In this document: one piece after another, positions 1 to 64,000 of the stretch | How the letters are laid out: the number at the start of each line of letters is the position of its first letter | How positions within the stretch are numbered: position 1 is the first letter of the stretch | Source of the DNA: Arthrobacter sp. ERGS1:01 | GTDB taxonomy: Bacteria; Actinomycetota; Actinomycetes; Actinomycetales; Micrococcaceae | Length of the DNA: 64,000 nucleotides | NCBI RefSeq assembly: GCF_001281315.1 | Contig: NZ_CP012479.1 | Coordinates: forward strand, 1,364,001 to 1,428,000 | Direction: 5' to 3' | Notes under the pieces: model-generated | Database searches by the model: none | Told to the model about the DNA's origin: nothing | The model's input: only the letters and a program-made list of their open reading frames with translations | Program-made: the position numbers and the translations under genes

Positions 1-493
1 GGACCGGACGACGATCGCCGAAGGCGTCACCATCCTTGGTCATGCCGAACAACGGCGGGCCGCCCTGGGTGCGCACGCCGGAAGCTATCAGTTACAGGCC
101 TCAATTGCCGCCTGCCATGCGGTGGCGAGCAACGTGGGCGACACCGATTTCGCCCGGATCGCGGCGTTGTACGGTGAGCTGGCCGCCGTGGCGCCGTCAC
201 CAGTGGTGGACCTCAACCGAGCCATTGCCGTGGCAATGTCGCAAGGGCCCGGCGCCGGACTCAAGCTCGTCGACGTGCTGGACCGTTCCGGCGCTTTGGA
301 CGGGTATTACTTGCTGCCGGCCGCCCGGGCGGACTTGCTGCGCCGCCTGGGCAGGCGCACGGAAGCGGCGCATGACTACCGCCGTGCCCTTGAACTTGCC
401 CCGTCCGACGTCGAACGGCGGTACCTTGCCCGCAGGTTGGCCGAAACGGCCAACCCGCCAACCGCGGAACCGGCCGGTCCCGCACCCGAATAA
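1..493 (+). CDS. ECF sigma factor, C-terminal part (ECF42-like, DUF6596/TPR)
   Basis: Partial gene whose 5' end lies outside the window; the open frame runs from nucleotide 2. It encodes about 163 residues of the C-terminal extension of a large ECF sigma factor. Recognisable family signatures are SYQLQASIAACHA, the IAALYGELAAVAPSPVVDLNRA segment (seen in two parts), LLPAARADLLRRLG and a final TPR-like YRRALELAP helix pair. The sigma2/sigma4 regions are not in the window. Sigma factors with this TPR-like tail (group ECF42) are normally encoded beside DGPF/YCII proteins, and such a gene follows 29 bp downstream. Regulated promoters are unknown. Confidence 0.88.
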   Translation, partial: DRTTIAEGVTILGHAEQRRAALGAHAGSYQLQASIAACHAVASNVGDTDFARIAALYGELAAVAPSPVVDLNRAIAVAMSQGPGAGLKLVDVLDRSGALDGYYLLPAARADLLRRLGRRTEAAHDYRRALELAPSDVERRYLARRLAETANPPTAEPAGPAPE

Positions 494-522
494 TGCAGAC
501 ACATCGATACGAGGGAACAACC

Positions 523-888
523 ATGAAATACATGCTGCTGATCCACGTCAACCAGCCGTCCTGGGACGCACTGACGCAGGAGGACATGACCAGGCTCCAA
601 CAGGCGCACCACGATGCCATCACCGAACTCACGGCGTCAGGGGAATTGATCGAGACCAATGTGTTGGGTGTGGACGGCTCAAAGGTTGTCCGCACACGGG
701 GCGGCGCCCCCCTGGTCACCGACGGTCCGTTCACCGAGGGCAAGGAGATCGCGGGCGGCTACTACATGCTCGACTGCGAGGGCATGACCCGGGCAACTGC
801 CATCGCCGCACGGTTTGTCGAGGCGGAGTTCTCTCCCATCGACGTCCGCAGGGTGGGCCCCGAGGATTCCCATGAGCATCACGAATGA
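523..888 (+). CDS. YCII-related DGPF-domain protein
   Basis: A 121-aa single-domain YCII-like protein starting MKYMLLIHV, with the diagnostic TDGPFTEGKE motif in the middle followed by GGYYMLDCE. The ATG at 523 follows GAGGGAACA; an upstream in-frame ATG at 493 has no ribosome site. DGPF proteins are the usual genomic partners of ECF42 sigma factors, matching the gene just upstream. Their biochemical role is not established (dimeric ferredoxin-like fold). The gene is probably co-transcribed with the sigma factor. Confidence 0.9.
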   Translation: MKYMLLIHVNQPSWDALTQEDMTRLQQAHHDAITELTASGELIETNVLGVDGSKVVRTRGGAPLVTDGPFTEGKEIAGGYYMLDCEGMTRATAIAARFVEAEFSPIDVRRVGPEDSHEHHE

Positions 889-1147
889 GTCCGGGAACAA
901 GGTCCCGGCCCACGCTCTTGCGGCCACGGCGCCGATGCGGGGCGGCGATGCCGGGATTGCCGGCCTCGCAGTGGCCGTTGGCACGTGGCTGGCGGATTGG
1001 GGCAGTGCCGGGGCCGCGCGCCGCCATGTCGCCGTCGAACTGAGGCGGGAGCGAACCGTCGCCGCCATCCTGTGGCGCCGCCAACAGGGCGAGGAGATGA
1101 ATCGGCGGGACCTTGAGGCCTGCCGGATGTACTTTTATGGCCGGTGA
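872..1147 (+). CDS. hypothetical protein, translationally coupled to the DGPF gene
   Basis: A 91-aa open frame whose ATG at 872 overlaps the last 17 bases of the preceding DGPF gene, suggesting translational coupling. It is Ala/Arg-rich with no signal peptide or clear membrane segment. The C-terminal half (AVELRRERTVAAILWRRQQG) could form a basic amphipathic helix. No family recognised. Its position inside the sigma-DGPF unit supports it being real, but a chance frame in GC-rich DNA cannot be excluded. Confidence 0.4.
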   Translation: MSITNESGNKVPAHALAATAPMRGGDAGIAGLAVAVGTWLADWGSAGAARRHVAVELRRERTVAAILWRRQQGEEMNRRDLEACRMYFYGR

Positions 1148-1191
1148 ACGCGCAGGAGAGGATGGTCGGTTTTCATCTTATTTTAGTCTTT

Positions 1192-1203
1192 ACTTAATTA
1201 AGT
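1192..1203. promoter_or_regulatory. palindromic candidate ArsR operator
   Basis: Perfect 12-bp palindrome ACTTAATTAAGT in an AT-rich island 20 bp ahead of the ArsR start codon. ArsR-type repressors bind such AT-rich dyads at their own promoters. Autoregulation is inferred from position. Confidence 0.5.
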
Positions 1204-1223
1204 GGTTGCTGTAGTTTGAAGAA

Positions 1224-1568
1224 GTGACCAAGAGCCAGGCAATCGTCTTTTCCGCACTTGCCGACCCAACCAGGTTGACCATTGTGGACCTGCTCGCCCA
1301 GCGGGGCGAGCTATCCGCCAGCGACATCAGCGGGGTTTTCAGCAGCAGTGCGTCGGCGATCTCGCAGCACCTGAAAGTGCTGCGAGAAGCGGGCCTGGTG
1401 ACGGTCACGAAGCAGGGACAGAAGCGCATCTACCAACTCAACACCCTGGCCATGGATGAAACCGAACGGTGGCTGCACCTGCGGACCCGTCGATGGAATT
1501 CCCGCCTTGACGCGATGGAAGCGCTGATTCAACGACTCGACAAAGGACCGGACGATGACCACCAATGA
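1224..1568 (+). CDS. ArsR-family winged-helix repressor
   Basis: A 114-aa ArsR/SmtB-type regulator. IVFSALADPTRLTIVDLL opens the winged helix; the recognition helix region is SASAISQHLKVLREAGLV and the wing is VTVTKQGQKRIYQL. No CxC metal-binding motif is visible, so it belongs to the non-metal class commonly paired with SRPBCC proteins. The start is a GTG at 1224. It overlaps the next gene by 14 bp, so the two form a coupled operon. The palindrome just upstream is the likely operator. Confidence 0.93.
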   Translation: MTKSQAIVFSALADPTRLTIVDLLAQRGELSASDISGVFSSSASAISQHLKVLREAGLVTVTKQGQKRIYQLNTLAMDETERWLHLRTRRWNSRLDAMEALIQRLDKGPDDDHQ

Positions 1569-2052
1569 GACCCGAGACATCACGATTACGCGGATCCTCA
1601 ACGCACCCGTTCAGACGCTGTGGAACCTCTGGACCGACCCGGCTGCCGTGACGCAGTGGTGGGGTCCCGAGGACTACACCTCCCCGTCGGCCCGGATCGA
1701 CCTTCGCGAAGGAGGCGCCTACTTGTTCGCCATGCAGGCGCCGGCTGAGCAGGGCGGCCTGGTGAGCTACACGGGCGGCAGCTATGCGAAGATCGCCCCG
1801 ATGGAACGCCTTGAGTTCACCCAAAACCTGACCGATGCCGAAGGGGTGCTGCTGCCGGAGGAGGCCCTGCCGGAAGGGTTCTCGCAAAACGTCTACACCA
1901 TCGTGGAGTTCAGGGATGTCAATGGTTTGACGGAACTCACCATCACCGAAAAGGGGTGGACCCGGAGCCTGATGTCGGTGTTCTCCTACGCGGGAATGCA
2001 CCAATCCCTGGACAAGGTGGCGGCACTTCTGGACCAGGTCCGAGCTGCCTGA
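1555..2052 (+). CDS. SRPBCC (AHSA1/START-like) domain protein
   Basis: A 165-aa helix-grip protein of the AHSA1 family. The N-terminus ITRILNAPVQTLWNLWTDPAAVTQWWGP is the classic family opening, and the C-terminus is an amphipathic helix. Ligand unknown. It overlaps the ArsR gene by 14 bp; ArsR-SRPBCC pairs are a recurring arrangement in actinobacteria and proteobacteria. Cytoplasmic, no signal. Confidence 0.92.
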   Translation: MTTNETRDITITRILNAPVQTLWNLWTDPAAVTQWWGPEDYTSPSARIDLREGGAYLFAMQAPAEQGGLVSYTGGSYAKIAPMERLEFTQNLTDAEGVLLPEEALPEGFSQNVYTIVEFRDVNGLTELTITEKGWTRSLMSVFSYAGMHQSLDKVAALLDQVRAA

Positions 2053-2259
2053 CGGGCGAACCCCAGCCGGCGACGGGACCGAATGACCCGTTCAGTCCCG
2101 TTCACGAAAACACGGCTTCCGCCCGCCACCCCTTGAAAGGAGCCGGGGCTTGGGTGTCGGATGGGGGAGTGGCGTTCGTGGAACGGCTGAGCCGGCCAGG
2201 TGTCACCGGTCCCGTGATTGAACGCCACAGCTGACCAACCCGTACCGAAGGAGAAACCC

Positions 2260-2838
2260 ATGACCGCCATCTACACCTTCGACGTCTTTTCCAGCCTCGA
2301 CGGCTTCGGCACTGCCCGTGGCGACTGGGGCGGCTATTGGGGCAAGCAGGGCCCCGAACTGCTCGATCGCCGCCTCGCCACGTACAGCACCGAGCAGCGG
2401 ATGGTCCTCGGGGCCAACACCTACCGCGCATTCACCCAGTTGCTCGCCATGATTGACCAGGAGCCCACCGTAGGCGACCCGTGGGTGACCAAGCTGTTGA
2501 ACCTGCCGGCAACCGTGGTGTCGACGACGCTGACGGCCCCGCTCGACTGGCCCGATGCGACCCTCGTGAGTGGTGACGCGGTCGACGTCGTCGCCCGGCT
2601 CAAAGCCGAATCCGACGTACCGCTGCGCTCACACGGCAGCCTGTCGATGAACCGTGCGCTCATGGCGGCCGGGCTGGTGGACCGCGTCCAGGTGACGCTT
2701 TTTCCCGTGATCACCGGACAGACGGGGGAGAACCCGATCTTTCACGGCGCCGAGGACTTCGATCTTGAATTGCTCGAGGCCCGGACACTTGACGGCAGCA
2801 TCCAGGAGCTCATCTACCGGCCAACCGCCCACCGGTGA
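2260..2838 (+). CDS. dihydrofolate reductase family (RibD C-terminal-like) protein
   Basis: A 192-aa protein of the DHFR/RibD reductase superfamily. It opens IYTFDVFSSLDGFG and has the VLGANTYRAF segment, the HGSLSMNRALMAAGLVD stretch expected around the NADPH site, and VTLFPVITGQTG near the end. These stand-alone proteins are generic NADPH-dependent reductases of unknown substrate rather than true FolA. The ATG at 2260 is preceded by GAAGGAGAAA. The 207-bp gap upstream holds no supported gene. Confidence 0.9.
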   Translation: MTAIYTFDVFSSLDGFGTARGDWGGYWGKQGPELLDRRLATYSTEQRMVLGANTYRAFTQLLAMIDQEPTVGDPWVTKLLNLPATVVSTTLTAPLDWPDATLVSGDAVDVVARLKAESDVPLRSHGSLSMNRALMAAGLVDRVQVTLFPVITGQTGENPIFHGAEDFDLELLEARTLDGSIQELIYRPTAHR

Positions 2839-2995
2839 CGAGAACCGCGGTGGCGGCGGAAAGGCAGACCCGGCCTTCATCCGGTGAAGAATATTTCGAA
2901 AGTTTAACTTCTTTCCAATCCATGGCCATCCGTGCTCCGAATCACAGCTGACGCCCTCGAAGAAGAGGTGTCACCTAGATGAGGAGAAATCTCTT

Positions 2996-3787
2996 ATGTA
3001 TAAGAAATCTGCTTTCCTGATTGCGCCCGCATTGGCGTTGGCCGCACTGTCGTTTTCCGGAGCGGGAGCCATGGCCGCCGACAACGGAACCACGAGCTAC
3101 CAGGCGAACCTTGGTGCCCTCAACGGCAGCAACGCCACCGGAACCGTCATGATCTCCCTGACCGGGGACCAGGCAACGGTCACCGAAAACGTCAGCGGGC
3201 TGGCAGCCACCTTCAACGGTGCCGCCTACCCGCACGTGCAGCACATTCACATCGACGCGAAGGGCGTGTGTCCCACGATCGCCGCCGACACCAACAAGGA
3301 CGGAGTCATCAGCACCACCGAGGGTGGACCGTCGTACGGCAAGATCGGCACCACCCTTTCAACCAGTGGCGACACCAGTGACAAGGCCGCCCTGGACCTG
3401 AAAGTAGCCGGCATGGGGGCCTCCTACACCTATCAGCGCACCTTCACGATGAACGCTGAAACCATCGCATCCATCAAGGCCGGCACCGGCGTCGTGGTCG
3501 TTCACGGCCTGGATCCGGCAACCTTGCCGGCCGCGGCGCAAAAGGAAAAGAGCGACCTGGTTCCCAGCCTGCCGCTTGCCGCCACGTCGCCGGCCCTGTG
3601 TGGCACCCTCGCCGTCTCCCAGATGGCGGCGATGCCCGGCGGAGCCCCCGGCACGGGCCTGACCCAGCCGGTGGCCCAGTCCACCGGCACCACCCCTGAG
3701 ATGGCACTCATTGCGGGCGGTGGAGCACTGGTGATCGCCGCCGGTGCCGTGGTGGTCATGCGCCGCAAGAAGACCGCCTCGAACTGA
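2996..3787 (+). CDS. exported CHRD-domain protein with C-terminal membrane anchor
   Basis: A 263-aa secreted protein. Residues 1-28 are a Sec signal ending at GAGAMAAD. A CHRD-like beta domain follows (YQANLGALNGSNATGTVMIS; YPHVQHIHIDAKGVCP). The C-terminus has a hydrophobic helix and an RRKK stop-transfer tail like a sortase substrate, but with no clean LPxTG or LAxTG motif in front of it. GAGGAGAAA precedes the ATG. A class F sortase follows 17 bp downstream. CHRD proteins are usually secreted; their ligand is unclear. Confidence 0.82.
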   Translation: MYKKSAFLIAPALALAALSFSGAGAMAADNGTTSYQANLGALNGSNATGTVMISLTGDQATVTENVSGLAATFNGAAYPHVQHIHIDAKGVCPTIAADTNKDGVISTTEGGPSYGKIGTTLSTSGDTSDKAALDLKVAGMGASYTYQRTFTMNAETIASIKAGTGVVVVHGLDPATLPAAAQKEKSDLVPSLPLAATSPALCGTLAVSQMAAMPGGAPGTGLTQPVAQSTGTTPEMALIAGGGALVIAAGAVVVMRRKKTASN

Positions 3788-3804
3788 AAGCGGCCTAAGT
3801 AAAC

Positions 3805-4521
3805 ATGAAAAAGTACACCAGCCGCCGCGGGCGCCTAGCCGCTTCCGCGGCGGCCGGCGTCCTGCTTGCAAGCCTTTCCCTGGGCGTCACGGCCTGCGCC
3901 CCGAACAATGTCCCCGCCGTGGCGGCACCGCCATCGGCATCCACTTTTACGACGACGGCGGCACCCACGCCAACGCCGTCGGCAACCCCGACTCCGGCCA
4001 AACCACCCGCCACACCGGCCAAGCCCGCCAAGGCTGCCACGGTGGGACCCATTTTGTCCGCCTCCGTGCCGGTCAGCCTGAAAGTCCCCCAGGTGGGCAT
4101 CGACACCTCGCTCGTTCCGTTGGGCCAGGCGGCGGACGGCACCATGGATGTGCCTGGTGGCGAGCCGGGGGACCCGGGTGGCTGGTACAAATACTCGCCG
4201 ACGCCGGGCCAGCTCGGCCCCGCCGTGATCCTCGGTCACGTCAACAACCTCGCCTCACCCGAGGGGCTGTTCTTCCGGCTCCACGAGATGAAGCCGGGCC
4301 AGCAGTTCTCGGTCGGTAGGGCCGACGGCACGGTTGCCGTCTTCGTGGTCGACAAACTGGCACTGGTCAAAAAGGCAACGTTTCCCACGCTGGCCGTCTA
4401 TGGGAATACCGACAGGGCCGAAATCCGGCTCATCACCTGCGGGGGCTTCGACCCCGCCTCCGGCGAGTACACCGAGAATACGGTTGTCTACGGCCACCTG
4501 GTCTCCAGCCACAAGTCCTAG
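3805..4521 (+). CDS. class F sortase-like protein
   Basis: A 238-aa exported sortase fold. The N-terminal hydrophobic segment ends in VTAC, which also fits a lipobox, followed by a Pro/Thr/Ala-rich linker (residues about 40-80). The core opens VPVSLKVPQVGIDTSLVPLGQ, carries the catalytic His in VILGHVNNL and the catalytic Cys in IRLITCGGFDP. Class F sortases are typical of actinobacteria and attach or process cell-wall proteins. It sits in a block of four exported proteins (2996-5652), likely one operon, so the CHRD protein may be its substrate. Confidence 0.88.
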   Translation: MKKYTSRRGRLAASAAAGVLLASLSLGVTACAPNNVPAVAAPPSASTFTTTAAPTPTPSATPTPAKPPATPAKPAKAATVGPILSASVPVSLKVPQVGIDTSLVPLGQAADGTMDVPGGEPGDPGGWYKYSPTPGQLGPAVILGHVNNLASPEGLFFRLHEMKPGQQFSVGRADGTVAVFVVDKLALVKKATFPTLAVYGNTDRAEIRLITCGGFDPASGEYTENTVVYGHLVSSHKS

Positions 4522-4572
4522 GACCCGGCGCCGCCGGACCGTCCGGACGCCCATGTATTGGAGTGAAGCATC

Positions 4573-5019
4573 ATGAACAAGCCCGGCACGACCAAATTTG
4601 GCACCAACAAGTTCGGCACGAACAAATTGGGGACGCTCATTGCGGCCGCCGCACTCTCAGCCGTGCTGTGCCTGGCCGGCTGCGGGGCCTCCACGACATC
4701 GGGCTCCAAGCCGGTTGCCTCCACACCCGCCGCCGCCACACCCATGCCGGCCATGACGATGGCGGCGGACGGCATGGCCGGGATGATTCACATTGAATCC
4801 GGCGCCTACCGGGACGCCGCCCCCGTGGCAGCGGGGTCAATGGTGACCGTCATGAACATGGACGACGCCGCCTATACGGTCACGGCCGACGACGGCAGTT
4901 TCGCCGTCAAGGTGCCGGCCGGGGCGATGGTCACCTTCAAGGCCCCCGGAACAGCCGGCAACTATCCGTTCCACAGCGACGGCAAAGCCGGCATGCATGG
5001 CACGTTGACGGTTCGCTAG
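4573..5019 (+). CDS. cupredoxin-like lipoprotein
   Basis: A 148-aa lipoprotein with lipobox LAGC. Before the hydrophobic stretch the N-terminus holds three imperfect GTxKFG/LGT repeats (residues 5-21). The mature part has a Met/Ala-rich linker and a plastocyanin-like domain ending YPFHSDGKAGMHGTLTV. That matches the C-terminal metal loop of cupredoxins, but the usual Cys is absent; His and Met remain. It may bind copper differently or not at all. GGAG precedes the ATG. Neighbouring exported genes suggest envelope or copper function (inference). Confidence 0.82.
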   Translation: MNKPGTTKFGTNKFGTNKLGTLIAAAALSAVLCLAGCGASTTSGSKPVASTPAAATPMPAMTMAADGMAGMIHIESGAYRDAAPVAAGSMVTVMNMDDAAYTVTADDGSFAVKVPAGAMVTFKAPGTAGNYPFHSDGKAGMHGTLTVR

Positions 5020-5055
5020 GGAAACACGCACCGTCATGGACAGGAAGTTGAAGCA

Positions 5056-5652
5056 ATGAAAACGCAACACTCGACCCTCGCGGGTCTGGCCCTGGGCCTT
5101 GTATTGCTGGCCGGCTGTTCGGCCGAGGCCGCAACACCCATCCCCGCACAGCCGGCGGCGAGCCAGGCCGCTGCGCCCTCAAGTGCGGCGACCGCGCCGG
5201 CCGCCGCCAACCCGACCGTGGGGGTTGCGCCCGCTGCCGCCGCCATGGTGTGTTCCGACGAGGCCAAGGACAGCGTCACGAAGATCCTCGGCCTGGCAGC
5301 ATCCCCGGCAACAACACCGTCATGGGATGGCACCACCTACTCTTGCAGTTACAAACTCGCCGACGGCCCCTTCACGATGTCGGTGAAGGTCGCGACGGGT
5401 GACGCCGCGGCTACGGCAGCAGCCAAAACGCTCGCCGGATCGTTGAACGCAGCGCCGATCAAGGGACTCTCCAACCTTGGACTTCCCGGCTACCAGTCGG
5501 CCGACGGTTCCGTTGTCTTCGCCAAGGACAACATGACCCTGCACGTGGACGCCACCACGATGACGCCCACCGTGGGCAAGAACAAGGTGTCAAGAGCGGA
5601 CTTCGCCTACCAGATGGCCACCACCATCCTGGCCTGCTGGTCCGAACACTAG
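5056..5652 (+). CDS. putative lipoprotein of unknown function
   Basis: A 198-aa lipoprotein with signal MKTQHSTLAGLALGLVLLAGC (two overlapping parts; lipobox LAGC), an Ala/Pro-rich linker of about 40 residues and a C-terminal globular domain containing two Cys (VCSDEAK and YSCSYK) and a final Cys near the end. I recognise no family. GGAAG lies ahead of the ATG. It is the last of four co-directional exported genes. Confidence 0.8.
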   Translation: MKTQHSTLAGLALGLVLLAGCSAEAATPIPAQPAASQAAAPSSAATAPAAANPTVGVAPAAAAMVCSDEAKDSVTKILGLAASPATTPSWDGTTYSCSYKLADGPFTMSVKVATGDAAATAAAKTLAGSLNAAPIKGLSNLGLPGYQSADGSVVFAKDNMTLHVDATTMTPTVGKNKVSRADFAYQMATTILACWSEH

Positions 5653-5755
5653 CCTCCGACCTTCGGATTCAGGACCGAACGCGACGCACGTCGCTCCCTG
5701 GGATGTGCGCCATGAAAGCCGATGCCCCTTGACTTCCCGAGCCAAGTGCGTTGTA

Positions 5756-5788
5756 GTTCAAGTTGAGACGTATGAACAATATTGAACA
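5756..5788. promoter_or_regulatory. candidate operator of the DeoR/LacI-hybrid regulator (own promoter)
   Basis: Contains GTTCAAGTT (5756-5764) and two TGAACA hexamers at 5773 and 5783, exactly 10 bp apart, just upstream of the regulator gene. The same hexamer in inverse orientation (TGTTCA), again at 10-bp spacing, and the same GTTCAAGTT occur ahead of the ABC importer at 6926-6963. Shared operator use is inferred. Confidence 0.55.
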
Positions 5789-5808
5789 TAACTGGGGGCG
5801 TTGCACGC

Positions 5809-6900
5809 ATGTTGTCCAAGGAAAGACACGGCCTGATCCTGAAGGAACTGGCGTTGAAGGACTCCCTGACCGTCACGGAGTTTGCCGCCAGGTTTGGCAT
5901 CTCCGGCATGACCGTGCGGCGGGACCTGGCGACGCTTGAAAACGAAGGCTTGCTCAACCGCGTCCACGGCGGCGCCGTCCCGGTGGGCCCGCAACCCGGT
6001 GGGGGACGCGGTGGCCGCTCCGGTCGGACGAGCCGTGCCGCGCTGGCCACGATCGGCATGGTGGTACCGTCGGCCTCCTACTATTTCCCCGGCATCATCC
6101 GCGGCGCCGAAGCCGCGGCACAGGACCTCGGGGTTCGGCTTGTGCTTGGTGTCTCGAAATACTCCGCGCCGGAGGAGGGCCTCCAGATCCGGCGACTGCT
6201 GGCCAGCGGCATCGACGGACTCCTGGTCACGCCAAGCCGGGAATCCCTGGCCGGCACGCCCACGCTCGACCTGCTCGCGGCCGCGCAGGTGCCGATCGTC
6301 GTCGTCGAACGATCCATCGAGGACGTCCTTGACCCCGGCGCCTTGGAATCGGTGCGCAGCGACCACGTGCGCGGCGCAGAAATCGCGGTCAACCACCTGC
6401 TCGCCCTGGGTCATCAACGGATCGCGCTGTTTGCCCGGGACAGCAGCCCCACCGCGACACCCTTGGCCGAGGGTTACAGGATCGCCCTGCACAAGGCAGG
6501 CATTGGCCACGATCCGTCCCTGGTGCGGGCCATCATGTCGGCGCCCAATGATCCGGAGGTGCTGCGGGCGCAGCTCGAGACGATCCTGGACTGGCTGGCG
6601 GGAACAGATGTGACCGCCCTGATCATCCACAACGACGAGGACGCCCTCATGTTCGCCGACTCGTGCCTGGCGCGGAAACTGAACGTGCCGGGGGACCTTG
6701 CGATCGTGGCGTACGACGACGAAATTGCCTCCCTGGGGTCGGTGCCCCTAAGTGCCGTGGCCCCGCCGAAATTTGACGTGGGGAACCAGGCGCTGCGCAT
6801 GTGCCTGGACCGGATCGGTTCCCGCCGGGGCGTTCCCACGGCCTTGCAGCGGGTCAGCCTGGCACCCTCGCTCGTGGTCCGGGAGTCGTCCGCCAGTTAA
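5809..6900 (+). CDS. DeoR-type HTH / LacI-type sugar-sensor transcriptional regulator
   Basis: A 363-aa regulator with a mixed architecture. Residues 1-60 form a DeoR winged helix (MLSKERHGLILKELALKD; GISGMTVRRDLATLENEGLL; RVHGGA). After a Gly/Arg linker a LacI-type periplasmic-binding-like sensor runs to the end (ATIGMVVPSASYYFPGIIRGAE, VAYDDEIASLG). The ATG at 5809 fits the family N-terminus; a TTG at 5782 is in frame but falls inside a TGAACA repeat. It precedes and probably controls the ABC/propeller operon. A sugar effector is inferred. Confidence 0.9.
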   Translation: MLSKERHGLILKELALKDSLTVTEFAARFGISGMTVRRDLATLENEGLLNRVHGGAVPVGPQPGGGRGGRSGRTSRAALATIGMVVPSASYYFPGIIRGAEAAAQDLGVRLVLGVSKYSAPEEGLQIRRLLASGIDGLLVTPSRESLAGTPTLDLLAAAQVPIVVVERSIEDVLDPGALESVRSDHVRGAEIAVNHLLALGHQRIALFARDSSPTATPLAEGYRIALHKAGIGHDPSLVRAIMSAPNDPEVLRAQLETILDWLAGTDVTALIIHNDEDALMFADSCLARKLNVPGDLAIVAYDDEIASLGSVPLSAVAPPKFDVGNQALRMCLDRIGSRRGVPTALQRVSLAPSLVVRESSAS

Positions 6901-6925
6901 TCGCCGGACAGCCGGCCACCGCGAA

Positions 6926-6963
6926 TGTTCAACTCTGTTCATTTCGTTGTTCTTGTTCAAGTT
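6926..6963. promoter_or_regulatory. candidate operator array ahead of ABC importer operon 1
   Basis: TGTTCA at 6926 and 6936, TGTTCT at 6948, TGTTCA at 6954, running into GTTCAAGTT at 6955-6963. Four hexamers lie in 34 bp, about 75-115 bp upstream of the substrate-binding protein gene. They mirror the repeats at 5756-5788. Confidence 0.55.
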
Positions 6964-7039
6964 AGCGTGTTTCCTTGAAATACATCATGTGGCACCGGCC
7001 ACATCCCACCGTCACCACCGTGGATTTCAAGGGAGAACC

Positions 7040-8344
7040 ATGAAGCGTCGCAAACTACTCATCGGAACAGCCGGACTGGCTGCCGGCGCCCTGCTGCTGG
7101 CAGCTTGCGGAACCGGCGCCACGCCGGCCGCAGCCCCCACGGGGGAGCCCGCGGGCACCATCACCTTCTGGTCGTCCCTGGCCGGAATGGACAAGGTGGC
7201 CGAGGCTTTCAACGCCAGCCAGACCAAGATCAAGGTCAACTTCGAGACGATTCCCAATGGCGACAACGGCGGCTACGCCAAGTTGTCCACCGCAATTACG
7301 GCCGGGAACGGCCCCGACGTCTCCACGATCGAATACCCGCAGCTGCCGCAGTTCGTCAGCAACGGCCAGGTGCAACCGTTGGACGGGTTGATCGAACCGG
7401 CCACCACTGTGGACAAGCTCGCCGCCGAAATCAAGGGCATGGTCCAGTTCAACGGCAAGACCTACGGCCTGCCCTACGATGCTGCTCCCATGGTCATGTA
7501 CTACCGCAAGGACCTGCTGGCCAAGGCCGGCGTCGGGGTTCCGAAGACCTGGCAGGACTTTGAAGCGGCCGGGCGCAAGCTCAAGGCCGTGGATCCGGGC
7601 GCGTACCTGGCCAGCTTCAACCCCAACCAGGCGACGGCCACGGCCGGTCTGGCCTGGCAGGCAGGCGCCAAATGGTTTGGCACCTCCGGGGACAGCTGGC
7701 AGGTGGGAATCAACGACGCCGCCACCAAGAAGGTGGCCCAATATTGGCAAAAGCTGATCGACGAGAAGATCGTCAAGGTCCAGCAGGCCTTCAGCGACGA
7801 GTGGAGCATCGACCTGGCCAAGGGCACCGTGGCCGGCGTCATTGGCGCCAACTGGAGCGCCACCGGAATTCAAAAGCGCACCGAGGCAAGCGGGCAAAAG
7901 GGTAAGTGGATTGCCGCCCAACTGCCCAACTGGGGCACCCCGGCAGGCGCCTTCTACGGCGGATCCAGCTTCAACGTCACCAAGAGCAGCAAAAACCCTG
8001 CCGCCGCAGCCAAGTTCATCGAATACCTCACCACCAACCCGGAAGCCGTCACGGCCCGTGGAAACACCGGATCCGCATTCCTCGCCTATCCGGGACTGAC
8101 CGCCGTGGCGCAGAAGGCCTTCGACGCCAGCTACTTCGGAAACGACATTTACGCGGTATTCAACCAGGCCTACGCAACCGTCACGCCGGGCTGGCAGTGG
8201 GGCCCCAACTGGGGCCTGAGCAACACGGCCCTCATGGACGGCTACGGCAACCTCGGCACCGGCGGCACCGTCCAGGCCGCCGTCGACTCGGCCCAGAGCG
8301 CCACGGTGTCCGGACTCAAGCAGACCGGCTTGTCCGTCAAGTAG
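7040..8344 (+). CDS. carbohydrate ABC transporter substrate-binding lipoprotein
   Basis: A 434-aa family 1 solute-binding lipoprotein. It has an N-terminal KRRK, a hydrophobic stretch and lipobox LLAAC at about residues 17-21. The mature protein starts the fold with GTITFWSSLAGMDKVAEAFN, with typical segments GLPYDAAPMVMYYRKDLLAKAGV and FYGGSSFNVTKSSKNPAAA. GGGAGAACC precedes the ATG. The importer has two permeases downstream and no ATPase, so a shared MsmK/MalK-type ATPase elsewhere is expected. Substrate unknown, presumably oligosaccharide. Confidence 0.93.
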   Translation: MKRRKLLIGTAGLAAGALLLAACGTGATPAAAPTGEPAGTITFWSSLAGMDKVAEAFNASQTKIKVNFETIPNGDNGGYAKLSTAITAGNGPDVSTIEYPQLPQFVSNGQVQPLDGLIEPATTVDKLAAEIKGMVQFNGKTYGLPYDAAPMVMYYRKDLLAKAGVGVPKTWQDFEAAGRKLKAVDPGAYLASFNPNQATATAGLAWQAGAKWFGTSGDSWQVGINDAATKKVAQYWQKLIDEKIVKVQQAFSDEWSIDLAKGTVAGVIGANWSATGIQKRTEASGQKGKWIAAQLPNWGTPAGAFYGGSSFNVTKSSKNPAAAAKFIEYLTTNPEAVTARGNTGSAFLAYPGLTAVAQKAFDASYFGNDIYAVFNQAYATVTPGWQWGPNWGLSNTALMDGYGNLGTGGTVQAAVDSAQSATVSGLKQTGLSVK

Positions 8345-8350
8345 CAAGGA

Positions 8351-8380
8351 GTCCCGGCCTGCCCTTGGGCAGGCCGGGAC
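8351..8380. terminator. intra-operon GC hairpin between binding-protein and permease genes
   Basis: 14-bp perfect inverted repeat (8351-8364 with 8367-8380), starting GTCCCGGCC and ending GGCCGGGAC, with no U tract. Such hairpins after binding-protein genes stabilise the upstream mRNA and lower permease expression; the role here is inferred. Confidence 0.7.
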
Positions 8381-8396
8381 AGTTAGGAGAACACCC

Positions 8397-9326
8397 ATGG
8401 CCACCTCGGCCCACACAAGAACTCCCCGCCGCCGGCGCGTTGCCTCCGGTACGGGCGGCAAGAGCGCAGCACTCTTCCTGGTCCCCTTCTTTGCAGTCTT
8501 TGCCGTAGCCATGGTGGCTCCGGTGATCTACTCGATCGGCCTCAGCCTTTTCGCACAGCAAAAGTCCGGCCTAGGTTTCGGTGAAGCCAGGAACGCCTTT
8601 GTTGGACTGGACAACTACCTGCAGGTCCTTGCCTCCGAGTCATTCGTCAGCGGACTCGCCCGGCTCGCCCTGTACTGCCTGATCTACATTCCCGGCATGG
8701 TGGGTGGAGCCGTGGTCCTTGCGCTGCTTCTGGATGCCACCGCCGCCCGGATGCGTAAACTCTTCCAATTGCTCCTTTTCCTGCCCCATGCGGTGCCCGG
8801 CGTCATCGCCGCCCTGATCTGGGCCTACCTTTACACCCCCGGGATCAGCCCGCTGGTGCAGGCACTGGCCGGAGGCGGCATCCAAATCAATTTCCTGGAC
8901 GCCCACATGGTGCTGCCCTCGATCGTCAACATCGGCATCTGGGAATGGACGGGCTACAACGTCATCATCTTGTTCACGGCGTTGCAGGCAGTTCCACGGG
9001 AAGTCCTGGAGGCGGCCCGCGTGGACGGGGCAGGGGAAATCAGGATGGCGCTGAACATCAAGTTCCCGTTGGTACTGCCGGCGCTCAGCGTGATCATGCT
9101 GTTCACCATCATCGGCACCCTGCAACTCTTCACGGAACCCTCCATCATCGGCAAGGCCACCGCATCCATCACCAGCACCTGGGTGCCCAACATGTGGGCC
9201 TATGACGCCGCCTTCGTCAGGCACAACCTCAACCAGGCCGCGGCGGCATCGATCATCATTGCCGCCCTGGCGGCGGTCCTGTCCCTCGTCGTCACCCGAT
9301 TCAGCTCGAGGATGAACAAAGCATGA
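8397..9326 (+). CDS. carbohydrate ABC transporter permease (MalF-like)
   Basis: A 309-aa inner-membrane permease. The cytoplasmic N-terminus is Arg-rich, followed by six predicted hydrophobic segments. The EAA loop is EVLEAARVDGAGEIRMALNI. It follows the binding protein after the hairpin at 8351-8380 and overlaps the next permease by 4 bp (ATGA), so the pair is translationally coupled. It would form the importer channel with its partner. Confidence 0.94.
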   Translation: MATSAHTRTPRRRRVASGTGGKSAALFLVPFFAVFAVAMVAPVIYSIGLSLFAQQKSGLGFGEARNAFVGLDNYLQVLASESFVSGLARLALYCLIYIPGMVGGAVVLALLLDATAARMRKLFQLLLFLPHAVPGVIAALIWAYLYTPGISPLVQALAGGGIQINFLDAHMVLPSIVNIGIWEWTGYNVIILFTALQAVPREVLEAARVDGAGEIRMALNIKFPLVLPALSVIMLFTIIGTLQLFTEPSIIGKATASITSTWVPNMWAYDAAFVRHNLNQAAAASIIIAALAAVLSLVVTRFSSRMNKA

Positions 9327-10249
9327 GCACACAAACCCTGACCCGCCCGCGCAGCCATGCGGATGAAGGAACGACGGCGAAGCGCGCGCCGCGCGGAAAT
9401 CGCACTGCACGCCAGGGCAGCCTTGCCGGCAAGTTCACCGTCAACGGGCTGCTGATCATCGGCTCCGCCTACATGGTGGTGCCCGTGGTGTGGCTGCTCT
9501 TCGCCTCCACCAAGAACACTGCTGACCTCTACGGCACCAGCGCCTACTCGCTGGGCCACTTTGCCCTCTTTGAGAACATTGCGGCCGTGGCCGGCCAGGA
9601 CGGCGGAGTGTTCTTCCGCTGGATGGGCAACTCTGTCCTTTACGCCGGCGTCGGGGCGGTCCTCGGCGGCCTGATCTCGGTGATGGCCGGGTACGCCTTC
9701 GACAAATTCGAGTTTCGCGGCAAGGACTCCCTCTTCGGATTCGTGCTGGTGGGGGTCCTGATCCCCAACACCGCAACCGTGCTCCCGATGTACCTGCTGG
9801 CCTCGCTGGTGGGCATGACAAACACCATCTGGGCCATCCTGATCCCGGTCCTGTGCAATCCCTTCGGCGTCTACCTTGCACGCGTCTACGCCGCATCCTA
9901 TGTGCCCAACGAGACCCTGGAGGCGGCGCGGATGGACGGTGCCGGACCCATCAGGTCCTTCTTCTCGCTGGGCCTGCCCATGATGCTCCCCGGCTACGTC
10001 ACGATCGCGCTGTTCCAATTCATCGGGGTGTGGAACAACTTCATGCTGCCTCTGGTGATGCTCCAAAACCAGCAGCTGCTTCCGGTCAGCGTGGGAATCT
10101 CCATCTGGCAGGGCTACGCCGTTCCGCAACCGGACTTTGCCCCCATGGTCATCACCGGCTCCCTGCTTTCCATCCTTCCCCTGCTGGCGGCGTTCATCAT
10201 GCTGCAACGCTTCTGGAAATCCGGGCTGACGGCGGGGAGCGTGAAATGA
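9323..10249 (+). CDS. carbohydrate ABC transporter permease (MalG-like)
   Basis: A 308-aa permease with a hydrophilic N-terminus, about six membrane segments and the EAA loop ETLEAARMDGAGPIRSFF. It ends with FWKSGLTAGSVK, a typical MalG-type terminus. It overlaps genes on both sides by 4 bp (ATGA), marking a tightly coupled operon. It partners the upstream permease. Confidence 0.94.
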   Translation: MSTQTLTRPRSHADEGTTAKRAPRGNRTARQGSLAGKFTVNGLLIIGSAYMVVPVVWLLFASTKNTADLYGTSAYSLGHFALFENIAAVAGQDGGVFFRWMGNSVLYAGVGAVLGGLISVMAGYAFDKFEFRGKDSLFGFVLVGVLIPNTATVLPMYLLASLVGMTNTIWAILIPVLCNPFGVYLARVYAASYVPNETLEAARMDGAGPIRSFFSLGLPMMLPGYVTIALFQFIGVWNNFMLPLVMLQNQQLLPVSVGISIWQGYAVPQPDFAPMVITGSLLSILPLLAAFIMLQRFWKSGLTAGSVK

Positions 10250-11265
10250 CCGGGAACGCATCGGCGCTGAACGTGGCCCTGGCGATGCCCGCGGCAACGG
10301 CAAACAGGCTGTTCCCGCCCCGGCTGCTGGACACCCTGGAGTCCAAGGTCCGGCTGCTCAGCCGCGAACCGCTTGACGAATTCGGCAGCACGCGGGCGCA
10401 TGCCGTACTTGGGCAGGCGGACGTCCTCATCACCGGGTGGGGCTGCGCACGGATCGGCGCGGACGTCCTGGCATCCGCACCCCGGCTGCGGTACATCCTG
10501 CACTCGGCGGGCAGCGTGAAAAACCACGTGGGGGAGGCTTGCTGGGACCGTGGCATCCAGGTCAGCACCGCCGCAGACGCCAACGCCATCCCCGTGGCCG
10601 AATACACCGTCGCCATGATCTTGTTGGCCAACAAACGCATCCTGCAGGTGGCACGCATGCTGCACACCTCGAGGTCAGCCATCGAAGCGGAGGACGCCTT
10701 CCCGGACATGGGCAATTATCGCAAGCGTGTGGGCATCGTCGGGGCATCCAGGATCGGCCGGCACGTGATCCGTTTGCTGCGGTCCTACGACGTCGAGGTG
10801 GTGGTATCCGATCCCTACCTCAACGCGGCGGACGCCGCGGAGCTCGGGGTCACCGTGGTGCCCCTCGAGGAACTCGTGGGAAGCAGCGACGTGGTGTCGC
10901 TGAACGCCCCCTCGCTGCCATCCACCAGGAACCTCATCGACGCCGGGCTGATTTCCCGTTTCCGGCCCGGCGCCACGTTCATCAACACCTCCCGGGGCGA
11001 ACTCGTGGACCAGGAAGCACTGTTGCGCCGCCTGGACCAGGGGGACCTGTTCGCTGTCCTCGACGTCACCACGCCCTGGGTGCTGCCCCCGGAATCCGGG
11101 TTCTACACGAACCCCAACGTGCTGCTGACCCCACACATGGCCGGCTCACTGGGCACCGAGCTGGAGCGCATGGCCGCCAGCACCGTCCAGGAGGCCCACC
11201 GGCTGGCCCGCGGGGAGCCGTTGCGGTTCCCCCTCCGGGCCAACGAACTGCAAATCACCGCCTAG
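10246..11265 (+). CDS. D-2-hydroxyacid dehydrogenase family protein
   Basis: A 339-aa NAD(P)-dependent 2-hydroxyacid dehydrogenase. The nucleotide-binding stretch is KRVGIVGASRIGRHVIRLL with an acidic end at VVVSDPY. Catalytic-region motifs are FINTSRGELVDQEAL (Arg) and LLTPHMAGS (His). The glycine motif reads GASRIG instead of the usual GLGxIG. It is coupled by ATGA to the permease, so it probably acts on an oxidised sugar or hydroxyacid derived from the imported substrate (inference). Confidence 0.92.
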   Translation: MTGNASALNVALAMPAATANRLFPPRLLDTLESKVRLLSREPLDEFGSTRAHAVLGQADVLITGWGCARIGADVLASAPRLRYILHSAGSVKNHVGEACWDRGIQVSTAADANAIPVAEYTVAMILLANKRILQVARMLHTSRSAIEAEDAFPDMGNYRKRVGIVGASRIGRHVIRLLRSYDVEVVVSDPYLNAADAAELGVTVVPLEELVGSSDVVSLNAPSLPSTRNLIDAGLISRFRPGATFINTSRGELVDQEALLRRLDQGDLFAVLDVTTPWVLPPESGFYTNPNVLLTPHMAGSLGTELERMAASTVQEAHRLARGEPLRFPLRANELQITA

Positions 11266-11311
11266 TTCCCAACCGCAACAATCGAGACAAATACTCAATG
11301 AGGAGAATTTC

Positions 11312-13342
11312 ATGTCCAACTTTGTGATGAACCGCCGCCAGCTGCTCCAGACCGGAGGCGCGGGCGGGCTTGCCCTCGCCCTGGCCGCCTTTTCGGCAAC
11401 GCAGGCCGACGCCGCAACGCCCCACGCACACCATTCCGCCGGGCCGCAGATCGTTGACCTGGGACCCGCCGTCGTGCAGTTTTCGCTCATGAGCGGACTG
11501 CTGGTGGGCGACACCGTCTACATCGGCTCCCGCAACCTGAACCCGCCGCGCGTGATCGGCTTCCACCTGCCAACCCGCACCGTCAGCTCACGCACCGACC
11601 TTGGTTCCGGCTACAGCATCCAGGCCCTCGCCGCCGACTCCACGGGTCGGTACCTGTATGCCGGCGTCCTGCGCGACACCATCGACGGGAAGCCGAACCT
11701 GTTCCGCTGGGACCTGAGCACCCCCGGCCAGCCCGCCATCGGAGTCGCGGTAACGGGGGACCGGGACATCCGCGCCCTGGCCGTGGCCCCCGACGGCAGG
11801 GTGTACGTGGCCGGCGGCGGGGACACCGCAATCCCGCCGTCGCTCTGGGAATACGACCCCGCAACCGGCGCCGTCAACAACTGGGGCGTCCCGGACCCCG
11901 GCGCCACGATCGCCCAAGCCGTGGCCGCCACCGACAGCACCGTCTATTTCGGCACCGGCAGCGTGCTCGGCGGCGGCAACGGGGCAAGCCCGGCACAGCT
12001 GTTCGCGTTTGACCGGACCACCAAGACGTCGACAAAGATCCTGCCCACCGAGTTGGCCGCGGCAGTGTCCGTGACCGCACTCTCCGTCCTTGACGGCCAG
12101 CTCGGCGTTGGCGTCAAGGGGCCAGGGAAGTCCGCCCTGGTAAACCTGGCCGACCCCTCGAAATACACGCTCATCCCCAAGACCGGCGTCTCGTTCCGGC
12201 AGAGCGGCAATTTGATCTACTTCACGAAGGACCCCAACGTGTTCTCGTTCAACACGACGACGAAGAAGATCGCCCAGGTGCAGACCGAGGACCTGGGATC
12301 GATCTGGGGCCTGGACATCTACAACGGCAAGCTGGAGGCGGTCTCGGCAAACGGCCTGGTCGCCGAGGTCGATCCGGTGGCGCACGTATCGACCATGTTC
12401 GACCTGACCGCGGCCGGGGCACCGGCCGGACCCCAGCTGGGCATGGGCATCGCGGTCGGCGGCGGCGTGGTCTATGCCGGCGGCACGGCGACCATCGCAC
12501 GGCACCAGCTGTCCACGGGAGCCGTGACCAACCTGCCCGCCTCGGGTGAACAGAAGGACGCCGTCGTCGTTGACGGGGTCCTCTACACGGGCCAGTACAA
12601 CTCCCTCGGCATTTGGGGTTACGACCCCGCCACGGGCCAGCCGCCGCACCAGCTGGCGCCCCTGCCCACGGGGCAAAACCGTCCGCTCGACGTGTGCTGG
12701 GACCCCGTGAACCGGCTGGTGCTGGTCGCCGCCCAAAACGACACGGCCGGCGGTGGATCCATCACCTTCTACGACCCCGCCACGGGCAAGGCCTCCACGG
12801 CAGTCAACCCGATCGACTCGGTCCAGATGGTGCGCGCCGTTGCAAGCCGGGACGGTGTGGCGTACCTCGGCGGCGACAACATCTACGCCACGGGACCCCG
12901 GAGCACCATCGTTGCCTGGGATCCGGTGGCCGGGAAGGAACTGTGGCGCCTGGACCCGGGACAAAGCCAGGGCGTGGCCGCACTGGCCATCGAAGGCAGG
13001 TTCCTCTACGGCCTGTCGCGGAAGTCGGCGGGCCTGTTCGTGATCGACCTGCAGACCCGCAAGGTGGTCCACACCGCACCCATGACCGGCGTTTGCACCG
13101 ACTTCGCGGCCCTGACCGTCAGCCGCGGCGTGGTCTACGGCGTCTCGGACACCACCGTCTTCCGGATTGACCCGCACTGCTTCACCGTCTCGGTGGTGGT
13201 CGCCGGCATCAACGGCGGCTGGTACAGCGGCCCGCACATCGCCTCCGACGAGACCGGACTGCTCTACACGCTCCGCGGACCCAACCTCGTCCAAATCGAC
13301 GATTGCCGGCCGGACCAGCGGCCCAAAAAGCACCGAAAATAA
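11312..13342 (+). CDS. Tat-exported beta-propeller protein, copy 1
   Basis: A 676-aa protein with a twin-arginine leader (NRRQLLQTGG) and Ala-rich h-region ending near TQADAA. The rest is a run of WD40/PQQ-like beta-propeller blades with recurring DGRVYVAGG, LWEYDPATG and VAWDPVAGKELWRL elements. GAGGAGAAT precedes the ATG. The next gene is a close paralogue (about 60 percent identity by eye), and conservation is strongest in PPRVIGFHLPT, GQNRPLDV and NGGWYSGPHIA. No enzymatic family recognised: it could be a lyase, a lactonase-like enzyme or a glycan-binding protein. The operon context argues for extracellular carbohydrate processing. Confidence 0.82.
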   Translation: MSNFVMNRRQLLQTGGAGGLALALAAFSATQADAATPHAHHSAGPQIVDLGPAVVQFSLMSGLLVGDTVYIGSRNLNPPRVIGFHLPTRTVSSRTDLGSGYSIQALAADSTGRYLYAGVLRDTIDGKPNLFRWDLSTPGQPAIGVAVTGDRDIRALAVAPDGRVYVAGGGDTAIPPSLWEYDPATGAVNNWGVPDPGATIAQAVAATDSTVYFGTGSVLGGGNGASPAQLFAFDRTTKTSTKILPTELAAAVSVTALSVLDGQLGVGVKGPGKSALVNLADPSKYTLIPKTGVSFRQSGNLIYFTKDPNVFSFNTTTKKIAQVQTEDLGSIWGLDIYNGKLEAVSANGLVAEVDPVAHVSTMFDLTAAGAPAGPQLGMGIAVGGGVVYAGGTATIARHQLSTGAVTNLPASGEQKDAVVVDGVLYTGQYNSLGIWGYDPATGQPPHQLAPLPTGQNRPLDVCWDPVNRLVLVAAQNDTAGGGSITFYDPATGKASTAVNPIDSVQMVRAVASRDGVAYLGGDNIYATGPRSTIVAWDPVAGKELWRLDPGQSQGVAALAIEGRFLYGLSRKSAGLFVIDLQTRKVVHTAPMTGVCTDFAALTVSRGVVYGVSDTTVFRIDPHCFTVSVVVAGINGGWYSGPHIASDETGLLYTLRGPNLVQIDDCRPDQRPKKHRK

Positions 13343-13368
13343 GCCCGAACCACCCTCAAGGAGTCCTG

Positions 13369-15396
13369 ATGCATGAATCGAACATGAGCCGTCGGCACGT
13401 TTTGCAGCTTGGCGGGGCCATCGGCCTGGCAGCGGCCGCCATACCTTTCGCGGGCGCCAACGCCGCGACAGTCCCCGGCCACAAGAATGGCGGCGGGACC
13501 TGGCCGGTCATCACCGACCTGGGCGCGGGCGCCGAACAATTCTCGCTGATGAGCGGGCTGCGGGTCGGTGACACCATCTACATCGGTTCGCGAAACCTTG
13601 ACCCGCCAAGGGTCATCGGCTTCCACCTGCCCACCCAAAAGGTGGTGTCACGGACCAACCTCAGCTCCGGCTACACCATCCAGTCCCTCGCCGCGGACCC
13701 CACCGGCCGCTACCTCTACGCCGGAACGTTGTCGAAAACCCCCACCGACCCCGCCAACCTCTTCCGCTGGGACCTGACGACGCCGGCCACCCCGGCCGTG
13801 ACGCTGGGCAAGATCGGCGACCGCGACGTCCGGGACCTCGACGTTGCCCCGGACGGGACAGTGTATGCCGTGGGCGGCGGCTCGCCAACGGCCCCCGCGT
13901 TGTGGGAATACGATCCGGGCACGGGCGCCATCAGGAGCCTTGGCATTCCCGACCCCAATGCCACCCTGGCGAGGGCCGTCGCGGCAACGAACACCACCGT
14001 GTTCTTCGGTGCGGGCAGCATACTGGGCGGCGGTGGGAGCGCGAGCAAGGCATCCTTGTTCGCCTACGACCGGGCCCGCGGCACCTTCAGCTCGATCGTG
14101 CCCCGGGAAATCGTGGGCGACCCCAGCCTGCGGGCACTGGCCGTTGTGGGTAACACCCTTGCCATCGGCACCTCCGGATCCCAGGGCGCCGCCCACTTCG
14201 CCAGCATGGACCTTGCCGACTACTCCTCCTACACCGTGTGTGCCTCCAACGGGGTCACCGTCAAGACCTTCGCCGCGACCGGCAGCAACATCTACTACTC
14301 CACCGACGTCGGCCTCCAGGTCTACTCGACCACCGCCAAGACGGTCACCAGCGTCGATATCAAGGGTCTCGACCTCGGTGAAATCTGGGGCGTGGATGCG
14401 TATTCGGGCAAGCTCGAGGTCACCTCCGCCTACGGCTTCGTCGCGGAGATCGACCCCGCAAGCGGTGCGTCAATCGTCACCGACCTCGGCAATGCCGGGG
14501 CGCCGGTGGACCCGCAACTCGCCATGGGCATCGCGGCCGGCGGCGGCCACGTCTACGTGGGCGGCACGGGCACGGTGGCCCGCCACTCCCTGCGCAACGG
14601 CCAAGTCCTCAACCTGCAGTTGCCGGGTGAGGCAAAGGACGCCGTCGTGGTTGGCGGTGCCCTGTACACGGGGCAGTACGATTCACAGGGGATCTGGCAC
14701 TACGACCCGCGAAGTTCCACGGGCCCGCGCCAACTGGCCACCTTTCCCGCAGGGCAAAACCGGCCCCTCGACGTGCAGTGGGACGAGCGGCACCGCCTGA
14801 TCCTGGTGGGCGTGCAGGACGACGCCGACGGCGGCGGCGCGCTGACGGCCTTCAACCCCAGGACGGGCAAGGCCAAATCCTTCGTCAATCCGATTGACAA
14901 GATCCAGATGGTCCGTGCCGTCGCGGCCGGCGACGGCACGGCCTACCTGGGCGGGGACAACGCACAAAAGACGGGCCAGCGCGGCACCGTGGTTGCCTGG
15001 GACCCGGTGGCCGGCAAGGAGCTGTGGCGGATCGAATCCGGACAGGTGAATGGCGTGGCGTCGCTGGCCGTGCTGGGCCGCCACCTGTACGGGCTGAGCC
15101 TGCAGGGCGGCTTCTTCGTCATCGACCTCCGGCGTCGCGCGGTGGTCCACACCGCCGATCTGCGCGCCATCTGCCCGGGGTTCTCCGCGATGGTGGTCAA
15201 CCGTGGCGCGGTGTACGCCGCATCGGATTCGACCGTGTTCCGCTTTGATCCAAGGACGTTTGCCGTGACCACGGTGGTCGCGGCCATCAACGGCGGCTGG
15301 TACAGCGGACCGCACATCGCCAACGACGAACACGGCATGCTGTACACCATGCGTGGCCGCAACCTGGTCCGGATCGACGACCGACCGCGTCGATAA
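13369..15396 (+). CDS. Tat-exported beta-propeller protein, copy 2
   Basis: A 675-aa paralogue of the preceding gene, with twin-arginine leader MSRRHVLQLGG. The ATG at 13369 has AAGGAG 5 bp upstream; an ATG at 13384 is also possible. Blades and conserved stretches follow copy 1 throughout (FSLMSGLRVGDTIYIGSRNL, LWEYDPGTG, VAWDPVAGKELWR, INGGWYSGPHIA). A strong GC hairpin follows the stop, closing the operon. Function unknown. Tandem retention suggests either two substrates or a heteromeric assembly. Confidence 0.82.
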   Translation: MHESNMSRRHVLQLGGAIGLAAAAIPFAGANAATVPGHKNGGGTWPVITDLGAGAEQFSLMSGLRVGDTIYIGSRNLDPPRVIGFHLPTQKVVSRTNLSSGYTIQSLAADPTGRYLYAGTLSKTPTDPANLFRWDLTTPATPAVTLGKIGDRDVRDLDVAPDGTVYAVGGGSPTAPALWEYDPGTGAIRSLGIPDPNATLARAVAATNTTVFFGAGSILGGGGSASKASLFAYDRARGTFSSIVPREIVGDPSLRALAVVGNTLAIGTSGSQGAAHFASMDLADYSSYTVCASNGVTVKTFAATGSNIYYSTDVGLQVYSTTAKTVTSVDIKGLDLGEIWGVDAYSGKLEVTSAYGFVAEIDPASGASIVTDLGNAGAPVDPQLAMGIAAGGGHVYVGGTGTVARHSLRNGQVLNLQLPGEAKDAVVVGGALYTGQYDSQGIWHYDPRSSTGPRQLATFPAGQNRPLDVQWDERHRLILVGVQDDADGGGALTAFNPRTGKAKSFVNPIDKIQMVRAVAAGDGTAYLGGDNAQKTGQRGTVVAWDPVAGKELWRIESGQVNGVASLAVLGRHLYGLSLQGGFFVIDLRRRAVVHTADLRAICPGFSAMVVNRGAVYAASDSTVFRFDPRTFAVTTVVAAINGGWYSGPHIANDEHGMLYTMRGRNLVRIDDRPRR

Positions 15397-15398
15397 AA

Positions 15399-15440
15399 CG
15401 GTCGCGGCCGGGCCGAATCAACCCGGCCCGGCCGCGACCG
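15399..15440. terminator. strong GC hairpin ending carbohydrate operon 1
   Basis: 17-bp perfect stem (15399-15415 pairing with 15424-15440) with an 8-nt loop, starting 3 bp after the stop codon. There is no U tract, so it is a stabiliser or non-canonical terminator. Confidence 0.75.
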
Positions 15441-15499
15441 CCCTATAGGCTGTTCCTGCTCAACTCGTTCAACCCCACAACGAATTGCAGGTTCCGGCC

Positions 15500-16315
15500 A
15501 TGCTGACGATCGAGAACGACCAGCTGGTCGTCGACATCATCGACCCCCGAAACGACCGGGACTATCTGGGGACGCGGTATTGCTCCGGCGGCTACATCTT
15601 CCAGGTCACCGACAAAACGCTTGGACCGCTGCTGTCCGGCCCAACATTTCCGGATTCGTACAATGTGTTCGACGGGCAGGGCATCCCCGACTCGTTCAAC
15701 CTGGCACCCCTGCGGGGCGCCCGGGACGCGCCGGCCCTGGTGCTCGGCGTCGGCGTGTGCGACCTCGTCGGGAACACGGTCCGCGAACCGTGCCGGTGGA
15801 CCATCGATTCCACGCGGCGGTCGATCGTTTTCACGACCCGGCAGGAGTTTCAGGGGTGGGCTGTAGAGCTCGAACGGACGGTCACGCTCGCGGGACGCAC
15901 GGTTCGGTCAAACACCGTGCTGCGCAACGTCGGTGCCGACCGGTTGCCGCTGATCTGGTTCCCCCACCCCTTCTTTCCGCAGCTGCCCCAAGGCTCGGAC
16001 GAATTGATCAAGCTCAACCTGGCAGTGGAGCTGCCCGAAAATGAGGCCTACGGGATCTCACCGAACGGCTACCTTTGTCGCTTGGGCTGGCCCTGGACGG
16101 GGGACTACTACCAGGCGCTGGACGTGCCTCGAAGCGGCGAGCTGGTGATCCTCCAGCGGCACCCCGTGCTGGGCCTGGTGGGTGCGAGCTGCAACTACGC
16201 ACCCACCTACTTCCCGATCTGGGGAAACCGGCACACGTTTTCCTGGGAGCCGATGATCGAGCGCACCGTTGCTCCCGGCCAGGTCGCGGACTGGCGGATC
16301 GACTACGACTTCTAA
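15500..16315 (+). CDS. aldose-1-epimerase/mutarotase-like protein
   Basis: A 271-aa beta-sandwich protein resembling galactose-mutarotase-like folds. Features seen are LTIENDQLVVDIIDPRNDRDYLGT (in two parts), WFPHPFFPQLPQ with its His, and TFSWEPMIERTVAPGQ near the end. The ATG at 15500 is preferred over a TTG at 15485; neither has a strong ribosome site. It lies after the operon hairpin, so may have its own promoter. It probably converts anomers of the sugar handled by the upstream operon (inference). Its stop abuts the stop of the convergent gene. Confidence 0.75.
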   Translation: MLTIENDQLVVDIIDPRNDRDYLGTRYCSGGYIFQVTDKTLGPLLSGPTFPDSYNVFDGQGIPDSFNLAPLRGARDAPALVLGVGVCDLVGNTVREPCRWTIDSTRRSIVFTTRQEFQGWAVELERTVTLAGRTVRSNTVLRNVGADRLPLIWFPHPFFPQLPQGSDELIKLNLAVELPENEAYGISPNGYLCRLGWPWTGDYYQALDVPRSGELVILQRHPVLGLVGASCNYAPTYFPIWGNRHTFSWEPMIERTVAPGQVADWRIDYDF

Positions 16316-16993
16316 CTAGGCGGCCCGCTCGGCCCCGGTGGCACTTTCTGCAGGGTCGACGTCGTCGTTCCCGGCTTCATCTTCGGCGTCAGTCTCGTCG
16401 ACGGTAGCAACCTCGACCACGTAGTTGGCCACGGTGGGGGTGTCCTCGCTGGTGGAGACGGCCTCATGGTGGATGGCTTCCATGCCGGGCACAATCTCCA
16501 GGCTGGATTCCAAAAGGGAGCTGCGGTGGCGGCGGGCCTCGGCCAGGTCGTAGAGGCGGTGGGCGGCGTTGAGGTCACCTTCTTGTTCGAGGAGGGCTCC
16601 GGCGGCCATGAGGGCCTCGGCGGCGACGGCGTTTTCGCGGTAGTCCAGGTAGGCCCGGGCGGCCGGCTCCTCACTGATGGCGCTGATTCGTGCGCTCACC
16701 CGGGTGGCGTCGCTGAGGGAATAGCCGTGTCCGAGCTGGTAGACCGCATGGTACAGCTCGCCATAGTTTTCCTCCCGGAAATCCATGGAGTGGTCCAAAC
16801 GAGCCTTCAGTTCGGCTTGTTCGGCGGGGGAGAGGTCGTCCACTTCCAATCCGAGCCGCTGGGCGAACTCACGCAGGTAGGCTGCGCTGGCCAGCGGCAT
16901 GCCGTCCAGGGGGAGCCGGGCTTCATGGAGTTCGGGATTTTCCTGGTGGGCGGCGGAAAAGAGGGCGAGGAATTTTTGGATCAAGGTCTTCAA
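16316..16993 (-). CDS. hypothetical protein, helical
   Basis: A 225-aa protein of unknown function. It is rich in helices (EENYGELYHAVYQLGHGYSL; AAHRLYDLAEARRHRSSLLE), reminiscent of TPR-like repeats, and ends in an acidic tail rich in Asp/Glu/Thr. The TTG at 16993 is chosen because CGGAGA lies upstream; a TTG at 17026 is in frame without a ribosome site. It meets the mutarotase-like gene tail to tail with zero spacing. Confidence 0.7.
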   Translation of the reverse strand: MKTLIQKFLALFSAAHQENPELHEARLPLDGMPLASAAYLREFAQRLGLEVDDLSPAEQAELKARLDHSMDFREENYGELYHAVYQLGHGYSLSDATRVSARISAISEEPAARAYLDYRENAVAAEALMAAGALLEQEGDLNAAHRLYDLAEARRHRSSLLESSLEIVPGMEAIHHEAVSTSEDTPTVANYVVEVATVDETDAEDEAGNDDVDPAESATGAERAA

Positions 16994-17155
16994 GGTGGGT
17001 CTCCGTAGGTCAAAGCTGCCCTTCAATCTTCCCAGCCTCCGGGGAGCGTTCCATCCCGACGCACAGTGATCCTCGCCTCACTGGCCGGACTCCCTGATTC
17101 GCCATGGCCCCGGATTCGAAGCCCGGGCAAACGGCAATTCGCGAACCTCCGAGCG

Positions 17156-18118
17156 TCAAAAGGTCAGGGAGGGTTCCCCTGCCGTGGAAAGTGTCAGGAC
17201 GGCCTCTTCGATGCCGTCGTGAGCTTCAATTTCCCGTTCAATGGCGCGCAGCCTGGCAGCCACCTCGGATTCGGGGTCGTCGCCGGTGAGGTCGACTGCC
17301 GCCACAAGGTAAAGCTTGCGGGGCCCAACAAACTCAAGGTGCAAGTACGTGATGCGGTCAATTTCCTTCCCCTCCAACAATTGACCGGCCACGGCACGCC
17401 TGACGTCCTGGGTGACGGCCTGGCCCACCAGGAAACGCCGGTTCTTCTGGATCAGCACCACGGCTATGCAGCCCAAAAGCAGGCCCACCGCAATGGAACC
17501 CAAGGCGTCCGGAACGGGTGAACCCGTCAACTGGTGGGCCAGGATCCCCGCAAACGCCAAGGCGATGCCGGCCAGGGCCGCCCCGTCCTCGGCGAATACC
17601 GCTCGGGTCGTGGTGTCGGAACTGTTCAGCACGTGGTCCAAGACTGCCCGGCCTTGTTTCCGGGCGTCGCCGCGGGCTTGCCGCAGGGCCTGGAGGAAGG
17701 AGAAACCCTCCAGAACAAGAGCGACGCCCAGGACGACGTAGGCCACCACGAAGTCGGCGGCAGGTTCGGGGGACATCAGTTGCTGCACGCCGTTCATGAT
17801 CGACACCGCGGCACCCGCGGCGAACAACCCAAACGCGGCGAACATCGACCACACATAGGCTTCCCGCCCATACCCGAGCGGGTGTGCCGCATCCCGGGGA
17901 CGGACGGACTTTCGCTCGGCAAAAAGGAGGAATATCTGGTTTCCCGTATCCGCCCAGGAGTGCGCGGCCTCGGCCACCATGGACGCCGAGCCCGTAATGA
18001 GTGCGGCCGCGGTCTTGGCTGCCGCCACCAAAACATTGATGCAAAAGGCGAAGATCACCGTCGCCGAAATCCGGCCATTTTTGGTGTCCGGTGGAAGAAC
18101 GTCCCCGTTCCTGTACAC
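17156..18118 (-). CDS. cation diffusion facilitator (CDF) family transporter
   Basis: A 320-aa inner-membrane efflux protein with six membrane segments. Metal-site motifs are SMVAEAAHSWADTGNQ in TM2 (His/Asp) and AVFAEDGAALAGI in TM5 (Glu/Asp), plus a soluble C-terminal domain of about 90 residues. Likely Zn/Co/Fe/Mn export coupled to protons; the metal cannot be told from sequence. The start is a GTG with GAGGGGAA upstream. The 129 bp between this stop and the upstream hypothetical gene's start holds no gene. Confidence 0.92.
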   Translation of the reverse strand: MYRNGDVLPPDTKNGRISATVIFAFCINVLVAAAKTAAALITGSASMVAEAAHSWADTGNQIFLLFAERKSVRPRDAAHPLGYGREAYVWSMFAAFGLFAAGAAVSIMNGVQQLMSPEPAADFVVAYVVLGVALVLEGFSFLQALRQARGDARKQGRAVLDHVLNSSDTTTRAVFAEDGAALAGIALAFAGILAHQLTGSPVPDALGSIAVGLLLGCIAVVLIQKNRRFLVGQAVTQDVRRAVAGQLLEGKEIDRITYLHLEFVGPRKLYLVAAVDLTGDDPESEVAARLRAIEREIEAHDGIEEAVLTLSTAGEPSLTF

Positions 18119-18134
18119 CCGATTCCCCTCGGCG

Positions 18135-18314
18135 TTAGATCACAGGCGGGGCAGTCGGGAGGAACGGGTCCGGTGGCGGGACGGTGCCGGGCTTCGGTCC
18201 GGGATCATCGGGCCCGTCCGGTTCCATGGGGTCAGGATCTGCCGGGGACGGTTCCGGAACCAGCGGCTCCGGGTTGACGGGTTGCTCCGGGTCGGTGGGG
18301 TTGCGGTCATTCAT
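18135..18314 (-). CDS. 59-aa Pro/Asp/Glu-rich small protein
   Basis: Small ORF (start MNDRNPTDPEQP, end FLPTAPPVI) with about 20 prolines and many acidic residues, likely disordered. Its ATG overlaps the TGA of the next upstream small ORF as ATGA, the usual sign of translational coupling. AAAGG occurs upstream. No domain or function recognised. It lies between the TetR and CDF genes on the same strand. Confidence 0.55.
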   Translation of the reverse strand: MNDRNPTDPEQPVNPEPLVPEPSPADPDPMEPDGPDDPGPKPGTVPPPDPFLPTAPPVI

Positions 18315-18400
18315 CGCTCAAGCCTTTCGTCGATTGCTCGTGCTTCCCTCGGGTTGCTGCGGAACTCTCCCGTCGTCGCTCGTCTACCCTTGTTGCCCAT
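18311..18400 (-). CDS. 29-aa basic small protein, coupled to the 59-aa ORF
   Basis: Short ORF MGNKGRRATTGEFRSNPRE... ending DERLER, followed by a TGA that overlaps the next start (ATGA). Highly charged, no membrane segment. The frame stays open upstream to 18508, so the true start is uncertain and no clear ribosome site is seen. The overlap is the main support. Confidence 0.38.
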   Translation of the reverse strand: MGNKGRRATTGEFRSNPREARAIDERLER

Positions 18401-18504
18401 GCTAACGAGACGGTCGGTGCGCGTCCACGGGTCAAGGCCCCAGGGACCCACGCGGGTTCGCCGCCACACCGACGGTGCCCGGCCGCGCATCGAACTCTCC
18501 GCCG

Positions 18505-19083
18505 TCACCTCGCCAGCAGCACCAGCGCCGTGTCCAGGGTGGTCAACGACTGCAGATTGTCGACGCGGGCCAGGGTCATGGCCGTGATGACCAGCGAGCT
18601 GAGCACGGTGGCAAGCTGTTGCTGCCCCCCGGCGTCCAATTCCGGACGGTGGGCCGCAATTCCATGGAGCAGGGAGGCGGTGAGTTCCTGCCTGTAGCCT
18701 GCAATCGTGAGGCTGACGGCCGATTCATTGGAGATAGGCGCGCCGGCGGAGTTCAGAAGCAGGCAGCCGTTGTCGGCCGGCAGGGTGCCGCGTTGGGCGA
18801 GGGCCGCGCGGAGGCCGGTGAAGTACTCCACGATCGCGTCCGGCTCGACAACGGGGGAGTTCAGCGGCATCAGCCGCGGCCGGATGATTTCAGCCAGGTA
18901 GCTTGCCAGGGCTGCATCAAAGAGTCCGCGTTTGCTGCCGAAGGCGTGGTAGATGCTTGATCTGCTCAGCCCGGTGGCCCGTTCCAGGTCCGGCAGTGAT
19001 GCGTCCTCATAACCGTGTTCCCAAAATACCGTTCGCGCCGAGCGGATGACGTCCTCGGTGTCGAAGGTCTGCGTGCGTCCCAT
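18505..19083 (-). CDS. TetR-family transcriptional repressor
   Basis: A 192-aa TetR regulator. The N-terminal HTH is FDTEDVIRSARTVFWEHGYE followed by LERATGLSRSSIYHAFGSKRGLF. The ligand-binding C-terminal domain contains a TLPADNGCLLLNSA stretch common in YxaF/LmrA-like members. The ATG at 19083 has GAGGGGC upstream; an ATG at 19095 does not. It is divergent from the NADP-dependent reductase, with a dyad operator between, so it probably represses both (inference). Confidence 0.92.
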   Translation of the reverse strand: MGRTQTFDTEDVIRSARTVFWEHGYEDASLPDLERATGLSRSSIYHAFGSKRGLFDAALASYLAEIIRPRLMPLNSPVVEPDAIVEYFTGLRAALAQRGTLPADNGCLLLNSAGAPISNESAVSLTIAGYRQELTASLLHGIAAHRPELDAGGQQQLATVLSSLVITAMTLARVDNLQSLTTLDTALVLLAR

Positions 19084-19101
19084 CCTGCCCCTCATTTTGT
19101 G

Positions 19102-19134
19102 GACTGATCAGTTCATTATATAGTAGACCAGTCA
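19102..19134. promoter_or_regulatory. candidate TetR operator between tetR and the MDR reductase
   Basis: Palindrome ACTGATCAGT (19103-19112) followed by TATATAG and a second half-site GACCAGTC (19126-19133), in the AT-rich divergent promoter gap. Position supports autoregulation. Confidence 0.5.
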
Positions 19135-19216
19135 ATACATAATATGCCATGGGAGTTGCCCGGAGCATCTCTTCGATCTCCGCGCCTTCCTCCAAACCTG
19201 TCTTCCCAGAAAGAAA

Positions 19217-20260
19217 GTGGCCACCGTGACCCACTCCGCCAGTACCCAAATCCAGCTTGCGGCCCGCCCTGTCGGATGGCCAACTGCCGGCGACTTCAAA
19301 ACCGTGCAGGTGGATCTTCCCGCTCTTGCTCCGGGCCAGGTTCGTGTGGTCAACGAGTATGTTTCCGTCGACCCGTACATGCGCGGGCGCATGAGTGCCG
19401 CCAAGAGCTACTCTGCCCCCTTTGCCCTGGGTGAGACCATGACCGGGGGTGCGATTGGCCGGGTTGTTGAATCCGCCCGTGACGACCTTCCCGTGGGCTC
19501 AGTGGTGCTGCACCAATATGGCTGGCGCGACGTAGTCCAGGAAGACGGCGCCGGCTTCAAGATCGTTCCGGAAATTCCCGGCGTGCCGTTGTCGCTCTAC
19601 CTGGGGATCCTCGGCATGACCGGGTTCACCGGTTACGTTGGCTTGACCGCGATCGCGGGCATGAAACCCGGGGACACGGTCTTCATTTCGGGTGCCGCAG
19701 GTGCAGTGGGAACTGCTGCCGGCCAGATCGCCCGGCTGCTGGGCGCCGGCCGGGTCATTGGCTCGGCCGGCAGTGATGAGAAGGTAGCCCTGCTGACGGA
19801 GAAGTACGGCTACGACGCGGCCTTCAACTACAAGTCCGGTCCTGTGCGCGAGCAGCTCGCCGCAGCCGCACCCGGCGGCATCGATGTGTTCTTTGACAAC
19901 GTCGGCGGCGACCACCTCGAAGCCGCACTTGACGTCTTCAAACCGGGCGGACGCGCGGCACTGTGTGGAGCCATCGCCGGCTACAACGCCACCGAGCGCA
20001 AGGCCGGCCCCGACAACATGGTCAACCTGATCACCCGAGGACTAAACCTAAGGGGCTTCACCCTGGGGAGCCACTTGGATCTGGCGGCGGAGTTCAACCA
20101 GCATATGACCCGGTGGTTCACCGACGGCAGGATCGCCTATGACGAGACGGTTGTTGACGGCATTGACCATGCGGTCGATGCGCTGCTCGACATGATGCGC
20201 GGCGCAAACACGGGCAAGATGGTGGTTCGCACCGCCGTGCCCGTGCCCGCGACGGCGTAG
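19217..20260 (+). CDS. NADP-dependent MDR oxidoreductase (prostaglandin/curcumin reductase-like)
   Basis: A 347-aa zinc-independent medium-chain reductase. N-terminal GroES-like domain (VNEYVSVDPYMRGRMS) and Rossmann domain with VFISGAAGAVGTAAGQIARL, the AxxGxxG NADP motif. YNATERKAGPDNMVNL is typical of the leukotriene B4/curcumin-reductase branch, which reduces activated double bonds. The start is GTG at 19217 or 19226. It is divergent to TetR and closed by an intrinsic terminator. Confidence 0.92.
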   Translation: MATVTHSASTQIQLAARPVGWPTAGDFKTVQVDLPALAPGQVRVVNEYVSVDPYMRGRMSAAKSYSAPFALGETMTGGAIGRVVESARDDLPVGSVVLHQYGWRDVVQEDGAGFKIVPEIPGVPLSLYLGILGMTGFTGYVGLTAIAGMKPGDTVFISGAAGAVGTAAGQIARLLGAGRVIGSAGSDEKVALLTEKYGYDAAFNYKSGPVREQLAAAAPGGIDVFFDNVGGDHLEAALDVFKPGGRAALCGAIAGYNATERKAGPDNMVNLITRGLNLRGFTLGSHLDLAAEFNQHMTRWFTDGRIAYDETVVDGIDHAVDALLDMMRGANTGKMVVRTAVPVPATA

Positions 20261-20292
20261 GCTTCGACCCGCACCACGACGCAGCCACACGC

Positions 20293-20330
20293 AGGCGCCC
20301 GATCGGAAAAATCCGGTCGGGCGCCTTTTT
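20293..20330 (+). terminator. intrinsic terminator after MDR reductase
   Basis: 15-bp stem with one G-T pair (20293-20307 with 20312-20326), AAAA loop and a TTTTT tail at 20326-20330. Confidence 0.9.
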
Positions 20331-20347
20331 GTGTCCGGGAAATACTC

Positions 20348-20376
20348 TTGACGGCCCTTCCCTCGAGCAGTATGTT
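20348..20376 (+). promoter_or_regulatory. probable sigma-70 promoter of the GH30/GH43 gene
   Basis: TTGACG at 20348-20353 and TATGTT at 20371-20376 with a 17-bp spacer. The -10 hexamer overlaps the first LacI operator, so repression by occlusion is expected. Confidence 0.6.
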
Positions 20377-20406
20377 TACGTAAACTGTTCACTGTTTACG
20401 TGAACA
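20373..20406. promoter_or_regulatory. LacI-type operator pair, GH30/GH43 promoter
   Basis: TGTTTACGTAAACT (20373-20386) and TGTTTACGTGAACA (20393-20406), centres 20 bp apart. Both share the CG-centred dyad found near GH95, the ABC importer and lacI/GH35, which points to the LacI protein encoded at 35592-36686. Confidence 0.75.
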
Positions 20407-20436
20407 TTTCCCTTTATTTTCAGATTGGATTCGACA

Positions 20437-23400
20437 ATGGTGTCAAAACCGAAAGTGCCGCCAAGCCGCCGCATAGCCGCGGCGCTTGCGACCTCTTCGA
20501 TCGTTCTTGCTGCACTCCAACTCGCACCCGTGGCCGCAAACGCCGTGGAACCCGCGGACGCACCGACGCCCGTGGACGCCGTCCTGACTCCAAACCCCGC
20601 CGCAACGGGCCCGGCATTCAAGGGATGGGGCACCAGCCTGGCCTGGATGGCCAATGCCACGGGCCAGTATCCGCAGGCAACCCGTGATGCGCTCATCGAC
20701 AAGGTATTCGGCGCGGACGGCCTGAACCTCAACATCGCCCGCTACAACATTGGCGGCGGCAACGCCACCGACATCCCCAACTACCTTCGTCCCGGCGGCG
20801 CCGTCCAAGGCTGGTGGAACCCCAACGCGGGACTGTCCGACGCTGCCGGACCCATCACCTCAAACTTCGCCGACCGGGATCGATACCTCGCTGCGTGGAC
20901 TGGTGCGAACGCCTCGGATTACAATTTTGACGCCGACCCTTCGCAGCGCGCCTGGGTGTCTGCCATCAAGGACAAGGTGACCGACTGGGAGGCATTTAGC
21001 AACTCGCCTCCCTACTTCATGACGCAGAGCGGCTACGTCAGCGGTGGAACGGATTCGAACGCCGATCAGATCAAGCCCGAAGCCGTCGGCAAGTTCGCCA
21101 CCTATCTCAAAACCGTCGCACAGCATGTGGAACAAGCCAACGGCATCCACTTCGACTCCATCGACCCGCTCAACGAACCCAACACGAACTACTGGGGAAC
21201 CACCATCGGCGGCAACGGCCTGCCAACCGGTGGCGGACAGGAGGGCGCCCACGCCGGGCCGGCCCTGCAATCCCAGGTGCTCACGGCCTTGTCCGCCGAA
21301 CTGGCCAAGCCCGGCACTTCCACCACGGCAAAGGTCTCCGGTCCCGATGAAACCTCCCCGGGAGGATTCGTCCAGGACTGGCAAGGCTGGACGCCCGCGG
21401 CACAACAGGCCGTAAGCCAGCTGAACGTCCACACCTACTCCACCGGAAACCGGATCCAGGCACGGGATATTTCCAAGGCCGCCGGCAAACCGTTGTGGAT
21501 GAGCGAGGTTGAAGGAAACTGGGGCGGCAACTCCTGGAATCCGGACAGCATCGAGAACGGCCTCGGAATCGCCGGCCAAATCACCGACGATCTCCGGGAA
21601 CTCGACCCCCAGGCATGGGTGCTGTGGCAGCCCGTGGAGGACCTTTACAACATGCAACTCGGTGAGAAGAAGAACTGGGGTTCGGTGTTCATCGACTTTG
21701 ACTGCAACGCCGACGGCAACTCTGCCCGGCGGATCGCCGATGGCGAGGCCGATCCTTCATGCCGCACCGAGGTGAACTCGAAGTACAACACCATTCGCAA
21801 CTTCACCCACTACATCGTGCCCGGGGACAGAATCATTCCCACCAGCGATACGAAGACCACCTCGGCCCTGAAGAAGGACGGCTCCGGGCTGACCATGGTG
21901 CACACCAACGACTCCGGCCAGGCCAACACCGTCAAGATCGACCTGTCCCGCTTCGCCACGATCACCGCCGGCGCGACCGTCACTCCCGTCGTCACCACGG
22001 AATCGCCCGCCGTTGACCCGACGGCGAATGCCCTGGTCACGGGGACACCGGTCACCATCGATCCGGCAACGCACTCGGCCATCGTGAGTGTTCCGGCCAA
22101 ATCAGTCACCACCTTCGTCATCAAGGGCGCAAGCGGTGTGGCTGCGGATGCCCCGTCACTGCAGGACGGCAAGTCCTACAGCATCGTCGGTGTGCAAAGC
22201 GGCAAGGCCTTGACGGCAAGCACCGGATCACCCGCCACGGTGCTGGGCGATTCCGCCTTTGTCCCCACGCAGGTCTGGACTGCAACCAAGGTCGTCACGG
22301 GTGACGGAACCGCCCGTGACCGCTTCGTGCTGAGATTGGCCGATGGCCGGGCCTTGACGGCCGACGCCAACGGAACCATGCTGCGCACGCTGACCGACGC
22401 CGATGCCCGCACTGACACCTCCGCACAATGGATGGTGAGCACCACCGACGGATCCTCCTTCAGTCTCCTCAACGCCGGGCGGCAGCAGGTCCTGGATGTG
22501 GCCAACCAGGCAACCGGCGACGGGGCCGCCGTCGGGCTTTGGAGCTCCAACGGCGGTGCAAACCAGGCCTTCACCCTCGTGCCGGCACCCGATGCGGGCA
22601 CGGGTTACACCAGCTTCAAGCCCGGACAGGAATGGCGCGACGACGCCGGCAACATCATCCAGGCCCACGGCGGTCAGGTGGTCACCTCGAAGGATGACTC
22701 CGGGCGCACCATCTACTACCTGTACGGTGAGGACCGCACCAACGGATACCACTCTTCCCCCGGCGTCCACGCCTACAGCTCCTATGACCTGTACAACTGG
22801 AAGGACCAGGGGGTGGCCCTGCGGGCCATGACCTCAGCTGACCAATTCACCACCGATCCGTACTTCCAGGACCTTTACGCAGGGTACTCGGCCGGCCAAA
22901 AAGATGCCGTCTACCGGGACCTCGGCACGGTTCAAAGTGATCCAAATGTCAACCCGCCCATCATTGAGCGGCCCAAGGTCATCTACAACGCCGCCACCAA
23001 CAAATGGGTGATGTGGATGCACGCCGACGGCCCGTCGGCGTCCTCGAACGCCCAGTATGCGAAGGCAAACGCCGGCGTGGCGATCGCCGACAGCCCGTTC
23101 GGGCCGTTCCGCTACATCGACAGCTCACGGCTGGACTACGCCAATCCCTCGGATTCAAGCAACCACGCCCCCAACAACCCGGGCATGGCACGGGACATGA
23201 ACCTCTTCGTCGACACCGACGGCACGGGGTACATCATCTACTCCAGCGAAGAGAACCAAACCATGTTCATCTCCAAGCTCAACGCGGACTACACGGACCT
23301 CTCGGCATCCCCGGACAAGGCCGTGGAGGGTGTCGACTACCGGCGGGTCTTCGTGGGCGAGTCGCGTGAAGCGCCCGCCTTGTTCAGCTACCAGGGCCGC

Positions 23401-24747
23401 TACTTCCTGATCACCTCGGGGACCTCCGGATGGTCGCCGAACCCCTCCAAATACGGAACGGCCGCCAGCATCCTCGGTGACTGGAGCGAGGTCGGCGATC
23501 CGTTCGCCTCCGACACGTCCGGGAACTCGGACAATTCACAGCCGACGTCGATCATCCCCGTCGACGCAAAGGCGGGCAAATTCATCTACATGGGCGACCG
23601 CTGGAACGGCGGCACCGACCTGGCCAACGCACAAATGGTCTGGCTGCCCATCCAGATGGGGGAGGGCGGCAAGACGCTGAACATCCCCACGCCGTCGGAA
23701 TGGCGCCTTGAGGACCTCAATCAATACTCTGGCTGGACCGTGAGCGGGGTGCCGACGAGCCTGGCCGTGGGCCAGGCGTTCAACCCTGCATCCGTCACGG
23801 TCACCCAAAGCGGCCAGAGCACTGTGCAAGCCGTGCAGTGGAAGGTTGTCGGCGCCACGGACACGCCCGGAATCATTACGGCCACCGGAACGCTGCCGGG
23901 ATTTGGCGGACGGACTTTCACCCGCACGATCCCCGTGGTGCCCAACGGAGTCCAGTACGCCGTCAATGCAGGGGGCCAGCGAACCGCTGACTGGACCCAG
24001 CTGATGGGTGCCGCGGCCGCCTCCGGGCACGTCCTGAACAGCACCCCCGACCAGGCGTACGGCGTGGACCCCGGAACGCAGGTGAGCTGGGGCTATGACA
24101 GCGCCGGCAGCGGGACCTCCGGCACTGTGGACGGCGACATGTTCTCGACCCTTCGCTACGCCGTCTCGGGGCGGGACCTTACGTACCGGTTCACCGGGCT
24201 GGCCCCCGGAACCTACACGGTCTATGCCGGCTACTACGACCCGTGGGCCCAGTGGAACAACCGCGGTGCCAAGGTCAGCATCAACGGCGCCGTGGTCGAG
24301 GCCGATCATCAATTCAGCGGCGACTACCAGACCGGCGCGTACAAAAACGTCACCGTGGCCGCCGACGGGAAGATTGCCTTTGCGTTGAGCCCCACAAGAG
24401 GACCCGACGTCCAGCTCAGCTGGCTCATGATCGCCAACCCGGTTCCGGTGGCCCCGGCCCTGAAAGTGGCCGTGGCGGCAGGCACCAAGTGCATTGCCGG
24501 GAAGGCGTTGGTCACCGTGCAGGCGACGAACAATGAAACCGGCCCGGTCCAGGTGAAGTTCACCTCCGCCTTCGGAACCAAGTCCTTCGATGCGGTTGGC
24601 GCGGGCAAGAACGCCGTGGAGGCCTACACGACCCGGGCCACCACACTGCCGTCCGGTTCGGTCGCGGTGGAGGCGGCGGGCACCGTGAATGGCAAGCCTG
24701 TCACGGTCTCAATCAATGCACCGTACAACGCAACAACCTGCAACTAG
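20437..24747 (+). CDS. secreted GH30_5-like galactanase / ricin / GH43_24-like galactanase fusion
   Basis: A 1436-aa secreted multidomain enzyme. Signal peptide at about 1-40 (ending VAANAVEPA). The GH30 catalytic domain (about 55-560) opens GPAFKGWGTSLAWMA, with acid/base Glu247 in DPLNEPNTNYW and nucleophile Glu357 in LWMSEVEGNWG; it looks like subfamily 5 endo-beta-1,6-galactanases. A ricin-type (CBM13-like) domain follows (about 570-720). The GH43 domain (about 735-1085) has IIQAHGG at the position of the usual catalytic Asp, ARDMN (Asp920) and SREAPALF (Glu978), as in exo-beta-1,3-galactanases of subfamily 24. Then come a bacterial Ig-like domain, a malectin/CBM-like domain and a two-Cys C-terminal domain. 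Predicted role: removal of type II arabinogalactan side chains and backbone. Subfamily assignment is from motif memory. A TTG at 20425 is the alternative start. Confidence 0.88.
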   Translation: MVSKPKVPPSRRIAAALATSSIVLAALQLAPVAANAVEPADAPTPVDAVLTPNPAATGPAFKGWGTSLAWMANATGQYPQATRDALIDKVFGADGLNLNIARYNIGGGNATDIPNYLRPGGAVQGWWNPNAGLSDAAGPITSNFADRDRYLAAWTGANASDYNFDADPSQRAWVSAIKDKVTDWEAFSNSPPYFMTQSGYVSGGTDSNADQIKPEAVGKFATYLKTVAQHVEQANGIHFDSIDPLNEPNTNYWGTTIGGNGLPTGGGQEGAHAGPALQSQVLTALSAELAKPGTSTTAKVSGPDETSPGGFVQDWQGWTPAAQQAVSQLNVHTYSTGNRIQARDISKAAGKPLWMSEVEGNWGGNSWNPDSIENGLGIAGQITDDLRELDPQAWVLWQPVEDLYNMQLGEKKNWGSVFIDFDCNADGNSARRIADGEADPSCRTEVNSKYNTIRNFTHYIVPGDRIIPTSDTKTTSALKKDGSGLTMVHTNDSGQANTVKIDLSRFATITAGATVTPVVTTESPAVDPTANALVTGTPVTIDPATHSAIVSVPAKSVTTFVIKGASGVAADAPSLQDGKSYSIVGVQSGKALTASTGSPATVLGDSAFVPTQVWTATKVVTGDGTARDRFVLRLADGRALTADANGTMLRTLTDADARTDTSAQWMVSTTDGSSFSLLNAGRQQVLDVANQATGDGAAVGLWSSNGGANQAFTLVPAPDAGTGYTSFKPGQEWRDDAGNIIQAHGGQVVTSKDDSGRTIYYLYGEDRTNGYHSSPGVHAYSSYDLYNWKDQGVALRAMTSADQFTTDPYFQDLYAGYSAGQKDAVYRDLGTVQSDPNVNPPIIERPKVIYNAATNKWVMWMHADGPSASSNAQYAKANAGVAIADSPFGPFRYIDSSRLDYANPSDSSNHAPNNPGMARDMNLFVDTDGTGYIIYSSEENQTMFISKLNADYTDLSASPDKAVEGVDYRRVFVGESREAPALFSYQGRYFLITSGTSGWSPNPSKYGTAASILGDWSEVGDPFASDTSGNSDNSQPTSIIPVDAKAGKFIYMGDRWNGGTDLANAQMVWLPIQMGEGGKTLNIPTPSEWRLEDLNQYSGWTVSGVPTSLAVGQAFNPASVTVTQSGQSTVQAVQWKVVGATDTPGIITATGTLPGFGGRTFTRTIPVVPNGVQYAVNAGGQRTADWTQLMGAAAASGHVLNSTPDQAYGVDPGTQVSWGYDSAGSGTSGTVDGDMFSTLRYAVSGRDLTYRFTGLAPGTYTVYAGYYDPWAQWNNRGAKVSINGAVVEADHQFSGDYQTGAYKNVTVAADGKIAFALSPTRGPDVQLSWLMIANPVPVAPALKVAVAAGTKCIAGKALVTVQATNNETGPVQVKFTSAFGTKSFDAVGAGKNAVEAYTTRATTLPSGSVAVEAAGTVNGKPVTVSINAPYNATTCN

Positions 24748-24761
24748 AAGCTAAGAGTAAA

Positions 24762-24804
24762 GGAACCGCCGGTGGTCCGTCGTTGGGGGACCACCGGCGG
24801 TTCC
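24762..24804. terminator. hairpin terminator after GH30/GH43 gene
   Basis: 17-bp perfect stem (24762-24778 with 24788-24804), starting GGAACCGCCGG and ending CCGGCGGTTCC, with a 9-nt loop. It separates the AGP enzyme from the WxL-like cluster. Confidence 0.85.
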
Positions 24805-24857
24805 CGTCCATGATCCAGCCCGGCTGTTTGCCGGGTCACTTATAGAGGAGCCCAGAA

Positions 24858-25481
24858 ATGAACAAAGTGAAGTTTGCCGTCCGTTGCACGGCCGTCACGA
24901 CCGGCGTGGTGCTGTTGGCCGGCGTTGCCGGCATGGCGATGGCCGAGGAAAACCACGGCCACAACGATGTGGACGTATCCGTTGGGATCAGCAAGCTCGA
25001 CGTCCCCGGCGTGTTGGCGATGAGTGTTGCGGGCACGACGGCGGCACTCACCGAGAATGGGTCGACCGGTACCGTGCGCCAGTTCACGGGAAAGTTGCCG
25101 ACCGTGACCGTGACGGACACCAGGTCCGCCGCCGACATTCCGGCTGGTGCCGGTTGGTACGTGCTGGGCACATCGTCGGACTTTACCGGCAGCGCGGGCC
25201 AGGACCCGATCAGCGCCTCGCACCTGGGGTGGTCGCCCCAGATCATTGACGGCGGCGCCGCCGGTTTGGTTGCCGGCGGTGACCAGGTTGATACGGTGAT
25301 GGACTCGGGGCCCAATGCGGTTGGCCTGGTGGACCAGGAATTGCTTGCCCTGGCGTTTGACTCCGGCACGATCGCCAGCGAGGGACAGTGGACGGCGTCG
25401 GCCAACCTGTTCCTGCGCACGCCGGCCACCGTGGCGCCCGGCGACTACACGGCCAAGCTCACCCTCTCCCTCTTCGAATAA
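24858..25481 (+). CDS. WxL-like surface protein
   Basis: A 207-aa secreted protein with a Sec signal ending GMAMAEEN. The body matches the WxL-type pattern: TVTVTDTR, a GWYVLGTSSDFTGS segment, ISASHLGWSPQ, and at the end GQWTASANLFLRTPATVAPG and DYTAKLTLSLFE. In Firmicutes such domains bind peptidoglycan non-covalently. GAGGAG precedes the ATG. The gene heads a three-gene set with a DUF916 protein and a small LAxTG protein. Family assignment is by pattern and not certain. Confidence 0.75.
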   Translation: MNKVKFAVRCTAVTTGVVLLAGVAGMAMAEENHGHNDVDVSVGISKLDVPGVLAMSVAGTTAALTENGSTGTVRQFTGKLPTVTVTDTRSAADIPAGAGWYVLGTSSDFTGSAGQDPISASHLGWSPQIIDGGAAGLVAGGDQVDTVMDSGPNAVGLVDQELLALAFDSGTIASEGQWTASANLFLRTPATVAPGDYTAKLTLSLFE

Positions 25482-25523
25482 GCCCGCACCGCGGACTACC
25501 TGAAGAGAAAGCGAATCTGCACC

Positions 25524-26660
25524 ATGGAACTGCACCCTAGACGCGGCAACGCCCGCCGACGTCAACCGGCCGGCACAAGCCGACACGCTTGGCCCTCGCT
25601 TGCCTCCCTTGGCACGGTTTGGGCACGAATCATCTCGGTTCTGGCCATCCTCGGCGTGGCGGCACAGGCGAGCCTCATTCCCGTCGCCGCGGCGTCCGCC
25701 GAGCCGGGAAACAAGTCTCCGGTGACCTGGGCCGTCAGCCCGGCCAAGGCATCGGGGGCGGACGGCCGGCCCTGGGTGGAGCTGGAACTTGATCCCGGCG
25801 CCACAGCCGGCGACCACCTGGCCCTGAGGAATCTGGGGGACCGGGAGGTCACCTTCTCCATCACCGCGGCGGACGGCTACTTCACGTCGACGGGACGGTT
25901 CAACATGCTCCCCTCGGATGCGAGATCCGTGGACTCAGGCACCTGGATTTCCGTGAAGAAGCAGGTCACCGTGGCGGCAGGGGCGACGGCGGTGGTTCCG
26001 TTCACCGTCAAAGTTCCGGCAAACGCGACTCCGGGGGACCACGCGGCGGGTATCGCCGCCTCGATCCACTCCCAAGGGACCTCAAAGGGTTCGCAGGTGG
26101 ATGTGGAAAGCCGGGTCGGTTTCCGTGTCATGACCCGCGTCAAGGGGGTCATCACCCCCCGGCTGCAGCTTGGCTCGACGGCGGGCTACGCCACGTCCTG
26201 GAATCCGTTCGCACCGGGGGAGGCCACGCTGGATGTCGTGCTGGAAAATACCGGCAACGTCCGGCTCAGGGTGGGTGCCGCTTCCGGGACCGACCCTGCG
26301 GCCGGGGCGAAGGATGCCGGAGGTTCAACAACCCAGGCGGAACTTTTGCCTGGCGAAAAGCGGACCGTCAGCATCCAGGTCCGGGATGTGTGGCCGTTGG
26401 GGGCGGTCACCTTGCCGGTGACCGTCACCCAGGCGGTCGTAGAGACCAACGGATCGGTGAACGGCCTCCCTCCCATCCTGCACAACGTCACCGTGTGGGC
26501 CATCCCCTGGCCGCAGCTCATCGTCATCCTGGCCTTGACACTGATGGCCGGCGGTTTACTTTGGGGAAGGATGCGACAAAAGAAAAAGGTCCAGCAGCTG
26601 GTCCGGGAGGCCCGCCAGCTGGGCCGTCGCGAGGCAGGCTTTGACCGAGAGACCATCTAA
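25524..26660 (+). CDS. DUF916-type WxL-interacting membrane protein
   Basis: A 378-aa exported protein with a long N-terminus and hydrophobic segment (about 35-60, ending ASAEPGN). The WxL-protein peptidoglycan-binding-like domain (DUF916) starts VTWAVSPAKASGADGRPWVE and includes VPFTVKVPANATPGDHAAGI. A second Ig-like region is followed by a C-terminal TM helix (LIVILALTLMAGGLLWG) and a basic cytoplasmic tail. This is the CscA-type architecture of cell-surface complexes. It probably anchors the preceding WxL-like protein to the membrane (inference from family). Confidence 0.85.
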   Translation: MELHPRRGNARRRQPAGTSRHAWPSLASLGTVWARIISVLAILGVAAQASLIPVAAASAEPGNKSPVTWAVSPAKASGADGRPWVELELDPGATAGDHLALRNLGDREVTFSITAADGYFTSTGRFNMLPSDARSVDSGTWISVKKQVTVAAGATAVVPFTVKVPANATPGDHAAGIAASIHSQGTSKGSQVDVESRVGFRVMTRVKGVITPRLQLGSTAGYATSWNPFAPGEATLDVVLENTGNVRLRVGAASGTDPAAGAKDAGGSTTQAELLPGEKRTVSIQVRDVWPLGAVTLPVTVTQAVVETNGSVNGLPPILHNVTVWAIPWPQLIVILALTLMAGGLLWGRMRQKKKVQQLVREARQLGRREAGFDRETI

Positions 26661-26678
26661 CGGGGGAACAACCACATC

Positions 26679-27020
26679 TTGAATAAAACAATGCTGCAAA
26701 CCCAACCGGGCCGGCGCAATGGCGGTTCACGGGCTCGACGCCATGGAAACCGCGTGGTCGTAGCCGCGATGCTGGGGTTGCTCCTGGTCACGGCTGCGTC
26801 ACCGGCATATGCCGAACAAACGGATCAATCAGGGGTGACCCTGACGGTCCGGATAGCACCCCAAGGTGGCTGCCCGGGCGCCAACGGATGCCCAAAACCG
26901 GCTTTGGCAGCCACCGGAAACGACTCCCTCGCCATGCTTGCCGCCAGCGCGGGTGCCGCCTTCCTTGGCTGCGGGGTGCTGGTGGCCGGCCGCCGGCGAC
27001 GTCAGGCGGCCCGACCCTAA
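26679..27020 (+). CDS. small LAxTG-anchored surface protein (CscD-like)
   Basis: A 113-aa exported protein with a basic N-terminus, a signal helix (about 24-46, ending SPAYAEQ), about 35 mature residues with two Cys (GGCPGANGCPKP), then LAATGND, a hydrophobic helix and RRRRQ. That is a complete sortase signal of the LAxTG type used by actinobacterial class E enzymes. The TTG at 26679 has GGGGGAA 10 bp upstream; an ATG at 26691 is the alternative. Small LPxTG proteins are the fourth component of csc clusters. Confidence 0.8.
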   Translation: MNKTMLQTQPGRRNGGSRARRHGNRVVVAAMLGLLLVTAASPAYAEQTDQSGVTLTVRIAPQGGCPGANGCPKPALAATGNDSLAMLAASAGAAFLGCGVLVAGRRRRQAARP

Positions 27021-27032
27021 ATATCTTCGCTT

Positions 27033-27055
27033 AAGGACGATTGGGCCCACTGCCG
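27033..27055. terminator. left arm of an intrinsic terminator split by the insertion element
   Basis: Positions 27033-27055 pair over 23 bp (one G-T) with 28509-28531, now 1.45 kb away on the other side of the IS. Joined through one CAAG copy, the two arms would make a tetraloop hairpin followed by TTTT. The terminator served the surface-protein trio and, from the other side, GH95. Confidence 0.85.
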
Positions 27056-27059
27056 CAAG
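27056..27059. repeat. target-site duplication CAAG (left)
   Basis: CAAG immediately before the left inverted repeat, repeated at 28505-28508 after the right one. A 4-bp duplication is within the IS3-family range. CAAG is also the loop of the split terminator. Confidence 0.85.
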
Positions 27060-27084
27060 TGAACTGCTCCCCGAAAGTTGGACT
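27060..27084. repeat. IS left inverted repeat
   Basis: 25 bp starting TGAACTGCTCCCCGAAAG; it differs from the complement of the right end at positions 8 and 17 only. Confidence 0.92.
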
Positions 27085-27119
27085 GATTAATTCGGTTCCT
27101 TACTTTCGGGGAGTTTTTT
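27067..27119 (+). promoter_or_regulatory. IS left-end hairpin with T6 tract masking the orfA ribosome site
   Basis: CTCCCCGAAAGT (27067-27078, inside the inverted repeat) is perfectly complementary to ACTTTCGGGGAG (27102-27113), which contains the orfA Shine-Dalgarno GGGGAG. TTTTTT (27114-27119) follows, then the ATG. Read-through RNA entering from outside would fold this hairpin, terminating transcription and hiding the ribosome site. This is a known type of IS self-limitation, inferred here. Confidence 0.75.
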
Positions 27120-27611
27120 ATGGATTCGCGGAGTTCGTTGAGTGCTCGGCAGCGGGTTGCTGCCATAGGGTTGTTCGAGGAAGGCTTCGGCTATGGTGCG
27201 GTTTCTTCTCGGCTGCAGGTCAGCAGGGATGCCTGTAAGCGCTTGGAGCAACGTTTCAAGATTTGGGGTAGGGCCGCTTTGGATAGACGACCGGCTGTGC
27301 CAGCGTATTCATTTGAGTTCAAGATCAAGGTGGTTCGTCAGTTCCTCGCTGCTGAAGCAACATCGACGGAACTGGCCCAGTTGTATCACTTGAGTTCGCC
27401 GAAACTCGTTCAAAGCTGGGTTCGGCGGTATCGCCAGGACGGTGAGGACGCTCTCAAGCCCCGGCCGAGGGGCCGCCCACACACCGCCGTGGACCAATTG
27501 CCTACCGAGGTTAGCGAGCTTGAGAAGCTGCGCCTTGAGAACCAGCGGTTGCAGGCCGAGAATGCCTACCTAAAAAAAGTACGGGCCTTGAGGAACCAAC
27601 CACCGCGTTGA
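27120..27611 (+). CDS. IS3-family transposase OrfA
   Basis: A 163-aa DNA-binding protein with two helix-turn-helix modules (LSARQRVAAIGLFEEGFGYG; FKIKVVRQFLAAEATSTELA) and a C-terminal leucine-zipper-like helix (ELEKLRLENQRLQAENAYLKK), the IS150-group layout. It ends just past the A7 slip site, and its TGA overlaps the TTG of orfB. Confidence 0.93.
   Translation: MDSRSSLSARQRVAAIGLFEEGFGYGAVSSRLQVSRDACKRLEQRFKIWGRAALDRRPAVPAYSFEFKIKVVRQFLAAEATSTELAQLYHLSSPKLVQSWVRRYRQDGEDALKPRPRGRPHTAVDQLPTEVSELEKLRLENQRLQAENAYLKKVRALRNQPPR
27572..27579 (+). other. A7G programmed -1 frameshift site
   Basis: Seven A followed by G (27572-27579), read as CTA AAA AAA GTA in orfA. A -1 slip continues as AAA AAA AGT ACG GGC and is in frame with orfB, giving the OrfAB transposase. 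This is standard for the IS3 family. Confidence 0.8.
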
Positions 27612-28465
27612 AGGTCAGCGCCGTGATCGCCCTCAGGGCCTCTCACCCCTTGCCCCTGCTCCTGGCCGCGGCCGGGCTGCCCCGCTCTACGTTCTTCCAC
27701 CGCCAGGCCGCGCTCACGGCCCCTGACCGGCACGCAGAACTCCGTGCCCGGATCCACGAGGTCTTCACCGAGGCCAAGGGCCGCTACGGGCACCGACGCA
27801 TCCATGCGTTCCTGCGCCGCCAGGGATGGCAGGTGGCGAAGAAGACCGTGTTAAAGCTGATGCGCGCCGAGAACCTGCTCTGCAAGGTCCGCAGCAGTCG
27901 CCGCAGGTATTCCTCCTACAAGGGCCAGGTCGGCAAGATCGCTGAAAACCTACTCAAGCGCCAGTTCGTCACCGCGGCACCGAACCTGACGTGGGTGACC
28001 GACGTGACCGAGTTCAAGGTCGCGGACCGCAAGGTCTACCTCTCCCCGGTCATGGACCTGTTCGACCGCTCCGTGGTCTCCTTCGCGGTCTCCGAGTCGC
28101 CCAACACGGCCTTCACCAACCGATCGCTCAGCGATGCGATCAGCACCCTGGGACCGGGCGAGGCACCAATGGTGCACTCGGACCAAGGATTCCAATACCA
28201 ACACGCCAGCTGGCAGAAGCTACTCAGCAACGCCGGCATGACCCAATCGATGTCCCGCAAGGGCAACTGCCTGGATAACTCAGTGATGGAGAACTTCTTC
28301 GGACACTTAAAAGAAGAGATGTTCCACCACCAAGAACACACCAGCCCCGAAAGCTTCATCACTGAACTCGAGGACTACATCCGCTGGTACAACAAAGACC
28401 GCATCTCGTTAACACTCGAGTGCCTGAGCCCGATGGAATACCGGGCCCAGGCACTCGCTACCTAG
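27608..28465 (+). CDS. IS3-family transposase OrfB (DDE integrase core)
   Basis: A 285-aa frame, normally made as the C-terminal part of OrfAB. HTH_21-like N-terminus (RYGHRRIHAFLRRQGWQVA), then rve core with catalytic Asp in WVTDVTEF, Asp in VHSDQGFQY and Glu in LDNSVMENFFGHLK. The end, SLTLECLSPMEYR, is the usual NxxSPxxY-type terminus. All catalytic residues are present. Confidence 0.94.
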   Translation: MKVSAVIALRASHPLPLLLAAAGLPRSTFFHRQAALTAPDRHAELRARIHEVFTEAKGRYGHRRIHAFLRRQGWQVAKKTVLKLMRAENLLCKVRSSRRRYSSYKGQVGKIAENLLKRQFVTAAPNLTWVTDVTEFKVADRKVYLSPVMDLFDRSVVSFAVSESPNTAFTNRSLSDAISTLGPGEAPMVHSDQGFQYQHASWQKLLSNAGMTQSMSRKGNCLDNSVMENFFGHLKEEMFHHQEHTSPESFITELEDYIRWYNKDRISLTLECLSPMEYRAQALAT

Positions 28466-28479
28466 ACTCTTATTTACCA

Positions 28480-28504
28480 AGTCCAACATTCGGGGACCAG
28501 TTCA
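28480..28504. repeat. IS right inverted repeat
   Basis: 25 bp ending GGGACCAGTTCA, complementary to the left end with two mismatches. Confidence 0.92.
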
Positions 28505-28508
28505 CAAG
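28505..28508. repeat. target-site duplication CAAG (right)
   Basis: Second copy of the 4-bp duplication flanking the IS. Confidence 0.85.
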
Positions 28509-28531
28509 CGGCAGTGGGCCCAGTCGTCCTT
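28509..28531. terminator. right arm of the split terminator with T tract
   Basis: Complement of 27033-27055 over 23 bp with one G-T pair, running into TTTTTG. Alone it cannot form the hairpin, so terminator function is lost in this strain. Confidence 0.85.
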
Positions 28532-28544
28532 TTTGTGGCCTGCC

Positions 28545-31448
28545 CTAGATCGCGCCCAATTTCCACTCCTGGCTCGCGGAGGACGTGGAGAGCGTCTTTT
28601 GGACAAGCCGGGCACCGTCCGTGGCGACCGATCCGGTCACGTCAAGGCACAGCCCGCTTGCCACGTTCACGAGCCGGTAATACCCGCTCGTCGCCGCCGG
28701 AACAAGCCTCCACCACTGATTTGGGCTGAAGTTGTCAGTCCATTGATCCAGCGGCTTCCCGTCGGTCATCGAGGTGCCCGGGTTGTCCAGGACCTTGCCG
28801 CTCTTGACGCTTGAGAGCCGGAACGAGCCGTCATATCCGGAAAACAGCTTCCACTGTTGATTCGTGCCGCCCGCCGGGGACCATTGGATCACCGCGGCGC
28901 CGTCGTTGGTGGACTGGGACTCAACGTCCATGACCTTCCCGCTTTGCCGGTTGACGAGCTGGCAGATTGCCGGCAACAGGCCAATCTGCAGTTCCACATG
29001 GACGCCGGCCGTGAGGTGCACCGTACGGGCATGATCGCCGAGGGGCGAGGCTGCCACGGTGGCCGCCGCCGCGGTGATTGAGGTGATGCCGCGCCGGCAG
29101 GCAAGGGTGATGTCCTGGGTAATATCCGAGACGATGGTTGCCACGGCCGATTGCCCGGCGATATCCCATGTCAGGCTTTCGACGAGGACGCGGTTGCGCC
29201 CGCGAACACCGGTGATGGTTCCCTTGGAGAGTTGCTCGGGCAGCGCGGGCAGGAGTTCCAGGAAACCGGGCCTGCTGTAGGTCAACGCCTCGGCGATGAC
29301 CGCGGGCAGGGCATGGGCCGCATCGGCATTGTAGGTGGTCAGTTCGGGATTGTGCGACGTTATCAGGGAACGCCAGACCATGTTGTTCCCAAGGATCTTC
29401 TTGATGTTGGTGTAAACACCGGCACCGTCCTTCAGGCGCGCGGAGGCTAGCGCACGGTGCAGGCTGCCATGGGCGGAATAGTTCTCATCTCCGCGCATGA
29501 TCAGGGCCTTGCGTGCGGTAAAGGTCAGATCGGGCCGTTCCTCGGGATTGATCTCGTGGAGCGGCCAGGCGCCGTACAGGTGGGAGACGTGCCGGTGGTT
29601 GTAGCGGTCGGTGAGTCCGGGCCAGGACCACTCGGCGAGTGCGCCGTCGGAATTGATCGTGTAGTCCGGGAGCTTGGCCAGCAGGGCCGTCCATCGAGCC
29701 ACACCCTGCCCGGCTCCCTGCTCAACGTTCAAGGTCTTGGCGGCATCCACGGCGGCCTGGAGTGCGTGCCGTCCGGCCATGATGTCAGCTGTTGCGTTGA
29801 TGGAGAGCATTTGGCCGGTGGAGGACGGCGAATTCTCCATTGAGTACGACGGTACAAACACCGACCTTCCGGCAGCGTCGGTGCGGGTCAGGAAGTCCTC
29901 GTAGAAGAGCGCCAACTCCATGAGTGCCGGGCCAAGCTTGTCCTTGTAGAACTTTTGGTCCCCCGTGACCTGGTAATACTCGAGCAGCGGGAACAGCAGC
30001 CAATCGGCGCCGCCGGTCCAGCATTCGCCGGGGAAGTCGCTGCTGTTGAAGTGGAGCATGTGCCCGTATTCGCCGTCGGTCCGCGTCGGAGCAAGGAACC
30101 CCCGGGCGCCGTAGATGTTCCGGGCGTTGGTGCGCCAATCGTCGAGCTGGCCCAGGATCAACTCGAAATAACCGTCCATGGCGCCGCTGGTGAGGATATT
30201 GCCGCCGGCAACCTGGAGGTTGATGTTGGCGTCGGTGGTGAAATCATCCGCCCAGGCACCATCCCAGCTGCCCGTCCAAATGCCCGTCAGGCGAGGCGGC
30301 AGCACCCCGGATGAACTCGCAAAAAGGTAGCGGCCCGAGTCATACATCCGCTCGAGCAGTGCTAGGTCGATGGTTGAGCGGTTTGCCGCCTGGCGGCTCG
30401 TCAACGCGCTCGTCGAGAGCGCCCGGTCCTGCACGGATACGCCGAGGTCCAGGGTTGAGCCGTCAAAGAGGGCCTGGTGGCCGGGGACGTGCCGGCGGAG
30501 CAGGGCGCCGTAGTCGGTCAGGAGCACGCTCAGCGCCGCATGGAGCGGACGGCCATTCCAATCGTTGGCTCCTTCGTACCTGGCAAGCTTGGTCAGCAGG
30601 ATGACCCGGGTGGCCTTGTTGACGGTCAACGTGGAGCCGTCCGTGGTGATCGAGGACCCCGCGCCCGTGATGACAACCCTGGTGGCGCCCTCAAATCCGT
30701 ACGCGCCCAGCCCCGCGGGGTAGGTGCCGCGGACCTCAAGATAACCGTTGCGGCCACTGACCGAGGTTGTGATGCCGTAGGTGACATTGCCCGGCACTGC
30801 CTCGAGGGCCGTGTTTGCACTGATGACTGTGTTGATGGTGCCCTGGGCGGAGGCTTGCAACTCGTGGACAATTGTCTGGCTGCCGCGGGAGACGAATGCG
30901 CGCCGCTGCCAGGTCCCGGAGTCGTCGGACCAGGCGTGGGTCACCTCCCCGGTGCGAAAATTTGTGGTCCGCACGTAGTCGGTGGGCGTGGCCAGGCCCG
31001 GACTGCTCAAGTGCAGTTCGTATCCGGGGTGGTACGTCTGTGTCCACTTCAGGGACCAGCCGGAGGCGAAGGCGTTTGACGCCCCCGTATAGTCGCCCGC
31101 GAGTGCCAAGTCCTGTACCTGCCCCAATCGGGAGGCTATGTTGGGTGGCTCCACCGTCCGGGTGCCGTTGGGGAGGACGAATCGATGATGGTTCAGGACA
31201 ACCTTTTCCAGCGCCGGTGACCCATGGAATACTGCGCCAAACTCACCATTGCCGGAGAGGAATCCGTCGGTCCATGACGACGCCGGCACCGTGTCGTACA
31301 GTCCCCGCTCCGGCAATGTTGCCGTTTCAGGCAGGGCCGCTGCGTCCTGGGCGGAGAGCAGGGCGCCCGGAAGCACCACCGCTCCTGCGGTCAGGGCCGA
31401 GGCAGTCAGGAAGCCCCGCCTGCCGAGGGGCCTGTCAAAGATGTTCAT
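28545..31448 (-). CDS. secreted GH95 alpha-L-fucosidase-like enzyme with C-terminal ricin domain
   Basis: A 967-aa protein. Tat-like leader (PLGRRGFLTASAL), GH95 N-terminal beta domain with WTDGFLSGNGEFGAVFHG, and an (alpha/alpha)6 barrel. Catalytic-region motifs are TDANINLQ (Asn pair, about residue 411) and PSYSMENSPS (general acid Glu, about 537). The last 130 residues or so are a ricin/CBM13-type domain (QxW repeats NQQWKLF, NQWWRL, SQEWKL). GH95 removes alpha-1,2-linked L-fucose or L-galactose, both found on plant AGPs and xyloglucan. The ATG at 31448 has GAGG upstream, and the LacI operators are about 200 bp upstream. Confidence 0.92.
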   Translation of the reverse strand: MNIFDRPLGRRGFLTASALTAGAVVLPGALLSAQDAAALPETATLPERGLYDTVPASSWTDGFLSGNGEFGAVFHGSPALEKVVLNHHRFVLPNGTRTVEPPNIASRLGQVQDLALAGDYTGASNAFASGWSLKWTQTYHPGYELHLSSPGLATPTDYVRTTNFRTGEVTHAWSDDSGTWQRRAFVSRGSQTIVHELQASAQGTINTVISANTALEAVPGNVTYGITTSVSGRNGYLEVRGTYPAGLGAYGFEGATRVVITGAGSSITTDGSTLTVNKATRVILLTKLARYEGANDWNGRPLHAALSVLLTDYGALLRRHVPGHQALFDGSTLDLGVSVQDRALSTSALTSRQAANRSTIDLALLERMYDSGRYLFASSSGVLPPRLTGIWTGSWDGAWADDFTTDANINLQVAGGNILTSGAMDGYFELILGQLDDWRTNARNIYGARGFLAPTRTDGEYGHMLHFNSSDFPGECWTGGADWLLFPLLEYYQVTGDQKFYKDKLGPALMELALFYEDFLTRTDAAGRSVFVPSYSMENSPSSTGQMLSINATADIMAGRHALQAAVDAAKTLNVEQGAGQGVARWTALLAKLPDYTINSDGALAEWSWPGLTDRYNHRHVSHLYGAWPLHEINPEERPDLTFTARKALIMRGDENYSAHGSLHRALASARLKDGAGVYTNIKKILGNNMVWRSLITSHNPELTTYNADAAHALPAVIAEALTYSRPGFLELLPALPEQLSKGTITGVRGRNRVLVESLTWDIAGQSAVATIVSDITQDITLACRRGITSITAAAATVAASPLGDHARTVHLTAGVHVELQIGLLPAICQLVNRQSGKVMDVESQSTNDGAAVIQWSPAGGTNQQWKLFSGYDGSFRLSSVKSGKVLDNPGTSMTDGKPLDQWTDNFSPNQWWRLVPAATSGYYRLVNVASGLCLDVTGSVATDGARLVQKTLSTSSASQEWKLGAI

Positions 31449-31648
31449 GATTGCCTCGAGTCTGCAATGGGCCGAACGTTTCGTGCCGAGCGAGGCGCCC
31501 GTGCGCGTTGGTTCCTGGCGCCGGGGACGGGTACGCCCGGCATCTCGGGGACATCGAGCTCGGCGCGGACGCCGCATTTCCATCTGGTGTGAATCGTCAT
31601 TGACCTGCCCTAGCTTGGTTGTGTGGGGGTAGTTGGCATCGATTAAAA

Positions 31649-31689
31649 TGTTCACGTAAACATCGGGTGGCGAGAACATTACGTGAATA
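31649..31689. promoter_or_regulatory. LacI-type operator pair, GH95 side
   Basis: TGTTCACGTAAACA (31649-31662), the exact reverse complement of the second GH30/GH43 site, and a weaker ACATTACGTGAATA (31676-31689, 10 of 14 matches). They lie upstream of the minus-strand GH95 gene. Confidence 0.7.
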
Positions 31690-32201
31690 TGTCGCCTGCG
31701 GCAATAGCGTCACGGTAATGGACTTTCCGACCCTGGCGTGGCGCGTCATTGGCGCCAATGCGCCGTTGTAGGGGCATCTGGGAGTCGCCTCGGAGCGCGG
31801 ACGATCCACATGGATGTGAATTTCAGTGCATCGGATGAAAAGATTTGTGCGTTTCTATTGCCAATGACGGGTGTGTTTACGTAAACTTCACAGCGTGGAT
31901 GTTTGCGTGAACATGCGAAAGGTGCACAACCGTACTTTTTCGCCTCCAGAAACGGCATAGGCAGATCAATGATGATTCGTTCGAGATTGATGAACAGCGC
32001 ACTCGCGGCAAGCGAAACCGCGCTGCGGGCTTCCCCTCTCAACTCTCAGGGAAGCGCTGCAACGACAACCAATGCCTCTGGGGGATTCGCAGCATCAGAC
32101 CACTCAAATAGCTCCCACGCATAAGGCCCCGCCCAGACGGGCGCCTACGGACGGATGCGTGCGACCGACGTCAACTATGTTTCACAATTGAAGGAGAAGT
32201 C
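31690..32201. other. non-coding divergent region and long leader of ABC operon 2
   Basis: Between the GH95 operators and the binding-protein gene. It contains the operator pair at 31874-31913 and about 290 bp between that pair and the start codon. The local G+C is lower than in the flanks. Short frames on both strands have no ribosome site and no recognisable protein. I see no riboswitch or terminator-like fold by eye. Confidence 0.6.
31874..31913. promoter_or_regulatory. LacI-type operator pair, ABC importer 2 promoter
   Basis: TGTTTACGTAAACT (31874-31887), identical over 14 bp to the first GH30/GH43 site, and TGTTTGCGTGAACA (31900-31913); centres 26 bp apart. Confidence 0.75.
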
Positions 32202-33518
32202 ATGGAATCTAATCTTGGCCCGTTCCACCCGGAACGCAACGATGGCCCGGGCCGTCGTACCCTCATTAAAGCGCTCGGCCTGGGCGCAGTTGGGCTCGCC
32301 GGGATTCCTTTGCTGGCCGCCTGCACCGGTGGGGCCCCGGCCACCGATGCCGTCAAGTCGTCTTCGCTGACGTTTGGCTCGGGATCTTCGGATGACGTTC
32401 CCAAGGCCGCCTACAAGGCGGTGACCGACGCGTTCACCGCAAAATCAAAGATCAGCGTCACCACCAACGTGGTGCCCCACAACGACTTCCAGAACAAGAT
32501 CTCCACCTACCTGCAGGGCAGCCCGGACGACGCCTTCACCTGGTTCTCCGGGTACCGCATGCAGTATTACGCCAAGCAGGGCCTGTTGGCGCCCATCGAC
32601 GATGTGTGGGAAAAAATCGGCGGCAACTTCTCGCCTGCCATGAAGAAGGCCTCCACTGGCCCCGACGGCAAGATGTACTTCGTGCCCAACTACAACTACC
32701 CCTGGGGCTTCTTCTATCGCAAGAGCCTCTGGGCCGACAAGGGCTATGAAGTCCCCACGACCTTCGATGCGCTCACCACCCTCGCCAAGAAGATGAAATC
32801 GGACGGGTTGATCCCGATCGAGTTTGCCGACAAGGACGGCTGGCCCGCCATGGGCACCTTCGATTACATCAACATGCGCCTCAACGGCTACCAGTTCCAC
32901 ATGGACCTCACCGCCTACAGGGAGTCCTGGGACCAGAAGAAGGTCAGCGACGTCTTTGACACCTGGAAGGCCCTGCTGCCCTACCAGAATCCGGGCGCCC
33001 TCGGCATGACCTGGCAGGACTCCGCCACGTCGCTCGGCGCCAAAAAATCCGGCATGTACCTGCTGGGCTCCTTTGTCACCCAGCAATTCACGGACCCGGC
33101 CATTCTTTCCGACATCGACTTCTTCCCGTTCCCGGAAATCGCCGTGGAGGGCCAGGATGCCGTGGAGGCACCCATCGACGGCCTGCTGCTTTCCAAGAAG
33201 GGCGGCAACAACCAATCCGCACGCGACTTCATGGCATTCATGGGATCCGCGGCCGGCCAGGACGCCTACGCAGCGGTGGATCCGTCCAACATCGCCACGG
33301 TCAAGGGCGCCGACACGTCCAAGTTCACGCCGCTGAACAAGAAATGCGCCGACGTGATCGCCAACGCCAAGAGCATCAGCCAGTTCTTCGACCGCGATGC
33401 CCTTCCCGCCATGGCGAACAACGTGATGATCCCGGCCCTGCAGGGCTTCATCAAGGACGGCACGATCGACGTCAAGAACCTCGAAGCCCAGGCCAAGGCA
33501 CTCTACGCCGCCCAGTAG
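32202..33518 (+). CDS. carbohydrate ABC transporter substrate-binding lipoprotein (AGP locus)
   Basis: A 438-aa family 1 solute-binding protein with twin arginines (PGRRTLIKALG) ahead of lipobox LLAAC, so probably a Tat-exported lipoprotein. Fold motifs are YNYPWGFFYRKSLWADKGYE and SDIDFFPFPEIAVEGQDAVE. GAAGGAGAAG precedes the ATG. Two permeases follow; no ATPase gene is present. The flanking galactan enzymes suggest galacto-oligosaccharide uptake (inference). Confidence 0.93.
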   Translation: MESNLGPFHPERNDGPGRRTLIKALGLGAVGLAGIPLLAACTGGAPATDAVKSSSLTFGSGSSDDVPKAAYKAVTDAFTAKSKISVTTNVVPHNDFQNKISTYLQGSPDDAFTWFSGYRMQYYAKQGLLAPIDDVWEKIGGNFSPAMKKASTGPDGKMYFVPNYNYPWGFFYRKSLWADKGYEVPTTFDALTTLAKKMKSDGLIPIEFADKDGWPAMGTFDYINMRLNGYQFHMDLTAYRESWDQKKVSDVFDTWKALLPYQNPGALGMTWQDSATSLGAKKSGMYLLGSFVTQQFTDPAILSDIDFFPFPEIAVEGQDAVEAPIDGLLLSKKGGNNQSARDFMAFMGSAAGQDAYAAVDPSNIATVKGADTSKFTPLNKKCADVIANAKSISQFFDRDALPAMANNVMIPALQGFIKDGTIDVKNLEAQAKALYAAQ

Positions 33519-33608
33519 CATCCTTTGGTGCGGGGTCCGGGCGCAAAATCCGGACCCCGCAACAGGCCCCGCCATTTTGCCTCTGAACTACCCAAGGAAG
33601 AACTCCCC

Positions 33609-34604
33609 ATGAGCTCCACCATCGAAGTGCCTCCGGACCTCCACTCCGCGGCACCAGCGACCGACCCAGGTTCTCGCAGGACTCACAACACCCGCGGAAT
33701 CCGCAAGAACCGGGGCGTGCGGCGCCTCTCCCGCAGGGACAAGATCGTCCTGAGCATCATGGTCGGGGTTCCCACCATGGTCCAGTTGGTCCTGGTCTGG
33801 ATCCCCACACTGCTGTCCATCCTGCTGTCCTTCACCCGGTGGAACGGCCTGGGCCTGGACGGGATCCGTGCCGCAGGACTGGCCAACTACCAATATGTCG
33901 TCAATGACAGCCCGGCATTCTGGCCAGCCGTGCAGCACAACCTGCTGTGGCTGGGCTTCCTGGCCCTCGTCGCCACACCTATTGGACTCTTGCTGGCCGT
34001 GCTGCTGGACCAGCAGATCCGCGGATCCAAGATCTACCAAAGCATCTTCTTTGTCCCGGTCATGCTGTCCCTGGCCCTGGTCGGGATCATCTGGCAGCTG
34101 TTCTACCAAAAGGACAACGGCCTGCTGAACTTCCTGCTCGGCACCGCCGGAACACCGGCCGCCGTGGACTGGTTCGGCGATCCGCACGTGAACATTTGGG
34201 CAGCCCTCGTTGCGGCGACCTGGCGCCACGCCGGCTACGTCATGATCCTGTACTTAGCGGGATTGAAGGGCGTGGACGGATCCCTGAAGGAGGCCGCCTC
34301 CCTCGACGGCGCCAATGCGACACAAACGTTCTTCCGCGTGGTGTTCCCGGCGATGCGACCTGTCAACATCGTCATCGTAGTCATCACCATCATCGAATCC
34401 CTGCGAGCCTTCGACGTCGTCTGGGTCATCAACAAGGGCACCAACGGCCTGGAACTCATCAGCGCCCTGGTCGTCACCTACCTGGTGGGCGAGGGGCAAT
34501 CCATTGGTATCGGCTCCGCCTTCGCCGTGATCCTGCTCGTGATCTCCCTGGTTCCGATCATCATCTACCTGTCCCGCACCTTTGGGAAGGAAAGCAAGTC
34601 ATGA
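33609..34604 (+). CDS. carbohydrate ABC transporter permease (MalF-like, AGP locus)
   Basis: A 331-aa permease. An approximately 45-residue hydrophilic, Arg-rich N-terminus precedes six membrane segments. The EAA loop is SLKEAASLDGANATQTFFRV. The ATG at 33609 has AAGGAAGAA upstream. It overlaps the next permease by ATGA. Confidence 0.94.
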   Translation: MSSTIEVPPDLHSAAPATDPGSRRTHNTRGIRKNRGVRRLSRRDKIVLSIMVGVPTMVQLVLVWIPTLLSILLSFTRWNGLGLDGIRAAGLANYQYVVNDSPAFWPAVQHNLLWLGFLALVATPIGLLLAVLLDQQIRGSKIYQSIFFVPVMLSLALVGIIWQLFYQKDNGLLNFLLGTAGTPAAVDWFGDPHVNIWAALVAATWRHAGYVMILYLAGLKGVDGSLKEAASLDGANATQTFFRVVFPAMRPVNIVIVVITIIESLRAFDVVWVINKGTNGLELISALVVTYLVGEGQSIGIGSAFAVILLVISLVPIIIYLSRTFGKESKS

Positions 34605-35524
34605 CCAGTACAATCTCACCCCTCAAGCCGTCCATGCGCGGCTCCTCCAGTGTCCCCCTGCGCCGAGGCTCGAAGGCCAAACGCCACTACGGCACCCACA
34701 TTTTTCTGACGGTGATGGCCGTCGTCTGGATGGTCCCGCTCGGTTGGGCCCTCTTCACGGCACTGCGCCCCAAGTCCGATACAGACAAGTTTGGCTATTT
34801 CAGCCTCGGCGGCGCCTTCAACTTCGACAACTTCGTCACGGCCTGGAACCAGGGCGGATTCCCGCGCTACTTCGCGAACTCCCTGATCATCACCATCCCC
34901 ACCATCATCCTGGTCCTGCTGTTCTCCTCCATGATGGCCTTCGCCGTCAGCCGGGTCAGCTGGAAATTCAACATCACCCTGCTGATCATGTTCACGGCCG
35001 GGAACCTGCTCCCACCCCAGGTGCTGGCCACCCCGCTGTTTGAAATGTTCAAGTTGATCCAGGTTCCGTATTGGTTCAGCGATTCGGGCAACCTGCTCAA
35101 TACCTACCTATCGGTGGTCCTGGCGAACACGGCGTTCCAGATCGGCTTCTGCACCTTCGTGCTCTCCAACTACATGAAGGCGCTCTCGCCGGACTTGACG
35201 GAGGCGGCACTCGTGGACGGGGCGGGCATCTGGCGCCAGTATTGGTCCATCATCATGCCGCTGTGCCGTCCGGCCTTGGCGGCCATGGCCACGCTGCAGA
35301 TCATCTTCATCTATAACGACTATTTCTGGCCGCTCCTCTTCATCCAGAGCGGGGACAGGCTCCCGGTCACCACCGCCATCAACAACCTGCAGGGGACCTT
35401 CCTCTCCAACTACAACCTGCTGGCGGCCGGTGCAACCATCACCGTCATCCCCACCCTGGTCATCTACATCGCCCTCCAGCGCCACTTCGTCGCCGGGCTG
35501 ACCCTCGGCTCCAGCAAGGGCTAA
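34601..35524 (+). CDS. carbohydrate ABC transporter permease (MalG-like, AGP locus)
   Basis: A 307-aa permease with the EAA loop DLTEAALVDGAGIWRQYWS and the terminal VAGLTLGSSKG typical of MalG partners. It is coupled by ATGA to the upstream permease and completes the importer. The gene is followed by a hairpin shared with the convergent lacI gene. Confidence 0.94.
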   Translation: MTSTISPLKPSMRGSSSVPLRRGSKAKRHYGTHIFLTVMAVVWMVPLGWALFTALRPKSDTDKFGYFSLGGAFNFDNFVTAWNQGGFPRYFANSLIITIPTIILVLLFSSMMAFAVSRVSWKFNITLLIMFTAGNLLPPQVLATPLFEMFKLIQVPYWFSDSGNLLNTYLSVVLANTAFQIGFCTFVLSNYMKALSPDLTEAALVDGAGIWRQYWSIIMPLCRPALAAMATLQIIFIYNDYFWPLLFIQSGDRLPVTTAINNLQGTFLSNYNLLAAGATITVIPTLVIYIALQRHFVAGLTLGSSKG

Positions 35525-35529
35525 ACCGA

Positions 35530-35585
35530 CCCGGCACGGCGGCCGCTGCGAAGCGTTTCATTGGCTTCCGCGCCACCGTGCCGGG
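35530..35585. terminator. bidirectional hairpin between ABC operon 2 and lacI
   Basis: 14-bp stem with one G-T pair (35530-35543 with 35572-35585) and a 28-nt loop, lying between the convergent stop codons. Confidence 0.6.
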
Positions 35586-35591
35586 ATCATG

Positions 35592-36686
35592 CTAATTCCG
35601 GGCCGGGGCCGTGCTGTCGCGGACGATCAGGCGGGTGGGAACCTTGGTGGCGCTGTTGGCGGGGCCGGTTCCGGCCACCTGCCGGAGCAGGTCTTCCATG
35701 CTGAGCCGGCCCACTTCGTGGAAGTCCTGGCGAATCGTGGTCAGGGGCGGCCAGAATGAAGCAGCCTCTTCGAGATCATCGAAACCCACGATGCTGACGT
35801 CCCCCGGAATGGCCCGCCCCAACTCATGCATGGCCCGCATAACTCCAAGGGCCATCTGGTCATTGGCGGCGAAGATGGCCTTCACCTCGGGATTGCGGGC
35901 AAGCTCACGTCCAATCTGATAGCCCGATTCCGATGACCAGTCGCCGCGGAGGACGGGCGGGGCTTCGATCCCGGCGTCCTCGAGGGTCTGCTTCCAGGAT
36001 TCGGCGCGGTGCAAGGCGGAAAAGGATGATGCGGGGCCGCCAACGTGCCATACCTGCCGGTGTCCGAGGTCAAGGAGGTGCCGAGTTGCAAGCCGGGCAC
36101 CCTCCTCCTGGTCGGTATCGACCACCGAATAGCCGTCCCCGGCATTCGAGTCGATCACGACGGCGGGGAGGTCCTCCGGGAGGGTGATGTCGGCCTGGTC
36201 AAGCAGATGTGCCTCGAAAATGATGACGACCCCGTCCACCTGTTGTTCGCGCAGTTGATGATAGGCGCCGGAGACGTTGCCGGTGGTTGGATCCGCAAGT
36301 GGTATGAGGGTGACCGAGTACCCGGCTTGGTACGCCGCTGTGGCAATCGCGTCCAGGGTTCGCATATTGCCAAAGCTGGAGAGTGAAAACATGATGACGC
36401 CAATGGACTTGAACTGTCCGCTCTTCAACGCCCTTGCGGCCTTGTTGGGTCGGTAGCCGAGGGTCTTCATCGCGTCCAGTACGCGCTTTTTGGTTGTCTC
36501 CTCGACGTTGGTGAGACCGTTTGACACCCGGGAGACGGTCTGGGAGGAAACACCGGCTTCCCGGGCTACATCGCCAATCGAGGGCCCCCTGGCGGCACGG
36601 GTGGCCGCTCTCCCTGGCCTGCTTCTGACGACGGGGAGGTCAGTGGGAGCTGATGGTATTTGCGAGTTCTCCTCTTGTGTGTTCAC
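35592..36686 (-). CDS. LacI-family transcriptional regulator of the AGP locus
   Basis: A 364-aa repressor. After a Pro/Arg-rich extension of about 35 residues comes the HTH SIGDVAREAGVSSQTVSRVS and the hinge RPNKAARALKSG, then the sugar-binding core (SIGVIMFSLSSFGNMRTLDA; NDQMALGVMRAMHELG; VSIVGFDDLEEAASFWPPLTTIRQDFHE in parts). The only in-frame start giving this N-terminus is the GTG at 36686, which lies inside an operator. It is divergent from GH35. It is the obvious binder of the TGTTTACGTAAACA sites; a galactose or galacto-oligosaccharide inducer is inferred. Confidence 0.93.
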   Translation of the reverse strand: MNTQEENSQIPSAPTDLPVVRSRPGRAATRAARGPSIGDVAREAGVSSQTVSRVSNGLTNVEETTKKRVLDAMKTLGYRPNKAARALKSGQFKSIGVIMFSLSSFGNMRTLDAIATAAYQAGYSVTLIPLADPTTGNVSGAYHQLREQQVDGVVIIFEAHLLDQADITLPEDLPAVVIDSNAGDGYSVVDTDQEEGARLATRHLLDLGHRQVWHVGGPASSFSALHRAESWKQTLEDAGIEAPPVLRGDWSSESGYQIGRELARNPEVKAIFAANDQMALGVMRAMHELGRAIPGDVSIVGFDDLEEAASFWPPLTTIRQDFHEVGRLSMEDLLRQVAGTGPANSATKVPTRLIVRDSTAPARN

Positions 36687-36727
36687 CTAAACATGCTACG
36701 GTTGATTATTGAATGTTTGCGCAAACA
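36680..36727. promoter_or_regulatory. LacI-type operator pair between lacI and GH35
   Basis: TGTTCACCTAAACA (36680-36693), overlapping the lacI GTG start, and the perfect 14-bp palindrome TGTTTGCGCAAACA (36714-36727). It probably controls both divergent genes. Confidence 0.72.
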
Positions 36728-36813
36728 TGATGCGTTGAATGAAGAAAAATAAATGACACCCGTGTCGGAAGCGTCACTGCGGCCCTCCACCATCGAGATT
36801 GGATTCTTTGCCC

Positions 36814-38586
36814 ATGCCCACCTTTACCATTGGCGAGCACGACTTCATGCTTGACGGTCAGCCTCACCGCATCCTCTCCGGTGCACTGCATTATTTCCGG
36901 GTCCATCCGGATCAATGGGCCGACCGGATCCGCAAGGCCCGGCAGATGGGCCTGAACACGATCGAAACCTACATTCCCTGGAATGCCCACGCACCATCAC
37001 CGGAGGTCTTTGAAAACAGCGGGGTCCTGGACCTGGGCCGCTTCCTGGACCTGGTGGCGGCGGAGGGCATGCAGGCGATAGTCCGGCCCGGCCCGTATAT
37101 CTGCGCCGAATGGGACAACGGCGGACTTCCGGCATGGCTGTTCAGCACCGGCGCCACCGAGATTCGTGCCGACGAACCCGTCTACATGGCGGCGGTTTCC
37201 ACCTACTTCGAGCAGCTCGCACCCATTCTGGTACCCCGCCAGGTGCAGTTCGGCGGCCCGATCATCCTGATCCAGATCGAGAATGAATACGGTGCTTACG
37301 GAGATGACTCCGGCTACCTGGAGAAGCTTGTGAAGATCAATCGGGAAATCGGGTTGACCGTGCCCTTCACCACGGTCGACCAGCCCCAGGACGACATGCT
37401 TGAGAACGGCAGCCTGCCCGGGCTGCACCGAACGGGATCTTTCGGTTCCCGTGCCGCTGAACGCCTGGACACGCTGCGCCGCCACCAACCCACGGGGCCC
37501 TTGATGTGCTCGGAATTCTGGGTGGGATGGTTCGATCATTGGGGCGCCCACCACCACACAACAAGCGTTGAAGAGTCCGCCAAGGAACTCGAGGAACTGC
37601 TTGGCCGCGGTGCGTCGGTGAACATCTACATGTTCCATGGGGGTACCAACTTTGGCTTCAGCAACGGCGCGAACGACAAGGGCGTCTACCAGCCGCTCGT
37701 GACCAGCTACGACTACGATGCACCGCTGGATGAGGCCGGGAACCCGACGTCGAAGTACTGGGCGTTCCGTTCGGTGCTTGCCCGCTACGCGGACCTTGAC
37801 GACCGGGACGTTCCGGCCTTGCCGGCCCCGGCCCCCGCGCTGACCATTCCGCTGAGCAGTATGGTTCCGCTGTGGAACCTCATCGATCGTGCGGCCAATT
37901 GGGTCACTTCAGATGGCGGCCCGCCCGTTACGGATGAAATCGGACACTACTCCGGGTTCAGCCTTTACCGGACCCGGATCGATGCCGCCGGAACGGCAGT
38001 CCTGGGAATTGAGGAGGTCCGGGACAGGGCGCAAGTATTCCTCAACCGGCAGGGCGTCGGCACACTGTCACGGGATCATCATGAGCGGGCCCTTGCGCTT
38101 CCCTTCGGCGCCAGCGGAACCCTGGAAATCCTCGTGGAAGACCAGGGCCGCGTGAACTATGGCCACCGGCTCGGTGAAAAGAAGGGCCTGATCGGTGAGG
38201 TCACCATCAATGGAGAGGCAATCCTCGATTGGGATCTGCTCCCGTTGGACTTGAACAATATTGGCGAGGTGGCCGCACACCTCGGGGGCCAGTCACCGGA
38301 GCGCCCCGTGGCGCTGGCCGGGCCGGCCTTCGCATACGCCACTTTTGACCGCACCGAGGTCTCGGATTTGTTCCTGGACACCAGCGGCTGGGGCAAGGGA
38401 GTTGTCTGGATCAATGGTTTCTGCCTTGGCCGGTACTGGTCCCGCGGACCCCAGCACACGCTCTACGTTCCGGGACCCGTAGTGCGGGCCCATGGCAACG
38501 AGATCATCATCCTTGAGCTTCACGGGTCCACGGCTCCCGTGGTTTCGTTTGTACCTGCCGCGAATCTCGGCCACACCGACTTCTGA
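36814..38586 (+). CDS. intracellular GH35 beta-galactosidase
   Basis: A 590-aa GH35 enzyme without signal peptide. N-terminal TIM barrel opens DFMLDGQPHRILSGALHYFRV; acid/base Glu in IILIQIENEYGAYGDDSG, nucleophile Glu in LMCSEFWVGWFDHWG. The C-terminal beta domains end GVVWINGFCLGRYWSRGPQ. It cleaves terminal beta-galactose from imported galacto-oligosaccharides. The ATG at 36814 is preferred over a TTG at 36799. It shares the 11-mer AGATTGGATTC ahead of the start with the GH30/GH43 gene. Confidence 0.95.
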   Translation: MPTFTIGEHDFMLDGQPHRILSGALHYFRVHPDQWADRIRKARQMGLNTIETYIPWNAHAPSPEVFENSGVLDLGRFLDLVAAEGMQAIVRPGPYICAEWDNGGLPAWLFSTGATEIRADEPVYMAAVSTYFEQLAPILVPRQVQFGGPIILIQIENEYGAYGDDSGYLEKLVKINREIGLTVPFTTVDQPQDDMLENGSLPGLHRTGSFGSRAAERLDTLRRHQPTGPLMCSEFWVGWFDHWGAHHHTTSVEESAKELEELLGRGASVNIYMFHGGTNFGFSNGANDKGVYQPLVTSYDYDAPLDEAGNPTSKYWAFRSVLARYADLDDRDVPALPAPAPALTIPLSSMVPLWNLIDRAANWVTSDGGPPVTDEIGHYSGFSLYRTRIDAAGTAVLGIEEVRDRAQVFLNRQGVGTLSRDHHERALALPFGASGTLEILVEDQGRVNYGHRLGEKKGLIGEVTINGEAILDWDLLPLDLNNIGEVAAHLGGQSPERPVALAGPAFAYATFDRTEVSDLFLDTSGWGKGVVWINGFCLGRYWSRGPQHTLYVPGPVVRAHGNEIIILELHGSTAPVVSFVPAANLGHTDF

Positions 38587-38648
38587 CCGGGCGCCGGCAC
38601 ACCAGATATTGGCCATTCTGGCCGCAAGAACTTCATGAAGGGAATGTT

Positions 38649-39607
38649 ATGGCTTGGCTTGTCACCGGAGGTGCCGGGTATATCGGTTCACATGTGGTCA
38701 GGGCACTTTTGGCGGACGGCCACGACGTGGTTGTCCTCGACGACCTGTCCAGCGGCCGTCGTGAATTCGTCCCGGTTGGGCCTGTTCTTGAGGAAGGATC
38801 CCTCCTGGACCAACACTTCCTTGAAGGTGTCTTTGGCCGTCATGACGTATCCGGCGTCATCCATTTGGCGGGGTTCAAGTATGCCGGGCTATCGGTGGAA
38901 TGGCCGCTCCACACCTACCGCCAGAATGTCACGGGGACGGTCAATCTGCTGGCGGCCATGGAAGCGGCGTCAGTTCCGTCAATGGTGTTCTCCTCAAGCG
39001 CCGCGGTCTATGGAAATGCGGCGGCCGAATTCGTGACCGAGACGGTGCCCACGAATCCGGAGTCCCCTATGGCCAATCCAAGCTCATAGGGGAGTGGTTG
39101 GTTGAGGCGCAGGGCCATGCCACCGGACTGCGCCACACCTCGCTGCGCTACTTCAACGTTGTTGGCTCCGGCGCACCTGAAGTCAGTGACACCAGTGGAC
39201 ACAATCTCTTCCCACTGGTTTTCAAGGCACTCAAGGCCGGCGAGACACCGAAGATCTTTGGCACGAGCTATCCGACGTCGGACGGAAGCTGTGTGCGCGA
39301 CTACGTCCACGTGGCCGACGTGGCAGCCGCCCATGTGGCCGCTGCCCGGAAGCTCGACGACGGCGCCCGGCTTGAGCGGGCCTACAACCTGGGCAGCGGA
39401 TCGGGTTCATCCGTGCGGGAGATCATGGCCGAAATGGCCACCGTCACGGGGATCCCATTCAAACCGCAAATCCATGCCGCGCGGTTGGGTGATCCGGCGC
39501 GCATTGTGGCCTCCGGGGAGCTTGCCCAACGGGACATTGAATGGCAACCGCGCCATACGCTGCGGGACATGATCTCCAGCGCCTGGGCCGTGGCCGGCCT
39601 TGCCTAG
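38649..39607 (+). pseudogene. galE: UDP-glucose 4-epimerase, frameshifted
   Basis: Full-length GalE split by a one-base deletion. The first part (38649-39089) has the NAD motif TGGAGYIGSHV, the SSSAAVYG segment and NPESP, then runs out of frame to a stop. The second frame resumes with YGQSKLIGEWL, containing the catalytic Tyr and Lys, and continues through RYFNVVGSG and SDGSCVRDYVHVADVA to a normal end. The break is in the C-run at 39064-39067 (TCCCCTATGG, one C or G short). It is either a real mutation or a homopolymer sequencing error. As read, the Leloir step in this operon would be broken. Confidence 0.88.
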
Positions 39608-39621
39608 GAATTCGAATTCCT
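39606..39621. repeat. 16-bp perfect palindrome after galE
   Basis: AGGAATTCGAATTCCT overlaps the galE stop codon. No loop or U tract, so it is not an obvious terminator; it may be chance or a protein site. Confidence 0.4.
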
Positions 39622-39684
39622 GCGGATCCGTCAGTGCCGGCGGAACCCCGCACCCATCCACTTACACACCATCGAAGGAGCACC

Positions 39685-39900
39685 ATGGCTGACGGAGCAG
39701 AAATGCTGGCGACGATAACGGCGACCAACCGGACTGCGATGGACGAGGAACTCAACGCGGCAGTCCACGCTGCCACGAAACGGGCGATCCGCGACGGGCG
39801 GCGTGGAATTCTTGTCACCCGGGTCGACTTTGCCTCGTTCACGGTTGAGCTGTCCCCGGACGTCCCCTACGGTTTCACCTACGAGAAGCAAAGGTTCTAG
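39685..39900 (+). CDS. conserved-looking small protein, 71 aa
   Basis: A 71-aa soluble protein, MADGAEMLATITATNRTAMD... ending YGFTYEKQRF, with a helical N-terminus and a beta-rich C-terminus (ILVTRVDFASFTVELSPDVP). Strong GAAGGAG precedes the ATG. I recognise no family. It is co-directional between galE and the DUF1349 gene and is probably in the same transcript. Confidence 0.7.
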   Translation: MADGAEMLATITATNRTAMDEELNAAVHAATKRAIRDGRRGILVTRVDFASFTVELSPDVPYGFTYEKQRF

Positions 39901-39965
39901 GCGGCAGCCCTCTTTGCCGCCGCCTGCCGGAAGTACCGAGGGCAATCAAATCCAAGGAGGAGTAC

Positions 39966-40568
39966 ATGATCCACAGCATTGCGGGACTTCCGGCGTTGGC
40001 CTGGATGCCGGCAGGCAACGCGTCCACCGTTGATGGGGGTGCCGGTTCCCTGGCGCTTACCGCGGCGCCGGGGGTGGACTGGAGCAATGACGCGCTGGGC
40101 GGAGCACCTCAACACCGTGCGGCGGCCCTGGGCTTCATCGCCCCTGCGTCCTTTTCTTTGTCCGCACGGGTCCGTGTGGACTCCCCGAGGACCACCTTTG
40201 ACGCGGGTGCCCTCTGCCTTTGGGCCGACAGCGACCATTGGGCCAAGCTCTGTTTCGAGTACTCTCCGGGGGGAGAGGCGATGGTGGTCAGCGTCGTGAC
40301 GAACGGTCATTCGGACGATTGCAACGCGGCAGTAGTGGCTGATCCGTGGACCTATCTGCGGGTGAGCCGGGTTGGCCCGGCATGGGCCTTCCACTCATCA
40401 TCCAACGGAACCGAGTGGAGCTTCGTCCGCCTATTCCGTTTGCACACCGACCAGCCGGTCCACGTGGGTTTCCTCTCCCAGGCACCCATGGGTGAGGCGT
40501 GTGTGGCGCGCTTTGACCACATCGCCTTCGGCGGGCAGGCGCCGGCAAATCTCCGAGACGGCAGCTAA
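39966..40568 (+). CDS. DUF1349 domain protein (concanavalin A-like)
   Basis: A 200-aa protein covering a single DUF1349 domain, with FSLSARVRVDSPRTTFDAGALCLWADSDHWAKLC (in parts) and SNGTEWSFVRLFRL diagnostic. No signal peptide, so cytoplasmic. The fold is a concanavalin-like jelly roll often found near sugar operons; the activity is unknown. AAGGAGGAG precedes the ATG. Confidence 0.88.
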   Translation: MIHSIAGLPALAWMPAGNASTVDGGAGSLALTAAPGVDWSNDALGGAPQHRAAALGFIAPASFSLSARVRVDSPRTTFDAGALCLWADSDHWAKLCFEYSPGGEAMVVSVVTNGHSDDCNAAVVADPWTYLRVSRVGPAWAFHSSSNGTEWSFVRLFRLHTDQPVHVGFLSQAPMGEACVARFDHIAFGGQAPANLRDGS

Positions 40569-40598
40569 ACGCTGAGGGCCGTCGCCGCGGCTCGGAAG

Positions 40599-40617
40599 GG
40601 GTACTGGCAGTACCCCG
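40599..40617. promoter_or_regulatory. dyad GGGGTACT-GGC-AGTACCCC ahead of the alcohol dehydrogenase
   Basis: Perfect 8-bp arms with a 3-nt spacer, 80 bp upstream of the dehydrogenase start. It is a candidate operator for the XRE/MmyB-type regulator at 43092-43976, which sits with the two oxidoreductases. The link is inferred. Confidence 0.5.
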
Positions 40618-40696
40618 ACCGGCAGGGACTCCCGGACAGGCTCGTGCAGGTGTTGACTGGAAACCAGCCAACACTGAGAGTCAGGGAAACCCCACC

Positions 40697-41728
40697 ATGC
40701 GAGCAACACTGATGTACGGCGCCGGCGACGTGCGCGTAGAGACAGTTCCCCATCCCATCCTCCGGGAACCCACCGACGCGATCGTGCGGATCGTCGCCGG
40801 CTGCATTTGCGGCAGCGATCTGTGGCCGTACGCCTCGAAGGCCGCAACCGACGATGGCGCCCGGATGGGCCACGAATTCGTCGGAGTCGTCGAGGAACTC
40901 GGCTCCGAGGCGACGGGATTGGCCGTGGGCGACTTCGTCATCGCGCCTTTCGTCGCCTCCTGCGGCAGCTGCGAGTTCTGCAAGGAGGGCTTGCAGACCT
41001 CATGCCGCTATGGCGGACACTGGGGCGGGACCGACGACGGCGGCCAGGGCGAGTTCGCCAGGGTGCCGCAGGCATCGGGCACCCTGGTGGTGGTCCCGGG
41101 CGGCTTTGACGAGAAGCTGATCCCGTCACTGCTGAGCCTCTCCGACGTCATGTCCACGGGCTACCACGCGGCCAGGAAGGCCGGCATCGTGCCCGGACAA
41201 AGCGTCACCGTGATCGGCGACGGGGCCGTGGGGCTCTCCGCAGTCCTGTCCGCCAAGCTAATGGGCGCCTCGCGCATCATCCTCATGGGCCGCCACGCGG
41301 CACGCACGGACCTTGGCCGCGACTTTGGTGCCACCGACGTCGTCGCCGAGCGCGGAGAAGAGGGCATCGCCAAGGTTAGGGAACTGAGCAACGGTGACGG
41401 CACGCACGTCGTTCTCGAAGCCGTCGGACTGAAGCCCGCAATTGACATGGCGATTGGAGTGGTCCGCGACGGCGGCGTCATCAGCCGGGTCGGCGCACCC
41501 CAGTTTGCCGAGGTGCCGCTGGGCTTCACCGAGTTCCTGCGCAACATCACCCTCACCGGCGGCGTGGCACCGGCACGCGCCTACATCGAGGAGCTGCTGC
41601 CCCTGGTCCTGGACGGAACGATCGAACCGGGGAAGGTCTTCGACCGCACCATCGGCCTGGACGACGTTCCTGCCGGTTACCAGGCCATGGCGGACCGCCG
41701 GGCACTCAAAGTACTCGTGCGACCATGA
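40697..41728 (+). CDS. zinc-dependent alcohol dehydrogenase family protein
   Basis: A 343-aa zinc MDR enzyme. Catalytic zinc motif CICGSDLWPY and GHEFVGVVEE; structural zinc loop CGSCEFCKEGLQTSC; NAD(P) motif VIGDGAVGLSAVLSAKLMGA. The substrate is not determinable. The dyad at 40599-40617 lies upstream, and an aldo-keto reductase and an MmyB-type regulator follow, a common redox-enzyme cassette. Confidence 0.93.
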   Translation: MRATLMYGAGDVRVETVPHPILREPTDAIVRIVAGCICGSDLWPYASKAATDDGARMGHEFVGVVEELGSEATGLAVGDFVIAPFVASCGSCEFCKEGLQTSCRYGGHWGGTDDGGQGEFARVPQASGTLVVVPGGFDEKLIPSLLSLSDVMSTGYHAARKAGIVPGQSVTVIGDGAVGLSAVLSAKLMGASRIILMGRHAARTDLGRDFGATDVVAERGEEGIAKVRELSNGDGTHVVLEAVGLKPAIDMAIGVVRDGGVISRVGAPQFAEVPLGFTEFLRNITLTGGVAPARAYIEELLPLVLDGTIEPGKVFDRTIGLDDVPAGYQAMADRRALKVLVRP

Positions 41729-41955
41729 CGAGGGAAGAAGATCTGCCATGGGCACCGCCCCGGATGGCGGAGCGACGGGAAACTCAAGCGACGGCGTGAT
41801 CGCCCGCCACGTGATCGCCCGCCACCAGATCGCCGCGTGCTGGTGGACAGCCTCGCCACGGACGCAGCCGACCACCTGACCTATGAACCGGAACGTGTGC
41901 GCCGGGAATTCAGCGCACTGATCGCCACGAAGCAGAACCACTCAAGGAGAAACTC

Positions 41956-42972
41956 ATGGAATACCGTCCATTGGGGCGCACGGGCGTGCACGTCAGCCCG
42001 CTGTGCCTTGGCACGATGATGTTTGGCGCCTGGGGCAACACCGACCTCGACGACTCGATCCGGATCATCCACCACGCCCTCGACGCCGGCATCAACTTCG
42101 TCGATACCGCAGACGTCTACTCGGCCGGCGAATCGGAGGAGATTGTCGGCAAGGCGCTCAAGGGCCGGCGCGACAACGTGGTCCTGGCCACCAAGTTCTT
42201 CATGCCCATGGGGGAGGGGCCCAACCGGGGCGGCGGCTCGCGGAAATGGATCATGCAAGCGGTCGAGGACTCGCTCCGGCGCCTCGGCACGGACTACATC
42301 GACCTTTACCAGGTGCACCGCCCCAGTGCCCTAATGGATGTTGAGGAAACCCTCGGTGCCCTCACCGACCTGGTCCGGCAGGGCAAGATCCGTTACATCG
42401 GGTCCTCGTCCTACTCCGGCAGCCAGATCGTCGAGGCACAGGTGGCATCGCGCGAGGGGCAGCTGGCCCGGTTCGTCACCGAGCAGCCGCCCTACTCGAT
42501 CCTTGTCCGCGGCATCGAGGAGGACATCCTGCCCACCACGCAGCGCCACGGGATGGGAACCCTGACGTACAGTCCGCTGGCCGGCGGTTGGCTCTCCGGC
42601 AAATGGCGCAAGGAAGCTGCTCCCACACCCAGCTCGGCAGCACGGCCCAAGGCCCGCTTCGACATGACGAGTGCCGCCAACCAACGCAAACTTGAGGTTG
42701 TCGACGCATTGGCCGGCGTTGCGCAGGACGCCGGCATCAGCCTGATTGAGCTCGCGATCGCGTTCGTGATCAATCACCCGGGCGTCACGTCCGCGATCAT
42801 CGGGCCCCGCACCATGGAACAACTGGTGTCCCAACTGCCTGCCGCGGAGGTGAAATTGTCGGCTGAAACCCTGGACCGCATCGACGCGCTCGTCGCCCCG
42901 GGCCAGACCCTGAATCCCGACGACAACAGCTACGGGGCCAGTGAGCTGGCAGCCACCGCACGACGCCGCTGA
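41956..42972 (+). CDS. aldo/keto reductase
   Basis: A 338-aa AKR with the YakC/IolS-like N-terminus MEYRPLGRTGVHVSPLCLGT. The catalytic tetrad is Asp/Tyr in FVDTADVYS, Lys in VVLATKFF and His in YQVHRP. CAAGGAGAAA precedes the ATG. The 227-bp gap before it contains two direct copies of GTGATCGCCCGCCAC and a possible coding remnant, but no intact gene. It probably shares regulation with the upstream alcohol dehydrogenase. Confidence 0.94.
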   Translation: MEYRPLGRTGVHVSPLCLGTMMFGAWGNTDLDDSIRIIHHALDAGINFVDTADVYSAGESEEIVGKALKGRRDNVVLATKFFMPMGEGPNRGGGSRKWIMQAVEDSLRRLGTDYIDLYQVHRPSALMDVEETLGALTDLVRQGKIRYIGSSSYSGSQIVEAQVASREGQLARFVTEQPPYSILVRGIEEDILPTTQRHGMGTLTYSPLAGGWLSGKWRKEAAPTPSSAARPKARFDMTSAANQRKLEVVDALAGVAQDAGISLIELAIAFVINHPGVTSAIIGPRTMEQLVSQLPAAEVKLSAETLDRIDALVAPGQTLNPDDNSYGASELAATARRR

Positions 42973-43091
42973 AGCGAGCTGCCGCCGTCGAACCGGGTAC
43001 GCACACCGCATCCCGGGAGGCCCTGTCAATGCCGGGGGAGGTAATGGCAGGGCCTCCCAGGGCGGGTGGCCGCGGCGTAAAGTTGGGCCCT

Positions 43092-43976
43092 ATGGATCCC
43101 CGGAACGAAATCAGAGAATTCTTGTCGTCGCGGCGCGCGAAGATTACGCCGGCGCAGGCAAAACTACCCGCGTACGGCGGCAATCGCCGGGTTGCCGGCC
43201 TTCGCCGCGAGGAGGTCGCGATGCTCGCCGGGGTCAGCGTCGACTACTACACCAAGCTTGAACGCGGGAATTTCGGCAGCGTCTCCGAGAGCGTGCTGCA
43301 CTCGCTGGCCCGGGCGCTGCAGCTGGACGAGGCGGAGCGTGAACATCTCTTCCACCTAGCCACCGCCACGGCAACCATCAGGCCCGGCGGACGCCGCGCA
43401 GCCCCGCAAACCGTGCGGCAGGCAGTGCAGCGGGTGGTCGATGGGCTGACGGACGCGCCGGCGTTCGTGCGCAACAACCGCCGGGACCTGCTGGCCGCCA
43501 ACACGATGGGCCGGGCCCTCTACTCCGAGCTGTATGCCGATGCCGACGGTGTGGTCAACACCGTGCGATACCTCTTTTTCAATCCGGGCGCCCGGGACTT
43601 CTTCCGGGACTGGGACAAGGCTGCCGCGGACACCGTCGCCAACCTGCGCACGGAGGTGGGCCGTGACCCCCATGACCGCGGCCTGCAGGATTTGATCGGC
43701 GAGTTGTCGACCCGCAGCCAGGAATTCTCCACGCTGTGGGCGGCACACGATGTCCGGTATCACGACAGCGGTGTCAAGGCCCTCCACCACCCCGTGGTCG
43801 GCGAGCTGGAGCTGACCTTCGAGGTGATGGACCTGCCAGCCGATGTCGGGCAATCCCTGATTGTCTATGGTGCCGAGCCGGGGTCCGTGACGGAGGAGGG
43901 GTTGCGGCTGCTGTCCATTTGGGCCGCAACGAACCATCAGCAGGCGAAGGCCGACGAAGCCAGCTTGAACTCCTAG
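43092..43976 (+). CDS. XRE-family regulator with MmyB-like ligand domain
   Basis: A 294-aa regulator. N-terminal HTH (NEIREFLSSRRAKITPAQA; VAGLRREEVAMLAGVSVDYY; TKLERGN) followed by an MmyB-like PAS-type domain (VDGLTDAPAFVRNNRRDLLAAN, FFNPGARDFFRDWDKAA, HHPVVGELELTFE). The ATG at 43092 gives the usual N-terminus. Such regulators usually sit beside oxidoreductases, as here; the dyad at 40599 is a plausible target. Confidence 0.92.
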   Translation: MDPRNEIREFLSSRRAKITPAQAKLPAYGGNRRVAGLRREEVAMLAGVSVDYYTKLERGNFGSVSESVLHSLARALQLDEAEREHLFHLATATATIRPGGRRAAPQTVRQAVQRVVDGLTDAPAFVRNNRRDLLAANTMGRALYSELYADADGVVNTVRYLFFNPGARDFFRDWDKAAADTVANLRTEVGRDPHDRGLQDLIGELSTRSQEFSTLWAAHDVRYHDSGVKALHHPVVGELELTFEVMDLPADVGQSLIVYGAEPGSVTEEGLRLLSIWAATNHQQAKADEASLNS

Positions 43977-44018
43977 GCCGTTCCCGGATCTGGACCCTTC
44001 CCGGACGGGGCTGCCCGG

Positions 44019-44678
44019 TCAGGACGAAAGGCCTGCCCGGTAGGCAAAGGCGACCAGCTGGGCGCGGTCCCGGGCCATCACCTTCGTCATGGCCCGATTG
44101 GCATGGGTCTTGACCGTGTAGGGCGAGAGAAACATTGCTTCGGCGATTTGCTGGTTGCTCAACCCCGAGGCAATCGCAAGGACAACCTCACGCTCCTTGG
44201 GGGTGAGGGCGGAGAACCGGTCGGCCAGGACGGCGTCGACCTCGGGTTGCCGCTCATCGGTGACCCGGCCGATCAGCGCCGCGGCGGCGGTGGCCGACAA
44301 GGCGCCACCTCCCGCGGCAACGTCCTCGATTCCGGCGGCCAGTTCCGCAGGTCCCACGCCCTTGCTGAGGAAACCGTTGGCTCCGGCCCGGAGAGCGGCG
44401 AAGACGGTTTCGTCGTGCTCGAACGTCGTCAGCACGATGATCCGGACCCGTTCCGCCGGGAAGAGCTGCCGGATCCGCCGGGTGGCCTCCACGCCGTCGA
44501 CGCCGGGCATGCGGATGTCCATCAGCACAACGTCAACGTCCAGTTCGCCGAGCAGGCGGACCGCCTCCAGCCCGTCGCCGGCCTCGCCCGCCACGGTGAT
44601 GTTGGGTTGTGCCGCCAAGATTGCGCGCAGGCCCACACGAATCATTTCCTGGTCATCGACAATGAGCACACGGATCAT
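44019..44678 (-). CDS. NarL/LuxR-type response regulator
   Basis: A 219-aa regulator. Receiver domain MIRVLIVDDQEMIR with phospho-acceptor Asp54 (VVLMDIRMPG) and conserved Lys in ANGFLSKGVG; C-terminal LuxR HTH (LTPKEREVVLAIASGLSNQQ; SPYTVKTHANRAMTK). It overlaps the sensor kinase gene by 4 bp (ATGA), so the two are coupled. No target is apparent. Confidence 0.95.
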   Translation of the reverse strand: MIRVLIVDDQEMIRVGLRAILAAQPNITVAGEAGDGLEAVRLLGELDVDVVLMDIRMPGVDGVEATRRIRQLFPAERVRIIVLTTFEHDETVFAALRAGANGFLSKGVGPAELAAGIEDVAAGGGALSATAAAALIGRVTDERQPEVDAVLADRFSALTPKEREVVLAIASGLSNQQIAEAMFLSPYTVKTHANRAMTKVMARDRAQLVAFAYRAGLSS

Positions 44679-45865
44679 CGGATGATTCCGCCTTTCGTTG
44701 TCAAGATCGCCGTCACGCGAAACCGTGTGCCGTCGTCGTCGACACTCAAACGGCCGCCGGCCGAGAGCGCGCGCTCACGCATGCCCACCAAACCGTACCC
44801 CCGGGCCCCGGTGTGAGACCTTTGCAGACTTGCGTTTTTGTTCTCTGCCACAATCTTGAGCTGCCCTTCGGTGCGCGTGATAACCAGTTTTACCTTGCCC
44901 CGTCCGTGCCGTTGCGCATTGGTCAGGGCCTCCTGCACGATCCGGTAGGCGGCCAGGCTTACCGTCGGATCAAGCTCGCCGGTGTCTCCCGAAGCAACGA
45001 GTTCCACCTCGACGCCCGCCGTGCGGAACGTCTCGACCAACGCCGGGAGCTGCGACATATCGGGTGCCGGGCTCGTTGGATCGTCGTCGCCTCCCCGGCG
45101 CAGCACCGTGAGGATCAACTGTGTCTCATGAAGCACCCGGCGCACACTGGCCCGGGCCGATTCCAGGGCCGTCCGGGTGGCAGCATTTCCCTCGGACAGC
45201 GACACCTCGGCCACGCCAAGGTACATTCCGAGCACGGCAACCTCATGACCAACGACGTCGTGGAGGTCCCGTGCGATCCGCACCCGTTCCTCCGCGATCC
45301 CGCGTTCAATGGCAAGGCCTGCCGTGGCCTCGGCGTCGAGCGCACGTTGCCGCATGGATTCGAGGTAGCCCTGTTGTGCGCGGATGGCACTGCCCACCGC
45401 GACTCCCGCCGCGCAGCATGCCGTGGCCACGAGGGCACCGGAAGCTTGAAAGTCCCCGTGCTCCCGAAGCACAAGCGCAAGGTAGACGGGGATGCCGGCG
45501 ATCAACAGCGCGACGACGGCGCGGCTGCCCCGAACCGCCACCGAAAACAAGGCAAAGACGACGACGGTCCACATCGCCACGAACTCGGTCGCGAGGAGCG
45601 ACGCCGCAACTGCACCAAGGGCAACCACCATCAATCCGGCAAGGCGCCGGGTCCTGCCCAGCACGAGCCCGGCCGCCACCAGGACGACCCCCGTGTAGCC
45701 GGGAGCCGGCTCACCGGAAAGGGCCAGGATGAAGAACTCCGTGGCCACGGCCGCCCAACTCAGGATCAGGGCCGCACGGTCCAGGAGTTGGCCGCGAAGA
45801 AACCACGCCAACCTTGGCGGGGCCACCACGGCGCTGCTTGATGTCATTCCACGATTATCGTTCAC
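44675..45865 (-). CDS. histidine kinase (HisKA_3 type)
   Basis: A 396-aa membrane kinase. About five hydrophobic segments in residues 30-150, then HisKA_3 with phospho-His in ERVRIARDLHDVVGHEVAV and a C-terminal HATPase domain ending RGYGLVGMRERALSAGGRL. The signal is unknown. Start: GTG at 45865 (ATG at 45847 is possible). It forms a two-component pair with the following response regulator. Confidence 0.93.
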   Translation of the reverse strand: MNDNRGMTSSSAVVAPPRLAWFLRGQLLDRAALILSWAAVATEFFILALSGEPAPGYTGVVLVAAGLVLGRTRRLAGLMVVALGAVAASLLATEFVAMWTVVVFALFSVAVRGSRAVVALLIAGIPVYLALVLREHGDFQASGALVATACCAAGVAVGSAIRAQQGYLESMRQRALDAEATAGLAIERGIAEERVRIARDLHDVVGHEVAVLGMYLGVAEVSLSEGNAATRTALESARASVRRVLHETQLILTVLRRGGDDDPTSPAPDMSQLPALVETFRTAGVEVELVASGDTGELDPTVSLAAYRIVQEALTNAQRHGRGKVKLVITRTEGQLKIVAENKNASLQRSHTGARGYGLVGMRERALSAGGRLSVDDDGTRFRVTAILTTKGGIIR

Positions 45866-45884
45866 TTGCCACCACTTCCCACGA

Positions 45885-45916
45885 GGAAGGGCTCCGCGTT
45901 TCCGCGGAGCCCTTCC
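45885..45916. terminator. hairpin terminator after the MMPL gene
   Basis: 14-bp perfect stem (45885-45898 with 45903-45916) and 4-nt loop between the MMPL stop and the kinase start, both on the minus strand. Confidence 0.75.
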
Positions 45917-45925
45917 GTACCGGCG

Positions 45926-48127
45926 TTACCGGGCCAGGACAGCCAGGCGTTCGTCCCGGGTGTCTGCTTCGGCGCCGTCGAGGCCGTGGCCTTCGGTGTC
46001 GAGGTTGGGCAGGAGCTTGTCGAGCCAGGCGGGAATCCACCAGGCCTTGTGTCCGGCGAGGGAGAGCAATGCCGGCATGATGATCATGCGCACGAGGAAG
46101 GCGTCGGCGAGGACCCCCACCAGGAGGCCGAAAGCCGTCTCGGCAGCGAAGGTCATGGTGCTGGAGGCGAAGCCGCCGAATACGAAGCCCATGATCAGGG
46201 CCGCGGCGATCAGGACGGGTCCGGATTTGCGGAAGCCGGTCATGATGGCGTGTCTGGGTGCTTGGCCGTTGACGTATTCCTCGCGGATGCGGGAGACGAG
46301 GAAGACCTGGTAGTCCATGGCGAGGCCGAACAGGACCCCGACGAGGATGATGGGCAGCAGGCTCATCATCGGATCGCCCTGGGGCGCCTGGATGATGCCC
46401 TTGAGCCAACCCCACTGGAACACGGCGGTAAGGGCGCCGAAGGCGGCCCCGAGGGAAAGCAGGTAGCCGATGGTGGCGAAGAGGGGCACCAGCAGCGAGC
46501 GGAACATGACCATCATGAGCAGGAAGGAGAGAATTACGATCACGGCAACATATTTGACCAGCGCGGCGGACATGAGGGCGGTGCTGTCGACGCCCATGGC
46601 TGTTTCGCCCGTCACTTCCACGTGCACCCCGGTGACGGTGTCGGCGTTGTCGCGGATGGTGTGGACGAGGTCCTTGGTGCCCTGGTCGATGGGGTCTCCG
46701 GTGGGGATCACGGTGATGAGTGCGGCGTCGCCGGCTGGATCGACGGCGCCCGGGACCACGGCCTTGACGTTGGCCAGGCCTGCGAGTTCGTGTTCGATGG
46801 AGGGGAGTTTCGTGGAGATGTCCTTGCCTTGGGCCAGGATCATGAGGGGGGACTGGACGCCACCGAACTTGTCCACGACCAGGTTGTAAGCGTGGCGTTG
46901 GGTGGAGTCAGGATTGCTGCCGCCGGGGATGTTCGCGGCGGTTTGCATGCTGAAGAAGGGGATCGCGAGCACGCCCAGGACGGCGATGGCGCCCAGCAGC
47001 ATTGGCAGCGGACGACGGGTGACTGCCTTGCCCCACCCGTTGACGAAGGAGCGGCGGGTCAGTGTGGAATCGACCGTGTGGCCTGCCAGGAGGGCTTGGC
47101 GGTCCTTGCGGGAAAGTGCTTTGAGGCCGAGGGACTTCATCAGGACGGGGAGCAGGGTCAAGGACATGAGGACGGCGATCACGACCGCGAAAGCTCCGGC
47201 GAGTCCCATGTTGCGGATCGCGGCGATGTTGGTGACCCAGAGCCCGACCAAGGCGATCACGACGGTCAGGCCGGCGAAGACGACGGCGGTGCCGGCGGTT
47301 CCGGTGGCGCGGGCGACGGCGTCGTCGACTTTTCGTCCCGCCCGCAGTTCCGCACGGAATCGGGTGAGGATGAACAGGGAGTAGTCGATGCCGACGGCCA
47401 GGCCCAGCATGCTGGGCAGGGTGATGGTGGTGGAGTCGATGGGGTGGATGGCGGACCAGGCGATGACGCCGACGGTGCCGATGCCGACCCCGACGATTGC
47501 GATGAGCATGTTGGCGCCGGCGGCGAGGAGTGAGCCGAAGGTGATCAGGAGGACCAGGAAGGCGATGATGACGCCAACGGCTTCGCCGGGGCCAAAGGCT
47601 GCGTAGCTGTCCGCGGCGATGGCGCCACCAACCTGGATCGACAGTGGCGGGCCTTGTTTCTGGGCGAAGTCGACCACCTTCTCGTAGCTGGCTTGGGCGT
47701 TGGCATCGGTGATCCCGGAGAACGTCAGGGTGGAGACAACGGTGGTGCCGTCCCGGGACACGAACGGGGCCTGGGCGTCGAAGGGGTCGCTGACTGTTTT
47801 TACGTGCGGGAGGGATTTTGCCTGGGCCAGGACCGCTTCGATGTCTGTCTTCGTTGCCGCATCCGAGACCTTGGCGGTGCCGTGGGTTTCGATGACCAGT
47901 TGGAGGGTTTTGGTGCCGGCGGTGCTGTTGACGCCCGGGAACTTTTGTTGGACTGTGGCGAGTGCTTTCGACGCGCTGGTCGAGGGCATGGAGCCCGTTG
48001 AGCCGCTCATGTCGGCGGAGGTGGCGGTGATGCCGGTGAAGACCGCAAAGATCACCAGCCAGGCGCCGATGATGATGAGCCGGTGCCGGGCGCTGAAGCG
48101 CCCGATCGCGGCAAGGAAGTTTGGCAT
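45926..48127 (-). CDS. MMPL/RND-family transporter
   Basis: A 733-aa MMPL exporter with two repeated halves, each one TM helix, a large extracytoplasmic domain and a cluster of about five TM helices. Motifs are LAVGIDYSLFILTRFRAELR and, in the second half, LFGLAMDYQVFLVSRIREEY, whose Gly-x-Asp-Tyr motifs carry the proton pathway. Substrate unknown (lipid or antibiotic export in relatives). The ATG at 48127 has GGAGCAG upstream. Confidence 0.94.
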   Translation of the reverse strand: MPNFLAAIGRFSARHRLIIIGAWLVIFAVFTGITATSADMSGSTGSMPSTSASKALATVQQKFPGVNSTAGTKTLQLVIETHGTAKVSDAATKTDIEAVLAQAKSLPHVKTVSDPFDAQAPFVSRDGTTVVSTLTFSGITDANAQASYEKVVDFAQKQGPPLSIQVGGAIAADSYAAFGPGEAVGVIIAFLVLLITFGSLLAAGANMLIAIVGVGIGTVGVIAWSAIHPIDSTTITLPSMLGLAVGIDYSLFILTRFRAELRAGRKVDDAVARATGTAGTAVVFAGLTVVIALVGLWVTNIAAIRNMGLAGAFAVVIAVLMSLTLLPVLMKSLGLKALSRKDRQALLAGHTVDSTLTRRSFVNGWGKAVTRRPLPMLLGAIAVLGVLAIPFFSMQTAANIPGGSNPDSTQRHAYNLVVDKFGGVQSPLMILAQGKDISTKLPSIEHELAGLANVKAVVPGAVDPAGDAALITVIPTGDPIDQGTKDLVHTIRDNADTVTGVHVEVTGETAMGVDSTALMSAALVKYVAVIVILSFLLMMVMFRSLLVPLFATIGYLLSLGAAFGALTAVFQWGWLKGIIQAPQGDPMMSLLPIILVGVLFGLAMDYQVFLVSRIREEYVNGQAPRHAIMTGFRKSGPVLIAAALIMGFVFGGFASSTMTFAAETAFGLLVGVLADAFLVRMIIMPALLSLAGHKAWWIPAWLDKLLPNLDTEGHGLDGAEADTRDERLAVLAR

Positions 48128-48543
48128 GGTCTGCTCCGAAAGATATGGAAAGTGGTGTGGCCGCTGCCCGGGGAGGGGCGGCTGATGACACTCCCAATAC
48201 TTCCCGGATGCCGCCATCCGGTCGTCGTGCAAACCGACCGACCCGGCTACTGCATTTGCAGTAGACCCGGGGGAGAAACATACTGCGCGGTCACCATGGC
48301 GACGACGCGGGGAGCGTTAGTGACCGCGTAGCCGCCTCGCCGCCCACGGCATGCACTCCCGGTTGTAGTACCCCCAGCTGCCGACCCGGCTGCCCGGGCG
48401 GCACCCCTTCGCGTTCACCGACGGCGTACCGGCTCAAGGACTAGCTTGGGCGCCTGGTTCGTTGTACTAGGCATCAGGCGCAGCCCGTGCGTGGGCGGGC
48501 CGCGCCATCAACAACCGGCCACGACCGCCCCAGGAGGTGCGCG
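48128..48543. other. non-coding divergent region between MMPL and HtrA-like genes
   Basis: 416 bp with no supported gene. It contains the dyad at 48247-48264, probably belonging to the MMPL promoter, and the leader of the HtrA-like gene with a strong AGGAGG. Confidence 0.6.
48247..48264. promoter_or_regulatory. dyad CTACTGCA-TT-TGCAGTAG upstream of MMPL
   Basis: Perfect 8-bp inverted repeat with a TT spacer, 120 bp ahead of the MMPL start. It fits an operator for a TetR- or MarR-type repressor not encoded next to it. Confidence 0.45.
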
Positions 48544-49521
48544 GTGAAAGAGTCTCCCGACATTCCCGAGGGTGGGCTTGGGGCTGAAGAAGCAATGGAC
48601 GCCTATTCCAGGACCGTCATCACGGTTGCCGAAGCGGTCGCGCCGCACGTGGCCGCCGTCGAGGTGATGGGTCAGGGCCGCAATGGGCGCGTGCGCCTTG
48701 GTGCGGGCTCCGCCGTCGTCTTCACCGAAGACGGCTACATGCTGACGAACGCCCACGTGGTTGCCGGCGCCACGTCCGGGTGGGCGGCTTTTGCCGACGG
48801 CACCGGAACGGAGATCGAGATCAGGGGAGCGGACGTATTGTCCGACCTGGCCGTTATCCGCGGACTGTCCCACCTGCAGGGGCCGGCCCAACTCGGCGAC
48901 GCCGAGGGGCTTCGGGTGGGCCAGCTGGTCATCGCCGTGGGCAACCCGCTGGGCCTGGCCGGATCGGTGACGGCCGGCGTCGTCAGCGGGCTGGGACGGT
49001 CCATGCCCACTGCCCTCGGCCGCACCCGGCGGGTGATTGAGGACGTCATCCAGACCGATGCCGCATTGAACCCGGGCAATTCCGGCGGGGCGCTGGCCGA
49101 CTCCCGTGGCAGGGTTGTCGGCATCAACACCGCCGTGGCGGGCGCGGGCCTGGGCCTTGCCGTCCCGATCAACGCCACCACCCGGCGGATCATCGCCGCC
49201 CTGATGGCCGACGGGCGGGTCCGACGCGCCTACCTGGGCCTGGTCAGCTCGCCGATTGCGCTCAACGAGACCCTCGCCCTGCGGGTCGGCCAGCGGAAGG
49301 GCCTGCGCGTGGCAGATGTGATTGCCGGATCGCCGGCGGACCACGCTGGCTTGAAGGCGGGCGACCTGGTGCTCACGGTGGGACAGCGTCCGGTCTCGAG
49401 CGCCGAGAGCCTGCAAAAACAGCTGTTCGCCGAGGCCATTGGTGCGCCGCTGGCGGTGACGGTACTCCGCAACGGGGCCATGGTGGACGTCATCGCCGTA
49501 CCCGTCGAGATGACGGAATAG
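48544..49521 (+). CDS. HtrA/DegP-like trypsin-fold protease with PDZ domain, no anchor
   Basis: A 325-aa S1C protease. Triad: His71 (TNAHVV), Asp101 (LSDLAVI), Ser180 (NPGNSGGAL). C-terminal PDZ domain (VADVIAGSPADHAGLKAGDL). Actinobacterial HtrA proteins usually have an N-terminal TM helix; here the chain starts with about 20 acidic residues, and neither signal nor TM segment is visible, so it may be cytoplasmic. The GTG at 48544 has AGGAGG upstream. Confidence 0.92.
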   Translation: MKESPDIPEGGLGAEEAMDAYSRTVITVAEAVAPHVAAVEVMGQGRNGRVRLGAGSAVVFTEDGYMLTNAHVVAGATSGWAAFADGTGTEIEIRGADVLSDLAVIRGLSHLQGPAQLGDAEGLRVGQLVIAVGNPLGLAGSVTAGVVSGLGRSMPTALGRTRRVIEDVIQTDAALNPGNSGGALADSRGRVVGINTAVAGAGLGLAVPINATTRRIIAALMADGRVRRAYLGLVSSPIALNETLALRVGQRKGLRVADVIAGSPADHAGLKAGDLVLTVGQRPVSSAESLQKQLFAEAIGAPLAVTVLRNGAMVDVIAVPVEMTE

Positions 49522-49543
49522 CGGCAGCTGCACTTGTGCCGGC

Positions 49544-50446
49544 CTAGCCGAGCAGCAGCACGAGCTTCCCGCGCACCAGCCCGGCCTCGCCCACGCGATG
49601 TGCCTCGGCGACGTCGGCCAGGGGAAACGTTTGCCCCACCGGGAGCGAGAACCGTCCCGAGCCAATCAAATCGGCGGCCAGGGCCAGGGCATAGGTGGCG
49701 CGGCCGGAGTCGCCCCGGCTGAACCGCACTCCATGATCCCGCGCCCCGGCAAAGTCCGCGATCGTGATGACGTGCTCCGCGCCGCCCGCGAGCTCGATCA
49801 GTTCGGCCAGGACGCCGCTTCCGGCAACATCGAGCGCGAGGTCGACGCCGTCCGGAACCATGGCCCGGATCCGCCCTGTCATGCCCTCGCCGTAGGCGAC
49901 GGGTTCGGCGCCCAGCCCGCGCAGGTAGTCGTGCGTGGCAGGGCTGCCCGTTCCGATCACCCGTGCGCCGCGCACCAACGCGAGCTGGACCGCGGCGCTG
50001 CCGATGCTCCCGGAAGCGCCGTTGATGAGCACGGTGCTGCCATGCCCGACGCCGAGCTGGTCAAGCGCCCTTGCCGCGGTCTCGACGGCGGCCGGCAAAG
50101 CCGCGGCACCGGCGAAGTCAAGCAAGGCAGGAATCGGTGCGTAGAAGTCCAGCACGGCGAGTTCGGCTTGGGCGGCACCTCCGCCGCCGATCCCAAACAC
50201 CCGGTCGCCAACGGTGACGTCAGTGACTCCCGGACCGAGCTCGTCAATGATGCCCGCAGCCTCATATCCCATGGTCTGGGGGAGGTCCTGGTCCATCAAC
50301 CCTTGGCGCTTCTTCCAGTCGCTGGCGTTGATGCCGGCGGCGCGCACCGCAATCCGGATCTGGCCGGGGCCTGCGTGCGGATCGGGAAGATCCACCAACT
50401 CCAGGACCTCCGGCCCTCCGAACCGCCTGAACCGGGCTGCCTTCAT
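49544..50446 (-). CDS. NADP-dependent quinone oxidoreductase-like MDR protein
   Basis: A 300-aa zinc-free MDR protein. MKAARFRRFGGPEVLELVDLP is the classic opening (QOR family), with NADP motif TVLINGASGSIGSAAVQLAL and a C-terminal ADVAEAHRVGEAGLVRGKLVL. It probably reduces quinones or enones. The ATG at 50446 has GGAG upstream. It is convergent with the HtrA-like gene. Confidence 0.93.
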   Translation of the reverse strand: MKAARFRRFGGPEVLELVDLPDPHAGPGQIRIAVRAAGINASDWKKRQGLMDQDLPQTMGYEAAGIIDELGPGVTDVTVGDRVFGIGGGGAAQAELAVLDFYAPIPALLDFAGAAALPAAVETAARALDQLGVGHGSTVLINGASGSIGSAAVQLALVRGARVIGTGSPATHDYLRGLGAEPVAYGEGMTGRIRAMVPDGVDLALDVAGSGVLAELIELAGGAEHVITIADFAGARDHGVRFSRGDSGRATYALALAADLIGSGRFSLPVGQTFPLADVAEAHRVGEAGLVRGKLVLLLG

Positions 50447-50513
50447 GGCTTGCTCCATTCCCGACCCGCAGGTCGATTGTCGCCGGATTGGGTCATGCCG
50501 GGCCCGCGCCCGG

Positions 50514-50861
50514 CTAATTCAGGTGGTTGGCCCAATCGTCGGGGACCCGGGCGGCGGGGCCGGGTGTCGATTGATCAAGCGGGCGGTTGTCGGGTGGGAG
50601 CAGGGCGGGCCCGTCAACGTAGTCGGATTCATCGTAGTTCCAGAACCAGTCTTCGCCCGGTTCAAAACTCCGAATGACCGGATGCCCGTTGGATAGCGCA
50701 TGGGCCGAGGCATGTTGGGACGGTGAACTGTCGCAACAACCAATGTGCCCGCACTCGGCGCAGCGGCGAAGATGCAGCCACCACCCGCCGGCGGCCTCAC
50801 ATTCAACACACCCGGTTCCGCTGGGCGGAACAGCGGGATCGATTCCAACCTTGTCATCCAT
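50514..50861 (-). CDS. UBP-type zinc finger protein
   Basis: A 115-aa protein almost entirely made of a ZnF-UBP domain: CVECEAAGGWWLHLRRCAEC, GHIGCCDSSPSQHASAHA and GHPVIRSFEPGEDWFWNYDE with the Cys/His zinc ligands. The bacterial role is unknown. The ATG at 50861 has GGGAG upstream; upstream in-frame starts lack one. Divergent from the epoxide hydrolase gene by about 90 bp. Confidence 0.9.
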   Translation of the reverse strand: MDDKVGIDPAVPPSGTGCVECEAAGGWWLHLRRCAECGHIGCCDSSPSQHASAHALSNGHPVIRSFEPGEDWFWNYDESDYVDGPALLPPDNRPLDQSTPGPAARVPDDWANHLN

Positions 50862-50953
50862 TTGGCCATCTCCCATGAAGTTAACACTCATCCGGATGCC
50901 CACACTTTACGCCCGTGCGGGTGCTGGTGGACCGAAATTGGTAGAGTCGCGGC

Positions 50954-52207
50954 ATGAGCGCAGGCGTGAACGCATTGCCACAAACCCCGATTGCCGTTGC
51001 GGACAAGGTCCTGGACGATCTGCGAGCGCGGCTGCGCGCGACGAAATGGCCCGATGATGCAGGGAACGACGACGGCCGGTACGGGGTCCCCGGTGCCCTG
51101 CTCCGTGATTTGGCCCGGTACTGGGCCGAGGAGTATGACTGGAGGGCCGCCGAGCGGGCGATGAACGCCTATGAGCACTACGAGGTTGAGGTGTCCGGCA
51201 CGAAGGTCCACTTCATGCGCAAGCCGGGCGTCGGGCCCAACCCCACCCCACTGATCCTCAGCCACGGGTGGCCCTGGACCTTTTGGCACTGGTCAAAGGT
51301 CATCGACCGGCTGGCCGACCCGGCCGACCCGGCCGCCTTTGGAGGCGACCCGGCGGACGCCTTCGAGGTGATTGTCCCTTCGCTGCCGGGGTTCGGGTAC
51401 TCGACGCCGACCCGGCCGGACATGAACTTCTGGAAGATCGCCGACGTCTGGCATGAACTGATGACCGGGACGCTCGGCCATGCCCGGTATGCCGCGGCCG
51501 GCTGCGACGTTGGCGCCCTCATCACGGGCCAGCTCGGCCATAAGTACGCCGACGAGCTGTACGGGATCCACATTGGCTCAGCCCTCAAGCTCGACCCTTT
51601 CACCGGCGACCGTGCCTGGGACTATTCCGGCGGCAAACCCATCCCCACCGGGCTGCCCGAAGACCAGCGTCTGAGGGTGATGGAGTTCGACCGGCGGTTC
51701 GCCGTGCACCTCGCCGCGCACATGCTCGCCCCAAGCACGCTTGCCTACGGCTTGGCCGACTCTCCCGTAGGCATGCTGGCCTGGATCCTGGAACGATGGA
51801 TGCACTGGTCCGACAACGACGGCGACATCTACTCCGTCTTTACCCGCGACGAGCTCCTGACCCACGCAACGATCTACTGGACCGGCAACGCCATCGCCAG
51901 CTCGAGCCGCACCTATGCCAACAACAACCGCTACCCCTGGACGCCCTCCCATGGCCGGACGCCGGTCATCGAGGCGCCCACCGGGATCACGTTCGTCGAC
52001 TATGAGAACCCTCCGGGAATCCACGGCCCGGAAGAGCGCATCGAAGCGTTCCTGGCAAGTGACCGTGCGGACTGGTACAACCACGTCAACATCGCCGCCC
52101 ACCCCCAGGGCGGCCACTTCATCCCCTGGGAGATTCCCGAACAGTGGACCGCCGACCTGGTGAGGACCTTCACGTCGCGGCGCGGCCGCTCCGCTGGGGG
52201 TGCCTAG
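50954..52207 (+). CDS. epoxide hydrolase family protein (EHN domain, alpha/beta hydrolase)
   Basis: A 417-aa protein. N-terminal EHN domain (LDDLRARLRATKWPDDAG) and an alpha/beta-hydrolase core with oxyanion HGWPWTFWHW. Nucleophile Asp in AAGCDVGALI (GGDWG-type elbow, here GCDVG) and catalytic His in HPQGGHFIPWE. It probably opens epoxides to diols; no pathway genes sit nearby. Its TAG overlaps the stop of the convergent MATE gene (CTAG). Confidence 0.92.
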   Translation: MSAGVNALPQTPIAVADKVLDDLRARLRATKWPDDAGNDDGRYGVPGALLRDLARYWAEEYDWRAAERAMNAYEHYEVEVSGTKVHFMRKPGVGPNPTPLILSHGWPWTFWHWSKVIDRLADPADPAAFGGDPADAFEVIVPSLPGFGYSTPTRPDMNFWKIADVWHELMTGTLGHARYAAAGCDVGALITGQLGHKYADELYGIHIGSALKLDPFTGDRAWDYSGGKPIPTGLPEDQRLRVMEFDRRFAVHLAAHMLAPSTLAYGLADSPVGMLAWILERWMHWSDNDGDIYSVFTRDELLTHATIYWTGNAIASSSRTYANNNRYPWTPSHGRTPVIEAPTGITFVDYENPPGIHGPEERIEAFLASDRADWYNHVNIAAHPQGGHFIPWEIPEQWTADLVRTFTSRRGRSAGGA

Positions 52208-53646
52208 GCCGCAGCCTCCTCGAGCACGGCCTCCGCCCGCTCGGGGCTGCCTTCGGCGAGGCCGCGGTCGATCGCGCGGCGGGAAGCCAGCCACATCACC
52301 AGGCCGGTGGCGAGCACGGCTACCTCGGTGACCGTCAGCGCCCAAATGATGCCGGCAAGGCCGAACCAGAGGTTGCCCAGGAGCACCACGGGGATGAACA
52401 AGACACCCTGCGTCACCGACATCACGGTTGCCGCCATGGCGCGTCCCGTGGCTTGGAACAGCGAGGTGATCAGGCCTGTGAATGCATTCGCGATCATTGC
52501 CACGAGCTGAGCCGTGAGGACAACGACGCCGATCGTCAGGACCGAGCGGTCGGCAACAAATGCGGTGAATACCTGGTCGCGGAAGATGAACACGACGGCG
52601 GAGGAGAACAGTGCGATGCCGCCCACCGCGACCGCGGACTTGCGCAGCGCCGAGGAGAGCCGGTTCTTATCGCCCTTGCCGTAGGAGTAGGCGAGTAGGG
52701 GCAATACACCAAAGGTGATCCCCATGATCAGGAATTCCGGGACCTGGGCGATGCGGACGGCAACCCCCATGGCGGCGAGTGGGCCGTCGCCGTACGCGGC
52801 GGCGAGATTGTTCAGGACCAGGGCGGTGACGATGAGGAAGGCGGACTGCAACAAGGTGCCGACACCCACGCCGAGGACCGGCTTCACCACGGACCCGGCA
52901 AGCGTGAACCATCGGGGTGCAAGGCTGACATGGTCGCTGTTTCCGGTCAGCCAGGCGGCAAAGTAGATGACCACCGCAAGGTTCGCCAACCCCGTTGCCA
53001 GGGCGGCTCCGGCGACTCCCCAGTGCAGCACGAGGATGAAGAGGACATCAAGGATGAGGTTGACGATGGTTGAGGCGATGAGCCCGACCATGACTTGCCG
53101 GGCGGCCCCCTCGGCGCGGACCAGCTGCTCCAGGCAGACCGCGGCGGCGAGTACCGGCACGAAGGCGAGCAGGACGCCCACGAAAGCGCTGGTGGCGGGT
53201 ACGGTGTCGGCGTTCGCGCCAAGCAGGGACACGAGTGGTTTTAGCAGCAGCAGGCCTGCGCCGCCGATCACGGCACCGGTGATGATCGATCCCCAAAAGG
53301 AGAACGACGCCACGCGCTTGATCCCACCGGCCTTGGCGGGATCGTGTTCGGCTGCGCCCAGCAGCCGGGACATGAGGGCACCGCCGCCAACGCCGAAGAC
53401 GTTGCCGACTGCCATGACCAGGCCAAGGATGGGGGAGCCGAGGGTGATCGCGGCAAGCAGCACGGTGTTGTGCAGCGACCCAATGAATCCGGCGTTGATG
53501 AGGTTGTAGACGGCGCCGACAATCATCGCGGCCGCCATGGGCACGCAAAGGTGGACCAGTGCCCGGATGATTGGTGCATTTGAGAGGTACCAGCGGTTGG
53601 ATCCGATGTCCGCCGCGGGTACTTCCTGGGTTGTTGGGGTGTTCAT
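52204..53646 (-). CDS. MATE-family efflux transporter
   Basis: A 480-aa, twelve-TM multidrug exporter. The two halves begin IIRALVHLCVPMAAAMIVGAVYN and LAGSVVKPVLGVGVGTLLQSA (in parts). AAGGAG precedes the ATG. It lies 95 bp downstream of a MarR regulator on the same strand, so the pair forms a regulated efflux operon. The drug or metabolite is unknown. Confidence 0.94.
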   Translation of the reverse strand: MNTPTTQEVPAADIGSNRWYLSNAPIIRALVHLCVPMAAAMIVGAVYNLINAGFIGSLHNTVLLAAITLGSPILGLVMAVGNVFGVGGGALMSRLLGAAEHDPAKAGGIKRVASFSFWGSIITGAVIGGAGLLLLKPLVSLLGANADTVPATSAFVGVLLAFVPVLAAAVCLEQLVRAEGAARQVMVGLIASTIVNLILDVLFILVLHWGVAGAALATGLANLAVVIYFAAWLTGNSDHVSLAPRWFTLAGSVVKPVLGVGVGTLLQSAFLIVTALVLNNLAAAYGDGPLAAMGVAVRIAQVPEFLIMGITFGVLPLLAYSYGKGDKNRLSSALRKSAVAVGGIALFSSAVVFIFRDQVFTAFVADRSVLTIGVVVLTAQLVAMIANAFTGLITSLFQATGRAMAATVMSVTQGVLFIPVVLLGNLWFGLAGIIWALTVTEVAVLATGLVMWLASRRAIDRGLAEGSPERAEAVLEEAAA

Positions 53647-53741
53647 GGCAGCTCCTTTTGGGCAGACTCGATCGCGCACCGTCGAATGCCGGTGCGGCGA
53701 AGAAGAGGTTCTTGATGTGCGGCCGGGCCGCACGGGGGTTG

Positions 53742-54185
53742 CTACCGGCTAGGTTGCGGCAGCTCCGCGGTGATCTTGGCCAGCAGCGCGTGGAGGGCGG
53801 TCCGCTCATCCGTATCCAGCGGGGTGAGGATCGACTCTTCGGTGCCTGCCATTGCGGTGTCGAAGCCACTGATGAGTTCGACGCCGGCGGGTGTGGCGTA
53901 GACGCGTTTGCTGCGTTCATTGCCCGCTTCGGTACGGCGCTCAACGAGGCCGCGGGTCTCGAGTCCCTGCAGGAGGCTGGAAACACTTGCCGCCGTCGTG
54001 CGCGTCACCTTCGCGATATCGCGTTGGATCGCACCGGGGTTTTGGACCAGGTAGCCGAGCACGAAACTCTGGGGGTGGCTGAGCTCGCGCTCACGGATCC
54101 AGTCCTCGCCGGCCTTCATCTGCGCCCACCCCACCCAACGCATCAGTTCGAGGGTTGAGCGGAGGGGCTTGTCCATCTGGTTCAT
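53742..54185 (-). CDS. MarR-family regulator
   Basis: A 147-aa winged-helix regulator: ELSHPQSFVLGYLVQNPGAI leads to the HTH IAKVTRTTAASVSSLLQGLE and wing VERRTEAGNERSKRVYATPAG. The start is ATG 54185 (MNQMDKPL) or 54176. Three 15-bp direct repeats lie right upstream. It probably represses itself and the MATE gene. Confidence 0.93.
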   Translation of the reverse strand: MNQMDKPLRSTLELMRWVGWAQMKAGEDWIRERELSHPQSFVLGYLVQNPGAIQRDIAKVTRTTAASVSSLLQGLETRGLVERRTEAGNERSKRVYATPAGVELISGFDTAMAGTEESILTPLDTDERTALHALLAKITAELPQPSR

Positions 54186-54194
54186 GCTATGAAC

Positions 54195-54232
54195 TCTAAC
54201 TGTTTGAATTCTAACTGTCAACGATCTAACTG
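54195..54232. repeat. three TCTAACTG direct repeats, 15-bp period
   Basis: TCTAACTG at 54195, 54210 and 54225, immediately upstream of marR. The strict spacing suggests multiple MarR binding sites or an iterated promoter element. Confidence 0.65.
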
Positions 54233-54347
54233 ATTCTCGGGGTGCGGCCGGCCCGCTGCCGGATCCTTTCCCCCGAAGAGTTTCCGTCGGGGATGGCCAA
54301 TCCGTCGGGGGCATCCGGGCACATAACGCGCAGCGATGGAGAACCCC

Positions 54348-54617
54348 ATGCAGTGCCGCAACCTCGGACGAACAGGCATCAAGGTCAGTCCCTACGCGCT
54401 CGGCGCGCTCCTGTTTGCCACCCAGGTTGGGAACCCCGATCCCGGGGACTCGGTCCGGGTCATTCACAAGGCGCTCGACGCGGGCATCGACCTTGTCGAT
54501 ACGGCCGACGCGTATGGGGATTCGGAGGAGGTGGTGGGCCGGGCACCGGATCCGCATCCGGAGGTGATCTTGATCCAGTGCTGCGCCAGTCCTGAGGGTT
54601 TCTTGTCCGTCGGTTAA
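54348..54617 (+). pseudogene. aldo/keto reductase fragment
   Basis: The N-terminal 60 residues or so match AKRs (MQCRNLGRTGIKVSPYALGA; GIDLVDTADAYGDSEEVVGRA) and resemble the intact AKR at 41956. The frame then diverges (PDPHPEVILIQCC) and ends at 89 residues; a normal AKR has about 330. It lacks the catalytic Lys and His. A ribosome site (GGAG) remains. Most likely a deletion remnant. Confidence 0.85.
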
Positions 54618-54674
54618 GGTGCCGCTGCCATAGTGGGAAATGGCAGCAAAACCAAACCCAGGAGGAGGATCCAA

Positions 54675-55823
54675 ATGCGCAACAATCAGAGTGTGGAAGC
54701 CCGGATTCTTCCCGGTGTGACACCGGATTCCCACCCCGCAGGCGCAGGCGGTTCGCACCGGGCCGACGGCGGCGTAGTCACGGTTCTGGTGCCTGCGCAC
54801 AATGAAGCCGAGGCAATCATCGAGACCCTCGAATCGCTGGCTCGGCAAACACGCCGGCCGGACCGGGTTATCGTGGTTGCCGACAACTGCACGGACACCA
54901 CGGAGCAGCTTGCCCTCGGCCACGGGGCGGAAGTAATCCGGACAGAGGGCAATACGGACAAGAAGGCCGGCGCCCTGAACTTCGCGCTCGAGGGACTCCT
55001 GGCGGATGCCGCCCCGGACGATCTGATCCTGGTGCAGGACGCCGACTCCCAATTGGCGGGAAACTTTATCGAAAACGCCGTCCGCCACCTGAGCGCCAAC
55101 AACAAGCTCGGCGCCGTCGGCGGCGTGTTCAGCGGAGGTCCCGGGGGTGGTTTCGTCGGCCACCTGCAACGCAACGAATATGCCCGGTACGCCAGGGATG
55201 TCAAGCGCCTCCACGGCCGGTGCCTCGTCGTCACCGGGACTGCCGCACTGTTCCGGGCCGAGACGCTGCGGACCGTCTCGGCAGCCCGGATCGAGCAGGT
55301 GCTCCCGGCAGGGAATGGTCGCGGCGGGGTCTACGACACCTCCGTCCTGACGGAAGACAATGAACTGTCGTTCGCGCTGCTGACCCTGGGCTATCGCATC
55401 GCATCCCCCTCCGACTGCACGCTTGTCACCGAGGTGATGCAAAGCTGGCGGGAATTGTGGGCCCAGCGCCTGCGCTGGAAGCGCGGCGCCGTGGAGAACT
55501 GCGTCCAGTACGGCTGGACCAGGATCACGCGCCCGTACTGGGGCCGGCAGATCCTCTCCATGGTCGGGGTCCTTGTCACCATGGCCTACTTGGGGTCCAT
55601 CGCCTTCACCCTGGGAACAGGCCAGGGACTGCACATCAAGGCCTTCTGGCTGGCCGTCACGGGCGTGTTCGTGCTCGAACGCATCATCACCGTGCGATAC
55701 CGGGGCTGGAAGTACATGCTGTTGGCGGCCACGATGTACGAGACGGTGATCGACCTCTTCCTGCAGGCGGTTCACGCAAAGGCCTACGCCGACGCACTCT
55801 TCAACAAAAAGAAAGTTTGGTAG
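54675..55823 (+). CDS. GT2-family processive-type glycosyltransferase
   Basis: A 382-aa family 2 glycosyltransferase. VTVLVPAHNEAEAIIETLES nucleotide-binding start; DxD-like VQDADSQLAG; acceptor-site EDNELSF; QRLRWKRGAVEN of the Q/RxxRW type; then two or three C-terminal TM helices. This matches hyaluronan/poly-GlcNAc/cellulose-synthase-like enzymes of exopolysaccharide synthesis. GGAGGAGG precedes the ATG. A 54-aa membrane mini-protein follows 5 bp after the stop. Confidence 0.92.
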   Translation: MRNNQSVEARILPGVTPDSHPAGAGGSHRADGGVVTVLVPAHNEAEAIIETLESLARQTRRPDRVIVVADNCTDTTEQLALGHGAEVIRTEGNTDKKAGALNFALEGLLADAAPDDLILVQDADSQLAGNFIENAVRHLSANNKLGAVGGVFSGGPGGGFVGHLQRNEYARYARDVKRLHGRCLVVTGTAALFRAETLRTVSAARIEQVLPAGNGRGGVYDTSVLTEDNELSFALLTLGYRIASPSDCTLVTEVMQSWRELWAQRLRWKRGAVENCVQYGWTRITRPYWGRQILSMVGVLVTMAYLGSIAFTLGTGQGLHIKAFWLAVTGVFVLERIITVRYRGWKYMLLAATMYETVIDLFLQAVHAKAYADALFNKKKVW

Positions 55824-55828
55824 CGATC

Positions 55829-55993
55829 ATGTACAACAACCCGGTAGTTCCCGTGGCCGCAGGAGTAGGTTCGGCGGCGCTCGCCATGACCGGCGCCGGC
55901 CAGTTGTTCTGGTACGTCCTGGCGGCCTTCGCCATGGTGGCGCTCGGCATGGCCGTCAAGCGCATCATCCCGGTGCGCGCAGAAAAGCCGTAA
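55829..55993 (+). CDS. 54-aa membrane mini-protein with LAxTG-like motif
   Basis: Tiny ORF MYNNPVVPVAAGVGSAALAM... with LAMTGAG directly before one hydrophobic helix (LFWYVLAAFAMVALGMAV) and a basic tail (KRIIPVRAEKP). This looks like a sortase signal with almost no passenger and no N-terminal signal peptide. It starts 5 bp after the GT2 stop and is surely co-transcribed. It may be an accessory of the synthase, like other small EPS membrane subunits. Confidence 0.7.
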   Translation: MYNNPVVPVAAGVGSAALAMTGAGQLFWYVLAAFAMVALGMAVKRIIPVRAEKP

Positions 55994-56060
55994 CCGCAGA
56001 CGTGCGGCCCGGTGGCCGGGAACCGGGGAGTCATCCCAGGTTCCCGGCCACCGCGGCCGG

Positions 56061-57212
56061 CTAGGTGATGGGTGCAGTAGCCGCCGAATACTTCGTCACC
56101 GTCGTATACCCGGCCTTGGAACCTGTCACCGCCACCGTGATGGTTTTGGCCTGGTCCGCCGTGACGAGCTTGTAGCTCTTGCCGGTGGCGCCCGCAATGG
56201 CAGTTCCCGAGCGGTACCACTGATACTGCAAGGAGGTCCCCGTGGTCCAGGTGCCGGCATTTGCCGTCAACGTGGACCCGGTCCGCAAAGTCCCGCTGAT
56301 GGTCGGTGCCGGGGCGGTCAGCGTCCCGGGCACGGCTCCCGCCGGAGTGAACGAGAAGTCCCGAATGATGACACTTTCGGGCGCAATATGCGCCGGGTCG
56401 CCGCCACCGCCGCCGGTCACCCACAAGTTGAAGTGGATGGCCTCCTTGGCGGGCACCGGCACCGTGGAACCTTCCATGACCGTCCGCTTCAACAACGTCC
56501 CGGTGTCGCCCGTGCCGGAATACGTTTCAAAAGTGATCTTGCCAGGTTCCCACACCATCTTGTGCGTCAGCACGACGTCGTTCGTGACGCCAAAGGTGAC
56601 GGTGCTGTTTCCCTGTCCGGGCGGTTTGGTGGCGTCAAACCAGTAACCGTGACCCTGGGTGACCGGCCAGGATTCGCCGTAGGCAGCTCCGCCGCCCCAG
56701 GCGGATGCTTCGCAAAGATCAATTTCATTGAAGCCGGGTGAGGCATCTGGATCATAGGTGAAAAGGCATCCCCACACGACCTCCTTTTGGAGCAGGCTGA
56801 CATTCTTTTCAACCGTGGTGCTGTACGTCCCGTAACCGAACCCCTGCCGCGTCGACTGGAATTCCGCACCCGCCGGCGCCGAACCGGTCGGGTTGGACAA
56901 CGCCATGGTCACATAGCCGTTCGCATCCGGGTTGCTGACGTTGGCCGCATCAAAACTCTGGTTGTACTGCGGCGCTCCTCCCCAGAACCGCTTCTGCCAG
57001 TTGAAACCCTTCCAGGAGAAACTGCCCACAGGTCCGGGATCCTCAACAGTGACGGCCGTGCCGGCCGCATGGGAGGGAACCGTGCCGGCCAGCATGCACA
57101 GGCCTACGGCAACTACGCAGCTCAGGAGCTTCCTCCGAGCTGAAAATGAACCGAGTCCGGGCGGCCTCGGCGTGCCCGTGGTGGGGAGAAAGACAAAATC
57201 CGTTCGTGACAT
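56061..57212 (-). CDS. secreted GH16-like glycosidase with C-terminal Ig-like domain
   Basis: A 383-aa secreted protein. Long signal (basic ARRKLLSCVV, cleavage after PSHAAG), a GH16 jelly roll with catalytic GFNEIDLCEASAW (ExDxxE motif) and QSTRQGFGYGTYST, and a bacterial Ig-like domain (ISGTLRTGSTLTANAGTW; LQYQWYRSG) at the C-terminus. It likely acts on a beta-glucan or related polysaccharide; specificity cannot be assigned. GGAGGT precedes the ATG. It is convergent with the GT2 gene. Confidence 0.9.
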   Translation of the reverse strand: MSRTDFVFLPTTGTPRPPGLGSFSARRKLLSCVVAVGLCMLAGTVPSHAAGTAVTVEDPGPVGSFSWKGFNWQKRFWGGAPQYNQSFDAANVSNPDANGYVTMALSNPTGSAPAGAEFQSTRQGFGYGTYSTTVEKNVSLLQKEVVWGCLFTYDPDASPGFNEIDLCEASAWGGGAAYGESWPVTQGHGYWFDATKPPGQGNSTVTFGVTNDVVLTHKMVWEPGKITFETYSGTGDTGTLLKRTVMEGSTVPVPAKEAIHFNLWVTGGGGGDPAHIAPESVIIRDFSFTPAGAVPGTLTAPAPTISGTLRTGSTLTANAGTWTTGTSLQYQWYRSGTAIAGATGKSYKLVTADQAKTITVAVTGSKAGYTTVTKYSAATAPIT

Positions 57213-57436
57213 AACAAGACCTCCGCTGTTTGGCACCCGGCGGCCATGCCGGCCCCGGGCCCGGCAAACCCAAAGTGCGCGGTTTACCCCCATGGTAAAA
57301 GCCCTAGCTTGTGCCCGGGCTTGTGCCGCATGCCCCACCCAAAGCATGCGACTCATCGATTATGGGACACTCCGGATGATTTGGGGTAGCAAATTCGCCG
57401 TTGATGTGAAAGAACTTCCGGCCTACGGGCCGGCCT

Positions 57437-58138
57437 CTACACGAGGGGCCACGGGTAACGCCTGCCGGTGCGGTCGATTGGCAACACGCCCTGGCGCAAC
57501 AGGCGCTCCGCCCGGCGTCGAAGTGCCGTGACTTCCGCCCCGTCGAGGAGTTCGGCGAGATCGTCGGGGACGGCCTCGGCGATCGGGGCGATATCCGCCA
57601 GCAAGGCACCCGGGATGGGATCCCCGGCAAAGTCCCAGATGACGGTGCGCAGCTTGAATTCGGCGGCGAAGCACAAGCCGTGGTCGATGCCCCACACCCG
57701 CCCGTTGCGCCCGCGCACCACGTGCCCGCTCTTGCGGTCGGTGTTGTTGGCAATGCAATCGAAGACGGCGATCCGCACCAGCTCGGGATGGGTTTCGGGC
57801 GCATCGTCGTAGAGGGTGAAATAGTGCTCACGCCCGTCGCCCTCGATGAACCACTGCAGCGAACCAACGCCCAGGGGTGCGTCCTCCCGGATCACCGTCG
57901 GCGGGACGATTCCCCAGCCCAAATGCTTACTGAGCAGGTACGCGGCGCGTTCCCGCCGATGCAGTCCGGGTTCAAAGTCGAACAACGGCCGTTCCCCGGA
58001 CTCCGGCTTGTAAACCGCCCATGCCGCATCCTCCCCGAGTGAGATCTGGGCGAGGTAGCTTGCGTTGCTGCTGTGCTCGATGCGTCCGGCCAGTTCGATC
58101 CGGCCCTCAGACAGCAGCGTCAGCTTGCGGCCGGGCAC
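57437..58138 (-). CDS. SCO1664-family protein (PI3/4-kinase-like fold)
   Basis: A 233-aa protein of the actinobacterial SCO1664 family: GRIEHSSNASYLAQISLGED, AVYKPESGERPLFDF (Lys), FDCIANNTDRKSGHVV and GIDHGLCFA resemble the kinase-like catalytic stretches. It is usually next to a histidine phosphatase and a DUF3090 gene. Here only a remnant of the former and none of the latter is seen upstream. Start GTG at 58138. Confidence 0.9.
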   Translation of the reverse strand: MPGRKLTLLSEGRIELAGRIEHSSNASYLAQISLGEDAAWAVYKPESGERPLFDFEPGLHRRERAAYLLSKHLGWGIVPPTVIREDAPLGVGSLQWFIEGDGREHYFTLYDDAPETHPELVRIAVFDCIANNTDRKSGHVVRGRNGRVWGIDHGLCFAAEFKLRTVIWDFAGDPIPGALLADIAPIAEAVPDDLAELLDGAEVTALRRRAERLLRQGVLPIDRTGRRYPWPLV

Positions 58139-58350
58139 GATCCACCCCGTCTCACGGCGCCCTCTGTCCGTGCAAGGGTTCCTGGGTCGAATTCACCATG
58201 AGGACCGACGACGCTCACGCCATGGGCGGCGCACAGCCCCTCAAGCGCGCCAACCATCCGTGTTTGCATCTGCGGGAAGCTCTCACCGCAACGCACCGGC
58301 AGGAGCAGCGTTTCGGGTTTCGGCGGCGCTGCCATAGTTTCAGTCATCAC
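58139..58350 (-). pseudogene. remnant of a histidine phosphatase family gene
   Basis: A 76-aa frame containing CGESFPQMQTRMVGALEGL and VVGPHGEFD, resembling the middle part of the histidine phosphatase normally found with DUF3090 and SCO1664. The N-terminal RHG catalytic part and the C-terminus are missing. The frame runs on to 58120, overlapping the SCO1664 start. Probable deletion scar. Confidence 0.5.
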
Positions 58351-58432
58351 CCTCCAGACTAGGCCGTTCTACGCCCTTTCGGGCCGGACTTCAAGGCTGG
58401 ATTCGCCACCAGTTCCGGACTACCGTGGAGAC

Positions 58433-59821
58433 GTGAGCGATCGCCCCGAAATTCTTACGGTTGGTGAATTGCGTGCCTCCGGGCACGTCCACAAGGGCCT
58501 GCACCAGGAGATTCGCGAGAACCTGCTCGCGGCCCTTGCCGCGGGCGTTGACCCGTGGCCGGGCATATTCGGATTCAGCCGGACCGTCCTGCCGCAACTT
58601 GAACGTGCCCTGATTGCCGGCCACGACTTCGTGCTGCTGGGCCAACGCGGGCAGGGCAAGACCCGGCTCCTGCGAACCCTTGCCGGGCTCCTTGACGAGT
58701 GGTCGCCCATGATCGAGGGATCCGAACTGAACGAGCACCCCTATGACCCCATCACGGAGCAGTCCCGGGTCCGTGTACTGGCCGAGGGGGACCGGCTGCC
58801 CGTGGAGTGGCGGCACCGCTCGGAACGCTACGTGGAGAAACTTGCGACACCCGACACCTCCGTCGCCGACCTGATTGGCGACGTCGACCCCATGCGCGTA
58901 GCCGAGGGGCGCCGGCTCGGTGACCCGGAAACCATCCACTACGGCCTGATCCCGCGGTCGAACCGGGGCATCGTGGCCATCAACGAGCTGCCCGACCTCG
59001 CCGAGCGGATCCAGGTCTCCATGCTCAACGTCATGGAGGAGCGCGACATCCAGATCCGCGGCTACGTGCTGCGACTGCCGCTGGACGTCCTGGTCGTCGC
59101 CTCCGCCAACCCCGAGGACTACACCAACCGCGGCAGGATCATCACCCCGCTCAAGGACCGGTTCGGCGCCGAGATCCGCACCCACTACCCCGTGGAGCTC
59201 GACGACGAGGTTGCCATCATCACGCAGGAGGGGCAGCTGGCCGCGGACGTACCGGCCGTGATCGTGGAGATCCTGGCCCGGTACACCCGCTCGCTGCGGG
59301 AGTCGCCCGCCGTGAACCAGGGCTCGGGGGTGTCCGTCCGCTTCGCGATCGCCGGCGCGGAGACCGTGGCCGCGGCCGCACGCCGGCGCGCCACCGTCCG
59401 TGGTGAGACGGACGCCGTCGCCCGGATCGTTGACCTGGCGGCCGCCGTGGATGTCCTGGCCGGCAAGATCGAATTCGAGGCGGGGGAGGAGGGTCGTGAA
59501 CAGGACGTTTTGGAGCATCTGCTGCGCATGGCGACGGCCGAGGCCGTCAGGTTGCACTTCCGCGGCGTCGACTTCGGGCCGCTCGTGGCGGCCTTCGACG
59601 GCCGCCGGACCGTGACCACGGGAGATGCGGTCACCGCACGGGAGTTCCTTGAGGACCTGCCGTCACTGAATGGCTCGGGCCTCTACGACGAGATTGGCGC
59701 CCGCCTCGGCGCGGGCAACGACGGCCAGCGCGCCGCCGCCATCGAACTGGCGCTCGAGGGCCTTTACCTGGCCCGGAAAATCTCCAAGGACTCCGACGAC
59801 GGCGAGCGGATCTACGGCTAG
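58433..59821 (+). CDS. MoxR/magnesium-chelatase-like AAA+ ATPase
   Basis: A 462-aa ATPase. Walker A is VLLGQRGQGKTRLL, the Walker B region is GIVAINELPDL, and an Arg-finger region lies around RIITPLKDRFGAEIRTHYP. This is the helix-2-insert clade typical of MoxR/BchI-like proteins. It forms a two-gene unit with the VWA protein 27 bp downstream; such pairs act as chaperone or metal-insertion machines. It is not a chlorophyll enzyme in this context. Start GTG at 58433. Confidence 0.92.
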   Translation: MSDRPEILTVGELRASGHVHKGLHQEIRENLLAALAAGVDPWPGIFGFSRTVLPQLERALIAGHDFVLLGQRGQGKTRLLRTLAGLLDEWSPMIEGSELNEHPYDPITEQSRVRVLAEGDRLPVEWRHRSERYVEKLATPDTSVADLIGDVDPMRVAEGRRLGDPETIHYGLIPRSNRGIVAINELPDLAERIQVSMLNVMEERDIQIRGYVLRLPLDVLVVASANPEDYTNRGRIITPLKDRFGAEIRTHYPVELDDEVAIITQEGQLAADVPAVIVEILARYTRSLRESPAVNQGSGVSVRFAIAGAETVAAAARRRATVRGETDAVARIVDLAAAVDVLAGKIEFEAGEEGREQDVLEHLLRMATAEAVRLHFRGVDFGPLVAAFDGRRTVTTGDAVTAREFLEDLPSLNGSGLYDEIGARLGAGNDGQRAAAIELALEGLYLARKISKDSDDGERIYG

Positions 59822-59848
59822 GCCCGGGACCGGAAACAGGCAGCAACG

Positions 59849-61855
59849 ATGAGTAGCCACAGCGGATCGAACAGGTACGGCCGCTATGCCGGCGGGCCGG
59901 ACCCGCTCGCGCCGCCGGTCGATTTGGCCGAGGCCCTCGACGCGATCGCCGAGGACGTCATGAGCGGATACTCCCCGCAACAGGCCCTGCGGGAGTACCT
60001 GCGCCGGGGCACGGGCAAACGTGCCGGGCTGGACAACCTGGCCGGGCGCGTCCAGCAGCGCCGCCGGGAACTGCTGGGCCGGCACCAGCTGGACGGCACA
60101 CTCAACGAGGTCCGGAAACTTCTTGAGACGGCGGTCCTGGAGGAACGTAAACAGCTGGCCCGTGACGTCGCGATGGACGACACCGATAGGGCGTTCCGGG
60201 AGATGGAGCTGGCGAACCTTCCCCAGTCCACAGCGGCGGCAGTCAATGAGCTTGCCAACTACGATTGGCAGTCAAGCAGCGCCAGGGAGGCCTACGAACA
60301 GATCAAGGACCTGCTGGGCCGCGAGCTCCTCGACCAACGGTTCGCCGGCATGAAGGAGGCACTGGAAAGCGCCACCGCCGAGGACCGCGCCGAGGTCAAC
60401 CACATGCTGGCGGACCTCAATGAGCTCCTCGGCAAGCATGGGCGCGGCGAAGACACCGACGCCGACTTCCAGGAGTTCATGGACCGGCACGGGCAGTTCT
60501 TTCCGGAGAACCCGCAATCCGTCGAGGAGTTGATCGACGCATTGGCGCAGCGGGCGGCGGCGGCCCAGCGGCTGATGCAGTCGATGTCCGCGGAGCAGCG
60601 TGAGGAACTCATGCGGCTCTCCGCCCAAGCGTTTGGCTCTCCGGAGCTCATGGGCCAGCTCGAGCAGCTGGACGCGAATCTGCAGGCGCTGCGGCCCGGC
60701 GAAGATTGGTCGGGGTCCGAACGGTTCAAGGGTCAGGAGGGGCTTGGGCTGGGCGACGGCACCGGTGTGATCCAGGACCTTGCCGAGCTCGACCAGCTAG
60801 CCGAGCAGCTCGCCCAGAACCACAACGGTGCGGGCCTGGATGACCTTGACCTGGACGCCCTGGCCCGGCAATTGGGCGAGAAGGCCGCGATCTCGGCCCG
60901 CAGGCTCGCCGAGATCGAGCGGGCCCTGCACGACGGCGGCTATCTGCGCCGCGGCGGCGACGGCGAGCTGCGGTTGTCGCCGTCGGCCCTGCGGCGGCTC
61001 GGGAAGTCACTGTTGCAGGATGCCGCCCGGCAGATCTCCGGACGGCAGGGCAGCCGGGACACCCGCAGCGCCGGGATGGCCGGCGAGCAGACGGGCGCCA
61101 GCCGTGAATGGCAGTTTGGGGATGCCGAGCCGTGGGATGTCACCACCACGATGGTCAATGCGATTCAGCGCACGATCGCGGCCGGCGGCGATCCGCGCCA
61201 CGGCCTGCGCCTCGCGGTGGGAGACATTGAGGTCAAGGAAACGGAGGCCCGCACCCAGGCGGCCGTGGTCCTGCTCGTCGACGTGTCGTTCTCCATGGCG
61301 GCGGAGGGGCGCTGGGTGCCGATGAAACGCACCGCCCTCGCCCTGCACCAGCTGGTGACGACGCGGTTCCGCGGCGACCGGCTCCAACTCATCACGTTCG
61401 GCCGCTTCGCCCAGTCCATGGATATTGGCGAACTCACGGCGCTGCCGTCCCTGCGGGATCAGGGCACCAACCTGCACCACGGGTTGTTGCTCGCCAACCG
61501 ATTCTTCCGTCAGTATCCGACGATGGCGCACATCCTCCTCGTGGTGACCGACGGCGAACCCACCGCGCGCCTGGCCGCGGACGGCGAAGCGCTGTTCGAC
61601 TGGCCGCCGGAGCCGGAGACCATCCGGGTCACGGTGGCCGAGCTCGACCGGCTCGGCCGGGCCGGCACCCAGGCCACGTTCTTCCGGCTTGGCGACGATC
61701 CCGAGCTTGAACGCTTCCTGCAGCGGGTGTCGCGCCGCATCGGTGGCCGCGTGGTCTCCCCGGACACCGGGGACCTTGGCGGCGCCGTGGTGGGGGAGTA
61801 CCTGCGCGCCCACTTCCACCGATATGAGGGCGACGACGCCGGTTGGGCCCCGTAG
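59849..61855 (+). CDS. VWA-domain protein, partner of the MoxR-like ATPase
   Basis: A 668-aa protein. The long helical N-terminal two thirds are rich in Gln/Arg/Glu (for example LAGRVQQRRRELLGRHQL); the C-terminal VWA domain has MIDAS DVSFSM (DxSxS), LPSLRDQGTNLHHGL (Thr) and LLVVTDGEP (Asp). No signal peptide. With the upstream ATPase it resembles the BchI/BchD and MoxR-VWA pairs. Target unknown. Confidence 0.92.
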   Translation: MSSHSGSNRYGRYAGGPDPLAPPVDLAEALDAIAEDVMSGYSPQQALREYLRRGTGKRAGLDNLAGRVQQRRRELLGRHQLDGTLNEVRKLLETAVLEERKQLARDVAMDDTDRAFREMELANLPQSTAAAVNELANYDWQSSSAREAYEQIKDLLGRELLDQRFAGMKEALESATAEDRAEVNHMLADLNELLGKHGRGEDTDADFQEFMDRHGQFFPENPQSVEELIDALAQRAAAAQRLMQSMSAEQREELMRLSAQAFGSPELMGQLEQLDANLQALRPGEDWSGSERFKGQEGLGLGDGTGVIQDLAELDQLAEQLAQNHNGAGLDDLDLDALARQLGEKAAISARRLAEIERALHDGGYLRRGGDGELRLSPSALRRLGKSLLQDAARQISGRQGSRDTRSAGMAGEQTGASREWQFGDAEPWDVTTTMVNAIQRTIAAGGDPRHGLRLAVGDIEVKETEARTQAAVVLLVDVSFSMAAEGRWVPMKRTALALHQLVTTRFRGDRLQLITFGRFAQSMDIGELTALPSLRDQGTNLHHGLLLANRFFRQYPTMAHILLVVTDGEPTARLAADGEALFDWPPEPETIRVTVAELDRLGRAGTQATFFRLGDDPELERFLQRVSRRIGGRVVSPDTGDLGGAVVGEYLRAHFHRYEGDDAGWAP

Positions 61856-61856
61856 G

Positions 61857-62468
61857 CTACCCGGCCTTCTTTCCGGCAGCCCAGCCGCCGAGCGCACCCT
61901 TGAATGTCGCCATGAGGCGCGCGCTGGCCTGGGCCGGGCTGAGCCCGAGGGTGTCGATCAGGTCGAAGATTTCGCGGGGGTCGAAGAGAATGTTCCACAG
62001 GAACATCGCCTCGTCGCCGAGCTCGTCCAATCCCAGTTCGGCCGCGGCCTCCCGGAGCGGACGGTCCAGGGCGTCCGCCTGGACCTGGAGGTACGCCGGA
62101 CGCTGCCGAAGCCGGGCCAGGTATCCCTCCGGAGACCTGGTGTGGACCATGGCGGCGCCATTCTTGACGACCAGCAGCACCCACTTCAGGCTCACGGCCT
62201 CCAGGAGCGGCAGCCCGTTGATCGTAAGTTTCTGGCTGTACTCGCTCAGCTGGAGTCCGACGTCGTACCGGTAGGCGGTGAGGACATCGGCGACCGAGTT
62301 GAAGTGGCGGTAGGCGGTGGCCGTGGAGATCTCTGCATGGCGGGCAAGGTCCACCATGTTGATGGGACCGTCCATGGTCGCGAACAGTTCCCCGGCAGCA
62401 CGGATGAGGTGTTTGCGGTTGCGTTTGGTGTCGCTTCTGACCTTGCCGGTCACTGGTGCTTCGGTCAT
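61857..62468 (-). CDS. TetR-family regulator
   Basis: A 203-aa TetR regulator: RNRKHLIRAAGELFATMDGP, then HTH MVDLARHAEISTATAYRHFN. The C-terminal ligand domain is unassigned. The ATG at 62468 is preferred over an upstream TTG. Its stop lies one base from the stop of the convergent VWA gene. Confidence 0.92.
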   Translation of the reverse strand: MTEAPVTGKVRSDTKRNRKHLIRAAGELFATMDGPINMVDLARHAEISTATAYRHFNSVADVLTAYRYDVGLQLSEYSQKLTINGLPLLEAVSLKWVLLVVKNGAAMVHTRSPEGYLARLRQRPAYLQVQADALDRPLREAAAELGLDELGDEAMFLWNILFDPREIFDLIDTLGLSPAQASARLMATFKGALGGWAAGKKAG

Positions 62469-62615
62469 TGGCCCCAACCCTGCTTGTTCGTGGTTCCCGT
62501 CGAGCCCGGTCCCGTTGCCGGGAAGGCAACGTCCGGGGCATCCTCATTTGAGAATACGTTCGCAGATAGGCGCCGTCAACTCGTTGCCGGCGGGTTGCCC
62601 GACTGCGATTTCGGG

Positions 62616-63617
62616 TTACGCCGCCGCAACGGTCATCGGCAGCCCGGCGGCGGTAAAGGCGCTCCGCACGGCATCTTCGAGGACGTTCAATTCGTGTTCC
62701 CGGTACCGAAGCGCCCGGATCGCGTCCGCCTGCCGGACCCAATTGAAGGTCAGCCGGCGCCCGGGACCGGCCTGGCCCAACATGGACTGGGCCGCCGTCG
62801 TGGCAAAGGCGACGATGGGGTAGCCGGCCGTCAGGGTCCGGTAACGGCCCAGGATGATCAGCTCGTCGGAGTGCGGGATCTCGATCGCACCGACCGGGAC
62901 GCCGTGGGAAACAATTTCGCCCAGGCCCTGGGGGTGCAGGACCGGCCCGTCAAGCCGAAGGCCGACATGGTCGGACCGGCCCCCGACCGTGTACATGGAC
63001 GAGGCCATGAGTTCCCTGATCCCCGGCGTGGCCGCCATTTCCGGCCCCTCGACGACGTCGACCGTCCAGATCCCACTCGAGATGGTGGGGATCGGCACCG
63101 GCAGCCGAAAAAGCATTTGGTCAAAATAGGCGTGCGAATAGCCGCTGTTTGCCGTCTTGAGCGTGACCGTGTCCCCGGCGGAGAGCTTTTGCCCGAAGCC
63201 CATGCGGGCATCGGGTGCGCAGCTGCCCATGAATCGTTCGGAGCCGATCGTGCCGGCCACGGCCAGGTACGAACGGACTCCCTCGGCGGCATTCGAGATG
63301 GTGACCTTGGCTCCCGCCGGCACCCGGGTCGGCGTCCAGAGCGGAGCCGTGCAGCCGGCGACGGTGAATTCCGCGGGGGTGCCGGTGACGGCGATGAGGA
63401 TGTCGCTGTCCGGGACGAAGGAGAAACGCCCACCCATGATTTCGATGCATGCCGCGTCGCGGGGGTTGCCGACCAGGATATTGCCGACAGTGGCCGAATG
63501 CTGGTCCGCGGCCCCTCCGCTGGGAACACCGAGGGCCTCGGCGTTGTGGCGCCCAAGGTCCTGGTAGGTGCTGAGCCAGCCGGACTCGGCAATCGTGAGG
63601 GCTACGAGTCTTTTCAC
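62616..63617 (-). CDS. pxpC: 5-oxoprolinase subunit C (biotin-dependent carboxyltransferase family)
   Basis: A 333-aa PxpC/KipA-type protein: LTIAESGWLSTYQDLGRHNA, GVPSGGAADQHS, NSGYSHAYF and the GRRLTFNWVRQADA end. With PxpA and PxpB it cleaves 5-oxoproline using ATP. Start GTG at 63617, overlapping the PxpB stop (GTGA), so the two are translationally coupled. PxpA is not in the window. Confidence 0.92.
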   Translation of the reverse strand: MKRLVALTIAESGWLSTYQDLGRHNAEALGVPSGGAADQHSATVGNILVGNPRDAACIEIMGGRFSFVPDSDILIAVTGTPAEFTVAGCTAPLWTPTRVPAGAKVTISNAAEGVRSYLAVAGTIGSERFMGSCAPDARMGFGQKLSAGDTVTLKTANSGYSHAYFDQMLFRLPVPIPTISSGIWTVDVVEGPEMAATPGIRELMASSMYTVGGRSDHVGLRLDGPVLHPQGLGEIVSHGVPVGAIEIPHSDELIILGRYRTLTAGYPIVAFATTAAQSMLGQAGPGRRLTFNWVRQADAIRALRYREHELNVLEDAVRSAFTAAGLPMTVAAA

Positions 63618-64000
63618 GGTGTTTCGCCTTTCACGGGGCGGAGGAATCGGCCCTCGTAACGGGCCCACTGCAACGGTCCGATGGCCGTGAAGCTCACTGA
63701 ATCGCCGGCAGCGTAGGTGATGGCCGGTTGTTCCGCGATGTCGCAGATGCGCAAGGGGGTCCGCCCGATGACCTTCCACCCGCTGGGGCCGGGGAAGGGT
63801 TGGATGATGGCATTGTTCCCCGCCACCATGATGGAACCGGCGGGGACGTTTGTCCGGGGCAGGGCGCACCTGCTGACGGGTGCCGGAAAATCGACACCGT
63901 CCATCATGGGGGCCATGGCCGCGGCCAAAAGGCTGATTCGCAGCGATGAACCGGTGAACACCCTGATGACATCCTCCGGCGCGAGTCCCAGTTCGCCCGC
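63614..64000 (-). CDS. pxpB: 5-oxoprolinase subunit B, C-terminal part (cut by window edge)
   Basis: The frame enters from the right edge (AGELGLAPEDVIRVFTGSSL) and ends at 63614. Typical PxpB/KipI stretches: CALPRTNVPAGSIMVAGNNA, PGPSGWKVIGRTPLRICD and GDSVSFTAIGP. It pairs with the PxpC gene, overlapping by 4 bp. The N-terminal part is outside the window. Confidence 0.92.
   Translation of the reverse strand, partial: AGELGLAPEDVIRVFTGSSLRISLLAAAMAPMMDGVDFPAPVSRCALPRTNVPAGSIMVAGNNAIIQPFPGPSGWKVIGRTPLRICDIAEQPAITYAAGDSVSFTAIGPLQWARYEGRFLRPVKGETP

Follow-up and report, generated by a model that had tools for sequence, protein, structure and literature searches.

Several insertion sequences (IS) of the IS3 family are known for their specificity towards palindromic extragenic DNA. 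According to one report, IS1397 and ISKpn1 insert specifically in REP (palindromic unit) sequences, ISPsy8 does so in the REPs of Pseudomonas, and the transposases are held responsible for this REP-specific insertion (PMC1525189). The transposition pathway of IS3 involves a minicircle in which the two ends are abutted (PMC3299598). The group of elements analyzed here resembles IS1397, ISKpn1, and ISPsy8, being of the same family and specific for palindromic extragenic sequences. However, each of those elements is directed to one host REP family, whereas the present group occupies sequence-diverse, mostly terminator-like hairpins in both Actinobacteria and Proteobacteria. REP targeting by IS3 elements is therefore already known, and the apparently undescribed part is the targeting of terminator loops, together with a putative terminator carried by the left end of the IS. 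In the literature searched, coverage of which was partial, we found no description of terminator-loop targeting as a property of an IS3 group, whose absence in print is not established, and none of an IS-borne left-end terminator.

A hairpin split at its loop

An earlier note on this DNA had proposed that an IS3-family element lies exactly in the loop of an intrinsic terminator and that the duplicated target is the loop itself. As for the geometry, this was confirmed in full: a CAAG-flanked IS of 1445 bp divides a 23-bp hairpin at its tetraloop, and the arms, their single G-T pair (27041), the CAAG loop, and the T5 run were all found at the proposed positions (Table 1). The arms pair at 23 of 23 positions, the G-T pair included. 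Once the IS and one CAAG are excised, the emptied site folds into a 23-bp stem (−49.0 kcal/mol) of which the duplicated CAAG is the loop. We listed the hairpins (stem of 9 bp or more, loop of 3 to 10 nt) of the emptied window, that is, the whole 64-kb stretch of DNA analyzed. By Watson-Crick stem length, with one mismatch allowed, the split hairpin is the longest of the 54 (22, followed by 19, 17, and 17). The left flank of the IS folded alone is not unusual (z −0.51), as expected because its partner arm is 1.4 kb away. The hairpin starts 12 nt past the stop codon of the upstream ORF, and 13 nt separate its other edge from the end of a converging ORF on the minus strand (28545-31679). With its GC-rich stem, short loop, T-tract, and position directly past a gene, the split target fits a predicted intrinsic terminator. 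The converging ORF encodes a GH95-type protein (Pfam) with a ricin-type lectin domain.

Table 1. Features of the insertion and its flanks (positions in the window)
Feature	Position	Strand	Remark
Upstream ORF, no Pfam match	26679..27020	+	hairpin probably its terminator
Left arm of split terminator-like hairpin	27033..27055	+	pairs with 28509-28531
CAAG, left copy of target duplication (tetraloop)	27056..27059	+	
IS3-family element, 1445 bp	27060..28504	+	
Left inverted repeat (IRL)	27060..27083	+	22/24 positions identical to IRR
Left-end hairpin (27067-27078 with 27102-27113), then T6 (27114-27119), directly before orfA	27067..27119	+	covariation in relatives
orfA, 163 aa, two HTH regions	27120..27611	+	
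AAAAAAAG run before orfA/orfB overlap, candidate −1 frameshift site	27572..27579	+	orfB in −1 frame of orfA
orfB, DDE transposase (rve domain)	27608..28465	+	
Right inverted repeat (IRR)	28481..28504	+	
CAAG, right copy of target duplication	28505..28508	+	
Right arm of split hairpin	28509..28531	+	contains TGGGCCCA box at 28515-28522
T5 run behind hairpin	28530..28534	+	

The element shows the layout of the IS3 family, with two ORFs of which the second is in the −1 frame, CA at the IS termini, and a 3- to 4-bp duplication, and its OrfB scores 313.5 bits against the IS3-family model NF033516 (cut-off 160). OrfB is 46% identical to the OrfB of both IS150 and ISEcB1 of E. coli, compared with 28-32% for four other IS3 elements from the bacterial family of the host, and OrfA is 163 aa long against about 106 aa in G083. 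By OrfB identity and the long OrfA with two HTH regions, rather than by a tree, the element is placed in the IS150 subgroup. Both E. coli elements have a similarly long OrfA, and ISEcB1 shares with the focal IS terminator-like hairpin targets and a left-end hairpin followed by T6. The host genome carries six copies of the focal IS at 99-100% identity. It probably belongs to the Micrococcaceae, given that Arthrobacter, Rothia, and Glutamicibacter records of the genome collection reappeared as duplicates of family-level loci.

Insertion sites of related elements

We collected loci from the host genome, the genus, a genome collection (best 80 of 582), the bacterial family, and E. coli. Passing 190 loci to the end-finder gave 135 distinct sites, 9 duplicates, and 46 loci without both ends; 130 of the 135 were scored, 5 being dropped for short flanks or N. 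The ends of the control ISs were set by comparison of copies, all others by sequence match. The strict test called a dyad when a Watson-Crick stem of 8 bp or more, with at most one mismatch and a loop of 3 to 10 nt, was centred no more than 3 nt from the centre of the duplication. A looser test allowed G-T pairs, asked for a stem of 10 bp or more and a loop of 3 to 16 nt, and accepted centres up to 8 nt away. Near controls were positions within the same emptied sites at a distance of about 25 to 100 nt, and far controls lay further off.

A strict dyad was found at 68 of the 130 sites, compared with 58/4940 near and 29/2600 far positions, and at none of 15 insertions of four other IS3 elements. 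The looser test gave 100 of the 130 sites (30 failed it), against 223/2340 near positions, 164/1950 far positions, and 1/15 insertions of the other IS3 elements; a loose RNA-fold measure separates them less (102/131 sites, 265/1350 random positions, 4/15). Where a dyad of 8 bp or more lay within 60 nt (n = 85), the best one was no more than 3 nt from the duplication centre in 68 sites and no more than 8 nt in 79. Grouped into crude element clusters, 36 of 61 clusters included one or more strict sites; the first-listed site was strict in 28 of 61. Duplications of 4 bp coincide with a 4-nt loop in 10 of 14 cases; those of 3 bp do not track loop size, only 14 of 47 having a 3-nt loop.

These counts bear on two simple explanations. 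Random insertion, with intergenic copies alone persisting, would also leave ISs at hairpins, since terminators and REPs are intergenic and terminators are common there; but the near controls come from the same emptied sites, and this comparison and the 0/15 of the other IS3 elements largely contradict such survivor bias, which we regard as very improbable. Still less credible is chance, by which one IS happened to fall on one loop. The focal insertion is indeed a single locus, and the genus search, which covered 23 genomes, yielded no empty allele (short matches came from 3 of the 22 other genomes, and none of them reached the insertion point), yet the counts of the group, under the strict and the looser test alike, contradict this explanation.

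Among the proteobacterial sites listed, 9 of the 11 scored were strict, and the misses were L087 and L227, the latter an E. coli site without a dyad and the sole site of IS150 type that was scored. The IS150-type copies differ from the focal IS also in their surroundings, as seven of nine E. coli regions (L233-L239) adjoin hokA, hokB, hokE, or mokC, and two (L240, L241) lie elsewhere. Separately, two sites from the same genus (L091, L101) have no clean duplication and show hairpins of about 26 to 28 bp that differ from each other by pairing-preserving changes. Ten relatives are longer, with 1870 to 2195 bp between the ends found (L020, L026, L028, L045, L145, L150, L161, L181, L191, L192); two of these, L045 and L028, have additional short ORFs (of 103 and 89 aa, respectively) between orfB and the right end, which are possible passenger genes.

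E. coli also provided sites without the IS. In E. coli B, ISEcB1 lies between yfbM and nuoN. In strain JME67 (L229) the sequence past yfbM is different, and in strain C (L228) the IS is present; therefore, two other strains without it (L242, L243) were used as the empty site, and both have an intact 7-bp hairpin preceded by A8. A second ISEcB1 copy, with an imperfect duplication, lies past sseA, and two strains lacking it have an 18-bp stem with the loop AATT. Read most simply, the hairpins at the two E. coli sites predate the insertions. In E. coli 510016 (L231), ISEcB1 occupies the same yfbM-nuoN hairpin with a left loop sequence unlike that of strain B, by recombination or a second insertion.

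The 11 sites read in reverse and the unorientable L071 were handled before the tract and left-end counts; flank-column, pairing, and background-window counts include them as read. At the oriented strict sites (n = 67), a run of three or more A on the left occurs together with one of three or more T on the right in 28, the A run alone in 13, the T run alone in 8, and neither in 18, so that 49 of 67 adjoin a tract; single background windows contain T3+ in 180/2040 cases and A3+ in 175/2040. Based on these counts, terminator-like hairpins are the commonest class of target. Several Arthrobacter-type copies lie in GAGCGT palindromes without tracts. The insertions show no orientation bias relative to the tracts, with 13 sites having A only and 8 T only.

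Structure and sequence at the copies of the focal element

All six copies in the host genome have GGGCCC or GGGTCC 5 to 10 nt from one IS end, which is the right end in five and the left end in L003, a copy reversed in its locus. This suggests that sequence matters too. The focal copy (L001) is centred on its loop, and L004 lies inside a 28-bp hairpin stem, 5.5 nt off centre. The other four (L002, L003, L005, L006) have stems of just 7 to 9 bp; inspection places them within REP-like repeats, between TGGGCCCA-type boxes, so that four of the six copies are in REP-like repeats and two in other hairpins. Similar repeats that contain TGGGCCCA boxes were observed at L116, L117, L119, L126, L128, L129, and L134 of the same genome; some of them are arranged in tandem with a spacing of about 57 to 67 bp. 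As a word enriched genome-wide, TGGGCCCA was ruled out (it occurs 134 times, and the reversed control 159 times).

The earlier note had named a majority of hairpin loops among copies above 90% identity as support for terminator targeting. The group satisfies this and the element alone does not: in the host genome, one copy of six is exactly in a loop and two of six are in a stem of 10 bp or more. Its broader proposal of structure-directed insertion into terminators survives as a strong tendency of the IS150-like group, on the strict dyads, the tracts, and the two empty alleles in E. coli. It does not hold as a strict rule, since the short stems and REP-like repeats at four of the six own copies indicate that the target is not confined to terminators and that sequence contributes.

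One could go further and suppose that the transposase reads only a short box, here TGGGCCCA, common in the palindromic repeats and hairpins of the host, the pairing being incidental. The box beside all six copies speaks for this, given that GGGCCC occurs in only 2 of the 54 strong hairpins of the window, and so do the GAGCGT palindromes shared by several Arthrobacter-type copies. Across the group, however, the arms vary while their pairing is kept: at the sites with 3-bp duplications no flank column has a base above about 55%, and the fraction paired at a given distance rises to about 50%, compared with 25% when shifted. Moreover, in the long hairpins of L001 and L004 pairing extends far beyond the box. 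We therefore consider a purely sequence-directed choice unlikely. Our preferred explanation, which we hold to be probable, is that IS3 elements of the IS150-like group insert with a staggered cut centred on dyad-symmetric DNA, preferring the loops of hairpins that are most often terminator-like, with an element-specific sequence preference on top.

The left end and a model of insertion

In all of the 86 distinct left ends that were oriented, IRL and the DNA just inside it form a hairpin of 8 bp or more, followed by three or more T in 69, and a start codon is usually close behind. The hairpin test is permissive, 43 of 88 right ends passing it as well; mean folding energy is −36.6 kcal/mol for left ends (n = 85) vs −18.3 kcal/mol for right ends (n = 88). 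Among 18 left ends picked for diversity from 88, both partners change with pairing retained at 8 of the 14 pairs of the consensus. The left-end hairpin of the focal IS has a z of −6.6 as RNA and −5.9 as DNA. A generic terminator scan gave no excess over shuffles and called just the inner part of the focal hairpin. The structure is thus a candidate terminator, a hairpin with T-tract that is conserved with covariation, though without an excess in the generic scan.

In IS10, IS50, and IS30, a structure at the outer end restricts how much transposase is made from transcription that originates outside, and the end hairpins act mainly on translation. By comparison, the left end described here, a hairpin with a T-tract, looks like a terminator. 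It would stop transcripts from outside and thereby silence the transposase gene. As the covarying hairpin usually has a T-tract before orfA, the IS may also replace the terminator that it splits, its left end taking over for transcripts that enter from the left. Low harm to the host is plausible because of this predicted terminator-like hairpin at the left end of the IS; given the lack of orientation bias, such replacement would serve just part of the insertions.

Relatives also contain mini-elements of 58 to 62 bp, in which an IRR-like end closes the left-end hairpin. The exact pattern occurs once each in 6 of 295 genomes, and a search for it in the host genome found none. When eight different mini-elements were excised and the empty sites folded, six lay, by inspection, in or near a hairpin loop (L106, L110, L114, L250, L251, L253) and two did not (L103, L252); just three of the eight have a duplication of 2 to 3 bp. 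Overall, mini-element loci with the IS ends are L106, L110, L114, and L250-L255.

Under dyad-centred insertion, the staggered cut, mostly giving a duplication of 3 to 4 bp, would fall on the centre of the dyad, and the focal CAAG would be the exact case. A symmetric transpososome may read the dyad, either as an extruded hairpin or cruciform or as two half-sites, and by cutting 3 to 4 bp apart at its centre would produce a duplication equal to the loop. In the circular IS3 intermediate, the junction, made up of IRR, a short spacer, and IRL, might be shaped arm-loop-arm like the target; the IS end arms that would form it, one on either side of the spacer, are complementary at 22 of 24 positions. 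An element-specific sequence preference, a GGGCCC-type box for the focal IS, would be layered on the choice of dyad. We also put forward, tentatively and as something we are inclined to doubt rather than accept, a bolder version: the IS150-like lineage would read DNA secondary structure itself, entering the extruded loop of a terminator hairpin shaped like its own circle junction and swapping in its own covarying IRL terminator in a near-silent insertion, as would the hairpin-only derivatives of about 60 bp.

If dyad-centred insertion is true, intrinsic terminators, which are present in nearly every bacterium, would serve a widespread group of transposons as a general safe harbour, and this would help to explain how such elements spread without harm to their neighbours. 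It would also flag host terminators that have been swapped for IS-borne ones, and target choice based on structure rather than sequence would be directly testable with ISEcB1 in laboratory E. coli.
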